A stretch of 49,126 nucleotides of DNA from Bacteroidota bacterium. Its GTDB lineage: Bacteria; Bacteroidota; Bacteroidia; Flavobacteriales_C; GCA-002722245. Below, in pieces: positions 1 to 49,126 of this stretch; positions within the stretch are counted from its first letter, which is position 1, and each line of letters starts with the position of its first letter. The notes below the pieces were generated by a model, which saw only the letters and a program-made list of their open reading frames with translations, was not told where the DNA came from and made no database searches. The DNA is taken from positions 4,946 to 54,071 of the forward strand of contig JAPLEZ010000036.1 of NCBI GenBank assembly GCA_026390935.1, written 5' to 3'. Both the position numbers and the translations under genes were made by a program.

Positions 1-1371
1 GTGGTATTCTCCTTTAGGAAGGATAGGACCAACATAACCTGTTTTTACAGAATGGATACCTAAGTTGTGCATCATTTTGTAAGCAGTATCTAGTTGTTTG
101 TCGTAAGTGCGCGGAGCAGCCGATGTTTCGTTGTGCATGATCAATTCCACACCTTTTTCTTTGCCATATCTCACTACTTCTTTTAGATCATAATCAGGAT
201 AAGGAGTAACAAAATCAAAAACACCTTCTCTGTCTTCAAAGCCAATCCAGTGCTCCCAGCCGGTGTTCCATCCTTCCACCAAAATTCCTTTGAATCCGTT
301 GGCAGCAGCAAAGTCGATGTATTTTTTTGCATTAGCAGTTGTAGCGCCATGTTTTCCGCTGGCTAAATCCCATGTTGATTTTCCGATGTGCATTTCCCAC
401 CAAATGCCCACATATTTTTTTGGAGAGAACCAGCTGATGTCGGCAATTTTATTTCTTTCGTTTAAGTTTTCAATCAATCTCGATTCTAATAAAGCAGTTG
501 CTTTATCGGCAATTTGAATTGTTCTCCAAGGCGTAACAAAAGGAAGCGCGCATTTTGCTTTATGTCCCAAACGATCGGAACCCACCAGTTCGCTCGTCAG
601 TAAATATTTATCACCACCCAATTTCAAGGTCATGCCCGCGTAGTTGGTTAAGTTTGCTTCATGAAAAGCCAAATGCACTCCGTCTTTGGTACGCATTGTT
701 AATGGAGTTAAAACTGAATTATCAACGATGTGACTGTTGGCCAATTCATTTTTTTTCAATTCTAAAGCATCAATTTTTGAAAGGCTGTCGGTATAAAACA
801 AATGTTCAGAGCTGTCCCAGTCGCCAGGATTCCACCAACACATGTGGTCACCTGTCAATTGAAATTCTGTGTTTTCATCAAGGATAGTCAAAGAATCCAC
901 ACTCACTTGTTTAGGGAACTCATAGCGGAAAGCAATTCCGTCATCATAAGCGCGGAAATAAATGTTCAAAGGACGTTTAGCGCCAGCAGTTTCTTCCAAC
1001 TCCACAAACAATTCTTTGTAATGGTTGATTACATTGCGTTGCTCTCCCCATGGCATTTCCCATGTTTCATTAAAAGATTTTTCGGAAATGTTTTTGATGG
1101 CAAATCCCGACTTTAAAGATTCCTGACCTTTTAAATCGAAGCTCATACTGGAGCTGTCAATTTCCACTTTGTTGTTGTGTTTTACCAAATAGTGAGGAGC
1201 ACCTGTTTCATCCAAAAAGAATTCAATAGTATTGTTCTTGCTTGGTGAAGAAACGCTGTTAATGACTACCGCAAAATTTTTCGATTGGCAGGCACTTAAA
1301 ACCAAAAGGCATAAAACCAAATACATCAGTTTCACTTCCTTTCTGTACGGTGGGTTAAAGTTTATTTTCAT
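1..1371 (-). CDS. GH97 family glycoside hydrolase lipoprotein (C-terminus beyond window)
   Basis: The open frame runs from the ATG at 1371 to the window edge without a stop: 457 codons of a protein that in this family is usually about 640-700 residues. The N-terminus is a lipoprotein signal (LLVLSACQS); a second start at 1326 would also keep it. A beta-sandwich region comes first, followed by the start of a (beta/alpha)8 catalytic domain with GILVEGWNTGWE (Glu366) and LIMHNETSA (Glu415). The EGWN and HxE motifs are hallmarks of GH97 (SusB-like alpha-glucosidases and alpha-galactosidases); the remaining active-site residues lie outside the window. Likely anchored facing the periplasm, acting on alpha-glycosides. 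Its upstream gap suggests its own promoter. Confidence 0.9.
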   Translation of the reverse strand, partial: MKINFNPPYRKEVKLMYLVLCLLVLSACQSKNFAVVINSVSSPSKNNTIEFFLDETGAPHYLVKHNNKVEIDSSSMSFDLKGQESLKSGFAIKNISEKSFNETWEMPWGEQRNVINHYKELFVELEETAGAKRPLNIYFRAYDDGIAFRYEFPKQVSVDSLTILDENTEFQLTGDHMCWWNPGDWDSSEHLFYTDSLSKIDALELKKNELANSHIVDNSVLTPLTMRTKDGVHLAFHEANLTNYAGMTLKLGGDKYLLTSELVGSDRLGHKAKCALPFVTPWRTIQIADKATALLESRLIENLNERNKIADISWFSPKKYVGIWWEMHIGKSTWDLASGKHGATTANAKKYIDFAAANGFKGILVEGWNTGWEHWIGFEDREGVFDFVTPYPDYDLKEVVRYGKEKGVELIMHNETSAAPRTYDKQLDTAYKMMHNLGIHSVKTGYVGPILPKGEYH

Positions 1372-1411
1372 TTTAATAGTTTTAAATTTTTTCAAGAATA
1401 ATCTTCGTGTT

Positions 1412-1429
1412 ATCACAAATTAATGTGAT
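1412..1429. promoter_or_regulatory. Operator-like dyad ATCACA-N6-TGTGAT upstream of GH97
   Basis: A perfect 6-6-6 inverted repeat starts 41 bp 5' of the GH97 start codon. The overlapping TTAATTTG on the minus strand matches the Bacteroidota -7 consensus TAnnTTTG at five of six fixed positions. An operator role is inference. Confidence 0.35.
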
Positions 1430-1453
1430 CCGCTCTCCGTAAGCTATTTGTCA

Positions 1454-1468
1454 ATTGATTATATCAAT
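1454..1468. promoter_or_regulatory. Palindrome ATTGAT-TAT-ATCAAT upstream of GH97
   Basis: A perfect 6-3-6 inverted repeat 83 bp upstream of the GH97 start. It resembles an FNR box but has a 3-bp spacer instead of 4, so it is probably the site of a different regulator. Confidence 0.3.
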
Positions 1469-1605
1469 GAAAATATTAAAATATAAAGTTAAGTAGTTGG
1501 TATACAGTGGTAAAGATTGGTTGGAGGTAGAGGGAAATATAGATGAAATATACTGGTTGCAAGGGGTATTTTGGGGTGGAATGTAAGATGGAAAAGTGTT
1601 TTTTT

Positions 1606-1758
1606 TAGCGTTCGCTCCGTTAAGTTTAGCGAAGAGTAACTTGACGGAATTTTTTCTTGAAGCTTTCAGCTTCTTTTATTCATTGTTTTGCAAAAAGAAA
1701 TTGAAGCTGAAAGCTTCAAAATAGATTCCGCTAAGTTGAAAACTTAGCGGAGAGTTAG
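1606..1758. repeat. Long imperfect palindromic element
   Basis: A perfect 15-bp inverted pair (1659-1673 and 1703-1717) extends as an imperfect dyad to about 1640-1735. Outer segments related to CGCTAAGTT continue the dyad. It lies in the 576-bp gene-free gap between the GH97 gene and the 219-residue lipoprotein gene. No ORF is convincing here, so it is probably a non-coding interspersed palindrome. Confidence 0.65.
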
Positions 1759-1785
1759 CTGGCATTACTTGAACCCCGGGAGTGT

Positions 1786-1925
1786 TGTCGTCTTTGCGAG
1801 AAGCCGCTCTTTAGCGGCGACGAAGCAATCCCTAAAACACAAAGGATTGCTTTAATTTTTGAGTACAAAAGAAAAGCGAAAGCATTTTATGCTTTCTCCT
1901 CTTAATATCAAATGCAATGACGAAC
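1786..1925. repeat. REP-like palindromic element with GCAATCC/GGATTGC core
   Basis: The ends are related inverted sequences (GTCGTCTTTGCGAG at left, inverse of GCAATGACGAAC at right). Inside are two nested stems: AAGCAATCC/GGATTGCTT and GCCGCT/AGCGGC. This is the widespread 'CGTCATTGCGA...GAAGCAATC' type of intergenic repeat. It lies just downstream of the minus-strand lipoprotein gene and could also act as a transcript end. Confidence 0.65.
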
Positions 1926-1947
1926 TATTAGGTATGGTGCAATTGAA

Positions 1948-2607
1948 CTATTTATCCGCAGCCACAGCAATAATTTTAATTTCCTTGATGTGAATTTTAC
2001 CAGTATAGCCTGTTAAACCCGGATTGATAAAAAATTTCAAACTGTTGATCATTGAGCTGTTTACTGCATGTTTGGGAGATTTTTGAACAAAGATGTCGTT
2101 CAATTCAAAATAGTATTCTTTGAAGTCTTCTGAATTTTCAATTTTTTGTGAAGGTCTTTTTGCATCGGCTTTGTAGCCTGATACGTCATCGAGCTGTAAA
2201 AATATTGTAGGTAAATCACCTTCTTTTCCTTCGGCACGTGCTGTAATTTTAATGCGCACTTTATTCTTCGCGAAATCGAGTGGAGGGAAGGTAGCGCCAA
2301 AGGGAATGCTATCCGGACCAACATTTTCAAAGTCGTACAAAAACACGTCGCCTTTTTCTAAGGAAATTCCTTTTCCAGCCCACCAAATACCACCACGTTT
2401 CAAATCGCCGCCATAAAAACTCAATGCGGGCACACCTACTAAATCGCTTTTTTCTTCTTCTGCTTTTTTTGCTTCGCCTGCTGCGGCGCCTTCAAAATGC
2501 AAGCTTTTAGCATACTCTTCATTCAAATCATAGGTTTGCATGGTTCCGGCGCAGGAACATAAAATGCACGCACTAATGATAGCTAAATAGATAGTTCCTT
2601 TTTGCAT
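1948..2607 (-). CDS. Surface/periplasmic lipoprotein with CBM-like jelly-roll domain
   Basis: 219 residues with a lipoprotein signal (lipobox LCSC, Cys19). The body is beta-rich: alternating hydrophobic strands, then LQLDDVSGYKAD, then an FKEYYFEL strand, and a C-terminal GKIHIKEIKII strand. This pattern resembles galactose-binding-like or CIA30/CBM11-type sandwiches; that assignment rests on pattern, not a clear signature. It starts 6 nt after the stop of the 358-residue lipoprotein gene, so the two are one transcript. A glycan-binding role for the neighbouring barrels is inferred from context. No enzyme motif is visible. Confidence 0.7.
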   Translation of the reverse strand: MQKGTIYLAIISACILCSCAGTMQTYDLNEEYAKSLHFEGAAAGEAKKAEEEKSDLVGVPALSFYGGDLKRGGIWWAGKGISLEKGDVFLYDFENVGPDSIPFGATFPPLDFAKNKVRIKITARAEGKEGDLPTIFLQLDDVSGYKADAKRPSQKIENSEDFKEYYFELNDIFVQKSPKHAVNSSMINSLKFFINPGLTGYTGKIHIKEIKIIAVAADK

Positions 2608-2613
2608 ACTTTT

Positions 2614-3690
2614 TTATTTAGAAGGGTTAAAAGGTCCGCCAATGGTAATGATTGGAAAATCAAAGTAAACTTCAATAGCTGATTCCGGAGTTGTTTTTTT
2701 TACGGCAATAATATCGAAAGATTTTAAGCGATGTGGCTCATGAATTTTATTTCCGCTACCACCAAACAATAGGTTTTTACTTGCTGTGAGATCACTGTAT
2801 TTAAAGCTAAACAATTTCCATCCTTTATGATTTAAAGTAATGTAAGCAACAAAGGCATCGTCTTTTGCTCCTTGGTATCCGCTTGGATTGCCAGGTGTTT
2901 CATCGGCTTCCTGAAATTCAATTTCTACGCCCGCATTATTATCGCCGGTACCGTACAAATACATATTCACCCAAATATTGTCGGGGGTATTGGGCAGTGG
3001 AGTTGTAAATCCTCCCGTGTACTGCATACCACTTATAAATACTTGCTGCGCACCTTTTCCTTTTATGTAATAATATTTACTGCCTTCTACTGCATCAATT
3101 TGTTTTCCATCATGATCAATGGCAATTGAATCCACTCCCTGCGCAACGTTGTCAATAGGTGTTGGAAAATTGAAATGGGCCCAATAAGGTGAGTACACTT
3201 TTGGTGGTCCTAATTTTGGTTCAATCAACGATGGCGTTTCAAAATCTCCAGTCGTTGGAAACTGACCATAAGTTCGGAAATCGCGTGTTTTCAGTATTTT
3301 CACACTGTTGGAAGAAATTATCGACGTTCCATAAAAAGTTAAAACTGCAGTAGCAATTTCTCCTTTTTTAAAGAAGATGACTTCGTTGTGTGTGCCTTTC
3401 CATACCAAATTGTTAATGCTGGAAGAAGTTCCTGTGATGGTGCAAATAGCCCCCGAAGTTTTTCCTGTGATGGTTAATATCCACGATGCTTCGTTGCTGA
3501 AAGTAGCATTGTATAAAATGCTGTCGCTAGTAAAGTCAACAGTGGAATCAGAGGCGGAGAAATTCAATACTTCAAATCCGGCAGGAGCTGAAACATAGGC
3601 CGGACCGATGAAATCTGCTTTTTCTCTTTTGCAAGCCGACAAAAGCAGTAACAAAATGGAAAACTTGAAAATTGCGTTCATACTTTTCAT
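2614..3690 (-). CDS. Lipoprotein with N-terminal Ig-like and C-terminal jelly-roll-like domains
   Basis: 358 residues; start at Met1 (or Met4) followed by a lipoprotein signal ending LLLLSACKRE. Residues about 35-130 look like a PKD/Ig-like strand set. Residues about 160-350 form a beta-rich domain with VEIEFQEADE, a WKLFSFKYSDL strand and a terminal VYFDFPIITIGG strand, the layout also seen in the 219- and 360-residue proteins nearby. It sits 7 nt downstream of the 571-residue barrel gene. A glycan-capture lipoprotein is plausible, similar in role to SusE/F but not recognisably homologous. Function unproven. Confidence 0.7.
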   Translation of the reverse strand: MKSMNAIFKFSILLLLLSACKREKADFIGPAYVSAPAGFEVLNFSASDSTVDFTSDSILYNATFSNEASWILTITGKTSGAICTITGTSSSINNLVWKGTHNEVIFFKKGEIATAVLTFYGTSIISSNSVKILKTRDFRTYGQFPTTGDFETPSLIEPKLGPPKVYSPYWAHFNFPTPIDNVAQGVDSIAIDHDGKQIDAVEGSKYYYIKGKGAQQVFISGMQYTGGFTTPLPNTPDNIWVNMYLYGTGDNNAGVEIEFQEADETPGNPSGYQGAKDDAFVAYITLNHKGWKLFSFKYSDLTASKNLLFGGSGNKIHEPHRLKSFDIIAVKKTTPESAIEVYFDFPIITIGGPFNPSK

Positions 3691-3697
3691 TTTTAGT

Positions 3698-5413
3698 TTA
3701 AAACTTCAATCCGAAAACAAAAAACAATTGATTCATAGTGTACTTGTTTTTAGCAATATCAGCATCGTTGTAATTTACAATGTGGTAATGCATGCTAAAA
3801 AAACATCCTGCTTTATCATAGTTGTAGCGCACTCCAGCTGCAATAATGTTTTGCGTTTGATTGAAATGCAGCGGGGAGAATGTTACTATTTGATTCAACT
3901 CATTTCTTCCACTTTGTGTTTCGTTGCCTTTCACCGAAAATAATTTAACGCCACCAAGTAAGTGTAAACTTTTCATTACTTCAACATCCAATCCTGCGTC
4001 AATCAATGTGCTCGCCAAGTTGCTGCTGCCGCGAGTGGAACTTTCGGTGCGAATTCCTCCGTTGATGGCGATTACTTTTTCCAATTGCAATAATTTATGA
4101 AGGTTGAAAGTGAAGCCACCGCGTATTAAAGTGAATTCTCTTTTTTGATGTGCAATGGAATCTCCTTCTGAAACTATTTCCGACAATAAATTTACTTGCA
4201 CATCGGCATTGATTATTTGTGATGGTTCTTTGATGCTTGCTGAGATGGTGAATCCTCTGCGGTTCGGCGTTGCTTTTCCGTATGGTTCCACCATGTTGTA
4301 CTGCACAAAATAATTCATTAGTGTGGTGGAAATACCTTGATTGTACAAGTTGAAATCTTGCGCAAGCGGATCAAATGGCGAGAAGGGTCGAGCTGTAATT
4401 CCGTCGTTCATCAATCCGAAATTGCTCAAGGCAATGTTTGTCGGCGCGTTCATTCTTCGAGTTTGAGCCATCGGACTGTTGAAGTTAAATCCCACGTCTC
4501 TGTAAGATAAGCCTAAGGTGATATTTAGTGGCTTATAAGCAGCTTCAAGGCCTAAGTCGTAAAAGAAGTCTTCAAATTTATGGTTGACAGAATCCGATTT
4601 TCTCCACAATTGAAATTGAGAAGCACCGGCTTCACCCAAAAGTGAAAATTTGAATTTTTCCAATTTGTTGATGTTTAGCGCAAAGTCGGAAGTGAATACT
4701 TTATTGTCGTAATTGACTTGTGAATTTTTTACCGTCCCTGCTATATCGTTGATGGCTGCTACGTTTCCTGCGATCTTAAATGCAGCACTTTGGTTGAGTT
4801 CAATTCTTCCGCCATAAAAATATCGGTCGGGAATAGTGTTGTAATTTGTTTCTCGTGTGCGTCCGCCATACACTCGCAAACCAATATTTTCAATTCCTTT
4901 TGTGAAATTTATTTTTGCTTTAGTGTTGAACCCTTGCATTCTCCATGCATTTCCTACAAAATAGTTTTCGTAATTAATGATGTCGCGACGCATAGCAAAA
5001 ATATCGGCTTCATATCTTGTGTCGTTGGAATCGGCATTCCAAAGAGTGAATGGTGTGTGTGATAAATAAACATCACCAATTTCATATTTTACTTTTTTGG
5101 CAATCAACCCTTCCAGCTGCATCTGACGGAATGCGAGCGATGCGCCATTTCCATAAAAACCACCAAAGGGATTTTTCACTCTTAAAATTACACCGCCGCG
5201 CAACACTTCGTTTGGTTTGGCATAAATGCCTAAATCAAATAAGGTATATCCTCCAGAGGCCTTTAGTTTAGAGGCTGTGTTGGTGTTGTCGGATAAATCA
5301 CCATTACTAACCAGGGCCCGCCCCAATCCAGTAAAATATACTGTTTGCGCACTCACTTCTGTGATGAGAAGAAAGGTGAAAATGCTTAGTATCAGATTTA
5401 GGTTCTTTTTCAT
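3698..5413 (-). CDS. Outer-membrane beta-barrel protein (DUF-type porin)
   Basis: 571 residues with a cleavable signal (ending TEVSAQ). The rest is alternating amphipathic strands with aromatic girdles and the typical outer-membrane C-terminus FVFGLKF. There is no plug domain, TonB box or SusC signature, so it is not a classical TonB-dependent receptor. It lies 11 nt after the 726-residue barrel gene and before two lipoproteins, suggesting one surface complex. The substrate is unknown; the GH97 nearby hints at oligosaccharides. Confidence 0.75.
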   Translation of the reverse strand: MKKNLNLILSIFTFLLITEVSAQTVYFTGLGRALVSNGDLSDNTNTASKLKASGGYTLFDLGIYAKPNEVLRGGVILRVKNPFGGFYGNGASLAFRQMQLEGLIAKKVKYEIGDVYLSHTPFTLWNADSNDTRYEADIFAMRRDIINYENYFVGNAWRMQGFNTKAKINFTKGIENIGLRVYGGRTRETNYNTIPDRYFYGGRIELNQSAAFKIAGNVAAINDIAGTVKNSQVNYDNKVFTSDFALNINKLEKFKFSLLGEAGASQFQLWRKSDSVNHKFEDFFYDLGLEAAYKPLNITLGLSYRDVGFNFNSPMAQTRRMNAPTNIALSNFGLMNDGITARPFSPFDPLAQDFNLYNQGISTTLMNYFVQYNMVEPYGKATPNRRGFTISASIKEPSQIINADVQVNLLSEIVSEGDSIAHQKREFTLIRGGFTFNLHKLLQLEKVIAINGGIRTESSTRGSSNLASTLIDAGLDVEVMKSLHLLGGVKLFSVKGNETQSGRNELNQIVTFSPLHFNQTQNIIAAGVRYNYDKAGCFFSMHYHIVNYNDADIAKNKYTMNQLFFVFGLKF

Positions 5414-5424
5414 TTTTTTTGGTT

Positions 5425-7605
5425 TTAAAAGAATACTTTAAACTCTACGGTTGATTCGTAACCTTTGAAATTATCGTGTGTAAAATTTTTGTCGCTGTGT
5501 GAAAACCATCTGTTTCTCCAGTGTAAACTTGCTCTACTGTGAAAGTTGTAATCCACGCCAATACCAATTCCATATCCTGTTTGATCCACTGCTTTTCCTG
5601 TTGCGCTGGATACTGGTTTTCCTTTTGCGTTGGTAATTAAATTTCCGCTGGCATCAGCCAATTCAGTGCGCTGATTGCCCAACACTCTTTCTGTGGCAAC
5701 AAAAGAAACGATGGTTACTTTGGAGTGGATGGCATAAAAAGCCATTAGCTCGCTGTAAAATATGCGCAGGAAAGCTTTGTCGGTAAATACCGGAATAGGG
5801 GAGTAATGATCTTGTACCGAGCTATAATTGTTGTAGTTGATCAATATTAATTCTTTTCCTACAAGTTTGAATTTGTATTTCAACTCCAAGTTCATGGAAC
5901 TAAAAGATTTTTTGTAATTCACTATAGTGTCGGTAATAGAAATGTTTTCAAAGGTTCTGCGGTATACAGATTGTAAGCGAGAGTATGGTCCGCCAAATCT
6001 TTGGTAAGGAATAAATCGTGAGCGGGTCAATCCATTTAAGCGATGTTCAAAAGTGATGCTGTTGGTGAATGGAATCATGCTTAAACTATCGTGCGCATTT
6101 CCAGCAATGAATCTTGATCGAGCGCCATTTCTGGTGTCTCCGACTAAGTTGGTGATTTCTTGTGATGAACCAATTTCTAGTTTGGTCATTAATTTTTTGA
6201 ATGATTTATTTACAAAGAGATTAACGCCCTGACGGTTGTTGGCCAGCTGACCAACATCGGTCACCATTCCGTCGTAATAGTTGGTGTAATACTCATCTGG
6301 AGTATCGGTACTTGGTTTGGCCTGTTCAATGGAAGTGTTGGATACTGAACTGGTATTGTTCACCACGTTTGCACCAATGCGGTAAGCATTTAATTTAATT
6401 GGAATTCGGGTGAATCGTTTTTTTGTGGTGATTTCAAAAAACATCGTCTCGTCCCATTTTCTGTTGTAGTGACTAACATTTTGTACACCTGTTTTTGCGC
6501 CTTTTGCTAGTCCTAAATTGTACGTGTTGCTTAAATAGGAACCAGCGCCTATTTCAGTATATAAAGCGAAGTTTTTAAAGTCAAATCTGCCATCGACAGT
6601 GCTTACTACCTGACTCACATAATTGTCTTCTACATAAAAGGTGTCAACACCCTGTGCAATTTTTTTATAGTCTACTTTATTGCTGGTATATCCATATTGA
6701 TTGAAATAGCTGAAGCCTAGTTTCTGACTCTTAATTTCATTTCCAATGCGGCCTGCCAGCATATTCATCGGTGTTCCCGAAATGAAAGAAGTGAAGCCTC
6801 CGCTGGTGGAATTTTTTCCATATAATATTGCAGCATCAAATCCTGCTGGTAATTTTGTTCCTTCTAAAATGAATCCTTGCACGGCCTGCATTCCAAATCG
6901 CTGGTCGCGAGGAATATCGCCTACGGAGTATGCTGAGTTGTATCTGTTTGAAAAATCATGACCTTCTGGATCCCAGGCGTATCTTTCAAATAAGTCATCG
7001 CGGTATTGGTATCCCCAAAGTGTTGAAGGGCTTAATCGGTACCAGTTGGCACCGCCACCGGCAATCATTCTGATGTGTCCTAATTTAGTGTCAACAGCTC
7101 CTTCTAATTTAAATATCACGTAAAGGTTGGCGAGCTTTCCTGTTGAGTCGGTTAATGTGGTAGTTCTTTTCATTAGGTTGCTGAATTGCAACTCCGTTTG
7201 AAAGGAAGTTTTTGCTGTTGGATTGCCCTCTAATCTGAAAAGCATCAGCGGTTGCTGGTAACCATCATCGGCATTGAGCGTGATGGGTAAAGTGAGTCCA
7301 TTAATGTTGTTGGAAGCTACATTGTAGTAGCTTTTCATGTTTCTGTAGTAAGGATAAAATCTGGCGTAACCAGAGTAACGCATCGATTTGAACCAGGTTA
7401 TTTTTGAGCTTTTTCCAGCAATGCTGGTTGGCGCAGTAAAAATTGCTTTTGTTTTTGAAAGACCTTGAAAATTTGTTAGTGAAAAATCGTTGAAGAGAAA
7501 TGCTTTTCCCAAATTCAGCGAGTCTTGGCCTCCTTTTGCAAAGGTGAATACAGGAGACAATGTCAACCCAAAGACAATAAACAATATATATTTTTTTACA
7601 GCCAT
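5425..7605 (-). CDS. Large outer-membrane beta-barrel protein
   Basis: 726 residues with an N-terminal signal (about residues 1-24, ending TFAKG). Long runs of alternating strands follow, with many Tyr/Phe/Arg residues, ending in YESTVEFKVFF, a BAM-type C-terminal strand. No plug or TonB box is visible. The Arg/Tyr-rich early region (SMRYSGYARFYPYYRNM) could be the first strands. It is separated from the upstream T9SS gene by a strong hairpin at 7629-7664. Probably a porin or export barrel working with the 571-residue barrel. Confidence 0.72.
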   Translation of the reverse strand: MAVKKYILFIVFGLTLSPVFTFAKGGQDSLNLGKAFLFNDFSLTNFQGLSKTKAIFTAPTSIAGKSSKITWFKSMRYSGYARFYPYYRNMKSYYNVASNNINGLTLPITLNADDGYQQPLMLFRLEGNPTAKTSFQTELQFSNLMKRTTTLTDSTGKLANLYVIFKLEGAVDTKLGHIRMIAGGGANWYRLSPSTLWGYQYRDDLFERYAWDPEGHDFSNRYNSAYSVGDIPRDQRFGMQAVQGFILEGTKLPAGFDAAILYGKNSTSGGFTSFISGTPMNMLAGRIGNEIKSQKLGFSYFNQYGYTSNKVDYKKIAQGVDTFYVEDNYVSQVVSTVDGRFDFKNFALYTEIGAGSYLSNTYNLGLAKGAKTGVQNVSHYNRKWDETMFFEITTKKRFTRIPIKLNAYRIGANVVNNTSSVSNTSIEQAKPSTDTPDEYYTNYYDGMVTDVGQLANNRQGVNLFVNKSFKKLMTKLEIGSSQEITNLVGDTRNGARSRFIAGNAHDSLSMIPFTNSITFEHRLNGLTRSRFIPYQRFGGPYSRLQSVYRRTFENISITDTIVNYKKSFSSMNLELKYKFKLVGKELILINYNNYSSVQDHYSPIPVFTDKAFLRIFYSELMAFYAIHSKVTIVSFVATERVLGNQRTELADASGNLITNAKGKPVSSATGKAVDQTGYGIGIGVDYNFHSRASLHWRNRWFSHSDKNFTHDNFKGYESTVEFKVFF

Positions 7606-7628
7606 AATCTTTGCAGTTTTAGGTGAAA

Positions 7629-7664
7629 ATTAAGCTGGTTTTAAAAGCTCAAAACCAGCTTAAT
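7629..7664. terminator. Perfect 14-bp hairpin between T9SS gene and barrel gene
   Basis: Perfect inverted arms 7629-7642 and 7651-7664 with an 8-nt loop. Read on the minus strand it lies about 30 nt after the T9SS gene stop and is followed by a short T stretch. It could be a partial terminator or a 3'-end stabiliser giving the first gene higher expression. Confidence 0.6.
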
Positions 7665-7694
7665 ATTTATGGTGAGTATTTAAATAATATTCAA

Positions 7695-8777
7695 TTATTT
7701 AATGTTCACTTTTTGTGATACTGTGCCTTCAGAAGTTGTAAGGTTTAATACATACATTCCTGTTGCGAAATTTGATGAATTGATAGCGATTTTTTGGGTG
7801 CCTTCATTGATTGAAGCTGAATAAACCACACGCCCAAAAAGGTCGGTTAAAGTGATAGTAGATTTTGATGTTGCATCAAATGTTACGTTCATCACATCAT
7901 TTGTCGGGTTTGGATATACATTTAAAGTGTTGTTGTTGAATGTATTCACTCCAACACTTTCTCCTTTTAATTTTCCGATTTTAAAATCGTGAACTAAAAT
8001 TTCTCCAGAAAATGCACTGATGTTTTTTGCTTCAATAAAAGTATCTGCAGTATGGTCGCCATCACCTTCACTGATGAAAATATTGTCTTTTCCAAAGTTT
8101 ACCATGAACAAAACCGACTTGATTTTAGTGATGTCAATCTCGTAAGTGGTTGCTGGACAATTGAATGGTCCTGGATCGCAGCTGTAAGCGCCACCAGTTA
8201 AACCGCCCACTTTACCTGCTACAGAAGATAAATCGATGGTTACTGTTTTTCTTTCTTTACCACTAGTGGTTAAGCCGTCGGTATTCCCGAAAGTGAAACC
8301 ATTTAATGATTTACGCTCAGGGTTATCCCAAGTACTACCAACGGTAACGTCAGAAACATTCGGTTCAAATTTCGCCTCTTTTCCATTCACGTCGGTAAGA
8401 ATTACAGAGATGAAAGTAAAGTTGCTTGATTTGTTTTCAATGTCAAGTACAATGTTTGCACCTGTAGAAAGGTCGAGAGTTACTGGCAATGAATTTACTG
8501 TACCAAAATCAACTCCAAATGATGGGTAACAGCCAAGGCCAGTACATCCACCTGCATTAGTTGCAAGAACGCTCATTGCGCCATTTCCAGAACGTGTAAT
8601 CGCTAACGAAGTTCCGTTAGTAGTTTCCCACCAATAAACACCTTCGTTGTTCGGGCCATTCACGTAGATATCTGCTGTGGCAAAATCATCATGGGCTCCT
8701 TTTGTTTCCCATCCTTGTGCATTGGCTGCACCAAGAAATAAAAACATTGCACTTCCGCTTAGTAATAAATTTTTCAT
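7695..8777 (-). CDS. T9SS-secreted jelly-roll-like protein with C-terminal sorting domain
   Basis: 360 residues. The signal peptide ends GAANAQ. The middle (about 25-275) is a beta-sandwich-like domain with GVYWWETTNGTSLAI, the Cys-containing segments GGCTGLGC and SCDPGPFNCP, and a closing GEILVHDFKIG strand. The C-terminal 75 residues begin LNVYPNPTND and continue with LTDLFGRVVY and ATGMYVLNL, a canonical type A T9SS sorting domain. The protein should therefore be exported and attached at the cell surface. It heads the barrel/lipoprotein operon and is likely its glycan-binding surface component. No catalytic motif is recognised. Confidence 0.85.
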   Translation of the reverse strand: MKNLLLSGSAMFLFLGAANAQGWETKGAHDDFATADIYVNGPNNEGVYWWETTNGTSLAITRSGNGAMSVLATNAGGCTGLGCYPSFGVDFGTVNSLPVTLDLSTGANIVLDIENKSSNFTFISVILTDVNGKEAKFEPNVSDVTVGSTWDNPERKSLNGFTFGNTDGLTTSGKERKTVTIDLSSVAGKVGGLTGGAYSCDPGPFNCPATTYEIDITKIKSVLFMVNFGKDNIFISEGDGDHTADTFIEAKNISAFSGEILVHDFKIGKLKGESVGVNTFNNNTLNVYPNPTNDVMNVTFDATSKSTITLTDLFGRVVYSASINEGTQKIAINSSNFATGMYVLNLTTSEGTVSQKVNIK

Positions 8778-9132
8778 TTGTTTGCGATTTAAAGGTTTAA
8801 CATATTAATAACTGATTAGTTTCAATTAGCCGATCGTCTCGGTATATGTCAAAGGAAGTCCATTGAATTCGCGAAATCCAATTGTATATGAAAAATCAAG
8901 AGGATATAGAGGTTTTATGGTATTTAAACCATTGATTTACAGGTTGCAATGTGTTTTTTGTACCCCCTTAAATATGAATAATTCTTGAAATAATATGGAG
9001 TAAAAAGGGGTGCTTTCAGGGTGAAATTGCTGAATGCTGAAAATATATAATTCTTTTTTTGAGGGGGGGCGCCGCTTTTTTTAAACAGGGTTCCCAGCCA
9101 ACCAATAATTTAATACATATATATAGTATGCA
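8778..9132. other. Intergenic gap upstream of the T9SS operon
   Basis: 355 bp, very AT-rich, with no plausible gene. It must hold the promoter of the 7695-8777 gene, but no convincing TAnnTTTG/-33 pair was found. A G7 run sits at 9063-9069. The hemN end lacks a strong terminator here; only a 4-bp GGTT/AACC stem near 9084-9098 is seen. Confidence 0.4.
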
Positions 9133-10488
9133 CTATACTGCTTTACTAAAAGTGTTTTTTTCGGGCACTTTTCTCCAGTAACGTAAATCCATCGCCAAAC
9201 AGATGTTGCGCAGGAAGATTTTCCCTTTTTCAGTTACCGACAAAGAATTGTGCTTTAGGTCAATGAGGTCATCCAAACTCAATTCATGCAAACGATGAGT
9301 AATGCCATTTTCTCTCATTTGCACCAATTCTTCGTGCATCCATTCTGTTTGGGATTTGCACATGATGTTAAGAATTTGATGGCGGATGAATAGATCTTCG
9401 GCATTTAAGTGATGGCCAACTGTTATTGGAAGCTTGCCTTCGCTAACGGCTTTTTGGTATGATTCTACTTCTTTAATGTTTTGCGCGAAGGAGGTCCAGG
9501 TGTCGCTAATGGCCGAAACGCCAAGTCCTACCAAAAGTTTTGTTTTATCGTCGGTATAACCCATAAAGTTGCGGTGCAACTTGCCGTTTTTTTCGGCGGT
9601 AAAAAGTTCGTCGTGAGGCAAAGCGAAATGATCCATTCCTATTTCTTGATAGCCGCTGGCCGAAAGAATTTCTTTCCCTTTTTCGTACAGCGATCTTTTG
9701 TATTCTTTTAATGGAAGATCGGCTTCATTGTATTTTCTTTGTCCGGGGCGCTTCCAAGGAATATGCGCATAGCTGTAAAATGAAATCCTGTCGGGTTGCA
9801 AACGCGCCACTTTTTGAAAGGTGTCCTCTATACTTTGCAGGGTTTGGAAAGGCAAACCATAAATCACATCGTAGCTGATGGAAGTATATCCTATACTGCG
9901 CGCTTGTTCAGTCACCGATTGCACCTCTTCAAAGCTTTGTTTGCGGTTGATGGTTTCTTGCACAATGGGATCAAAATCCTGAATTCCCAAACTCAGTCTT
10001 TTAAAACCTAAATCAAACAATACTTGTAAATGTGCAGTGGTGGTATTGGCGGGATGGGCTTCAAAACTAAATTTAGGATCGGCAGTTTTTGTGCAGCCTT
10101 CCAAAATACCTCCAATCAATGTTCTTAAATTTTCGGGAGAAAAGAAAGTTGGTGTTCCTCCTCCCAAATGCAATTCTTTAATTTTTGGGGCTTGCTGAAA
10201 TACGGTTTTGTACATGTTCCATTCGGCCAAAACAGATTGGATGTACGGACTTTCTACTTTGTGATTTACAGTGATTCGGGTGTTGCAGCCGCAATAGGTG
10301 CACAAACTTTCGCAAAAGGGAAGATGGATGTACAAACTAATTCCTGTGGCATCATTGCTTTCATCAAAAGTGATTTTTAATTGTTTTTTGTATTCGTCTT
10401 GCGACAGGTTATTTTCCCAGTAGGGTACAGTGGGATAACTGGTGTAGCGCGGACAAGCAATGTCGTATTTATCAATGAGGGTTTGCAT
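9133..10488 (-). CDS. hemN: Oxygen-independent coproporphyrinogen III dehydrogenase
   Basis: 451 residues, near full length for HemN. It has the family N-terminus CPRYTSYPT and the radical-SAM cluster motif CESLCTYCGC (Cys59, Cys63, Cys66), then the GGGTPTF SAM-binding motif and the YDVIYGLPFQT segment. It converts coproporphyrinogen III to protoporphyrinogen IX without O2. Its start overlaps the end of the SafE-like gene by 17 nt, so it is the last gene of the cbb3 operon. This supplies haem under the low-oxygen conditions in which the oxidase is used. Confidence 0.95.
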   Translation of the reverse strand: MQTLIDKYDIACPRYTSYPTVPYWENNLSQDEYKKQLKITFDESNDATGISLYIHLPFCESLCTYCGCNTRITVNHKVESPYIQSVLAEWNMYKTVFQQAPKIKELHLGGGTPTFFSPENLRTLIGGILEGCTKTADPKFSFEAHPANTTTAHLQVLFDLGFKRLSLGIQDFDPIVQETINRKQSFEEVQSVTEQARSIGYTSISYDVIYGLPFQTLQSIEDTFQKVARLQPDRISFYSYAHIPWKRPGQRKYNEADLPLKEYKRSLYEKGKEILSASGYQEIGMDHFALPHDELFTAEKNGKLHRNFMGYTDDKTKLLVGLGVSAISDTWTSFAQNIKEVESYQKAVSEGKLPITVGHHLNAEDLFIRHQILNIMCKSQTEWMHEELVQMRENGITHRLHELSLDDLIDLKHNSLSVTEKGKIFLRNICLAMDLRYWRKVPEKNTFSKAV

Positions 10489-11191
10489 CTGCTGTGTTTT
10501 TAACGTGACAACAATTCATTGTTTTTGTTTTTTCTTCAAAGTGCGGACTCACATAAGGAACGCCCAAATTCAATCCGCGCAAAATAAAAAGTAAGCCAAT
10601 CACTAATGTGCCGTAAGGAGCCCATTTTCTGAACTGATTTTTAAATTGAGTGCCCAAGGCCGAAAATCCTATGGTGCAGGCCAACAAAAGCGGTAATGTA
10701 CCCACTCCGAAAAACACCATGTACAACATTGATTCTCCTGTTGAGCCTGCTGCTGTGGCCGCAACCAATGCTGCGTAAACCATTCCGCATGGTAAAATTC
10801 CGTTGAGCATTCCCATCAGCGTTACTGAAGAGTAGGTGGGTTGAAATAAATACTTTCCTAAAGATGTTTGAATTTTGTTTACCGGACTGGCTAATTTTTT
10901 TTCCATTGCATTTTTAATTTTAGGAATGAAAAATATCAGTACTAAAAATGCTCCGGCAATTATCGACATCCATTGCTCAAAACCCACCAGCGACATTAAT
11001 GCTCCAACACTTCCCGAAAAAATTCCCAATAGGGCATAAACGAACAATCTTCCTGTATGGTAGATGGCCATTGCGAAGTATTTATTTTTTTTGAAATGCA
11101 AAAATGGAATGCTCATCACAATGGGACCGCACATGCCCACGCAATGCAAACTGGAGGCTAAGCCTAATAATATGGCGGTTAATAGTAACAT
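10472..11191 (-). CDS. SafE/DsbD-like membrane protein of the cbb3 operon
   Basis: 239 residues with about six membrane segments. It opens with LASSLHCVGMCGP (Cys17, Cys21), the conserved motif of the 'sulfite exporter TauE/SafE' (UreH/DsbD-like) proteins that accompany cco genes in many bacteria. A second motif NGILPCGMVYAAL lies around residue 130. The C-terminus is soluble with an adjacent Cys pair (TMNCCHVKN). The family is linked to copper or thiol handling during cbb3 assembly; the exact role is inferred. It lies between ccoH and hemN and overlaps hemN. Confidence 0.8.
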   Translation of the reverse strand: MLLLTAILLGLASSLHCVGMCGPIVMSIPFLHFKKNKYFAMAIYHTGRLFVYALLGIFSGSVGALMSLVGFEQWMSIIAGAFLVLIFFIPKIKNAMEKKLASPVNKIQTSLGKYLFQPTYSSVTLMGMLNGILPCGMVYAALVAATAAGSTGESMLYMVFFGVGTLPLLLACTIGFSALGTQFKNQFRKWAPYGTLVIGLLFILRGLNLGVPYVSPHFEEKTKTMNCCHVKNTADANPH

Positions 11192-11210
11192 TTTCTTTTT
11201 GTTCTATAGT

Positions 11211-11316
11211 TCCTGAAAAAATTTCAGGATGACATTACTGATCCAGTGTTTGAAGTGTACGATCATTTTATTTTTTGAGTTTGGTTCACATTTGTCATCC
11301 TGAACTTGTTTCAGGA
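11211..11316. repeat. Interspersed palindrome, TCCTGAA..TTCAGGATGAC family
   Basis: Inverted arms 11211-11233 and 11294-11316 (23 bp, 2 mismatches) flank a 60-nt loop between ccoH and the SafE-like gene. A second copy lies at 40344-40423, with related loop sequence (TTGAAG..., GGTTCAC). Confidence 0.8.
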
Positions 11317-11317
11317 T

Positions 11318-11737
11318 CTAAATAATTATGTTTTCTTCCCAGTAATAATCTTTGTTGTTGGCCTTCCAATCAATTTGTATTTCGTAGCTGCCATTTTTAA
11401 AAAGATCCAAAGAGAAAGTTTGCTTTTTTCTGTTGGCTTTTAAGTCGAAGTTTTTGTCGCTATTGATATCGGCAGCGCGCACAAAAGTCACTTTGCCCGA
11501 ACTAATTTCTTTTGGAAATTCAACGTAAACCGAATCGCCCAAAACCTTCACCGTAAATACGGAAGAGTCGTTGATGGCGTTTTGTTTTTTGTCAATTTCT
11601 TGTTGAAAAGCGACTTCTTTTTCGTAGTAGTTCTCGCTGGTTAGATTGGTGTCGAAAGTGCTGCTATAAGCCACAACACTCAACATTCCAATAACAAACA
11701 GTGAGTACACAATTGTAATTTTCCATCCCCAGTTCAT
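11318..11737 (-). CDS. ccoH: FixH/CcoH-like cbb3 assembly protein
   Basis: 139 residues. One N-terminal membrane helix (about residues 5-25) is followed by the FixH-type segment TSENYYEKEVAFQQEIDK and a small beta-rich periplasmic domain ending DYYWEENIII. Length and order after ccoG match FixH/CcoH, which is needed for stable assembly of the cbb3 oxidase. It starts 10 nt after ccoG. Confidence 0.9.
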   Translation of the reverse strand: MNWGWKITIVYSLFVIGMLSVVAYSSTFDTNLTSENYYEKEVAFQQEIDKKQNAINDSSVFTVKVLGDSVYVEFPKEISSGKVTFVRAADINSDKNFDLKANRKKQTFSLDLFKNGSYEIQIDWKANNKDYYWEENIII

Positions 11738-11747
11738 ACTGTCAGTT

Positions 11748-13169
11748 TTAGTGTTTTATTTTATTTTTATGGTGACGTGGCGCCATAAATACTGTGGCCA
11801 CTTCTTCCAGTTTTCTTTCTTTGGTCATTACTTCCAATCTCAATGGTGTTGTTCTTTTTTGAATTTGAAGGGTATCTATTTTAATCATCAATATACCTTC
11901 AATTTTTTGTTCGGGTTGCAACATGATTTCTTTAGTTCCTATGATTTCAATTTCGCCTTTTATGTCGAGTAAATTAAAATGGATAGGAACTTCTTCATTG
12001 GTTTTATTGACAATTTTGTATTTGTACAAATTGCTGATGCGCCCGTCGGTCATCACAGTGAACATTTGTCCGCGTGAGCGCAGCACCGATGTTTCTACTT
12101 CTCCACGCACAAAAATCATCACAGCAAGTATCACTAAAATTAATGCTAAGAAGCCAGTGTACGCCTTCATTCTTGCAGTGAATTCAAAAGGCAATCCTTT
12201 TGAAATCTGATTTTCAGAAGCGTATTTAATTAAGTTCGTTGGCTTGTTAATGTTAAGCATTACTTCGTCGCAAGCATCAATACAAGCGGTGCAATTCACA
12301 CACTCCAGCTGAGTGCCATTGCGGATGTCAATTCCTGTTGGACAAACCACCACACATTGTTTGCAATCAATACAATCGCCAGCAGAAGAGGAGCGAAGTT
12401 TTGTGTTTTTTTCTCGCGGCTCACCTCGCTTGCTATCGTAGCCAACAACAATTGTGTTGCTGTCGAGCATAACTCCCTGGAATCTTCCATACGGACAAAT
12501 ATTCGTGCACACCTGTTCGCGTAGGAAAGCAAATACGCCATAAAACGCGAAGGAAAAAATAGTGATCGTAACTAGTCCGCCAATATGTTCTGCCGGATTG
12601 TCCAATTGAATTTTTATCAATTCATTTTTTCCAATAATGTACGCTAAAAAAGTATTAGCTACCAGATACGAAATACCAAAGAAGACAACATGTTTAAACG
12701 TTTTCTTTAAAATTTTATCCGAGTTCCATTTTTGTTTATTGAGTTTTTTTTGTGCGATGTGATCTCCTTCAATCCATCGTTCAATTTTACGAAAAACCAT
12801 TTCCAGGAAAATGGTTTGCGGACAAATCCATCCGCAAAAAATTCGACCGAAAACAACGGTAAATAAAATGATGAATAAAATGAAGGCAATCATGGCAAAG
12901 AGGAAAATATGAAAATCCTGCGGCCAAAAAATTTGTCCGAAGATGATAAATTTTCTTTCCATGATATTGAAAAGAAGCAATGGTTCGCCGTGTAGGTAAA
13001 GGTGCGGGAGTCCGAATAAAACCGCCAGCAAGAGGTAACTTACCAGAGTGCGGTATTTGTACAACTTTCCTTTTACCGCTTTTGGGTAAACCCATATTCT
13101 TTTGCCTTTCTCGTCAACTGTTGAGAGGTGTCCTCGAAAGTCATCAGAATATGTTTCTTGGTTTTCCAT
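11748..13169 (-). CDS. ccoG: Cytochrome c oxidase accessory protein CcoG (FixG/RdxA)
   Basis: 473 residues. It has several membrane helices in the N-terminal 220 residues, a CGWICPQTIF motif and a second CPYGRFQGV motif. A two-cluster ferredoxin region follows with CIDCKQCVVVCP and CVNCTACIDACDE. A C-terminal Ig-like FixG domain (about 360-470) closes the protein. CcoG is the copper (cupric) reductase used in cbb3 maturation. A long palindrome at 13181-13282 separates it from ccoP. Confidence 0.96.
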   Translation of the reverse strand: MENQETYSDDFRGHLSTVDEKGKRIWVYPKAVKGKLYKYRTLVSYLLLAVLFGLPHLYLHGEPLLLFNIMERKFIIFGQIFWPQDFHIFLFAMIAFILFIILFTVVFGRIFCGWICPQTIFLEMVFRKIERWIEGDHIAQKKLNKQKWNSDKILKKTFKHVVFFGISYLVANTFLAYIIGKNELIKIQLDNPAEHIGGLVTITIFSFAFYGVFAFLREQVCTNICPYGRFQGVMLDSNTIVVGYDSKRGEPREKNTKLRSSSAGDCIDCKQCVVVCPTGIDIRNGTQLECVNCTACIDACDEVMLNINKPTNLIKYASENQISKGLPFEFTARMKAYTGFLALILVILAVMIFVRGEVETSVLRSRGQMFTVMTDGRISNLYKYKIVNKTNEEVPIHFNLLDIKGEIEIIGTKEIMLQPEQKIEGILMIKIDTLQIQKRTTPLRLEVMTKERKLEEVATVFMAPRHHKNKIKH

Positions 13170-13180
13170 TTTTTAAGTTG

Positions 13181-13282
13181 AGGGCGATAGATCCTTCCTT
13201 CGTCAGAAGGACATTACCGGCCCATTTTGTTTACACTATGAATAAGTAATGTCGTCCTAACGAAGGAAGGATCTATCGCCCT
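13181..13282. repeat. 37-bp inverted repeat element between ccoP and ccoG
   Basis: Arms 13181-13217 and 13246-13282 are complementary with three mismatches and a 28-nt loop. The core is GATAGATCCTTCCTTCG and its inverse. It occupies almost the entire ccoP-ccoG gap, so the operon transcript would carry a very stable stem here. Confidence 0.85.
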
Positions 13283-13286
13283 GGTT

Positions 13287-14087
13287 TTATTTTTTTATAC
13301 TATCCACAGGAAGTGTTGCAGTTGAATCTACAGCAACCACTTCCTCCACATATTTATTTCCTTGAGGAGCTTTGCCATCAGGAGCAGGTTGCAGTTGTTT
13401 GATATAACTTACAATTGCTTCTAATTTCTTGCCGCCCAACATACCCCAAGCTGGCATACCTTTTTCAATTTTTCCGTATTTAGCTGTAGAGAAAATGTCT
13501 TTTACACTGCCGCCGTACAACCAATATTCGTCGGCAAGGTTTGGACCGTTTAATCCTTTTCCAGCATCGCCGTGACAAGTTTTGCAATTGCCTTCGAACA
13601 ATGATTTTCCAAAGGAAATACTTGCTGCGTCAGTTAAAAGAACAACAGTATTTTCGTCTACTGATTTTTCATTCGATGCTTTTTTCTTTACTTCTCTGGC
13701 AGCTTTGAATTCGGCCAATTCTGTTTCGTATTCTTGTTTTTGTGACGGACCACCCATCACTTGGTAGTATCCGAAGTAAGCTACTGCGAACAAAATACAA
13801 GCATAAAACATGTATACCCACCAAGGCGGTAAATTATTGTCGAGTTCGCGAATACCATCGTATTCATGATCCATTAAAATGGTGTGTTCCTCTTCAATTG
13901 GAACATAAGCAGTGAGCTGCTCATAAACAGTAGCGGTTTTTTTAGGCGCTTTTTCTTTTATAGCATCAGGGTAAAGCGTTTTGAATACCGATTTGAATAC
14001 TGAATATAGAATTGTCAAACAAATCAGCAGCACTGCAATAACCAAGAGAAGTGCCAGGTAAAAAGAATCTGATAAAATTGCGTTCAT
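13287..14087 (-). CDS. ccoP: cbb3 oxidase subunit CcoP, single-haem form
   Basis: 266 residues with two membrane helices (about 8-32 and 89-110). The first precedes a charged linker and the second follows LDNNLPPWWVYMF, the CcoP N-domain signature. One haem-c site is present (CKTCH, Cys168-His172), with a possible Met ligand in KGMPAWG. Proteobacterial CcoP usually has two CxxCH motifs; only one is here. It passes electrons to CcoO. The C-terminal tail is short and charged. Confidence 0.93.
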   Translation of the reverse strand: MNAILSDSFYLALLLVIAVLLICLTILYSVFKSVFKTLYPDAIKEKAPKKTATVYEQLTAYVPIEEEHTILMDHEYDGIRELDNNLPPWWVYMFYACILFAVAYFGYYQVMGGPSQKQEYETELAEFKAAREVKKKASNEKSVDENTVVLLTDAASISFGKSLFEGNCKTCHGDAGKGLNGPNLADEYWLYGGSVKDIFSTAKYGKIEKGMPAWGMLGGKKLEAIVSYIKQLQPAPDGKAPQGNKYVEEVVAVDSTATLPVDSIKK

Positions 14088-14100
14088 AATTTTTGTTTTT

Positions 14101-14268
14101 TTATTTATCCAATGGTAAAGAGCTCATTTCGTCCATGTGTTTTTTATCGGCTTTCCACACGTAAATCACAGCAAAGAGAAATACTGAGAAGAAGATCAGG
14201 AAAGAGATGACAGGAAAAATTTCAACTCCTGCTATCGTGTCTAAATGATGTTTTATAAATTTTAGCAT
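14101..14268 (-). CDS. ccoQ: cbb3 oxidase small subunit CcoQ
   Basis: A 55-codon gene. It begins MLKFIKHHLDTIAGVEIFPV, has one membrane helix (VISFLIFFSVFLFAVIYVW) and ends with a charged tail DKKHMDEMSSLPLDK. Size, single helix and position between ccoNO and ccoP identify CcoQ, which stabilises the CcoP association. It starts 4 nt after the ccoNO stop. Confidence 0.9.
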   Translation of the reverse strand: MLKFIKHHLDTIAGVEIFPVISFLIFFSVFLFAVIYVWKADKKHMDEMSSLPLDK

Positions 14269-14272
14269 GGCT

Positions 14273-16459
14273 TTATTTTTTTGCTTTTGGATAAATGTCG
14301 GTTCCTAATCTTTGTAAGTAAGCGATGATGGCTACCATTTCAGTTTCCTCCAATTTCATTTCACCTGCAGCAATTTTATCGTAGGTTTCATCCGAAATCA
14401 TGAGTCCGTCAATGTTATCGTACAATGGTTTCGCCACTTCTTTTGCTTGCAAGTTCATGTCGCCAATGGCTTTGCTTTCATATCCTTCGGGATAAGGCAC
14501 GCCCATTTTTCTCATGGCTGTGATTTTTTTCTCTAGCAATTTAGAATCTAGTTTATTCAACAACCAAGGGTAACGTGGCATGATGGAGCCGTCGGAAACT
14601 GAGTCGGGAACCAACAAGTGATTGAAGTGCCAATCGTTTGGTTTGTACAAGCGACCAGTTTTTACACCTTCACGCGCTAAATCCGGACCGGTTCTTTTTG
14701 ATCCCCATTGGAAAGGGTGATCGTACACAAATTCTCCTGCTTTGGAATATTCGCCGTAGCGTTCAGTTTCCCAACGGAAAGGTCGAATCATTTGTGAGTG
14801 ACAGTTGTAGCAACCTTCACGGATGTATAAATCTCTACCTTCCAATTCCAATGGTGTATATGGTTTTACACTGGTGATGGATGGAATATTCGATTTTACT
14901 AAGAAGGTTGGAATCATTTCAATGGCACCTCCAATTAAAATTACTACAACACTTAACAACAACATTTGAATCGGACGTCTTTCAATCCATCTGTGCCAGT
15001 GTTCTTTTTCGTGTTTCACATTTGCTTTCGCTAATGGATAAGCTTCTGCTTCTTCGTTGGCCAGTAGTTTTCCTGATTTAACTGTTTTGTATAAGTTGAA
15101 AAACATCAACAAAACACCTACGATGAAAATTGTTCCACCAATGGCTCTTGTTGCATACATCGGAATAATTTGCGTTACTGTATCCAAAAAGTTTTGATTG
15201 GTTAAAGTACCATCAGCATTGAATTCTCTCCACATTTGGTTTTGTACAATACCCGCCCAATACATAGGAACTGCGTAAAACAAAATACTTGCAGTGGCTA
15301 ACCAAAAGTGCCAGTTGGCCAATTTTTGAGAATACAATTTGGTTTGAAAAATTCGTGGAATGATGAAATATAAAATCGCGAAAGTCATACAGCCATTCCA
15401 TCCCAATGCACCTAAGTGAACGTGACCAACTACCCAGTCGGTGTAGTGCGTCATTGCATTTAAAGATTTTAAGGATAACATCGGACCTTCGAAAGTGGCC
15501 ATTCCATATGCTGTTACAGCAACTACCATGAATTTTAAAACTGCATCATCACGTACTTTGTCCCAAGCACCGCGCAGTGTCAATAATCCGTTGAGCATAC
15601 CACCCCATGATGGAGCGATGAGCATGATGGAAAATACAGTTCCTAAGGATTGCGCCCAATCAGGCAAAGCTGTGTACAACAAGTGATGCGGGCCAGCCCA
15701 GATGTAAATAAATATCAGCGCCCAAAAGTGAATGATGGATAAGCGGTAGGAAAATACTGGACGATCAGCTGCTTTAGGAACATAGTAATACATCAATCCA
15801 AGGAAAGGAGTAGTGAGGAAAAATGCCACAGCGTTGTGACCGTACCACCATTGCACCAGCGCATCTTGCACACCAGCATACATGGAGTAACTTTTGAAAA
15901 ATGAAACAGGTAATTCAACAGAGTTTACAATGTGCAAAACAGCAACTGTTGCCCATGATGCAATGTAAAACCAAATGGCAACGTATAAATGTTTTACTCT
16001 TCTTTTAATGATGGTGCCCAACATGTTCCATCCGAAAATTACCCAAACCAAGGCAATAGAAATATCAATTGGCCATTCTAGTTCAGCATATTCTTTACCA
16101 GTACTGATACCTAAAGGAAGCGTAATTGCAGCTGCAACAATAATGAGCTGCCAGCCCCAAAAATGAATTTTACTTAAGGTATCGCTGTACATTCGGGCTT
16201 TCACCAATCTTTGCAGCGAGTGATAAACACCGGCAAAAATAGCGTTACCCACAAAGGCGAAAATCACTGCATTGGTATGCAATGGTCGTAGTCTTCCGAA
16301 GGATAAAAACGATACTCCGTTGGTCATTTGCGGCCAAAACATTTCGATGGCGCAGATCAATCCTACTAAAAATCCGATCAGCCCCCAAAGGGCCGTAGCG
16401 AACAAAAAGTTACGAACGATTTTGTTGTCGTAGGAAAATTTTTCCAGTTGCATTTCCAT
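14273..16459 (-). CDS. ccoNO: Fused cbb3 oxidase catalytic subunits CcoN-CcoO
   Basis: 728 residues. The N-terminal part is CcoN: low-spin haem ligand His61 (PLHTNAV), CuB ligands His208 (WYGHNAV) and His258/His259 (AGPHHLL), the cross-link Tyr252, and His346/His348 (VVGHVHLGALGWNG). From about residue 495 a membrane anchor leads into CcoO with one haem-c site (CYNCH, Cys550-His554) and a likely Met ligand in SIMPRYPW. The N-O fusion is typical of Bacteroidota. It reduces O2 to water at high affinity in the inner membrane. It starts 2 nt after ccoS. Confidence 0.97.
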   Translation of the reverse strand: MEMQLEKFSYDNKIVRNFLFATALWGLIGFLVGLICAIEMFWPQMTNGVSFLSFGRLRPLHTNAVIFAFVGNAIFAGVYHSLQRLVKARMYSDTLSKIHFWGWQLIIVAAAITLPLGISTGKEYAELEWPIDISIALVWVIFGWNMLGTIIKRRVKHLYVAIWFYIASWATVAVLHIVNSVELPVSFFKSYSMYAGVQDALVQWWYGHNAVAFFLTTPFLGLMYYYVPKAADRPVFSYRLSIIHFWALIFIYIWAGPHHLLYTALPDWAQSLGTVFSIMLIAPSWGGMLNGLLTLRGAWDKVRDDAVLKFMVVAVTAYGMATFEGPMLSLKSLNAMTHYTDWVVGHVHLGALGWNGCMTFAILYFIIPRIFQTKLYSQKLANWHFWLATASILFYAVPMYWAGIVQNQMWREFNADGTLTNQNFLDTVTQIIPMYATRAIGGTIFIVGVLLMFFNLYKTVKSGKLLANEEAEAYPLAKANVKHEKEHWHRWIERRPIQMLLLSVVVILIGGAIEMIPTFLVKSNIPSITSVKPYTPLELEGRDLYIREGCYNCHSQMIRPFRWETERYGEYSKAGEFVYDHPFQWGSKRTGPDLAREGVKTGRLYKPNDWHFNHLLVPDSVSDGSIMPRYPWLLNKLDSKLLEKKITAMRKMGVPYPEGYESKAIGDMNLQAKEVAKPLYDNIDGLMISDETYDKIAAGEMKLEETEMVAIIAYLQRLGTDIYPKAKK

Positions 16460-16461
16460 AA

Positions 16462-16692
16462 TTACTCTCTTGGTTTTTTGGTTAGTTGATCAGAAATTAA
16501 AATTGAACTTTCGTCTGGTCGAATAGTAGAGAATGATTTTTTATTGCCTACTATTTCATCGTCAAAAAGAATGCGCACTGATGGTGTGTAATCGTCTTCA
16601 AACTGATCGGTTTTTATTGCCCAGTAATAGCAGCCCACAAAAAAGGCCGCTACGCTTAAACTGATAATGATTAAAAGGAATAAAACACTCAT
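16462..16692 (-). CDS. ccoS: cbb3 assembly protein CcoS
   Basis: 76 residues. One membrane helix near the N-terminus is followed by WAIKTDQFEDDYTPS, the CcoS signature (W..k.gQFdD...p). It is needed for cofactor insertion into cbb3. It is first in the oxidase operon, downstream of an FNR-type operator at 16762-16773. Confidence 0.93.
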   Translation of the reverse strand: MSVLFLLIIISLSVAAFFVGCYYWAIKTDQFEDDYTPSVRILFDDEIVGNKKSFSTIRPDESSILISDQLTKKPRE

Positions 16693-16708
16693 TTGCGTTA
16701 CTTTGCCG

Positions 16709-16716
16709 TAAAAGTA
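16709..16716 (-). promoter_or_regulatory. -7-like element TACTTTTA for ccoS operon
   Basis: Minus-strand TACTTTTA matches TAnnTTTG at five of six fixed positions. Its centre is exactly 55 bp from the TGATATAAATCA dyad, predicting a start about 10-15 nt before the ccoS ATG. Confidence 0.5.
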
Positions 16717-16761
16717 GGGGGCTTAGGTCTTTTTAACTTTGAGGGGGATCAGGGGTGGATA

Positions 16762-16773
16762 TGATATAAATCA
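16762..16773. promoter_or_regulatory. FNR/FixK-type operator TGATATAAATCA upstream of ccoS
   Basis: A perfect TGAT-N4-ATCA dyad centred 75 bp 5' of the ccoS start. Together with the element at 16709-16716 it fits a class I activator position near -62. The likely ligand is the response-regulator/CRP fusion encoded at 19891-20949. Confidence 0.6.
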
Positions 16774-16824
16774 GGAAAAGGGAAATTGAATTGAATTTTA
16801 CGGGCATTGGACCGCATACTAACT

Positions 16825-16845
16825 CTCCTCCTTTTCAAGGAGGAG
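16825..16845. repeat. Hairpin CTCCTCCTT-TTC-AAGGAGGAG
   Basis: A perfect 9-3-9 stem followed by GTGCCTGAAAGGCGAGGTGGTT, a sequence style of common Bacteroidota intergenic repeats. It lies between ccoI and ccoS. Confidence 0.6.
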
Positions 16846-16879
16846 TGCCTGAAAGGCGAGGTGGTTATAGATGAATTCT

Positions 16880-16986
16880 CCTCGCGCGCGTCTCTGACGC
16901 GTGCGGATTTATCTTCAGCAATTGCATTGCGATTAGGCATTATAAATGCCTTTGTAAATGCGCACGCGTCAGAGACGCGCGCGAGG
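16880..16986. repeat. GC-rich 26-bp perfect inverted repeat downstream of ccoI
   Basis: Arms 16880-16905 and 16961-16986 are perfectly complementary (core GCGTCTCTGACGCGTGCG). The 55-nt AT-rich loop contains a nested AGGCATT-ATA-AATGCCT stem at 16935-16951. The GC content is far above the surroundings. It ends 10 nt from the ccoI stop and could serve as its terminator. Confidence 0.85.
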
Positions 16987-16996
16987 GCTTAGCTAT

Positions 16997-18745
16997 TTAT
17001 ATTGCAAACTTCCGGCGGTACGCAAAGTAGGTTCCGCCAACCGCTAATGATACAACGGTAATAGAACTTATCGGCATCAATACCGCTGCAAAAAGCGGCG
17101 TTACTGCTAAAGTGCAAGCGAAGTACATGCCCACAATGTTGTATAAAAATGACAAAGCCAAACAAGCGTAAATCACTTTCAATACCGAGCGGGAATAAGC
17201 AATCATTTCAGCCAATTCAGTGAAATGTTTTCCATCCAGGATGATTTGTGCCGATGGGTAAAACGAATTTACATTGTCGGAAACTGCAATACCAACATCG
17301 CTTACTTTTAACGCAACACCATCGTTAATGCCATCGCCAACCATCATCGTTTTTCCGCTTTCAGCAAGCATTTGAATGTATTGTTTTTTGCCTTCCGGAT
17401 TTTGATTGAAGTGCATATTTTTCCCAAAGTATTCCGTCAGTTGCGGATTTTCATCTTTGTGATCTCCGCTGAGTAAATAAATATTTGCTTCTGCTGAAAG
17501 ACTGTTCAGCATTTTCCACAAACCTTCACGGTAGCGACTTTCAATAAAGTAATAGCCTTTGTAATTTCCATTGATGGCGATGTGAACTACCGAACCCTGT
17601 TTTTTGTTTTCAATGGTATTGATCGCTTTGGTGAATGTTGCGGATCCAATGCACAAATTGTTGTTTTTGAATTTTGCTTCAATTCCTTTTCCTTTTATTT
17701 CTTCGTAAGCATCAGGTTCAATGCTTTTAAGGTGTTTTAGTTTATCGCTTAAAATTCGGCTCAGCGGATGATTGCTGGAATTTACTGCAGAATAGATCAT
17801 TGATTGTTCTTCTTCCGATAAGGTATTTCCCACATAAGTCACTTCTACTTTTTCGGCAACGGTGATGGTTCCGGTTTTGTCCAACACGATGTTTTTTATG
17901 CCTGCTACTTTTTCAATAACGAAGGCATTTTTTAAATAAAATCCTCGGCGCGATAACAAGCGTATGGCGTTGCCCAATGCCATGGGAGCAGATAGGGCGG
18001 AGGCACAGGGACAAGTAATGAGCAGCACGGCCGTGAGTGCGTTGAACGCTCCCGACACGTTGTTGTTCATCCAATAATACGAGAATGCCGAAAGGGCAAT
18101 GAGCAAAACCAAAGCAGTGAAATATCCGCTGAATTTTCCGGTGAGCGATTCCAACACTTCTTTTTTTCCACTCGATTTTACTTCGTCCCACAAACACGCC
18201 AAATAACTTTTGTCGGTTTTTTTTAGCACTTTAAATTCTCCGCTTTTACCAACGATTTTGCTGCCTGCATAAATTTTATCGCCTGCGTTAAAACGCTTGG
18301 CCATGGCTTCACCAGTGATGAAACTTAAGTCGGCAGTGATGCTGTCGGAAATAACCTCTGCATCGCAAGGAATAATTTCTTCGTTTTTAATTTTAATAAA
18401 ATCACCTTCCTCTAAGTTTTCAATCAGTACACGCTCTTCACTAGAATTTGTTTTTTTTAAAACCGACAAAGGGAAATACGAATACAATTCGCGTTCAAAT
18501 GAAAACTGATTGAAGACTTTATTTTGAAAATATCTTCCGGTGAGTAGTAAGAAAACCAATCCGGCCAAAGTATCAAAGTAGCCCGATCCTGTGGCGCTCA
18601 ATACTTCGTACATGCTTCTTCCGAAAAGCGCTATAATTCCTAATACCAGAGGAACATCAATACTTATTTTTTTGACTTTGAGTGCGCTGATGCTGTTTTT
18701 AAAGAAGTCGCTCCCCGAGTAAAAAAGTATAGGGATAATCAACAA
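16997..18745 (-). CDS. ccoI: Copper-transporting P-type ATPase CcoI, C-terminal fragment
   Basis: 582 codons from a TTG at 18745; the open frame extends to 18766. It carries nearly all ATPase motifs: TGEA (actuator), CPCASALSAP (metal site), DKTGTIT (phosphorylated Asp), SSNHPLS (HP motif) and MVGDGINDG (hinge). Membrane helices lie at both ends. It continues the same frame as the 47-codon stretch before the TAA at 18767-18769, so the product is severed from its metal-binding N-terminus. CcoI/FixI delivers copper for the CuB site of cbb3. Whether this fragment is made or works alone is unknown. Confidence 0.85.
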   Translation of the reverse strand: MLIIPILFYSGSDFFKNSISALKVKKISIDVPLVLGIIALFGRSMYEVLSATGSGYFDTLAGLVFLLLTGRYFQNKVFNQFSFERELYSYFPLSVLKKTNSSEERVLIENLEEGDFIKIKNEEIIPCDAEVISDSITADLSFITGEAMAKRFNAGDKIYAGSKIVGKSGEFKVLKKTDKSYLACLWDEVKSSGKKEVLESLTGKFSGYFTALVLLIALSAFSYYWMNNNVSGAFNALTAVLLITCPCASALSAPMALGNAIRLLSRRGFYLKNAFVIEKVAGIKNIVLDKTGTITVAEKVEVTYVGNTLSEEEQSMIYSAVNSSNHPLSRILSDKLKHLKSIEPDAYEEIKGKGIEAKFKNNNLCIGSATFTKAINTIENKKQGSVVHIAINGNYKGYYFIESRYREGLWKMLNSLSAEANIYLLSGDHKDENPQLTEYFGKNMHFNQNPEGKKQYIQMLAESGKTMMVGDGINDGVALKVSDVGIAVSDNVNSFYPSAQIILDGKHFTELAEMIAYSRSVLKVIYACLALSFLYNIVGMYFACTLAVTPLFAAVLMPISSITVVSLAVGGTYFAYRRKFAI

Positions 18746-18766
18746 TATATTGAGGTAACGGAAGAG

Positions 18767-18918
18767 TTATTTAAAGTCATCCGAAACTTCTTCCAGTGCT
18801 AAATATTCGGGGAAGCTCAGCAGCATGATGTTGCCAAAACAAAATCCGGCTACACCAATTTTCCACAATTGTTTTTTGTAGGTATTGTTGTTTTCGGGTG
18901 TCCCCGATTTTTTTTGAA
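18767..18918 (-). pseudogene. ccoI: Disrupted junction of ccoI (frameshift plus in-frame TAA)
   Basis: Between the two ccoI fragments, the +1 frame encodes KSGTPENNNTYKKQLW... FGNIMLLSFPEYLALEE... DDFK, clearly the expected CcoI linker and first helix. It joins the upstream frame only if the A8 run (T8 at 18908-18915 on plus) had nine bases. It then meets TAA at 18767-18769 and continues in the same frame into LFRYLN and the C-terminal fragment. Two separate lesions are therefore needed to explain the break. Confidence 0.8.
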
Positions 18919-19365
18919 GGATGGTTCGTAACCAATTTTAGTAAGTAGTAACGCAATTTCTTTTAGTGATACAATGCGCGGATCATAGGAGATGGCGGCT
19001 TCTTTCAGTGAAAAATTTACATTTACAGTAAGTATTCCTTCTTTGAGTTTGTGTAAATTTTCCAAAAGGTAAATGCAGGAACTGCAATGAATTTGTGGTA
19101 GTACCAAGCGCACTTTTTCTAGCTCAGTACTTTTAAAATCCAGGAGTTTATCTGCAGCTTCTTCAAGTTCCAAAAAAGCAAAGGCATCGTTTTTCACCAA
19201 AGGAGAAAAGCCTGGAGCTTCGGTGAGGGAATAGTAAGCTTGTAATCCGGATTTGTTGAGCAAATGATACACATTTACACAGGCAGCACAGCAAAAGAGG
19301 TGCTCGTCGGCAGTGAATTTTTCTTTCACTTCGTCGCCGCAATGAAAACAGTTGATCGTTGTCAT
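18850..19365 (-). CDS. ccoI: CcoI N-terminal fragment (Cys-rich and HMA metal-binding domains)
   Basis: 171 residues. It starts with the CcoI-type Cys-rich domain (CFHCGDEV, then FCCAACVNVY), followed by a heavy-metal-associated domain with HCSSC near residue 92 and ending IGYEPSFKK. After the A8 run the frame gives an unrelated 20-residue tail to the stop at 18850. Expected CcoI length is about 780-800 residues. It lies 56 nt downstream of the 126-residue gene and probably shares its promoter. Confidence 0.88.
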   Translation of the reverse strand: MTTINCFHCGDEVKEKFTADEHLFCCAACVNVYHLLNKSGLQAYYSLTEAPGFSPLVKNDAFAFLELEEAADKLLDFKSTELEKVRLVLPQIHCSSCIYLLENLHKLKEGILTVNVNFSLKEAAISYDPRIVSLKEIALLLTKIGYEPSFKKNRGHPKTTIPTKNNCGKLV

Positions 19366-19421
19366 GTTGTAAAAGTGAGAAAGAGCAGGGGCTTGTGATA
19401 TGACGAAAATCAGTTATTCGT

Positions 19422-19802
19422 CTATTTCATGTCAGGATTGACTTTGCTAAGTTCTTCTCCTTGTTGGTTTTGATCTTTTAAGGTCCAGCTGTCGGTAACA
19501 GTAGTTTCCAGCCATGCTTTCCCCGATTTGCGAAAAATTTGTACGCCTAGTCCGTACTTACTTCCAAAACTTTGTTCCACTTCGTTCACTGTCATATCGG
19601 GGGTGATGGTGATTTTTCCGCGCTTAAGAATACTTCTGCATTCCTTTAAAGTTTTGTTGCCGTGCTTGAGGAATATTTTTGCCGATGCGCAGCCGGGCTT
19701 ATGAATGCTGGAAAAAAACTCAATTTTCAAATATGGGAATAGGTTGTTGAATTCTTCTTGAATATCAAATATTTTTCTGTTATCGTTGATGCTGATTTCC
19801 AT
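19422..19802 (-). CDS. Conserved small protein upstream of ccoI, function unknown
   Basis: 126 residues, soluble, no signal or membrane helix. A mixed alpha/beta start (IFDIQEEFNNLFPYLKIEFF) is followed by HKPGCASAKIF, a basic central stretch and VEQSFGSKYGLGVQIFRKSG. I do not recognise a named family. Its position, behind an FNR-type operator and directly before ccoI, suggests a role in, or at least co-expression with, microaerobic respiration. One Cys only, so metal binding is doubtful. Confidence 0.7.
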   Translation of the reverse strand: MEISINDNRKIFDIQEEFNNLFPYLKIEFFSSIHKPGCASAKIFLKHGNKTLKECRSILKRGKITITPDMTVNEVEQSFGSKYGLGVQIFRKSGKAWLETTVTDSWTLKDQNQQGEELSKVNPDMK

Positions 19803-19828
19803 CTTTACACAATTATTTAAGTTGGAAG

Positions 19829-19836
19829 TAAAGTTA
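19829..19836 (-). promoter_or_regulatory. -7-like element TAACTTTA for the 126-residue gene/ccoI
   Basis: Minus-strand TAACTTTA matches TAnnTTTG at five of six fixed positions. It is centred 55 bp from the TGATTGAAATCA dyad and about 30 nt before the start codon. No -33 TTG is evident, consistent with activator dependence. Confidence 0.5.
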
Positions 19837-19881
19837 AAGCATCATTGTTTTTGAGGTAATGATGAGGCTTATTAATTGCCC

Positions 19882-19893
19882 TGATTGAAATCA
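19882..19893. promoter_or_regulatory. FNR/FixK-type operator TGATTGAAATCA
   Basis: A perfect TGAT-N4-ATCA dyad, extended by one pair to C...G, centred 85 bp 5' of the 126-residue gene. It overlaps the stop codon of the upstream response-regulator/CRP gene (TGA at 19891-19893). Confidence 0.62.
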
Positions 19894-20949
19894 GTTTTTC
19901 ATTTTGGAGAGTTTCTCCATCGATAAAATGATGATAGAACTTCCTTTAATATCAACGATACCTTCGTCTTTAAAGTCGCTTAAAGTACGAATGGTTGTTT
20001 CGGTTGCGGTGCCAGCTAAGTTGGCCAAATCTTCACGAGGAATATTCATGCTAAACTGTGCATCACCATCTTTTTTGTATCGTTTGCTCAAGGTAGAAAG
20101 TGCTTCGGCAACTCTCTTTCTAACGGAGTTGTAAGCCAGTTTTAATAGCTGTTCTTCCTTCTCCTCCAAGTTGTCAGAAATCATTTTGATGAACTTTCTG
20201 GAGATTTCAGCATTCTTGTAGATCAACGAATAAAAATGTTCTTTGGGAATCAAACATACTTCGGCATCTTCTAAAGCTGCTGCTGAATCGGAGTATTTGT
20301 CTTCTTCTAACAATGCCAGATATCCAAAAAAGTCACCTTCCTTATACAATCCGGTAATCAACTCTTTGCCTTGGTCGTTGCTGCGGAAAGTTTTTACTTT
20401 TCCTTTATTAATGAAGAAAATTCCTTTAGGGTAATTGCCTTCAAAATATATGCTTTCTTTTTTCTTGTGTGTTCTGATTTCGTTTTCTTCCGACAGTTTT
20501 TTGAGGTCTTCAAATTCTTTTGCGCCCAGCAAAAATTCGGAAAGTCCTTGCGCATTTTTAGCGAATTCTGTTTTGGCTACTTCCGATTTTTTCAATCTGC
20601 TTTCAATGGCGCTCAGCAATTCAATATTGTCGAAAGGTTTTGTTAAGTAATCATCGGCACCCATTTCCATTCCTTTGCGCAACTCGCTTCTTTCGGCTTT
20701 AGCCGTTAAAAAAATAAAGGGAATAGTTGCTGTTTCATTGTTTTTAGAAAGTAGGTGCAACACGCCATAACCATCTAAAACAGGCATCATTATGTCGCAA
20801 ATAATTAAATCGGGTTTTTCTTTTAATGCAAGTTCAACACCTTCTTTTCCGTTTTTAGCGGTAACAACATTGTAATTGGAAAGCGAAAGAATTTCTGCTG
20901 TGTTTTCTCGCACGTCGTTGTTGTCTTCAATTAATAATATTTTTTTCAT
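19891..20949 (-). CDS. Response regulator fused to CRP/FNR-type transcription factor
   Basis: 352 residues. Receiver domain 1-120 (Asp52 in CDIMMP, Lys104 in TKPF); cNMP-binding-like beta-barrel about 155-260; helix-turn-helix 275-345 with recognition segment TATETTIRTL (Glu317, Arg321, equivalent to the Glu and Arg that read TGA half-sites in FNR). The barrel lacks the phosphate-binding Arg (FFGYLALLEEDKYSDSAAA), and there is no FNR-type Cys cluster, so input is probably phosphorylation. Its start overlaps the kinase stop by 1 nt (TAATG). Likely activator of the cco operons, whose promoters carry FNR-type sites. Confidence 0.92.
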   Translation of the reverse strand: MKKILLIEDNNDVRENTAEILSLSNYNVVTAKNGKEGVELALKEKPDLIICDIMMPVLDGYGVLHLLSKNNETATIPFIFLTAKAERSELRKGMEMGADDYLTKPFDNIELLSAIESRLKKSEVAKTEFAKNAQGLSEFLLGAKEFEDLKKLSEENEIRTHKKKESIYFEGNYPKGIFFINKGKVKTFRSNDQGKELITGLYKEGDFFGYLALLEEDKYSDSAAALEDAEVCLIPKEHFYSLIYKNAEISRKFIKMISDNLEEKEEQLLKLAYNSVRKRVAEALSTLSKRYKKDGDAQFSMNIPREDLANLAGTATETTIRTLSDFKDEGIVDIKGSSIIILSMEKLSKMKN

Positions 20950-22151
20950 TATTGAGGTAGTGTTATAGTAAATGTAGTGCCTTTGTTTTCTTCGCTTTCA
21001 AAATGGATAGAGCCATTCATTAATTCGGCGTATCTGGCTACAATGTTGAGTCCCAAACCTGTTCCTTGAATATGAGTAGCGTTATGTCCGCGAAAAAATC
21101 GCTCAAATAAATTTTTCTGATCGGCTTTTGAAATGCCAATTCCATGGTCTTTCACCGAAATTTTCACCGACAAATTTTTTACCTCGGAAATCACTTCAAT
21201 ATTTTTGCCTTCGGGTGAAAATTTAATGGCATTCGACATCAGATTAAACAAAATATTTTTCAATATTTTTTTGTCGAGGGACACAATTTCTTTTCCTATG
21301 TGCTGATGGATTATTTGATGAACTGTGGTCAATTGCTGCATTTCACCAATGGTGTCATTGATGAAAGATTTTAAATTCATTTCTTCGGGAGCGTTTTCTA
21401 CTTTGCCTTCTTCGAGCTTGCTAACGGATAAAAAATCATTTAAAATATCAGTGAGGTTGTTGATGGAGGTTTTTATTTTCCCAACGTGCTTGTCTTGATT
21501 TTGCTTGTCGTTTTTTTCGCCATACAAAGTAACCAGCGACAATGACGACATCATGGTGGTGAGTGGTGTTCGAAATTCGTGAGAAGCCATTGAAACAAAA
21601 CGCGATTTCATTTCATTGAGTTCCTTTTCTTTTTCCAGCGCGTCTTTCAGTTCTTTCTTGGTTTTTTCCAATTCTTCCACGGCTTCTTCCAAAATCATGG
21701 TTCGGTTTTTCACCTGCCTTTCCAGTTCAGTAGAATAGGTTTTCAATTTTTCCTCTGCATGTTTTCTAATAGAAATATCAATGATGAAAGCAATTACGAA
21801 TTTTCCTTCATCGCTGGAGTAGGGACTCAAACTTATTTCTACCGGAAATTCAGTGCCATCTTTCTTTAGTCCGTAAAGCTGCATGCCTGCACCCATTGAT
21901 CGGGCGTGTGGATTTTGGTGAAATTTATCACGATGACCGATGTGCTGTTGGGCCAGTCGTTTTGGAACCAATACTTCAATTTTTTTCCCCAGCAATTCGT
22001 CCCTGTCGTAGCCAAATAATTTTTCAGCGCTAGGGTTAATTCTGGTAATTTCACTTTTGTCGTTCGTTACCAATATTCCTTCAGTAGCGAACAAAAACAG
22101 TGCTTCTGTTCCTTCGGAGTGGTTCATTTTTATTTTTAATGAATTATTCAT
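20949..22151 (-). CDS. PAS-domain sensor histidine kinase
   Basis: 400 residues, soluble. The PAS domain (about 15-135) contains KLFGYDRDELLGK and MGAGMQLYGLKKDGTEFP, close to FixL-like PAS sequences. A coiled coil (140-180) precedes HisKA with SHEFRTPL (His191) and a HATPase domain with NAIKF, DHGIGI and GTGLGL. It phosphorylates, by operon logic, the overlapping response-regulator/CRP fusion. Haem binding by the PAS is possible but not demonstrated: the FixL proximal His context is not clearly conserved. Position next to cbb3 genes argues for an oxygen or redox signal. Confidence 0.92.
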   Translation of the reverse strand: MNNSLKIKMNHSEGTEALFLFATEGILVTNDKSEITRINPSAEKLFGYDRDELLGKKIEVLVPKRLAQQHIGHRDKFHQNPHARSMGAGMQLYGLKKDGTEFPVEISLSPYSSDEGKFVIAFIIDISIRKHAEEKLKTYSTELERQVKNRTMILEEAVEELEKTKKELKDALEKEKELNEMKSRFVSMASHEFRTPLTTMMSSLSLVTLYGEKNDKQNQDKHVGKIKTSINNLTDILNDFLSVSKLEEGKVENAPEEMNLKSFINDTIGEMQQLTTVHQIIHQHIGKEIVSLDKKILKNILFNLMSNAIKFSPEGKNIEVISEVKNLSVKISVKDHGIGISKADQKNLFERFFRGHNATHIQGTGLGLNIVARYAELMNGSIHFESEENKGTTFTITLPQ

Positions 22152-22191
22152 CTAATTTAATAAATATGAACACAGTACGGTAAAAATGAAA

Positions 22192-22314
22192 TTATTTGTT
22201 TTCGCGATTATTTTTGCTGTTCACCAATGCTTTTATTGAGCTTGCAAGGGCAAATAGTGACATAATCACAATTACGGCAAGAATTCCAAGTATGAAATAA
22301 TGAGCTGTATTCAT
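22192..22314 (-). CDS. 40-residue single-helix membrane protein
   Basis: A short frame MNTAHYFILGILAVIVIMSL... ending SKNNRENK. One membrane helix (about 8-27) is followed by a charged tail. It is co-directional, 5 nt downstream of the 58-residue gene and 40 nt before the kinase gene. No family recognised; gene status rests on frame, composition and tight operon spacing. Confidence 0.6.
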   Translation of the reverse strand: MNTAHYFILGILAVIVIMSLFALASSIKALVNSKNNRENK

Positions 22315-22319
22315 AATAA

Positions 22320-22496
22320 TTATTTAGAAGTTTTCATTCCAACCATCATTGCAGCTAAAGTTCCTGCTACGGTCAATAGAAACATTGCCATGGTGAACAA
22401 TGGTTTTGTAATATCAGCTTGTACATAAGCTAAACGGAAAGGGCCAAGAATTACTACTGTAGCAATTACCAAGGCAGTCATAGTGTTTTTATTCAT
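22320..22496 (-). CDS. 58-residue two-helix membrane protein
   Basis: The frame MNKNTMTALVIATVVILGPF... MVGMKTSK has two hydrophobic helices (about 6-26 and 33-54) joined by a short polar turn with QADITK. It is the first gene of the kinase/regulator operon and has an operator/-7 arrangement just upstream. No family recognised. It could be a membrane input or a modulator for the otherwise soluble kinase. Confidence 0.6.
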   Translation of the reverse strand: MNKNTMTALVIATVVILGPFRLAYVQADITKPLFTMAMFLLTVAGTLAAMMVGMKTSK

Positions 22497-22513
22497 GGTT
22501 TTTATTTTACTTC

Positions 22514-22521
22514 CAAAGTTG
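22514..22521 (-). promoter_or_regulatory. -7-like element CAACTTTG for the kinase operon
   Basis: Minus-strand CAACTTTG matches TAnnTTTG at five of six fixed positions. Its centre is 55 bp from the dyad at 22566-22579, the same spacing as at the two cco promoters. Confidence 0.5.
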
Positions 22522-22565
22522 CAAATAGAAGGACTAAAGCGAAATGAGGCAGGTCAGATGGAGAT

Positions 22566-22579
22566 ATGACGGTGGTCAT
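22566..22579. promoter_or_regulatory. CRP/FNR-type operator ATGAC-GGTG-GTCAT
   Basis: A perfect 5-4-5 dyad with TGAC half-sites in place of TGAT, upstream of the operon that encodes the CRP/FNR-type regulator. Autoregulation is the simplest reading. Confidence 0.5.
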
Positions 22580-22628
22580 GATTATCTAAATACCCCGTTA
22601 CCATTGACGAATATGTGTTTGTGGTGAG

Positions 22629-22991
22629 CTAACTTTTTTCTTTTTTAAACGACTTTGAGTAGTGATGGTAAATGGTATTGATAAATGTTAAAATGATGCC
22701 TATGCCTATGATGATGTAAAAAATGGTGAATATTTTACCAGTACTTGTTTTAGGGTAAAAATCCCCGTAGGCTACCGTGGTGAGGGTGGTAATGCTAAAA
22801 TACAACGAATCAAGCCAGCTCCATTTTTCAATGAAATGGTAGCTGATGGTGCCAATAATTAATATGATAGCGGTAGTGATTAGCAAGTCCCTGTATCCCT
22901 TGTCCATTACAAAGGAAATTATGGTGCGAAAAAAAATCATAGCAAGTATTTTAGTGCTTTCATGTCCATTGCGCACAATGATAAAGGTCAA
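22629..22991 (-). CDS. Two-TM potassium channel subunit
   Basis: 120 residues. A first membrane helix (about 35-53) is followed by the pore region WLDSLYFSITTLTTVAYGD with the selectivity filter TVAYGD (72-77), then a second helix (about 87-109) and a basic tail. This is the minimal KcsA-like architecture without a regulatory domain. The N-terminal 17 residues are not channel-like; Met18 (MIFFRTIISF) may be the real start. It is transcribed alone, divergent from the lipoprotein gene. Confidence 0.88.
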   Translation of the reverse strand: MTFIIVRNGHESTKILAMIFFRTIISFVMDKGYRDLLITTAIILIIGTISYHFIEKWSWLDSLYFSITTLTTVAYGDFYPKTSTGKIFTIFYIIIGIGIILTFINTIYHHYSKSFKKEKS

Positions 22992-23078
22992 AATTTTTCC
23001 AAAACATGATGGAGGTTAGCAGGGGGAATGATTATGGACAGGTTCCACCAATAGAAAACGCTAGTGTTGAAAGGTGCT

Positions 23079-23096
23079 TTAGGTTGAATAACCTAA
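23079..23096. promoter_or_regulatory. Palindrome TTAGGTT-GAAT-AACCTAA in divergent intergenic region
   Basis: A perfect 7-4-7 inverted repeat in the region between the K+ channel gene and the lipoprotein gene, 66 bp before the latter's start. It is not FNR-like. Probably an operator for an unknown regulator. Confidence 0.45.
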
Positions 23097-23161
23097 GTTC
23101 TACGTATTATTAAAACCTCTTTTGCTAATGCACCGTATGAGGTCGTACAAATCGATATCAA

Positions 23162-24076
23162 ATGAAGAAATTACTGGTTTTAAGTTTAGGTGTTTCACTT
23201 TTTGGATGCGTATCCGATTCCAACGTTGACCCTCTTGCCGAGCTCACGAAAACACAAATGAAGGAACAGGTGCAAAAGGCCGAAGTGGTGATGAGCGATG
23301 AGGAGTTTTACGCTCATGTGCAAGCCATTCCTACTCCTTTGCAAACAACGGCCTTGATTCAGGCCTTAGGCATTGAATACAATGAAAGTATTTTAAAAAA
23401 TCCCGATGGAGCAGAAAATGTGACGTCATGGTTCGGACAAGCTGCAAACCTTGGGGTTTTTGGTGCCGATATGGGCTATGCCAATATATATGGAGAAACT
23501 AAAAAATCGATGGATTATATCGGATCCATTCGTGATCTAGCTGATAAACTAAAAGTGGGACAGTTTTTCGATTTTGCCACCATTAAAGAGTTGGCAGAAA
23601 ATAAAGACAACCTGGAGAAGCTGATCAATTCCTCTCAAATGAATTTTCAAAAAATGAACAACTACCTTCAAAAACAAGACAGAGGTAAAGTATCTGTAGC
23701 CATGATTTTAGGTGGATGGGTGGAAGGCCTGCACATTTGCTGTCAAATCAGTAGTAAAAATCCAAATCAACAACCCTTGTATGAATCTATTGGTCAGCAA
23801 AAACTGGCATTGGAAACTATTGGCACTTTGTTGAATTTGTACGGTACCGACAAATATTTTGTGGAGTATAAAAAAGACTTTGATAAATTGGTAGAGGCAT
23901 ATACTAATGTGCAAATTATTTACCATGAAGGAGAAGTGACACAGCACGAAGACGCCCAAGGCAACTTGGTGGTGGAAGATACTTCAACCAGCGAAATTAA
24001 AGTGACGCAAGCAGATGTGGTAAATATTTCTGTAGCAGTAGGTAGAATGCGCAATAACCTTATTAATCTTCAATAA
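23162..24076 (+). CDS. Conserved lipoprotein, function unknown
   Basis: 304 residues with a lipoprotein signal (VSLFGCVSD). The mature part is largely helical: AVVMSDEEF-like helices, then SWFGQAANLGVFGADMGYAN, and a helical pair around RGKVSVAMILGGWVEGLHICC. No catalytic motif is evident. Similar helical lipoproteins occur in Bacteroidota, but I know no function. It overlaps nothing and is followed 1 nt later by the next exported protein, so they are co-transcribed. Confidence 0.75.
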   Translation: MKKLLVLSLGVSLFGCVSDSNVDPLAELTKTQMKEQVQKAEVVMSDEEFYAHVQAIPTPLQTTALIQALGIEYNESILKNPDGAENVTSWFGQAANLGVFGADMGYANIYGETKKSMDYIGSIRDLADKLKVGQFFDFATIKELAENKDNLEKLINSSQMNFQKMNNYLQKQDRGKVSVAMILGGWVEGLHICCQISSKNPNQQPLYESIGQQKLALETIGTLLNLYGTDKYFVEYKKDFDKLVEAYTNVQIIYHEGEVTQHEDAQGNLVVEDTSTSEIKVTQADVVNISVAVGRMRNNLINLQ

Positions 24077-24077
24077 T

Positions 24078-24518
24078 ATGAACAAGGTTGTATCTAAAAT
24101 ACTAATGATTTTCAGCTTTGTGGTTCTTGCTTCGGCATTTGCGCCGCAAACTGTAGATTGTGATGACGAGGCATTTCTGGATGAATGTGCTGGTCAGATT
24201 GCAGGATATAAATTTTTGAAGGCGAATAAGATTTCAATTTCAGGAGCTAAATCCGGACAAGCGGTGGAGCTTTCGTCAGTGTTCTCCAACGGCAGTACTT
24301 ATACGTTAACAGCTTGTGGTGGTGGAACAAATATGATTGTGACGCTATTCGATAGAAACAGAAAACAGATCATGAGCAATTACAACAAAAACACAAAAAA
24401 GTTTTACCCATCCATTAATTATAAATGTACCGCTACTGGAGTGTATTATTTTAAATATGAATTTGAAGGCGGCGGCGCTGGTTGCGGTGTTGGTATAATT
24501 GGATTTAAACAGAATTAG
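24078..24518 (+). CDS. Small exported protein with beta-sandwich character
   Basis: 146 residues. Signal peptide (cleavage after ASAFA). The mature part contains four Cys in the first half, an SGAKSGQAVELSSVFSNGSTY stretch, and a glycine-rich end FEGGGAGCGVGIIGF. It resembles a small jelly-roll carried by secreted proteins, but I cannot name a family. It lies 1 nt after the lipoprotein gene and 2 nt before the CheR-like gene. Confidence 0.7.
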   Translation: MNKVVSKILMIFSFVVLASAFAPQTVDCDDEAFLDECAGQIAGYKFLKANKISISGAKSGQAVELSSVFSNGSTYTLTACGGGTNMIVTLFDRNRKQIMSNYNKNTKKFYPSINYKCTATGVYYFKYEFEGGGAGCGVGIIGFKQN

Positions 24519-24520
24519 TT

Positions 24521-25339
24521 GTGGCAGAAGAAATTTATTTCACAGACGTTAAGCTGATCAATCAGACCATTCTTAATAAATATAATATTGATTTTTCAGG
24601 AATGGCTTCAACTTCTTACCGTAGAAGACTTTTGAAGGCCATGAATGCAAATGCTGTTGATACAGTTGCTGCTCTGGTTGGAAAATTGGAAAGTAACGAA
24701 GCTTTTTTCAAGCGATTTTGTTGCGATATGATTGTTGATTCCACCGAACTTTTTAGAGATCCTTCATTTTGGAGAAAAATAAAGGAAGAGGTTTTCCCTC
24801 GTTATGTTTCACAAGCAAGCATACGCATATGGTTGGTGGGATGCGCCAGTGGAGAGGAGTTAATTTCGTTATGTATCGCTTTGAAGGAAATGGGTTTGTT
24901 GAATAAATCGAAAATTCTTACCACCGAAATAAACGACTCTGGTTTTAATAAGGTGAAAAATGCCATTTATCCAATCAAGAACATGGAAATTTCGCTGAGT
25001 AATTATGAGCGTTTTGAAGGAAAGGGAAAGCTTAACGATTATTACAAGGAAGAAAATGGAACAGCTGTTTTTGATAAAAGTTTACTAAGTACTGTAACGT
25101 TTAAGCCCAATCATTTTGGTAAAGAAGAAGTGGGATCATCTTTTGACATTGTTTTTTGTCGCAATAATTTTATTTACACGAATTCAGCACTGCAGGACTC
25201 TGCGTTGAATATTATACAGAAGAGTTTATTTAAAGGCGGGTTTTTAGCAATTGGAATCAAAGAAGATATATCCAATTCCATGGACTATTCAAATTTTCAG
25301 GTAGTTTCCCAAGAAGAAAAGATTTTTATTAAAAAGTAG
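24521..25339 (+). CDS. Divergent CheR-like methyltransferase
   Basis: 272 residues from a GTG start. It aligns along its whole length with the CheR at 46362-47180. The CheR N-terminal helical domain is followed by DSTELFRDPSFW, the SAM loop GCASGEELISL, TTEINDS and FCRNNFIYT. Substitutions relative to the paralogue include Asp136 to Glu in the adenosine-binding position and VLIYF to NFIYT. SAM binding is plausible but activity may be altered. It is linked to two exported proteins rather than to chemotaxis genes, so its substrate is unclear. Confidence 0.85.
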   Translation: MAEEIYFTDVKLINQTILNKYNIDFSGMASTSYRRRLLKAMNANAVDTVAALVGKLESNEAFFKRFCCDMIVDSTELFRDPSFWRKIKEEVFPRYVSQASIRIWLVGCASGEELISLCIALKEMGLLNKSKILTTEINDSGFNKVKNAIYPIKNMEISLSNYERFEGKGKLNDYYKEENGTAVFDKSLLSTVTFKPNHFGKEEVGSSFDIVFCRNNFIYTNSALQDSALNIIQKSLFKGGFLAIGIKEDISNSMDYSNFQVVSQEEKIFIKK

Positions 25340-25400
25340 AGCAGTAATGCTTGTTAATATTGAATTGATGTGTATCAATTTATGTCTTTTTTCGATCTGG

Positions 25401-25472
25401 TATATACGCATGATTGCGTCTTAAAAAAGCAACAGAAAAATTTCTTTTTTAAGACACAATCATGCGTATATA
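25401..25472. repeat. 29-bp inverted repeat (CGCATGATTGCGTCTT family) between convergent genes
   Basis: Arms 25401-25429 and 25444-25472 with one mismatch and a 14-nt loop, lying between the converging CheR-like and receiver genes. The arms end in A6/T6 tracts, so the structure could terminate transcription from both sides. A relative of the right half occurs at 46190-46225. Confidence 0.8.
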
Positions 25473-25491
25473 TTGGTGGATGTTTTGCGAG

Positions 25492-25532
25492 GTAGAGCCG
25501 CAATGCTTGCTGCTAACAGCAAATAGTGAAAA
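25492..25532. repeat. Single-arm remnant of the GTAGAGCCGCAATGCTTGC family
   Basis: GGTAGAGCCGCAATGCTTGC followed by a diverged end. It matches the left arm of the palindromes at 42357 and 44613 but lacks a right arm. Confidence 0.6.
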
Positions 25533-25565
25533 GATCATATTTAAAGATGCAATCAGGTGTCTCTA

Positions 25566-25949
25566 CTATGCAAACGCTTTTACGATTTTCTTTTGAAGGA
25601 CTTTAATTGCGTCACGATCTTTAATTACATAGTCGTTTGCGCCTCCGTCCAGCAATTCATCGGCTGTAGTAAGGCTTTCTTGCCCGCTTAACATAATTAC
25701 TTTACAGTTTGGGGAGATTACCTTGATCTTTTGCAAGGCTTCCATACCATTCATGGCATTGGGATTTTCTTTATCAAGATAATAATCAAGAACAATCAAA
25801 TCAGGAATCGATCCAATTTCATTTAAAGCCTCTTCAGCTGTGGAGAATCCTTTAACTTCATAAGTATCGTTTTCTGATAAATTATCAGTTAATACATCTA
25901 GAAAGAATGCATCGTCTTCTACTACAAATATTTTTTTCAAATTCCCCAT
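25566..25949 (-). CDS. Stand-alone CheY-like receiver protein
   Basis: 127 residues, one receiver domain. Acidic pocket EDD (11-13), phospho-acceptor Asp55 (VLDYYLDK), Ser in MLSGQE and the conserved Lys in YVIKDRD. No output domain. It ends the hybrid-kinase operon and is a natural acceptor for the two HPt domains encoded upstream. Gap of 58 nt from the preceding kinase. Confidence 0.92.
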   Translation of the reverse strand: MGNLKKIFVVEDDAFFLDVLTDNLSENDTYEVKGFSTAEEALNEIGSIPDLIVLDYYLDKENPNAMNGMEALQKIKVISPNCKVIMLSGQESLTTADELLDGGANDYVIKDRDAIKVLQKKIVKAFA

Positions 25950-26007
25950 GGTATCGCTTTTTAGTCTAGATTATTACTCGAATTTAAACGTATTGTTACC
26001 TAAAATC

Positions 26008-28392
26008 CTATTTTTTGATAAGATATTCTAATTCTGCACATGCTTTTTTACATATTATTTCCATTGAATTAATCATTTTAGGGATTTCATCAATATTACT
26101 TTCTGCTGCTGCACTCAGCTCAATTTGTCGGGCTAAGTCGCTTAATTGCTGTAATCCCATGTACATCATTTTGGGTTTTAAGGAGTGCGCTAGGGTTTTT
26201 AAAGCCGCAAAATTTTTCTCTTTTAATAAGGCACTTAGTGTTTCCAATTCCTTTGGTGTTTCTTTTAAAAATAGGTTTACCATTTTTTCTAGGCGCTCTT
26301 TTTTCCCTTTTGTGAATTGAATTACGAAAGGTGCGTCAACTACTTCATAAGCGATTGCTGGTGCAATATTTTGATTCACTTCAATGTTTTCTTTTTGAGC
26401 ATCGCTAGTGTGTGATTGAGTTAAATCAAGTATTTTTTTATAGAGAATTTGTTCGTCAAATGGTTTTGATATAAAGTCATTCATTCCGTTTGCCAAACAT
26501 GTTTCTTTTTCTTTGACAGAAGCATGTGCTGTCATTGCTAAAATAGGGGTATTCAATTTCAGTTCATTTCTAATGATTTTTGTAGCAGTGTGCCCATCCA
26601 TTTCTGGCATTTGAATGTCCATGAGTATGAGATCGTAATGCTGTTTTTTCACCATATCCACGGCGATTTTTCCGTTTTCAGCAATATCTATATCTATTGG
26701 AGTATCCCAAAGTGAAATAGTGTCAATGGCTACCAAACGATTGAATTCATTGTCTTCTACCAGCAATAATTTTAGGTGTTTATTTTTATGCTTATTTTGT
26801 AAAGTTGGTGTGGTCTGATTAATTGAATTTTCGCTCGTGTTTTCGAAACTGATGATGAAGGAAAATTCGGATCCAACACCAACTTCGCTTTTTAGTTGAA
26901 TGAAGGAACCAAAGAGTTCTACTAATTTTTTGGCAATAGCTAATCCTAGTCCGGTGCCACTTTGACTCCTGGTATAAAAGTCGGTGCCTTGAACAAAGGG
27001 ATTAAAAATGGAAGCTTGCTTCTCCAATGGAATGCCAATGCCTGTATCCTTTACACTAAATTTGATGGTGATTAATCCAGCCATTTCACCCAATAGTTCG
27101 GTACACAAGGTGATTTCCCCTTTTTCGCTGTACTTTATTGCGTTTGAAATCAGGTTTAATAAAATTTGATTGAGTCGGATTGCATCACCATTAATATTGC
27201 TTTGAATTCGATCATCAAACTGAAGATTTAATTTCAGTTTTTTTTCTTCAGCAATGGGAGAAAGGGATTGACAAGAAGATTTGAGCACCTCATGCAAGTT
27301 AAATGGCATGTTGATCAATTCTAATTTGCCAGCTTCTATTTTTGAGAAATCTAGAATTTCGTTGATGATATTTAATAAATTATTTGAATTTAAATGAATG
27401 GTTTTTACGTATTCTTTTTGTTTGTTGTTTAGTTCGCCACTTTTACCTAGCAGGTTGGAAAGTCCTATGATGGCGTTCATTGGTGTTCTGATCTCATGAC
27501 TCATATTGGCCAAAAAGGAATCTCTTAATTTTACCGATTGGTCAGCCAGTTCTTTTTGTTTGCTGAGCTCAATGTTTTTAATTTTTATGTTTTCTAACTG
27601 TCGGAATTCTGTGATGTCATGAGCGGTAGCATATAAAATTCCTGTTTTAGTATCAGGACTTGCCGACCACATTAACAAAACGTAAGAACCATCTTTACAG
27701 GAATATCTGTTGGTGAAATTAATGGTGTGCACTCCTTGCGCTAGTTTTTCTACTTCTTTTAAAGTGTTTGCAAGGTCATCGGGATGTATGAATTCAAAAA
27801 ATGGTTTGCTTAAAAGTTCCTCTTCACTATAACCAAGGACACGTGTGAAGGTGGAGTTTATTTTCGTGAAGTAGCCATTGGTGTTTGCTAAACACATGAA
27901 GTGTATGGAAAGATTAAAAAAGTTTTGTAATTCTTTCTTTGATTCTTCAGTTTCAATCAGAAGTTCTTTTTGTTGCGCATTTTGATCCGAAATAATTTTT
28001 TCGTTAGTGGAAAGCTTGTGATTTATTCTTGTGGTATAATCCAAATTTTGCCGCAATTCTTCCTGACTTGAATTCAATTCTTCGTTCAAAGTTTGTAATT
28101 CAAAAGTTCTTTCATCAATCAGTTTTTCTAGCGATGTATTGAATTGCTCAACTTTAACACGATGGTAACCTGCAATTGCGGCCAGCAAACCCAGGAAAAT
28201 TGGCGCTGTATCAATAATGTAGTGCAGCGGAGTGAGCGCATGTACTTTTACAATGGAGGAAAGTGCTGTTGGTAATTCAAGTCGGTAAATATCAATAACG
28301 ATAGCAATAACAGGAAAACTCAAGCCAAACAACACACCATAAATGGCATACCATAATGCATAGTTTTTTATATTGAAATTTTTGTTGGTCAC
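26008..28392 (-). CDS. Hybrid histidine kinase: 2 TM-PAS-HisKA-HATPase-REC-HPt
   Basis: 794 residues. Two membrane helices (about 13-33 and 55-77) precede a coiled coil (85-155). A PAS domain (155-275) has FTRVLGYSEEELLSKPF and FIHPDD. HisKA carries SHEIRTPMN (His299) and is followed by a HATPase domain with DTGIGI and GTGLGLAI. The receiver contains LMDIQMPEMDG, and an HPt domain carries AHSLKPKM (His736). Complete phosphorelay in one chain. It is paralogous to the other two kinases of the operon and lies 7 nt after the 719-residue kinase gene. Confidence 0.93.
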   Translation of the reverse strand: MTNKNFNIKNYALWYAIYGVLFGLSFPVIAIVIDIYRLELPTALSSIVKVHALTPLHYIIDTAPIFLGLLAAIAGYHRVKVEQFNTSLEKLIDERTFELQTLNEELNSSQEELRQNLDYTTRINHKLSTNEKIISDQNAQQKELLIETEESKKELQNFFNLSIHFMCLANTNGYFTKINSTFTRVLGYSEEELLSKPFFEFIHPDDLANTLKEVEKLAQGVHTINFTNRYSCKDGSYVLLMWSASPDTKTGILYATAHDITEFRQLENIKIKNIELSKQKELADQSVKLRDSFLANMSHEIRTPMNAIIGLSNLLGKSGELNNKQKEYVKTIHLNSNNLLNIINEILDFSKIEAGKLELINMPFNLHEVLKSSCQSLSPIAEEKKLKLNLQFDDRIQSNINGDAIRLNQILLNLISNAIKYSEKGEITLCTELLGEMAGLITIKFSVKDTGIGIPLEKQASIFNPFVQGTDFYTRSQSGTGLGLAIAKKLVELFGSFIQLKSEVGVGSEFSFIISFENTSENSINQTTPTLQNKHKNKHLKLLLVEDNEFNRLVAIDTISLWDTPIDIDIAENGKIAVDMVKKQHYDLILMDIQMPEMDGHTATKIIRNELKLNTPILAMTAHASVKEKETCLANGMNDFISKPFDEQILYKKILDLTQSHTSDAQKENIEVNQNIAPAIAYEVVDAPFVIQFTKGKKERLEKMVNLFLKETPKELETLSALLKEKNFAALKTLAHSLKPKMMYMGLQQLSDLARQIELSAAAESNIDEIPKMINSMEIICKKACAELEYLIKK

Positions 28393-28399
28393 GCCTTCC

Positions 28400-30559
28400 T
28401 TATTTTATTAATTTTTTGAATATTTCGTAAGATTGCGGCACCTTGATTTCTAACTGTGAAATGCAATTTTCAATTTTCGTTAAGTTGAGTTCATCAACAG
28501 ATAGTTCTTCTATTTGTGCCGAAATGGTTTTGAAATCAGGCATTCCCATTATTTCAAATTTTGGTTTTATGCTGTGTGCCAATGTTTTTAATGAATTCAT
28601 CTGTTTGTTTTCAAAATGAGTTCGCAATAATGAAATTTCGTTTGGCGTATCTTTTAAAAACATTTTCACCATTTTGTTGATTCTCTCTTGATTTCCTTTT
28701 GTGAAATTGATAATTATGGAGGTGTCTACCGGAGATTCCAATGGAATTTTTTTATGTGTGACCTTTTCAATTTTCTCCAGCAAATTATTGATATCAAAGG
28801 GCTTTGTAACATACTCGTTCATGCCATTTTCAAAGCAGGTTTCAATTTCTTTTGAAGATGCATGTGCCGTCATTGCAATAATTGGTGTGGATATTTGCAA
28901 TACTTCCCTAATGGTTTTGGTGGCGGTATGGCCATCCATTTCGGGCATTTGAATGTCCATTAATATAAGGTCGTATGTTTTTACTTTTAATTTTTGAATG
29001 GCGATCAACCCGTTGTCGGCAACATCAATTTCAATTTTTTCACTTGCGTCTTTCAAAGTATCCACTGCCACTAATTGATTGAATGCATTGTCTTCCACTA
29101 AAAGAATGCTGAGATTATTTAAACGCGAATTGTTTGATTTTTTTGTTGTAGGAATTATTTCCAGTTCTTGAGGAAGGTCAAATGCCAAATCAAAGTAAAA
29201 TTCTGAGCCTTTATTGAGTTCGCTTTTTATATCGATAGTTCCCTTTTGCAATTCAATAATTTTTTTCACGATGGCTAATCCTAAGCCAGTTCCACCGTAT
29301 TTTCGAGTGGTTTCATTGGTAGCTTGCGTAAAAGAATCAAAAATGCTTTTTTGTTTTTCAATCGGTATGCCTATGCCGGTATCTTTTACCGAAAAGCGAA
29401 TGCGTAAATTTGATGTGCTAAGATCTATTAGCTGAGCACTAAGAATTATTTCTCCTTTTGCTGTAAATTTTGCCGCGTTTGACACTAAATTAGTCAATAC
29501 CTGGTTGAGCTTTACAGAATCCCCTTGTATGAAGTCGGGGATGTTTGAGTCAACATAAGTGGTGAACAAAACACCTTTTTCCTTAATTGGCATACAAAGC
29601 GCTTCATAAATGTATTGTATGCTTTCTCGGATGTCGAACGCACGGTTTTCAAAATCAATTTTACCTGCTTCAATTTTGGAATAATCCAAAATATCGTTGA
29701 TGATGCCCAACAGGTTTTTTGAATTGATATTGATTGATTTTATGTATTCGTTTTGTTTGTCGGTTAAATTTTGTGATTTGGTTAAAAGGTTAGATAAACC
29801 AACAATAGCGTTCATTGGTGTGCGAATTTCGTGACTCATATTGGCCAAAAATTCCTCCTTCATTTTGGAGGAATGTTCGGCAACTTCTTTGGCTTTGATG
29901 TGTTTTTCGTTTTCAACTTGTGCTGTAATGTCCGTAATGAATACGGAAATTAACTGTTCATTTGTGTAAGTGGAGGTTATCTTGTTAAGATTAAGGATGA
30001 TTTGCCTATTCTCCTTGTTAAGGAGGATTTCTTTTTGAATTGAAAATGAAGTAAGTTCCTTGTTGTGGTAGAAATTTTCTAATTCGCTTACAATAGTTTG
30101 ATGTAGAATATTATCAATAAAAATTTGAAATTTGTTTTCACCTTTGTAATCAAAAAATAGTAAAGCTGCATTGTTGTGCTTTATTATTATTCTTTTGAGC
30201 GGATTAACGATAAAAAATGGGGAGTATAGCGAGTTGAATATTTCATCCAACGCATTAATGCTAAATGCATTTTGTTGCAGTTCTTCCGCAAGAATATTCA
30301 AACTCATACATATAACATCGAGTTCATCCTGCTTTTCAGAAATGGTTAATGGTTCAGGAAAAACACCATGACTAATGTTAGCAGCATAGTCTATGATGAG
30401 GTCTATTTTTTCTTTGTTTCTCGCATGTGTTTCAAGATATAATTCAAGTTCCTTTAAGACGCCTTCGATTGAATTGTCCAATACCTTTTCCGACTGAAAT
30501 TCATCAAAATTCAAGCCGTTAACTAATGAAGCAATCTCTTTTATTGTGGTATTCATCAA
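28400..30559 (-). CDS. Soluble hybrid histidine kinase: PAS-HisKA-HATPase-REC-HPt
   Basis: 719 residues, no membrane helix. The N-terminal about 100 residues are helical and of unknown type, followed by a PAS-like domain (100-210). HisKA has SHEIRTPMN (His243), then HATPase (DTGIGI, GTGLGLAI), a receiver (LMDIQMPEMDG) and an HPt with AHSIKPKF (His662). Close in sequence to its neighbours in the kinase core, different in the sensor part. It follows the STAS-like gene by 16 nt. A cytoplasmic signal is expected. Confidence 0.93.
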   Translation of the reverse strand: MMNTTIKEIASLVNGLNFDEFQSEKVLDNSIEGVLKELELYLETHARNKEKIDLIIDYAANISHGVFPEPLTISEKQDELDVICMSLNILAEELQQNAFSINALDEIFNSLYSPFFIVNPLKRIIIKHNNAALLFFDYKGENKFQIFIDNILHQTIVSELENFYHNKELTSFSIQKEILLNKENRQIILNLNKITSTYTNEQLISVFITDITAQVENEKHIKAKEVAEHSSKMKEEFLANMSHEIRTPMNAIVGLSNLLTKSQNLTDKQNEYIKSININSKNLLGIINDILDYSKIEAGKIDFENRAFDIRESIQYIYEALCMPIKEKGVLFTTYVDSNIPDFIQGDSVKLNQVLTNLVSNAAKFTAKGEIILSAQLIDLSTSNLRIRFSVKDTGIGIPIEKQKSIFDSFTQATNETTRKYGGTGLGLAIVKKIIELQKGTIDIKSELNKGSEFYFDLAFDLPQELEIIPTTKKSNNSRLNNLSILLVEDNAFNQLVAVDTLKDASEKIEIDVADNGLIAIQKLKVKTYDLILMDIQMPEMDGHTATKTIREVLQISTPIIAMTAHASSKEIETCFENGMNEYVTKPFDINNLLEKIEKVTHKKIPLESPVDTSIIINFTKGNQERINKMVKMFLKDTPNEISLLRTHFENKQMNSLKTLAHSIKPKFEIMGMPDFKTISAQIEELSVDELNLTKIENCISQLEIKVPQSYEIFKKLIK

Positions 30560-30575
30560 GGGACTTATTTTAAAA

Positions 30576-30959
30576 TTATTTGCTTTGCTCTTTTAATTCC
30601 TTTAACCATGCAACCGCATCTTCTTTACTTTTAAAAGCTTTAAAAGGGATTTTTGGGCTTTTCAGTGAAATGAAAATATTAACAATGAATTTTGTTATTT
30701 GAGAATTTACAACAGCGGCAGAGGCTAAAAGAAAATCTTGTCCATGCACGTCAGCATAATCTCTCCCTTCTTTTGTGTATTCTTTTAAATTATTAAAGTG
30801 TGCGCACCAAAATTGGCTTTTCCCGCCAGAAATTTCATGCCGTAATTGTACGATTTCTTTTGCCTTTTCTAAGTCGACGGAAGTTGGTTTTTTAAACTCA
30901 GAAAATAGAATATCATCTTCAAAATAGTATAGTATGTAATCGTTTTCAATTTTTTTCAT
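30576..30959 (-). CDS. Small STAS/SpoIIAA-like protein
   Basis: 127 residues. The start YILYYFEDDILFSEFKKP, a helix with KAKEIVQLRHEI, the strand SQFWCAHFNN, and a final KAFKSKEDAVAWLKEL helix follow the order of STAS-like DUFs found next to kinases in Bacteroidota. No phosphorylatable Ser signature of anti-sigma antagonists can be asserted. It sits between the synthase (9 nt) and the soluble hybrid kinase (16 nt), so a regulatory partner role is likely. Confidence 0.65.
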   Translation of the reverse strand: MKKIENDYILYYFEDDILFSEFKKPTSVDLEKAKEIVQLRHEISGGKSQFWCAHFNNLKEYTKEGRDYADVHGQDFLLASAAVVNSQITKFIVNIFISLKSPKIPFKAFKSKEDAVAWLKELKEQSK

Positions 30960-30968
30960 AAGTCAATT

Positions 30969-33371
30969 TTATACGTTAGAAAAGGATTCAATTAATTCAA
31001 GATTATAAGTGTCATCAACTTTTATAAATGCGAATGTATTTACAGGTTGAGCTAGATATTTTTGTTTTTCAAAATCTGCTGAAAATCCTAGATAAACATC
31101 TTTTTTGCGTAAATCATTTCCCCTTTTTACTGTTTGATATACGGCTTGTTGGTAAATATGATGTGAGTCGGAATAACTATAATCCAATCCCATGATTAAT
31201 GGGCTATAATGATTTTCACCAACATAACTCCAAATGGCACAGGCAGCTTTTTTTTCACCTTTAATACGAAGTTCAATAAACTCGTAATCACTATGCTTAG
31301 ACAGTATCGATGTGATTTTTTTTGGATATTTAAAAAAGTTAAAACTGAAATTATGGTCTTTTATATTGGAGAATAAATGAAAGTAGTGATTTGCTTCTTC
31401 TTCATTTATTGTTTTTTTTATTTCTATTTCAAATTGATCTTCGTATCTCAAGGCGTACTGTCTAATGTTTTTTCTCTTCCTTGAAGATTCTATCATGGAC
31501 AAGAGTTCGTCTGAGGAATTCCAAAACGGATTTCTGATTTTATTTGAATTTGGCATTCTCAGTTTCGCATAACCTTCGTTTTCGAGGATGCCATTTATGG
31601 CACTATTGTCTTCATAGTCTCGGAAAACAACAACTGTAGCGTTTATTTCTTTTTTAATTTCTTCTACATATTTAAGTAATACATCTATAGCTTCTTTCCA
31701 TTGAGGATGGTTTGTATCAAGAAATAAGAAATTTCCTTCTGAGAACATCGAACCCTGCGCTAAAGTTTTTGAGCAGAGATAGTAGGGGTTGGTTTTTCTT
31801 ATTTCTTCAATTTTTTTTGATACGTTTTCTAATGCAAGCATATCGTCTTTATACAGCGCTCCTGTGAAAAAAGTTGTACATACTACATTCCCTTTTTTAT
31901 CTTTTATAATTGGGTAATGAAAGCTCCAATTGTTTTCAGGTTCTTCATTTTCTGAAAATATTTCTTCCATACATTTTAAACCTGAATGAGATACGTTTCC
32001 ACGATCTTTCATCATCGAATCCCACAGATCTTGATTTATTTCTTGTATACTTTTGTATTTTTCCAGTACCAGTGAGCTTTGGCGCGTTTCAGTAATTGAA
32101 GCGTTAGTATATTCGATTTTAAATTTTTTATAAACCCTTTCCATTTGATCATTTTCCTCTTCCACTGCCTTAGGAAAGTGGAAAGCTATTGCATCAGCAA
32201 GTAAATTAATGTCACTTTTTGTATTATGTCTGGTTAAGGTAAAACGCAAACCTGATCTGTCGTTTGGAACAACTGGGAATGTTGCAGTGTTAACATAAAT
32301 ACCTTCGTTTAAAATTCGTTTCACAAGATTGGTAGTTACTTTTATTTGCCCACCACCAATAAAGTAAATTGGCGAATCAGGAGATGAAATGTTAGTTAAA
32401 TTTTTTTCTTTAATTCTTTTGTTCATGTGACCCATCAAGTCTTTTAATTCGTGCTGGTATTGATAGATCTCATTTGACAAATGAATTTTTGCTGATGCTA
32501 GAGCTGCGCCTACGTTGGCTGGAGATAGAGGATGTGTGTAGGTGAGTATGCCACCATAAATATCATTTTTCCTGTAGGTTTCATGATTTGCGAAAATTGC
32601 TGTTCCTCCAACGCAACCAAATCCTTTAGCCAATGTCGATATCAGCACGATTCTATCACTAACACCCATTTTGTCAAAGATGTAGCCAGCACCATTTGTT
32701 CCGTCCCAGCCCATGCCATGTGCATCATCAAAATACAAATGTAGTTTTGGGTGTTTATTCATTAAGGCTTTTAACTTTTCGGTATCTGGTAAATCGCCAT
32801 ACATAGAGTATACACCATCTGCCATATACCAAATTCGATTGTATTTATTTGCATTCTCAGCAATAAGTTTATCCAATCCTTCATAGTCAGAATGTCTCAC
32901 CATTTGAACTTCGGTTCCTTGAAGCTTCGTGTTTTTACAAGGATATTGAACGCTGTAATGTACTTGTTGATCCAAAATGATCATGTCGTCGGGTTTTATC
33001 AGATTTCCAATAACGGAAAGATGAGCATTTGAGGTAGATGTAAAACATATAGCTTTGTGTCCTTTAAAAATTTGTGAAATATGCTCTTCTAATTCTTGAA
33101 TATAGGTTGGGCGAATAAATACCCTCGACATAGATAATTGCGAACCAAATTTTCTGAGCATTTCAATAGCTCCTTCAATAATTTTAGGATGTTTTTCTAA
33201 ACCTAAGTAACCGCAAGTACCAAAATTAATGAGTTCTTTTCCTTTGATTTTGAATTTTGTTCCGTCAAATTCTTGTTCTTCAGAATTGATATGCATAATA
33301 CCTTTGTCTTTGGCTGATTGCCAGATATTATCTATTATGTCATTGTTGTTGCTGTGAATTATCCGTGCCAT
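30969..33371 (-). CDS. Alpha-oxoamine synthase fused to GNAT-like acyltransferase domain
   Basis: 800 residues. Residues about 20-400 form a PLP-dependent alpha-oxoamine synthase (AONS/KBL/serine palmitoyltransferase type): His138 over the ring (LDQQVHYS), YSMYGD, DDAHGMG (Asp216, His218) and the PLP lysine Lys249 in STLAKGFGCVGG. Residues about 430-800 form a second domain resembling BioF2-like GNAT acyltransferases. The family condenses an amino acid with an acyl-CoA. It starts 3 nt after the six-TM hybrid kinase gene. By analogy with CqsA/LqsA it may make a signal molecule, or an unusual sphingoid or amino-ketone lipid; which one cannot be told from sequence. Confidence 0.9.
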   Translation of the reverse strand: MARIIHSNNNDIIDNIWQSAKDKGIMHINSEEQEFDGTKFKIKGKELINFGTCGYLGLEKHPKIIEGAIEMLRKFGSQLSMSRVFIRPTYIQELEEHISQIFKGHKAICFTSTSNAHLSVIGNLIKPDDMIILDQQVHYSVQYPCKNTKLQGTEVQMVRHSDYEGLDKLIAENANKYNRIWYMADGVYSMYGDLPDTEKLKALMNKHPKLHLYFDDAHGMGWDGTNGAGYIFDKMGVSDRIVLISTLAKGFGCVGGTAIFANHETYRKNDIYGGILTYTHPLSPANVGAALASAKIHLSNEIYQYQHELKDLMGHMNKRIKEKNLTNISSPDSPIYFIGGGQIKVTTNLVKRILNEGIYVNTATFPVVPNDRSGLRFTLTRHNTKSDINLLADAIAFHFPKAVEEENDQMERVYKKFKIEYTNASITETRQSSLVLEKYKSIQEINQDLWDSMMKDRGNVSHSGLKCMEEIFSENEEPENNWSFHYPIIKDKKGNVVCTTFFTGALYKDDMLALENVSKKIEEIRKTNPYYLCSKTLAQGSMFSEGNFLFLDTNHPQWKEAIDVLLKYVEEIKKEINATVVVFRDYEDNSAINGILENEGYAKLRMPNSNKIRNPFWNSSDELLSMIESSRKRKNIRQYALRYEDQFEIEIKKTINEEEANHYFHLFSNIKDHNFSFNFFKYPKKITSILSKHSDYEFIELRIKGEKKAACAIWSYVGENHYSPLIMGLDYSYSDSHHIYQQAVYQTVKRGNDLRKKDVYLGFSADFEKQKYLAQPVNTFAFIKVDDTYNLELIESFSNV

Positions 33372-33374
33372 TTC

Positions 33375-36227
33375 CTATTTAATTAAGTTTAAAATTTTAC
33401 CAATCAACACCTCTTCTTCAAAGGGTTTTGAGATATAGTCGTTCATTCCGTTTTGCTTTGAAAGTTCCACTTCTTTGTTGGAAGCATGAGCAGTCATTGC
33501 AATAATAGGAGTATTTATTTTTAAATCATTGCGAATTATTTTTGTGGTTTCATGGCCATCTAAATCGGGCATCTGTATATCCATTAAAATAAGGTCATAG
33601 TTTTTGGTTTTTAAATTTTCCAAAGCAATTCGGCCATTTTCAGCAATGTCGATTTCGGTTTTGCTATTCCATTCTTTGAGTGTGTCAACAGCAACCAGTT
33701 GATTAAAGCCATTGTCTTCCACCAATAAAATTTTTAGAGTAGGTAAAGTGTCGCCACTTTTTAGTGCGGAAGAACTTTGAGTTTCAGACTGCATAAAATT
33801 TATTGGAATGGAGAACTCAAGAGAAACAATAAATTCAGAACCTTCCCCAAACTTGCTGATCAATTCAATGTGTCCGCCTTGTAATTCAACTAGTTTTTTT
33901 ACAATGGCCAAACCTAAGCCGGTTCCACCAAACCTGCGGGTAGTGCTTGTGCTGGCTTGGGTGAACGACTCAAATATGGAGTCTTGTTTGTCTTCTTCAA
34001 TACCGATACCACTGTCTTTTACCGAAAAGTTGATGACTGTCGAATTCTTTTCAATTTTTGTTGCCGAAACCGAAAGTGTGATTTTTCCTTTTGAGGTAAA
34101 TTTATTTGCATTTGAAAGTAAATTAAGCAGAATTTGATTGAGTTTAACTGAGTCTCCAATAATGTGAACGGGCAACATAGGATCAATAATTTTTTCAAAC
34201 TGCAATCCTTTTTCTTCAATGGAAGAGCTCAGTGAATCGGCAATAAAGCCGATTGACTTTTTAAGGTTGAATTCTTTTTCCTCAAATTCCATTTTGCCCG
34301 ATTCTATTTTTGAAAAATCCAATATGTCGTTAATAATACCAATTAAGTTTTTAGCGTTAATGTTAATAGAACTAATGTATTCATTTTGTTTTTCGGGCGA
34401 GATATTTTTGCTGAGCAAATTGCTTAAGCCAACGATGGCATTCATTGGCGTTCGAATTTCATGACTCATATTGGCCAAAAATTCTTCTTTCATTTTAGCA
34501 GAATGCTCGGCAATTTCTTTGTCTTTTTTTGCATTGATAATTTCTTGTTCCTGTTTTTTTCGTTGTGAAATGTCTCTTGAAAAAGTGACGAAATATTCCT
34601 TTCCTCCAAATTGAGTGTAGTTTGCGGTGATTTCTAAATTGCTTTCTTTACCGTCCGAGGCCCGCATCGCTCGCTCTACAATAATTTGTCCCTTTACTTT
34701 TATTTCATTTGTCCGTTCTTCCCACAGTTGCATATTGTTTTTATAAATAGGCAAAATGTCTCTGATGTTTATTTTTTTTAATTCTTCCAGCGAATATTTA
34801 AGCTGCTTTAATGCTGCTTGGTTAGCGTAAATGAAATTTCCGTCAGTGTTTGTTACCTGTATTAAATCGGGGGATTGGTCAATTAAATTGTTTAATAAGA
34901 TGATGTGATCATTTAAACTTTGTGTTTCGGTAATGTCGTGCAGTGTACCTTGAATTTTAATTAATTTTCCTTCTTCGTTTAACTTGGGTATTACGTTTGC
35001 GGCAATAAAAATCACTGATTGGTCGGCCCGCACAATTCTATAGTGCAGAGAAAAGGGAAGTCCTTTTTGCAGGTTGTTTTGAAATGATTTTACCATAGGG
35101 TTGTAGTCCTCGGGATGAATCATTGATGAGAAGTCAAAATCTTTGATAATGGTGTTTTTGGGCAGCTGAAAAATTTCGTACATGTACTCCGACCAAATGT
35201 ATTCATTGGTCACTAAATTTCTTTCGTAACTGCCTATTTTGGCAGAAAATTGTGCTTCTTTTAATGCGTTTTCATTTTCTAGTAATCGCTTGTTTGTTTT
35301 TACTTTTTCAGTAATTACTCTTGAAAAAATACTCACCCCTTTTACTTTTTTTGTGCTGCTTAAAATCGGGTTAAATGAATGTTCAACCACCTCTAATGCA
35401 TTTTTATATAAGTATGTTCCTTCTGCGGAAAAGGATTCGCCTTTCAATGCTCGCTCATAGTAGTTCTCCCAATCTTTTTTAACATTGTCAGGATACACAT
35501 CTAAATTCACTCGCTCACCTATCATTGGAAATTCCCCAAAAAACTCTTTGCGCATTTCCATGTACGCCTTGTTTGCAGTGAGTAATCTGAGTTTGCTGTC
35601 CACCGACCAAATGAGATCTCCTGTGTTTTCAATCAAGGCATTTAGATTGGCTTCGTTTTTTTTTAAATTGTTTTCGGCGTTAATTTTTGCATTTATCGCA
35701 ATCAGCGTCACTAAGCTGATAGTGAAGAAAATGGTAATGACAATGGTGGTTGAAAGTTCTGATGCAGGAGCTTTAAGGGCAACAATTACAGTAAGCAGAA
35801 AGGAATACAGGAGATAGATATTTAAATCAATGATTCTTTTGAAAACTAAGGTTGTGCCTATTAAAACCATTATTATACCAATGGTGTGGTTGGGTTTAAA
35901 GCCTATTTCGCTTGCCAGGTAAAGCAAGTGCGATACTCCTGCGTAAACAAAGCATACAATAACGGTGTAAAAGTATTTGCGAATTTTATAGGATAAATAT
36001 GATAGGAGTAGTGCTACAAATATTACTATACTGAATACAATTCTTTGGAAAAGAATAGTGTTGTTTTCAATGGCAGGATTTACAACGTAGATATTGATAT
36101 ATCCAAAAATCGGGTACATGATCATAGTAATAAGCAAAAGCAAACGGTAGGTTTTTAGTTCCTCCAGTTTTTTAAGGCTTAGTGTACCTGCTTCAATGGA
36201 AGCTTGATATGTAGGTGTTTCGTTCAT
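33375..36227 (-). CDS. Six-TM hybrid histidine kinase with multiple PAS domains
   Basis: 950 residues. Six hydrophobic helices fill residues about 28-187, a cytoplasm-facing membrane sensor resembling in layout those of CqsS/LqsS and MASE domains. Three PAS regions follow (about 200-320, 330-440, 450-570), including IHPEDYNPM and the PAC-type FVTFSRDISQRK. HisKA has SHEIRTPMN (His about 589), then HATPase (DSGIGI, GTGLGLAI) and a terminal receiver (LMDIQMPDLDG). No HPt, unlike the two downstream kinases. First gene of the operon, tightly coupled to the oxoamine synthase. Confidence 0.93.
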   Translation of the reverse strand: MNETPTYQASIEAGTLSLKKLEELKTYRLLLLITMIMYPIFGYINIYVVNPAIENNTILFQRIVFSIVIFVALLLSYLSYKIRKYFYTVIVCFVYAGVSHLLYLASEIGFKPNHTIGIIMVLIGTTLVFKRIIDLNIYLLYSFLLTVIVALKAPASELSTTIVITIFFTISLVTLIAINAKINAENNLKKNEANLNALIENTGDLIWSVDSKLRLLTANKAYMEMRKEFFGEFPMIGERVNLDVYPDNVKKDWENYYERALKGESFSAEGTYLYKNALEVVEHSFNPILSSTKKVKGVSIFSRVITEKVKTNKRLLENENALKEAQFSAKIGSYERNLVTNEYIWSEYMYEIFQLPKNTIIKDFDFSSMIHPEDYNPMVKSFQNNLQKGLPFSLHYRIVRADQSVIFIAANVIPKLNEEGKLIKIQGTLHDITETQSLNDHIILLNNLIDQSPDLIQVTNTDGNFIYANQAALKQLKYSLEELKKINIRDILPIYKNNMQLWEERTNEIKVKGQIIVERAMRASDGKESNLEITANYTQFGGKEYFVTFSRDISQRKKQEQEIINAKKDKEIAEHSAKMKEEFLANMSHEIRTPMNAIVGLSNLLSKNISPEKQNEYISSININAKNLIGIINDILDFSKIESGKMEFEEKEFNLKKSIGFIADSLSSSIEEKGLQFEKIIDPMLPVHIIGDSVKLNQILLNLLSNANKFTSKGKITLSVSATKIEKNSTVINFSVKDSGIGIEEDKQDSIFESFTQASTSTTRRFGGTGLGLAIVKKLVELQGGHIELISKFGEGSEFIVSLEFSIPINFMQSETQSSSALKSGDTLPTLKILLVEDNGFNQLVAVDTLKEWNSKTEIDIAENGRIALENLKTKNYDLILMDIQMPDLDGHETTKIIRNDLKINTPIIAMTAHASNKEVELSKQNGMNDYISKPFEEEVLIGKILNLIK

Positions 36228-36417
36228 TTATTGAGCGCCTAAGGTGGATGCATACGAGCTATTAATTGTAATGTTACGGTGCTGCTTTCGGGGCCAGAGA
36301 ATTTGGACAGCCCTTTTGCTTCTGATTAGAAGGCTAGGTTTTTGCCTCGGCCGTTATAGCTCTTAAATACATTTTCATTAATGGGGATTAATCGTAAAAT
36401 CCTGTTATTTTAGTTGT
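36228..36417. other. Divergent promoter region between two kinase genes
   Basis: 190 bp with no gene. Must hold promoters in both directions. Only a weak 5-4-5 dyad (CTTCT-GATT-AGAAG, 36319-36332) stands out. No FNR-type site seen. Confidence 0.4.
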
Positions 36418-38403
36418 ATGAAATTCAAAAGGCAAATAATACTTAAGTATTTATCTTTAATTGGTATAGGTGCTTCTGTTTTTCAATTGGTGTTTTTCTT
36501 GTTGTTTGTACAGTCGTTTTTTTGGGCCGGCTTATGTGTACTAGTAGGTTTTTGTTTTTTTGCTGTGTTTTGGCTCAACAAAAGCAATAGATTCAATATA
36601 GCGCGTTTTGTGTACTTTTTATTTAGTGTACTTTCCATTCTAATGTTTGGATTGTTTTTGGGTGAAGGAAGCGGAATGCAGTATTATTATATTCCATTGG
36701 TTTCACTGTTGTTTGTGTTATATCAATCTGCCAATAACAAAAAAACAATCACCTTCTTTTTATCCTACATGATGGTAGCTGTTGGTTTGCTTTTTTGGTT
36801 GGAGGGAAGGTGGAGTTTTATTGACATACCGGCCTCTTCGCAAGGCCTTCTTAATGGTTTGAATTTTTATACCTGCTTAATTATTTCTGTGCTGGCAATC
36901 TATTATCTTATATCTGTAACTCAAAAAATTGAAGACGATCTTTTTTACTCACAGTCGTATTTGAAAGCTGTTTACGATAGTTCTACAGAAGCTAAGTTTT
37001 TGATTGGCAAAAATATGGAGATTATTGATTTTAATAAATCAGCTTTTCAGCAAGTTTTAGCTGTGTTGAAAACGGAAATTAATAAAGGAGATTCGGTTTT
37101 GCAATATGTTTCTCCTGAGATACATTCGGTGTACATTGAAAATTACAATCGCTGTATCAAGGGTGAAGTTGTAGAATATGAAAGGGAAGCGAAATCACAG
37201 GAGGGGTTTGTATATTACTATGAAATAAAAATGACGCCTGTGTATAACGCGCTTGATGAAATAATTGGTGTTTCGTCGCGGGGATTGGACGTTACTCAAA
37301 AGAGGCACACTGAATTGGAGTTGCTGAGAAGGAAGGCCCTTTTGAAGTCAATTGTCAAAGAACTGCCTGATGCCATTATTTTGACCGATGCACATACGCG
37401 AAAGGTAGCTTCCTGTAATGATAGTGCCATGAAATTGTTTCAGGTGGATTCGGAGGAAGAGCTGAAAGACAGGATAGGTAAGGATTTTCATAAGGTTCCT
37501 CCTACTTATAAGGAGCTAAAAGAGGTGCAGGCATCATTAGCGCAAAAGGGAGTATGGAAAGGTGAAATTGAATATGTGAGTAGCAAGGGGAGAAATTTTT
37601 GGGGAAGCATTGTAATTAAACGTATTCAAGTATTAGAGACTTCATATAATTTGATTCGTATCGCCGATATTACTTATCGTGTGAAAGAGCGCGAAAATAT
37701 GGTGGCTTTTTTAGAAATGAAGAAAAAACAGGCTGCTACCGAAGCGAAGCAAAAAAATCTTTCATTGATGATTCATGGGCAAGAGCAGGAGCGACAACGC
37801 TTTTCAAAAGAACTACACGATGGAATCGGACAGGTCTTAACCGCTATTCGTTTGCAGGTTTCGGCCTTAGAGATTGCGGACATTTCAACATTTCCAATTC
37901 AAAAACAAAAAATTAAAAATACAATTGATAGCACCATTTCTGAGGTGAAGCGCATTTCTCATAATTTAATGCCTAGTGCCATCGAGGATTTTGGATTGAC
38001 TGCTGCCTTGGAGAATTTGTGTCAGATGGTTCCTCATTCAATGGGAGCAACTTTTGAGAATGACCCTCAAATGAGCGATTATAAATTATCAAAAAAAGAA
38101 CAATTTGCCATTTACCGAATCGCTCAGGAAGCAGTGAACAATGCGGTTAAGCATTCCATGGCAACAAAAATTAAGGTGAGTTTTTCAGTAACCAACGAAA
38201 ATGAAATGTTATTAAAAATAGAAGACAATGGAAAAGGATTCAAACAAGAGAAAATTATGTCCTTCTATGAAAGTCACACCATTGGAAGTGGCTTGAACAA
38301 TATGAAAGAGAGAGCCGAATTAATTAACGCGCGATTAAGTATAGAGTCCCACTCTGGAGAAGGAACAGTAGTGGGTTTATTATTGCCTTTAACAGGCAAG
38401 TGA
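36418..38403 (+). CDS. NarL-class sensor histidine kinase with membrane sensor and two PAS domains
   Basis: 661 residues. Six hydrophobic helices lie in residues about 8-165 and two PAS regions at about 175-295 and 305-430. The HisKA_3 dimerisation domain has QERQRFSKELHDGIGQ (His467), followed by a HATPase_c domain with NAVKHS, EDNGKGF and GSGLNNMKER. This is the NarX/DesK-type kinase class, partnering LuxR-type regulators. The matching regulator is at 39647-40294, with a DUF4143 ATPase gene in between. The signal is unknown. Confidence 0.93.
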   Translation: MKFKRQIILKYLSLIGIGASVFQLVFFLLFVQSFFWAGLCVLVGFCFFAVFWLNKSNRFNIARFVYFLFSVLSILMFGLFLGEGSGMQYYYIPLVSLLFVLYQSANNKKTITFFLSYMMVAVGLLFWLEGRWSFIDIPASSQGLLNGLNFYTCLIISVLAIYYLISVTQKIEDDLFYSQSYLKAVYDSSTEAKFLIGKNMEIIDFNKSAFQQVLAVLKTEINKGDSVLQYVSPEIHSVYIENYNRCIKGEVVEYEREAKSQEGFVYYYEIKMTPVYNALDEIIGVSSRGLDVTQKRHTELELLRRKALLKSIVKELPDAIILTDAHTRKVASCNDSAMKLFQVDSEEELKDRIGKDFHKVPPTYKELKEVQASLAQKGVWKGEIEYVSSKGRNFWGSIVIKRIQVLETSYNLIRIADITYRVKERENMVAFLEMKKKQAATEAKQKNLSLMIHGQEQERQRFSKELHDGIGQVLTAIRLQVSALEIADISTFPIQKQKIKNTIDSTISEVKRISHNLMPSAIEDFGLTAALENLCQMVPHSMGATFENDPQMSDYKLSKKEQFAIYRIAQEAVNNAVKHSMATKIKVSFSVTNENEMLLKIEDNGKGFKQEKIMSFYESHTIGSGLNNMKERAELINARLSIESHSGEGTVVGLLLPLTGK

Positions 38404-38416
38404 GTTGCAAGTTTGT

Positions 38417-38458
38417 AAATTTTAGTACAATATAATGGAAAAAAAACTACTAAAATTT
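38417..38458. repeat. 11-bp AT-rich inverted repeat after the kinase gene
   Basis: Perfect arms AAATTTTAGTA (38417-38427) and TACTAAAATTT (38448-38458) with a 20-nt loop. Weak as a terminator; may be an operator for the following gene. A consensus-like TATATTTG lies at 38479-38486, very close to the next ATG. Confidence 0.4.
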
Positions 38459-38489
38459 CCAGTATAGCGTAAATTATTTATATTTGTGA

Positions 38490-39623
38490 ATGGAATTTCG
38501 TGAGCGGATTTTACTGCACAATATTAGAAAATGGCTTTTTAAGCATAAAGCCATTGTAATTACAGGGGCTCGCCAAGTGGGTAAAACCACTCTGCTTGAG
38601 TTGTTGTTTGATAAGCAAGAAGTGTTGTGGTTAAATGCCGATTTATCTTCGGTTAGGGCGCGTTTAAGCAATCCCAATCCCGAGCAATTAAAAGTTATTA
38701 TAGGTGATAAAAAGGTGGTGGTGATTGATGAGGTTCAGCGCATTGAAAATGCAGGACTACTCCTTAAAATTTTAGTGGATAATTTCAAAAGGGTTCAAAT
38801 TGTTGCAACAGGCTCCTCTGCGTTGGAAATTTCAGAACGTATTTTTGAGCCTTTAACAGGAAGGTATTTATTGTTTCATTTGTATCCTTTTTCGCTGAAA
38901 GAATTTTATCCAAAACATTCTTCATTTGAAATGGAGCAAACATTGCCTTTTCATTTGGTGCATGGCATGTATCCTGATATTTGCAATCATAAAGTTGATG
39001 CTGAAACACTATTGAATAATCTCGCGGGGCAATATTTATATAAAGATGTTTTGGTTTGGAAAGATATCAGAAAACCTGAACTACTGGATCAATTGTTAAG
39101 GCTTTTAGCGCTGCAGCTTTGTTCGGAAGTGTCTATGAACGAGTTGGCTAATCAATTAAAGGTTAAATCAGAAACAATAGCTAATTATTTGGATTTGCTG
39201 GAAAAGTCGTTTGTAATTTATCGGCTCAAGTCATATAGTACTAATCCAAGAAAGGAAGTGACTAAAATGAGTAAGGTTTTATTTTGGGACAATGGTATAC
39301 GTAATGCGATACTTGGTGATTTTCGTCCCTTAGAACTTAGGAATGACAAAGGGGAGTTGTGGGAGAATTTCATTATTTCAGAACGCATTAAATTAAATCA
39401 ATGGTTGCATCCTCAGCGGAAAAGTTTTTTTTGGAGAGACACTAACCAGTATGAAGTAGATTATGTAGAAGTTGACAAAGGAAAATTGGCTGCCTATGAA
39501 ATGAAATGGAGCACCACTAAAAAACATAAGGTGACCCGTGTGTTTTCCGGCTTTTATCCTGATGCTGAATTAGGAATTATAACGCCCGAGCATTTTAATA
39601 GTTTTTTAAAAGTTAAATATTAA
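38490..39623 (+). CDS. AAA_14/DUF4143 ATPase with nuclease-like C-terminus
   Basis: 377 residues. Walker A GARQVGKTT (26-34), Walker B VVVIDEVQRI, sensor-type ATGSSALE. The DUF4143 part (about 190-377) has SETIANYLDLLEKSFVIYRL (winged-helix-like) and a PD-(D/E)xK-like stretch with EVDYVE and AAYEMKWS. Such proteins are common, mobile and poorly understood. It separates a NarL-type kinase from its regulator, so it is probably a later insertion. Confidence 0.88.
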   Translation: MEFRERILLHNIRKWLFKHKAIVITGARQVGKTTLLELLFDKQEVLWLNADLSSVRARLSNPNPEQLKVIIGDKKVVVIDEVQRIENAGLLLKILVDNFKRVQIVATGSSALEISERIFEPLTGRYLLFHLYPFSLKEFYPKHSSFEMEQTLPFHLVHGMYPDICNHKVDAETLLNNLAGQYLYKDVLVWKDIRKPELLDQLLRLLALQLCSEVSMNELANQLKVKSETIANYLDLLEKSFVIYRLKSYSTNPRKEVTKMSKVLFWDNGIRNAILGDFRPLELRNDKGELWENFIISERIKLNQWLHPQRKSFFWRDTNQYEVDYVEVDKGKLAAYEMKWSTTKKHKVTRVFSGFYPDAELGIITPEHFNSFLKVKY

Positions 39624-39646
39624 TCTGCATTGATTAAATTTGTTCT

Positions 39647-40294
39647 ATGTCAGCAAAAATAAGAGTGGTATTGGCCGATGATCATCTATTAGTAATGGAA
39701 GGATTCAGGGATTTATTAAGTAAAGCTCCCAATATTGAAATTGTTGGAGAAGCAGCCGATGGAGAGCAGGCTGTTTTTTTATCTATCAATCGTAAGCCCG
39801 ATATTTTGTTAATGGACATCAATATGCCGGTGTTGGATGGTATCAATGCTACCGAAAGAATCACAAAGTCAAATAAAGCTATAAAGATAGTGATGCTGTC
39901 CATGCATCATGAAGAACGTTATATCATCATGGCCGATCAGGCTGGCGCTGCAGGTTATCTGCTAAAAAATATTGATAAGGAAGAATTGTTGCATGCGATT
40001 GAAATGATACAGGCTGGAAATAAATATTACAGCAAAGCAATTCCTGAAGAACTGGTGCAAAGAGTGCTAACTAAAAAATATCAAGTTGAAGGAAATCAAA
40101 AGGCCGATCTTACAAGTCGTGAAATTGAAATTTTAAAAGAAATTGCCAAAGGTTTAACAAATAAAGAAATTGGAGATAAACTTTTTATTAGCGACCGAAC
40201 TGTCAATGCGCATCGCACCAACATTATGGCCAAGCTGCAAGCAAAAAATGCGGTGGAGTTGGTTGTGAAAGCGATGGAGATGAAAATTATTTAA
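39647..40294 (+). CDS. NarL/FixJ-family response regulator
   Basis: 215 residues. Receiver with ADD (10-12), Asp57 (LLMDINMP), then LLKNIDKEEL. A LuxR-type helix-turn-helix with LTSREIEILKEIAKGLTNKEIG and ISDRTVNAHRTNIMAK ends the protein. Cognate output for the kinase at 36418-38403. It starts 23 nt after the ATPase gene. Confidence 0.95.
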   Translation: MSAKIRVVLADDHLLVMEGFRDLLSKAPNIEIVGEAADGEQAVFLSINRKPDILLMDINMPVLDGINATERITKSNKAIKIVMLSMHHEERYIIMADQAGAAGYLLKNIDKEELLHAIEMIQAGNKYYSKAIPEELVQRVLTKKYQVEGNQKADLTSREIEILKEIAKGLTNKEIGDKLFISDRTVNAHRTNIMAKLQAKNAVELVVKAMEMKII

Positions 40295-40343
40295 GTGCCA
40301 TTGCGTCGAGTTTATTTTCGGAAAACTCCTCACAAGTTGTAGT

Positions 40344-40423
40344 TCCTGAAACAAGTTCAGGATGACATTAGCAGGTAATACTTGAAGAGTGCGGTTCACG
40401 TTGGTCATCCTGAACTTGTTTCA
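40344..40423. repeat. Second copy of the TCCTGAA..TTCAGGATGAC palindrome, right end cut
   Basis: Left arm 40344-40366; the right arm is readable from 40404 to 40423 and then stops short of the GGA seen in the 11211-11316 copy. Sequence after 40423 is unrelated and leads to transposase debris, so the palindrome may mark the insertion point. Confidence 0.7.
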
Positions 40424-40695
40424 TTGTTGTCCGGAGAAAAAGCGAGGCTAACGGAAAACACCATTAGCCTCTAGTTGATATATTTGAGTTACCACACCAA
40501 AATATGTCAACATGAATAAAGATAATTATTATACCGGACAGCCGATATTCACTCAGCTATTAAAATTACTAGACCGGAGATCAATCAACTGGATCGCCCA
40601 GTCAGGTAATCATGATCGCTATTACAAAAGTTTTGATACTTATTCCCATTTGGTAACAATGCTATATTGCGTATTGAATAAATGCACTAGTAGTC
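40424..40695 (+). mobile_element. Remnant of an IS4-type (DUF4372) insertion sequence
   Basis: Begins where the preceding palindrome breaks off and ends inside the reading frame of the next sensor. It contains a GAGGCTAA/TTAGCCTC stem (40444-40471) and the transposase start at 40512. Only about 270 bp of a roughly 1.3-1.5-kb element remain; boundaries are estimated. Confidence 0.55.
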
Positions 40696-40727
40696 GGGAA
40701 TTCTACTATAAAAACTTATCAAAGTAA
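40512..40727 (+). pseudogene. Truncated transposase N-terminus (DUF4372)
   Basis: 71 codons. GQPIFTQLLKLLDR, HDRYYKSFDTYSHLVTMLY and LNKCTSSRE are the DUF4372 N-terminal signature of IS4-family transposases in Bacteroidota. After about residue 63 the frame runs out of transposase sequence into the sensor DNA and stops. The DDE catalytic domain is absent, so it is inactive. Confidence 0.85.
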
Positions 40728-40770
40728 AATTGATGTATTAGATAATTCAGCCGATGCAAAAGCAGAAAGT

Positions 40771-42348
40771 GTGTTCATGAAAATAAATGAAGCTGAAAAT
40801 CACATTGCCGTTATCGCTGGGTTAATAGCTGTTGATCAATCGGAATTAAGCGTATCATCAAAGATGCAAAATGTCATCATGATGATAATAGGTTTTATTG
40901 TGGCGGTGGCCATCGCCTTTTTCTTGTCGAATTATTTGGTGAGCAATGTTCATCGCCTTAAAGATGTTATTGAAAGTATGCGACATGGAGTTTTGCCCGA
41001 AAAAATGGAAATTAATTCTAATGATGAAATTGCTGAAATCATTGATTCCGTAAACCATTTGGCAGAAGGCTTGCAAAGCACCAGTACTTTTGCGGGTGAA
41101 ATTGGAAAGGGGAATTTCAACATGGAATTTAAGCCTTTAAGTGACAGAGATATTTTAGGAAACTCTCTGCTCAACATGCGATCAAGTTTAGTAAAGGTAG
41201 CCGAAGAAGAAAGAAAGCGAAATTGGGCCACAGAAGGCATGGCAAAGTTTGGCGATATTTTGAGAGCCAACGGCGAGAGTTTGGATAAACTAGCCGACAA
41301 TATTATTGGGAATTTGGTGAAATATTTGGGAGCCAACCAAGGCGGATTATTTATTGTTAACGACAGCAACCCTGCTGACAAACATTTGAATTTAATTGCC
41401 TGTTATGCCTGGAACAAAAAGAAGTACATCAATATGCGAGTTGAGCAAGGTGAAGGTTTGGTGGGACAGGCCTGGCAAGAAAATGATATGCTTTACATCA
41501 CTGATGTTCCTGAGGAATTTGTGCGAATTACTTCGGGCTTAGGTGATGCCAATCCGAATTGTTTTTTAATTGTTCCTTTAACTGTAAACGATGAAACTTT
41601 TGGTGTAATTGAAATGGCATCATTTCATTTATTTGAAGACTATCAGAAAGATTTTGTGAAAAAAATTGCTGAAAGTATTGCGTCAACATTATCCACTGCA
41701 AAAGTCAACGAGCGTACAAAAGTGTTACTGGAACAATCGCAACAGCAAACCGAAGAGATGCGTGCTCAGGAAGAGGAGATGCGTCAGAACATGGAAGAGA
41801 TGCAGGCCACGCAGGAAGAGATGGAAAGAAAAGAAGGGGAGATGAAAAAGGTAATGGATGAAATGCATCAGCATGAGGAAGAAATTCGTCAGAATTTGGA
41901 GGAAATGAAGGCTACTCAGGAGGAGATGACTCGTGTTCAAATGGAAATGCGGGCGCAAAATAATATTATTGATAGTGTTGCCATTGTTTCTAAAACCGAT
42001 TTGAAAGGTAATATTACTTGCGTCAATGATCAGTTTGTAAAATGGGCGAAATACACCCCGGAAGAAGTAATGGGAAAAAATCATCGCATTCTTCGTCATG
42101 AAGATATGCCGGCTGAAGCTTTTGTTGATTTATGGAAAACCATCAGCTCCAGAAAAATATGGAGGGGTGAAGTGAAAAACAAAGCGAAAGATGGCTCTTT
42201 TTATTGGGTAGATGCCATCATAGCACCTATTTTAGATGACAGCGGCAAGCCAAAAGAATATATTGCTCAACGCTTTGTTATCAACGAAAAGAAAGAACAA
42301 GAAGAGTTGATAAAAAAGCTTACAGAAGAATTGAAAGCGAAAAAATAG
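40771..42348 (+). CDS. HAMP-GAF-coiled-coil-PAS sensor, N-terminally truncated
   Basis: 525 residues from a GTG; the open frame extends back to 40678 through the transposase junction. One membrane helix (about 33-54) and tandem HAMP-like segments (55-155) lead to a conserved linker (RNWATEGMAKFGDILRANGE) and a GAF domain (about 185-315). A Glu-rich coiled coil (316-395) and a C-terminal Aer-like PAS (HRILRHEDMPAEAFVDLWK, KDGSFYWVDAI) follow. The paralogue at 42550 has an extra N-terminal helix and Cache domain, missing here. No kinase or MCP domain. Function may be impaired; if active, it is probably a redox/oxygen-type sensor. Confidence 0.82.
   Translation: MFMKINEAENHIAVIAGLIAVDQSELSVSSKMQNVIMMIIGFIVAVAIAFFLSNYLVSNVHRLKDVIESMRHGVLPEKMEINSNDEIAEIIDSVNHLAEGLQSTSTFAGEIGKGNFNMEFKPLSDRDILGNSLLNMRSSLVKVAEEERKRNWATEGMAKFGDILRANGESLDKLADNIIGNLVKYLGANQGGLFIVNDSNPADKHLNLIACYAWNKKKYINMRVEQGEGLVGQAWQENDMLYITDVPEEFVRITSGLGDANPNCFLIVPLTVNDETFGVIEMASFHLFEDYQKDFVKKIAESIASTLSTAKVNERTKVLLEQSQQQTEEMRAQEEEMRQNMEEMQATQEEMERKEGEMKKVMDEMHQHEEEIRQNLEEMKATQEEMTRVQMEMRAQNNIIDSVAIVSKTDLKGNITCVNDQFVKWAKYTPEEVMGKNHRILRHEDMPAEAFVDLWKTISSRKIWRGEVKNKAKDGSFYWVDAIIAPILDDSGKPKEYIAQRFVINEKKEQEELIKKLTEELKAKK
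41767..41840 (+). repeat. 74-nt tract identical to 44398-44471
   Basis: Part of the coiled-coil coding region. The two paralogues differ at many synonymous sites on both sides but are identical over 74 nt here. This suggests gene conversion. Confidence 0.85.
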
Positions 42349-42356
42349 TTTTTTTG

Positions 42357-42435
42357 GTAGAGCCGCAATGCTTGCGGCTGAAGTGTGGATGGAAATTACT
42401 GTCCCATGCAACAGCCGCAAGCATTGCGGCTCTAC
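42357..42435. repeat. 24-bp perfect palindrome, GTAGAGCCGCAATGCTTGCGGCT family, copy 1
   Basis: Arms 42357-42380 and 42412-42435, perfect, 31-nt loop. The loop is also conserved with the copy at 44613-44691 (GTGTGGA..GAAATTACT..CCATGCAAC). It follows the sensor stop by 8 nt. Confidence 0.9.
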
Positions 42436-42462
42436 TTTGAAAAATGCTTTCCGATAGGTGAA

Positions 42463-42490
42463 TTGACTTACCCCCCCCCCTGTATTTTAC
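42463..42490 (+). promoter_or_regulatory. Possible promoter with C10 tract in the spacer
   Basis: TTG (42463-42465), then a C10 run (42471-42480), then TATTTTAC (42483-42490) resembling TAnnTTTG at five of six fixed positions, with 17 nt between the boxes. It lies 60-87 nt before the Cache sensor start. A homopolymer within a promoter spacer would make expression length-dependent. Confidence 0.4.
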
Positions 42491-42549
42491 AACTAATTTT
42501 ATTAGCTACGAGTATCACGTGCAAGTTGTAATCATAAAGATATATATAT

Positions 42550-44556
42550 ATGAAAAAATTCTCGTTTAAAAATTTGAAACTAGCGCAAAAACTTACGTTT
42601 TTGGCTATTGGGGTATTAGGTTTACTAACCATTTTAGTGATTGTTTACATTGTGAACACTTCATTGGATAGTGCCAACAAGCAAAATGAAGTGTTGGCTA
42701 AGGGCCAATCGAAATCCATTATTGAAAAAATTGACCGTAATTTTTACGAACGTTTTGGCGACGTTCAAGCTTTTGCTTACAACAGACTGGCCATTGAAAT
42801 GGCCTCAACTGATACGGTGAGTCCTCAGTCGCAAAGTTTTATAAATACCATGGTGAGTTATTATGTGCTGTACGATTTAATGGTGATTACAAATAAGGAA
42901 GGTAAAGTGGTTGCAGCAAATACAGTTGATAAAGCTGGGAAAACCATTCAAAGTGAATTTTTAGTGGGGAAAGATTATGCAAATGCCGAGTGGTTTAGAT
43001 CATGTACATCTGGAAGCGGACCAGAGGGAGGTGCCTGGTTTTCTGATTTCATGGTAAATAAAGATGTAGCTCAAATTTATGAATATGGTGGATACGGAAT
43101 GGCCTTCGCAGCTGCAATTAAAAACGATGCTGGTGAAGTTGTTGGAACATGGTACAATTTTGCCAACTGGGGTGAGGTTACTCAGGGGATACGTAAAGAA
43201 GCAGAAAGTCAGTTGCGTCAATCTATTCCCGATGCATTTGTAATGCTTACCAATAGTAGTAATCAGGTGATTGATGGCGACGACGAAAAAATGTATTTAA
43301 GCACTTCTGTTTCTGCTGGCGATTTGCAAGCTGGAGCAAATTACTCTTATTTGGGTAAAGACATAAATTCCGACGATTATTTAGTTGGCGCAGCTACTGG
43401 CACAGGAGCTTATATTTACAAAGGAAAAAATTGGAATGTATTGACTTTTTTACCTCTTGCTAAATTTAATTTAGCCTATCTGGTCGACAATTTATTGACC
43501 TTCATTATTTGTGTGATATTGATTTTTGCAGCTGTTAGTTTTGGTTTTTTAGCTTTTGCAAAAGGCATATCAAAAAATATTAATGTGGTTAAAGAAAGTA
43601 TTCAGCACCTCGCAAAAGGAGTGTTGGTGGAAGTACCTGCCAATGACAGCAAAGATGAAATAGGTGAAATGACACTTGCAGTTCAGTCATTGTTGGCAGG
43701 GTTGAAAGATACATCGGATTTTGCTAAGCAAATTGGATCAGGAAATTTAAATGTGGAATTTAATCCTTTAAGTGAAGAAGATGTTTTGGGTAAATCATTA
43801 TTGGACATGCGTGCAAATTTGCAAAATGTAAAAGAGGCCGATCAAAAAAGAGCATGGGGTACCGAAGGTTTAGCAAAATTTGGTGATATTTTGCGTTCAA
43901 ACAATGAGGGACTTAGCGTTTTAGCAGACAGCATAATTAGTAATTTGGTGAAATATTTAGGCGGTAATCAGGGCGGACTATTTGTTGTAAACGATACCAA
44001 TCCTAACGATAAGCATTTAGAACTGGTGGCTTGTTATGCCTGGAACAAGAAGAAACATATCAATATGCGCATTGAAGCTGGCGAAGGTATGGTAGGACAA
44101 GCATGGCAAGAAAATGATGTGTTGTATATTACTGATGTTCCTGAAAATTTTGTGAAAATCACCTCAGGTTTGGGAGATGCAAATCCTAGTTGTTTTTTAA
44201 TTGTTCCGCTTACAGTAAATGATGAAACATTTGGTGTTATTGAAATAGCTTCTTTTGCAGCGATTGAAGATTATCAAATGGACTTTGTGAAAAAATTGGC
44301 AGAAAGTATCGCTTCTACTTTGTCAGCAGCCAAAGTGAATGAGCGTACTAAAGTGTTGTTGGAACAATCACAACAACAAACCGAAGAAATGCGTGCGCAG
44401 GAAGAGGAGATGCGTCAGAACATGGAAGAGATGCAGGCCACGCAGGAAGAGATGGAAAGAAAAGAAGGGGAAGTACAAAAAATATTGCAGGATGCGAGAG
44501 ATAAAGAAGCAGAGATGCAAAATCTTGTTGACGAGTTGCGGAAGAAATTAGGATAG
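42550..44556 (+). CDS. Cache-HAMP-GAF-coiled-coil membrane sensor without kinase domain
   Basis: 668 residues. Helix 1 (about 14-34), an extracytoplasmic Cache-type domain (35-310; YDLMVITNKEGKVVAAN, WFRSCTSG), helix 2 (about 312-336), HAMP (337-395) and a second HAMP-like segment with SEEDVLGKSLLDMR. The linker RAWGTEGLAKFGDILRS and a GAF domain (about 465-595, NQGGLFVVND) follow, then a Glu/Gln-rich coiled coil (597-668) with Glu-Glu pairs every seven residues. There is no HisKA, HATPase or MCP hairpin. Intact paralogue of the truncated sensor before it. Output must go through a partner protein. Confidence 0.88.
   Translation: MKKFSFKNLKLAQKLTFLAIGVLGLLTILVIVYIVNTSLDSANKQNEVLAKGQSKSIIEKIDRNFYERFGDVQAFAYNRLAIEMASTDTVSPQSQSFINTMVSYYVLYDLMVITNKEGKVVAANTVDKAGKTIQSEFLVGKDYANAEWFRSCTSGSGPEGGAWFSDFMVNKDVAQIYEYGGYGMAFAAAIKNDAGEVVGTWYNFANWGEVTQGIRKEAESQLRQSIPDAFVMLTNSSNQVIDGDDEKMYLSTSVSAGDLQAGANYSYLGKDINSDDYLVGAATGTGAYIYKGKNWNVLTFLPLAKFNLAYLVDNLLTFIICVILIFAAVSFGFLAFAKGISKNINVVKESIQHLAKGVLVEVPANDSKDEIGEMTLAVQSLLAGLKDTSDFAKQIGSGNLNVEFNPLSEEDVLGKSLLDMRANLQNVKEADQKRAWGTEGLAKFGDILRSNNEGLSVLADSIISNLVKYLGGNQGGLFVVNDTNPNDKHLELVACYAWNKKKHINMRIEAGEGMVGQAWQENDVLYITDVPENFVKITSGLGDANPSCFLIVPLTVNDETFGVIEIASFAAIEDYQMDFVKKLAESIASTLSAAKVNERTKVLLEQSQQQTEEMRAQEEEMRQNMEEMQATQEEMERKEGEVQKILQDARDKEAEMQNLVDELRKKLG
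44398..44471 (+). repeat. 74-nt tract identical to 41767-41840
   Basis: Second copy of the identical coiled-coil coding segment (QEEEMRQNMEEMQATQEEM). Confidence 0.85.
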
Positions 44557-44576
44557 CAAATATGTTCATTTTCAGG

Positions 44577-44612
44577 AAAAACCATCAGTTGAAAAACTGG
44601 TGGTTTTTTTTG
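44577..44612 (+). terminator. Rho-independent terminator with GAAA tetraloop
   Basis: Stem of 14 pairs (44577-44590 with 44595-44608, one G-T wobble) capped by GAAA and ending in a T8 tract. It lies 20 nt after the Cache sensor stop. Confidence 0.85.
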
Positions 44613-44691
44613 GTAGAGCCGCAATGCTTGCGGCTATTGTGTGGAGAGAAATTACTTGCCCATGCAACAGCCGCAAGCATTGCGGCTCTAC
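44613..44691. repeat. 23-bp perfect palindrome, GTAGAGCCGCAATGC family, copy 2
   Basis: Arms 44613-44635 and 44669-44691 with a 33-nt loop similar to copy 1. It abuts the terminator on one side. On the other side its terminal GTAG supplies the TAG stop of the AbiEii-like gene (44688-44690). Confidence 0.9.
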
Positions 44692-45464
44692 AACAATTCT
44701 TGCTCAATAAGTTTTGGAAAAAGAATTATTTTATTGATGTCGTTTGGATTGAAAAGGAAAGGTTTTACATCGTTTGCCATTTCATTCATGTTGAGTTGTG
44801 CGCATTTTTTTAACAATACATTTTTCAATTGCCCAGAGGAACTTACCTTTAGCTTCAGTTTTAGATAATCGTAATTGGGTTGTGTTTTATTCATTAAAAA
44901 AACGGCATCAAAAAAATCACGTCCTTTGGCTTGTTTTCTATTACAGATGGCATAAAATTTTTGTGCTAATAAAAGATCCAAAGGAGTGATGGAGATTTGT
45001 GTAAACACATCAAATTTGTTTAGGAGATAAGATTGTGGTGTAAACTTAAATTCTTGAGCTTCGGTGTCGAGTTGAATCAATATTCTTTCGTCCTTATGTC
45101 CCGATAGTCCCTCTTGAAAAAGTAAGCCCGGAAATTTAATATGGCAATGGAAAGCCCCTTTATACACATTTTTGAAATCAACCAAATAGCCTTCTTTTTC
45201 CAATTCAGCTTTTATTACTTTTGATATCGCTTCAAAATTCTTTTCGGATAATTTGAAATTATCGAAATCTAAATCCTCTGAAAATCTTTGATTGCCATGT
45301 ACAATACGAAGGCAAGTGCCGCCTAAAAAGCAAAGTTTATGAGAAAATGCACTTTCGAAAATAATTTTTAAAATTTTATGTTGCAGGTATTCCCTTATGA
45401 TAAATCGTTTAAAGTAGCGAAGATTTTCGGGATATTGTTTTTCTATTTCGGTGAGGTTAAGCAT
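44688..45464 (-). CDS. abiEii: AbiEii-family nucleotidyltransferase toxin
   Basis: 258 residues. The nucleotidyltransferase core is FLGGTCLRIVHG...RFSEDLDFD, with the GG..R and SEDLDFD motifs that hold the two metal-binding Asp. The later LDLLLAQKFYAICNR..KGRDFFDA stretch is typical of AbiEii/COG2253. It is the toxin half of a type IV toxin-antitoxin pair; the start overlaps the antitoxin gene by 8 nt. Its stop codon lies inside a palindromic repeat, so the last residues may have changed on repeat insertion. The pair sits between sensor genes and looks acquired. Confidence 0.88.
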   Translation of the reverse strand: MLNLTEIEKQYPENLRYFKRFIIREYLQHKILKIIFESAFSHKLCFLGGTCLRIVHGNQRFSEDLDFDNFKLSEKNFEAISKVIKAELEKEGYLVDFKNVYKGAFHCHIKFPGLLFQEGLSGHKDERILIQLDTEAQEFKFTPQSYLLNKFDVFTQISITPLDLLLAQKFYAICNRKQAKGRDFFDAVFLMNKTQPNYDYLKLKLKVSSSGQLKNVLLKKCAQLNMNEMANDVKPFLFNPNDINKIILFPKLIEQELL

Positions 45465-46074
45465 GTTGAATATATTGAAGAAGTAGGTTGATTCTTTGTT
45501 CTAAAGCCTTATTGTTATAGGTTTTTAAATAGCTCTTTAGCTTTTTGATGTTTAATTTTTCTGTTAAAGTGTTTTTGTTCCAGCGTAGTGCGCTAAAGGC
45601 ATCTGCATTATTTATTTTTTCATTCAGGTAGAGGTAATCTAAAATCGTTTTTTCTAATTCGGCAATTTTAATATTCCTGTCCTGCCACGGAATCAATTGG
45701 TATCCAAAAAAAAGAGAGGGTTTCACATGTCGGTAAGAAAATACCCCAAGTGGTGTTTGGAACTCCATTGTTTTTTTAGTGCTTATTGAAGTGGTGCTAT
45801 AAACACCTTCGGGAATTATTTGATAATACGATAGAGCGCTTTCAAGAGAAATATAGGATGGGTTGTAAATACTGGACGCTGTAAAAAAAAGGAGATTTTC
45901 GGTAATGGTGCAATCGGTAAAATAGTACCATCGATTAATTATTTTATTGATGTAGCTTTTGTTTTGCCAGTAAATTAAGTTTTTTGAATCAAAAGAAGGA
46001 TCAATCATTTTGATGTTCTTTATAGAGAATATCAAGTGATTTTTGAATTTTTCTTTTGCTGTTATGAAATTCAT
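45457..46074 (-). CDS. abiEi: AbiEi-like antitoxin
   Basis: 205 residues. YNPSYISLESALSYYQIIPE and the following VYSTTSISTKK are the AbiEi_3/4-type antitoxin signature. The C-terminal half has helices with ELEKTILDYLYL and ALRWNKNTL. The canonical N-terminal winged helix is short or diverged. It is first in the two-gene operon and overlaps the toxin gene. Antitoxins of this family also repress their own promoter. Confidence 0.82.
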   Translation of the reverse strand: MNFITAKEKFKNHLIFSIKNIKMIDPSFDSKNLIYWQNKSYINKIINRWYYFTDCTITENLLFFTASSIYNPSYISLESALSYYQIIPEGVYSTTSISTKKTMEFQTPLGVFSYRHVKPSLFFGYQLIPWQDRNIKIAELEKTILDYLYLNEKINNADAFSALRWNKNTLTEKLNIKKLKSYLKTYNNKALEQRINLLLQYIQHA

Positions 46075-46361
46075 TTTGTTTCTTTTAATACGTAAATATA
46101 GTAAAAAAAGGAAATAAAATAAATTTCAAATAGAAACATCTAATGGTTTCTCGGTAGTGCCGGATGCTTGCGGCTAAGAGCAACAACAAAAAATTTCTCT
46201 TTAAAAGACGCAATCATGCGTCTCATACCTAACAAAGGATGGAGTAATCCCACTATTCTTTCTTTCAATTAGGTTATTCAACTTATAGTTGTTGGTGTTG
46301 CTTCGGCTTACTTTGAAACAATGTTTTTCTCTTCCACTATAAGGGGATAGATTAAAATCTA
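46075..46361. other. Intergenic region with decayed composite repeat
   Basis: 287 bp between the divergent abiEi and cheR genes. At 46152-46175 is a diverged GTAGTGCCGGATGCTTGCGGCT arm, and at 46190-46225 the right half of the AAGACGCAATCATGCGTCT family. TTACTTTG at 46308-46315 could be the -7 box of the cheR operon (five of six fixed positions of TAnnTTTG). Confidence 0.5.
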
Positions 46362-47180
46362 ATGGAAATAGAAATTGATATACAAGACATCAGGAAGCTG
46401 GTAAACACAGTTAAAGCTAAATATGCTTTTGATTTTGGTGAATATGCGCTTTCGTCATTTAAACGCAGATTGGTGCGAATTCTGGATTTGTATAAATTCA
46501 AGGACATGAATGAGCTCATCAATAAAGTGAATTTTGACAAAGTGTTTTATGAAAACTTTTTGAAAGAAATCACAGTGAACACTACAGAAATGTTTCGCGA
46601 TCCTTCCATGTGGAAGAAATTCCGTGAAACTGTAGTTCCCGAGTTGGCAAAATTGTCAAGTATACGTATTTGGCATTCGGCCTGTTCATCAGGCGAAGAA
46701 GTTTATTCTATGGCCATATTGATGAAGGAAGCAGGCTTGCTGGAAAAAACTAAATTTTTGGCTAGCGATATTAATGAAGATGTGATTGCTACAGCTCGTT
46801 CGGGTAAATATCCGCTGAGAAACATGCCTTTGCATTCAGATAATTATGACAAGTCGGGTGGGACAAAAAAACTAACGGATTATTACAAAACCAATGGCGA
46901 TTACGCTTATATGGATTTGAGTTTGATTCATACAACTGTATTCAAAAAATTTGATTTGGTATTGGGCAAGCAAGAACAAAAATTTGATGTGATTTTATGC
47001 AGAAATGTGTTGATTTACTTCAATCTTCCTTTGCAAGATAAAATTATTGAAATGTTCTCGGGAACAGTGGATACGGGAGCTTTTTTAGTGGTGGGTTCAA
47101 AAGAAAGCATAGCATGGTGTAAGTCGGCCACAAAATATTCCACCTTTTCATTTGAAGAAAAAATTTATAGAAAATTATAA
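46362..47180 (+). CDS. cheR: CheR-type protein-glutamate methyltransferase
   Basis: 272 residues with intact CheR motifs. NTTEMFRDPSMW (Arg79), the SAM loop ACSSGEEVYSMAI (Glu112/113), Asp136 in LASDINED, and ILCRNVLIYFNLPLQDKI. It methylates glutamates in helical coiled coils using SAM. No CheA, CheW or MCP gene is in the window; the nearest coiled-coil candidates are the HAMP-GAF sensors. First of a five-gene operon, 2 nt before cheB. Confidence 0.93.
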   Translation: MEIEIDIQDIRKLVNTVKAKYAFDFGEYALSSFKRRLVRILDLYKFKDMNELINKVNFDKVFYENFLKEITVNTTEMFRDPSMWKKFRETVVPELAKLSSIRIWHSACSSGEEVYSMAILMKEAGLLEKTKFLASDINEDVIATARSGKYPLRNMPLHSDNYDKSGGTKKLTDYYKTNGDYAYMDLSLIHTTVFKKFDLVLGKQEQKFDVILCRNVLIYFNLPLQDKIIEMFSGTVDTGAFLVVGSKESIAWCKSATKYSTFSFEEKIYRKL

Positions 47181-47182
47181 AA

Positions 47183-47749
47183 ATGAGCAACTACAAAGCA
47201 ATAGTAATAGGAGGTTCAGCCGGAAGTTTTCCATTGATAACGAAGATTTTGGCTTCGTTACCTAAGAACTATCCTTTCCCAGTTTTTTTGGCTTTGCATC
47301 GTTTGAAGCACGTGCGTACAGGTTTCGTGGAAGCTTTGAGTATCAAGTCGGGAATACCAGTGATTGAACCCAACGACAAACAACAAATTAAGCCGGGAAT
47401 TGCCTATTTAGCTCCTTCCAATTATCATATGTACATAGAGCCCGGAAATACATTTTCCTTATCAACTGAAGAAATGGTGAAGTTTTCTCGTCCGGCGATA
47501 GATCTCACTTTTGAAACGGCATCCAATGTATATAGAGATAAGTTAGTAGGGGTGATTGTTTCGGGTGCAAATACCGATGGAGCCAATGGAATTGCTTTTG
47601 TGAAAAAAAGAGGAGGATTAACCATAGCGCAGGATCCACAGGAAGCCACTATTTCCACAATGCCTGACGGTGCAATTAAAGCAACACAAATTGATCATAT
47701 TTTGAAAATTGATGATATAGTTAAAAAATTGATAGAAGTAGCCAATTAG
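47183..47749 (+). CDS. cheB: CheB methylesterase domain protein without receiver
   Basis: 188 residues, only the catalytic domain. The triad is visible: Ser12 in IGGSAGSF, His39 in LALHRLK, Asp132 in GANTDGANG; also ISTMPDGAI and IAQDPQE. The usual N-terminal receiver of chemotaxis CheB (about 140 residues) is absent, so it is not controlled by CheA phosphorylation in the standard way. It lies 2 nt after cheR and 2 nt before the cytochrome-b5-like gene. Confidence 0.93.
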   Translation: MSNYKAIVIGGSAGSFPLITKILASLPKNYPFPVFLALHRLKHVRTGFVEALSIKSGIPVIEPNDKQQIKPGIAYLAPSNYHMYIEPGNTFSLSTEEMVKFSRPAIDLTFETASNVYRDKLVGVIVSGANTDGANGIAFVKKRGGLTIAQDPQEATISTMPDGAIKATQIDHILKIDDIVKKLIEVAN

Positions 47750-47751
47750 TA

Positions 47752-47994
47752 ATGAGTTTAAATGCAATGACATATTATTCTCCTTCTGAACTTTCACAAA
47801 GAAATGGAAAGTTGATGCAAGAGATTTGGATTGCTTATCAAGGTAAAATTTACGATGTAAGTTCTTCGGAATTATTTAAAGAAGGTAAGCATTATGAGCA
47901 TGAAAGCGGACGTGATTTAACAGCTGAAATGATTGATGCGCCGCATTGGGATGATGTTTTAAATGAATTTACTGTTGTTGGGTTTTTGAAATAA
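47752..47994 (+). CDS. Cytochrome b5-like haem-binding domain protein
   Basis: 80 residues, cytosolic. TYYSPSELSQRNGK, IWIAYQGKIYDVSSSELF, GKHYEHESGRDLTAEM and APHWDDVL match the small bacterial cytochrome-b5-like family. His47, His50 and His65 are candidate haem ligands. An alternative start (Met6, 47767) is possible. Embedded in the cheRB operon, which is unusual; a redox or haem/gas input to the GAF/HAMP proteins is inferred. Confidence 0.85.
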   Translation: MSLNAMTYYSPSELSQRNGKLMQEIWIAYQGKIYDVSSSELFKEGKHYEHESGRDLTAEMIDAPHWDDVLNEFTVVGFLK

Positions 47995-48003
47995 AAGAAG
48001 TAT

Positions 48004-48510
48004 ATGAGCGAAACAAAAAATACCGCCGCTGAAAGAGCCGAAAGAGTTTTTTCAAAGTTGCAGCAAAAATCTGCACTCAAGGATTTTGCGCAGGAATTTT
48101 TGTGGGCAGTTGCCAAGGAATTAGAAGTTTCACAAGGTGCATTTTTTATTGCAGCACAAAGAGATGGAATTCGTTATTTGAGATTTGTTGCGGGCTATGC
48201 CTATCATTTGCCGGAAAGCGAAACTATTGAATATGAATTTGGTGAAGGTTTGAGCGGACAAGTGGCCAAGGAAGGGAAAGCGATTAATTTAAGCACTGTT
48301 CCTGATGGATACATCTCCATTTTGTCGGGCTTGGGAAAAGCTAGTCCTAATTCAATGATTATTTTTCCTTTGAAACACAATGATGAAGTGATAGCAGTTT
48401 TTGAGTTGGCATCTTTTCATGCTTTTGGTAAGGAAGAAGAAGAATTTTTATCAGAGGTTTCGGCAAAAGCAGAACAGGTGTTCAATGAAGTGATTGAAAA
48501 ATCTAAGTAA
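48004..48510 (+). CDS. Stand-alone GAF domain protein
   Basis: 168 residues. One GAF domain (about 25-165) with QGAFFIAAQRDGIRYLRFVAGYAY, FGEGLSGQVAKEGKAINL and NSMIIFPLKHNDEVIAVFELASF. The sequence is clearly related to the GAF domains of the two HAMP sensors upstream (same GEGL.GQ and SGLG.A.P motifs). No output domain. It lies 9 nt after the b5 gene and 6 nt before the HAMP/GAF gene. Confidence 0.9.
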   Translation: MSETKNTAAERAERVFSKLQQKSALKDFAQEFLWAVAKELEVSQGAFFIAAQRDGIRYLRFVAGYAYHLPESETIEYEFGEGLSGQVAKEGKAINLSTVPDGYISILSGLGKASPNSMIIFPLKHNDEVIAVFELASFHAFGKEEEEFLSEVSAKAEQVFNEVIEKSK

Positions 48511-48516
48511 GAAATT

Positions 48517-49110
48517 ATGGATGAAGAAGTAAAAAATAGCAATAAAGGAAAGGTACTCACGAAGTACTTTACTAAAACCTTTCTGATGGGATTGCTTGTT
48601 TTAGCAGTGCTTTGGGGATTATTGCTTAAAATGTACGGTTTTGAATTATCAATTTCCGGTTGGGCTACAATGCATCGTGAGCATAATTTGTTGTGTTTAA
48701 TTGATTTGTTTCCCTTAATTGTTGCGGGAGTAGCCACCTATCTGGGTAGAAATGCATATTATAAAATTTCCACTTTGGATAAGACTTTAAAAAGCCAATC
48801 GGAAAACGTTAACAAGGTTGCTGCCTTTGCTGAAAAAATTGGAAAAGGTGAGTTTAAATATGAATTTACTCCTTTCGGTGAGGAAGATGTACTAGGTAAA
48901 GCACTCATTGAAATGCGCAACAGTTTGGTGCTTTCAAGCAAAAATGAGGAAGAAAGAAGTTGGATCATTACTTCGATGGCTGAGGTAAGTGAAATTTTAC
49001 GCAGCAACACCGAGTTGAAAAAATTAAGTGAAGAAGCCATTGCTTTTTTAACCAAGAAAATCAATGCGGTTCAATGTGCTGTCTACATTGTTAATGATGA
49101 AGACCAATAG
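48517..49110 (+). CDS. HAMP-linker-GAF membrane protein, stopped early in the GAF domain
   Basis: 197 residues. Two membrane helices (about 18-40 and 58-78) and a HAMP-like segment (FAEKIGKGEFKYEFTPFGEE, DVLGKALIEMR) precede the linker RSWIITSMAEVSEILRSN. The first GAF strand is KINAVQCAVYIVNDEDQ, then TAG at 49108-49110. The same frame continues after the stop as NIYIE to the window end, matching the next GAF strand in the paralogues. It is therefore probably the front half of a longer HAMP-GAF-coiled-coil protein, broken by a nonsense codon or a sequence error. Confidence 0.78.
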   Translation: MDEEVKNSNKGKVLTKYFTKTFLMGLLVLAVLWGLLLKMYGFELSISGWATMHREHNLLCLIDLFPLIVAGVATYLGRNAYYKISTLDKTLKSQSENVNKVAAFAEKIGKGEFKYEFTPFGEEDVLGKALIEMRNSLVLSSKNEEERSWIITSMAEVSEILRSNTELKKLSEEAIAFLTKKINAVQCAVYIVNDEDQ

Positions 49111-49126
49111 AATATTTATATTGAAA

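Follow-up and report, generated by a model that had tools for sequence, protein, structure and literature searches.

We found that three promoter regions in the window, the whole stretch of 49,126 nucleotides of Bacteroidota DNA analysed here, share one architecture: TGA-N6-TCA-N10-TGA-N6-TCA, then N23, then TAnnTTTG, 65 bp in all. We consider it likely that these sites are copies of a composite low-oxygen promoter, read by a fusion of a receiver domain and a CRP-type protein (receiver-CRP fusion) under a FixL-like kinase. Through this kinase and fusion, the module probably switches on high-affinity oxygen respiration. The module's architecture, its conservation and the genes behind it can be read from the sequence itself, as can the intact state of the regulator's receiver and of its TGA-reading residues. 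With somewhat less confidence, we favor a broader proposal in which one fixed cis-module, with dimers at -41.5 and -63.5 ahead of TAnnTTTG, is the low-oxygen switch of the class, its input having been swapped between Fe-S FNR and the FixL-like kinase with its receiver-CRP fusion while the promoter was kept.

Tandem dyads precede the cbb3 and regulator operons

The first-pass annotation had described three FNR-type dyads, each 55 bp, centre to centre, from a -7-like box. The positions of the three dyads and of the three boxes are correct, as is the distance at all three sites, and all three sets serve minus-strand genes. Half of the element had been missed, namely a second, proximal dyad that lies exactly 22 bp nearer the gene at all three sites when read on the coding strand; the three dyads first noticed are the distal (outer) members of tandem pairs.

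The first module (P1, 16709..16773, minus strand) precedes ccoS-ccoNO-ccoQ-ccoP-ccoG-ccoH and consists of a distal dyad at 16762-16773, a proximal dyad at 16740-16751 and a -7 box at 16709-16716. Its coding strand reads TGATTTATATCA-N10-TGATCCCCCTCA-N23-TACTTTTA, with a predicted +1 near 16704 and the ccoS ATG at 16692, and its identification also draws on the orthologous ccoS/ccoNO promoters of relatives. The second module (P2, 19829..19893, minus strand) precedes a 126-aa open reading frame and ccoI, and has its distal dyad at 19882-19893, proximal dyad at 19860-19871 and -7 box at 19829-19836 (TGATTTCAATCA-N10-TAAGCCTCATCA-N23-TAACTTTA). Its proximal dyad carries one mismatch, TAA for TGA, and the TGA of its distal dyad (19891-19893) is the stop codon of the receiver-CRP gene. 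The third module (P3, 22514..22578, minus strand) precedes genes for a 58-aa protein, a 40-aa protein, the PAS kinase and the receiver-CRP fusion, with its distal dyad at 22567-22578, proximal dyad at 22545-22556 and -7 box at 22514-22521 (TGACCACCGTCA-N10-TGACCTGCCTCA-N23-CAACTTTG). This position before the regulator's own genes predicts autoregulation.

A weaker module (P4, 19370..19434, minus strand) stands directly before ccoI, with the proximal dyad TGATTTTCGTCA at 19401-19412, a degenerate distal dyad at 19423-19434 and the -7 box CACTTTTA at 19370-19377; the same type of arrangement precedes ccoI in L069 and L072. For the window, leaders of 12 to 22 nt are predicted. A doubtful fifth candidate before an ion-channel gene (P5, 22976..23040, minus strand, score 15/18) was not upheld, the nearest match in L053 lying about 1.5 kb from the ion-channel gene and not at the same place.

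Predicted class II geometry

In Flavobacterium psychrophilum, mapped transcription starts show that the sigma-A box TAnnTTTG spans -12 to -5 (PMC9723704). Because the 23-bp gap between proximal dyad and box is constant, this mapped box position predicts that the proximal dyad is centred at -41.5, as in class II promoters, and the distal one at -63.5. A class I promoter with one dyad near -62, as had been suggested, is not supported, the constant feature being the missed dyad at -41.5. In class II activator-dependent CRP/FNR promoters, the activator dyad occupies the zone of the -33 element. No -33 TTTG is visible at the window's modules, where the proximal dyad fills that zone.

Across 133 sites, the start codon lies a median of 21 nt from the -7 box, and +1 is A in 53%. 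Columns conserved outside the search pattern include TGAY and RTCA in both dyads and a T at -35. We also observed that some modules serve divergent genes, since the tandem dyads are palindromic, with a rightly spaced -7 box on both sides (L060, for example at 11252/11285, L180, L184 and others).

Conservation within one class of Bacteroidota

Orthologous promoters in related genomes conserve the dyad and its 55-bp distance, and at the level of sequence the two-site module is conserved across many families of one Bacteroidota class. In 37 loci surrounding the regulator in related genomes, dyads lay 22 bp apart in 37 pairs and 23 bp apart in 4, with any other distance seen 0-2 times; a few distal dyads sit at 23 bp and not 22. 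In the same loci, the gap between dyad and box spiked at 23 bp, a TAnnTTTG box following at this distance 26 times.

The conservation counts span many metagenome assemblies and are raw counts over related genomes, uncorrected for kinship: the 65-bp pattern, allowing at most two mismatches, gave 356 matches in 60 genomes of the class, compared with 8 for the reversed control. With one mismatch, the pattern was present in more than half of the 49 same-class genomes of a phylum-wide draw, and the 149 genomes of other classes gave five single matches, near background. At ccoNO, 23 of 28 loci (27 genomes) had a module 93-453 bp upstream with a score of at least 14/18. No module precedes ccoNO in G045, G048 and G054 or either of the two copies in G029, which counts against our preferred explanation.

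Genes behind the module

An FNR-type, fixed-spacing cco regulon had been proposed from the window alone. Such a regulon exists and is conserved in relatives, and cco genes do lie behind the modules, but the gene set is wider than cco: it comprises ccoS-ccoNO, usp, the PAS kinase, ccoI, HSP20 and hemerythrin. Because part of the sites came from sampling around the regulator and cco loci, the following counts describe the sample and not genome frequencies: the first genes behind the sites (n=138) included 18 universal stress proteins and 14 CcoS/FixS, together with PAS kinases, c-type cytochromes, P-type ATPases, DnaJ, HSP20 and hemerythrin, and 16 of the second genes carried a COX1/CcoN domain. 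Together these genes form a set typical of low oxygen.

In the window, the first gene behind P1 is ccoS (16462..16692, minus strand), whose same-position orthologues are FixS/CcoS, followed by a ccoNO fusion encoding cbb3 oxidase subunits I/II (14273..16459, minus strand). The copper P-type ATPase gene ccoI (16997..19365, minus strand) is interrupted in this assembly and could be a pseudogene or reflect an assembly error; it is open in the close relative G002. Its lesions fall within 18750-18930, where the reading frame shifts near 18915, following an A-run, and meets an in-frame TAA near 18767.

Several further features lie near these genes. The 126-aa protein behind P2 (19422-19802) had no Pfam or NCBIfam match; in many relatives it is again found close to cco or regulator genes. 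The 58- and 40-aa proteins that lead the kinase/regulator operon (22320-22496 and 22192-22314) are apparently membrane-bound, and a homologue of the former lies directly 5' of ccoI in L067 and L068. Between P1 and ccoI, a long near-perfect inverted repeat (16860-16990; CTCGCGCGCGTCTCTGACGCGTGCG ... CGCACGCGTCAGAGACGCGCGCGAG) is possibly a terminator or a mobile palindromic repeat.

A FixL-like PAS kinase as candidate sensor

The likely sensor is a PAS histidine kinase (20949..22151, minus strand) with a FixL/DosP-like PAS domain. Among solved structures, this domain is nearest to DosP and FixL. The proximal heme His (FixL H200 / DosP H77) is present and is kept in 39 of 39 relatives, while the distal Arg (FixL R220 / DosP R97) is Met in the window and Arg in 15 of 39 relatives. 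The stretch containing the His is found as well in PAS domains for which no heme binding is known. Given the nearest structures and the retained ligand His, and with Met at the distal position, we consider it likely that the kinase binds heme and senses oxygen.

The Met, which is a point against our preferred explanation, and the variation of this residue among relatives fit an alternative in which the kinase senses a non-oxygen signal such as redox state, nitric oxide or another ligand, and the regulon is not a direct oxygen regulon. We regard this as possible yet improbable, because the nearest solved relatives are heme oxygen sensors, the ligand His is invariant among the relatives, the regulon consists of cbb3, usp and hemerythrin, and cbb3 rises at oxygen limitation in F. 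psychrophilum (PMC9723704).

Proposed mechanism and the role of the distal dyad

In the mechanism that we propose, low oxygen would lead the PAS kinase, probably a heme oxygen sensor like FixL, to phosphorylate the receiver of the fusion, which would then dimerise and bind both sites cooperatively. Two CRP/FNR-type dimers would sit side by side on one DNA face, 22 bp or about two helical turns apart, the proximal one at -41.5, in the place of a -33 element, before the phylum's own -7 box. From this proximal position, the fusion would make class II contacts with RNA polymerase at the Bacteroidota -7 box and turn on stress genes and the cbb3 oxidase with its assembly factors, as well as the fusion's own operon through P3, giving positive feedback. 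We infer that the receiver is phosphorylated, that oxygen is the signal, that the kinase binds heme, that the dimers bind cooperatively and that they activate transcription.

The distal -63.5 dyad can be absent. Since three Flavobacteriaceae loci keep the proximal dyad only, the -41.5 site appears to be the core of the promoter and the distal site a common addition. These single proximal sites would also suit a feedback repressor at the distal dyad, where the -41.5 dimer activates and the -63.5 dimer blocks the RNA polymerase alpha C-terminal domain when the regulator is abundant. A precedent is offered by the anaeroboxes of rhizobial fnrN, which have opposite roles, though there the proximal one represses (PMC7888657). 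We find repression from the distal dyad unlikely, as the two dyads are equally well conserved, the A/T core is better in the distal one, and 36 of 78 proximal dyads have a perfect partner. The better A/T core instead suggests that the distal dyad would anchor the first dimer and help the second to bind.

The receiver-CRP fusion as the likely reader of the sites

The fusion (19891..20949, minus strand) joins a receiver, a cNMP-binding domain and a Crp HTH, as recognized from Pfam, its recognition helix and its invariant residues (D52, T82, K104, E317, R321). Its receiver is that of a response regulator, with the phospho-acceptor set D52, T82 and K104 invariant in 30 homologues. The recognition helix keeps E209 and R213 of FNR and has Ile in place of S212, so that it departs from the E209-x-x-S212-R213 helix of FNR proper; this replacement fits the loss of the TT before TGA. 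The positions aligned to the FNR cysteines (C20, C23, C29, C122) are L, C, F and C, and those aligned to the cAMP contacts of CRP (E72, R82, S83, T127) read Y, S, D and K. We therefore rejected the fusion both as an Fe-S FNR, for lack of the Cys set, and as a cAMP-type CRP, for lack of the cAMP residues.

The first-pass annotation had implicated the adjacent response-regulator/CRP gene in the fixed-spacing regulon, and both the co-occurrence of module and fusion and the adjacency of module and gene support its involvement. The pattern was carried by 31 of 31 genomes with the fusion and by 2 of 14 without any protein of this subfamily (at a cut-off of E<=1e-20); 11 of the 15 genomes with only unfused relatives had one to eight sites. 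The association between fusion and sites gave a Fisher p of about 3e-9 (hand calculation, G059 included). Every genome with a ccoNO match in the sample has the fusion or an unfused relative. Moreover, 25 of 68 regulator genes have a site at most 200 bp behind the stop codon, where about 0.015 would be expected for each, and in six genomes (the window's P2, L053, L054, L059, L207 and L208) the TGA stop of the regulator is the first TGA of the distal dyad. The fusion likely reads the sites. Among the genera in which it was identified are Jiulongibacter, Chitinophaga, Mucilaginibacter, Arcticibacter and Sphingobacterium. Culturable carriers are Mucilaginibacter psychrotolerans and Arcticibacter svalbardensis, in both of which tandem sites lie directly behind the fusion gene, as well as Chitinophaga filiformis and Jiulongibacter sediminis. 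The genome of the window has a second receiver-CRP fusion, 51% identical (L084, G000:C108, about 12128-13267), with a tandem module of its own and a P-type ATPase-like gene behind it.

The sites could instead be read by a classical Fe-S FNR-type protein, with the fusion only modulating them or controlling other genes. Two FNR-like proteins of this genome, L004 and L005, carry the N-terminal Cys set and the E..R pair, and their presence counts against our preferred explanation. Likewise, genomes with cbb3 and without the fusion have an unfused FNR-like protein that carries the N-terminal Cys set, shares the fusion's recognition helix and adjoins the same module. We nevertheless judge an Fe-S FNR reader here to be rather improbable. 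The helix of L004 and L005 differs (GTNSEQVIR and GTKSEQLIR, compared with GTATETTIR in the fusion), and the module adjoins the fusion gene in many genomes. In addition, G003 and G058 have sites (4 and 24 matches) and no such protein among their HTH_Crp_2 matches, the fusion being their only HTH_Crp_2 protein with both TGA-reading residues (E..R). That Cys-bearing unfused proteins with the same helix adjoin the module suggests that sensors were exchanged while the promoter was kept, with the fusion as the probable reader in the window.

Comparison with chance expectation

A single dyad proves little, since TGA-N6-TCA by itself shows only a mild excess in the window (35 compared with 20.2 +/- 4.2 expected). 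Matches to the full composite, requiring at least 16/18 fixed bases and at least 11/12 in the dyads, number 3 in the window, and 200 dinucleotide shuffles of the window yielded none. The whole genome has five pairs of perfect dyads at the module distance, of which two are in this window and two on contig C108, one of the latter just behind a regulator paralogue. Coincidence of dyads and boxes in an AT-rich genome, which the modest enrichment of single dyads and the distal TGA doubling as a stop codon might suggest, was rejected as exceedingly improbable given the 0/200 shuffles, the 356 matches against 8 across genomes and the spike in dyad spacing.

Comparison with known systems

Oxygen control of gene expression appears little described in Bacteroidota. 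In the open-access literature, covering FNR motifs and FixL in Bacteroidota as well as tandem FNR sites, we found no description of the module, in line with the first-pass view that a fixed-spacing cco regulon had not been reported; this absence is not proof of novelty. A CRP/FNR survey that included Flavobacteriales and Saprospiraceae applied a MalR motif to them (PMC8510549). A precise, searchable 65-bp promoter with a candidate regulator, sensor and gene list makes the class's low-oxygen regulon predictable and testable. It also offers a natural series in which to ask what keeps two neighbouring CRP-type dimers at a single exact spacing and how a promoter outlasts the replacement of its sensor.

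The system resembles the rhizobial FixL-FixJ-FixK and hFixL-FxkR-FixK cascades (PMC7888657), which likewise combine an oxygen-type PAS kinase, a response regulator, a CRP/FNR-type activator and cbb3 genes controlled via TGA..TCA dyads (anaeroboxes). Here, in contrast, receiver and CRP-type protein form one polypeptide, the intermediate transcription of fixK is skipped, and the dyads are in tandem with fixed spacing before the Bacteroidota -7 box. The window kinase keeps the proximal His of FixL kinases and has Met for the distal Arg, short of full FixL membership. Compared with Fe-S FNR proteins (E. coli FNR, rhizobial FnrN), the fusion shares the CRP/FNR fold and the recognition-helix residues E209 and R213, but lacks the Fe-S Cys set and has a receiver domain, whereas its unfused relatives elsewhere have N-terminal Cys.

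In F. psychrophilum, a member of the same phylum, cbb3 oxidase and heme-synthesis genes rise at low oxygen, and the main text of the paper on its response to oxygen limitation makes no mention of Crp or FNR (PMC9723704). The cbb3 response is shared, whereas the sampled Flavobacteriaceae loci show a single proximal dyad only, unlike the window. Finally, the module shares with the class II FNR/CRP promoters of Proteobacteria a dyad centred at -41.5. It differs from them in its sigma-factor box, which is TAnnTTTG, in its TGA half-sites, which lack the leading TT of FNR, and in most cases also in the additional dyad at -63.5.
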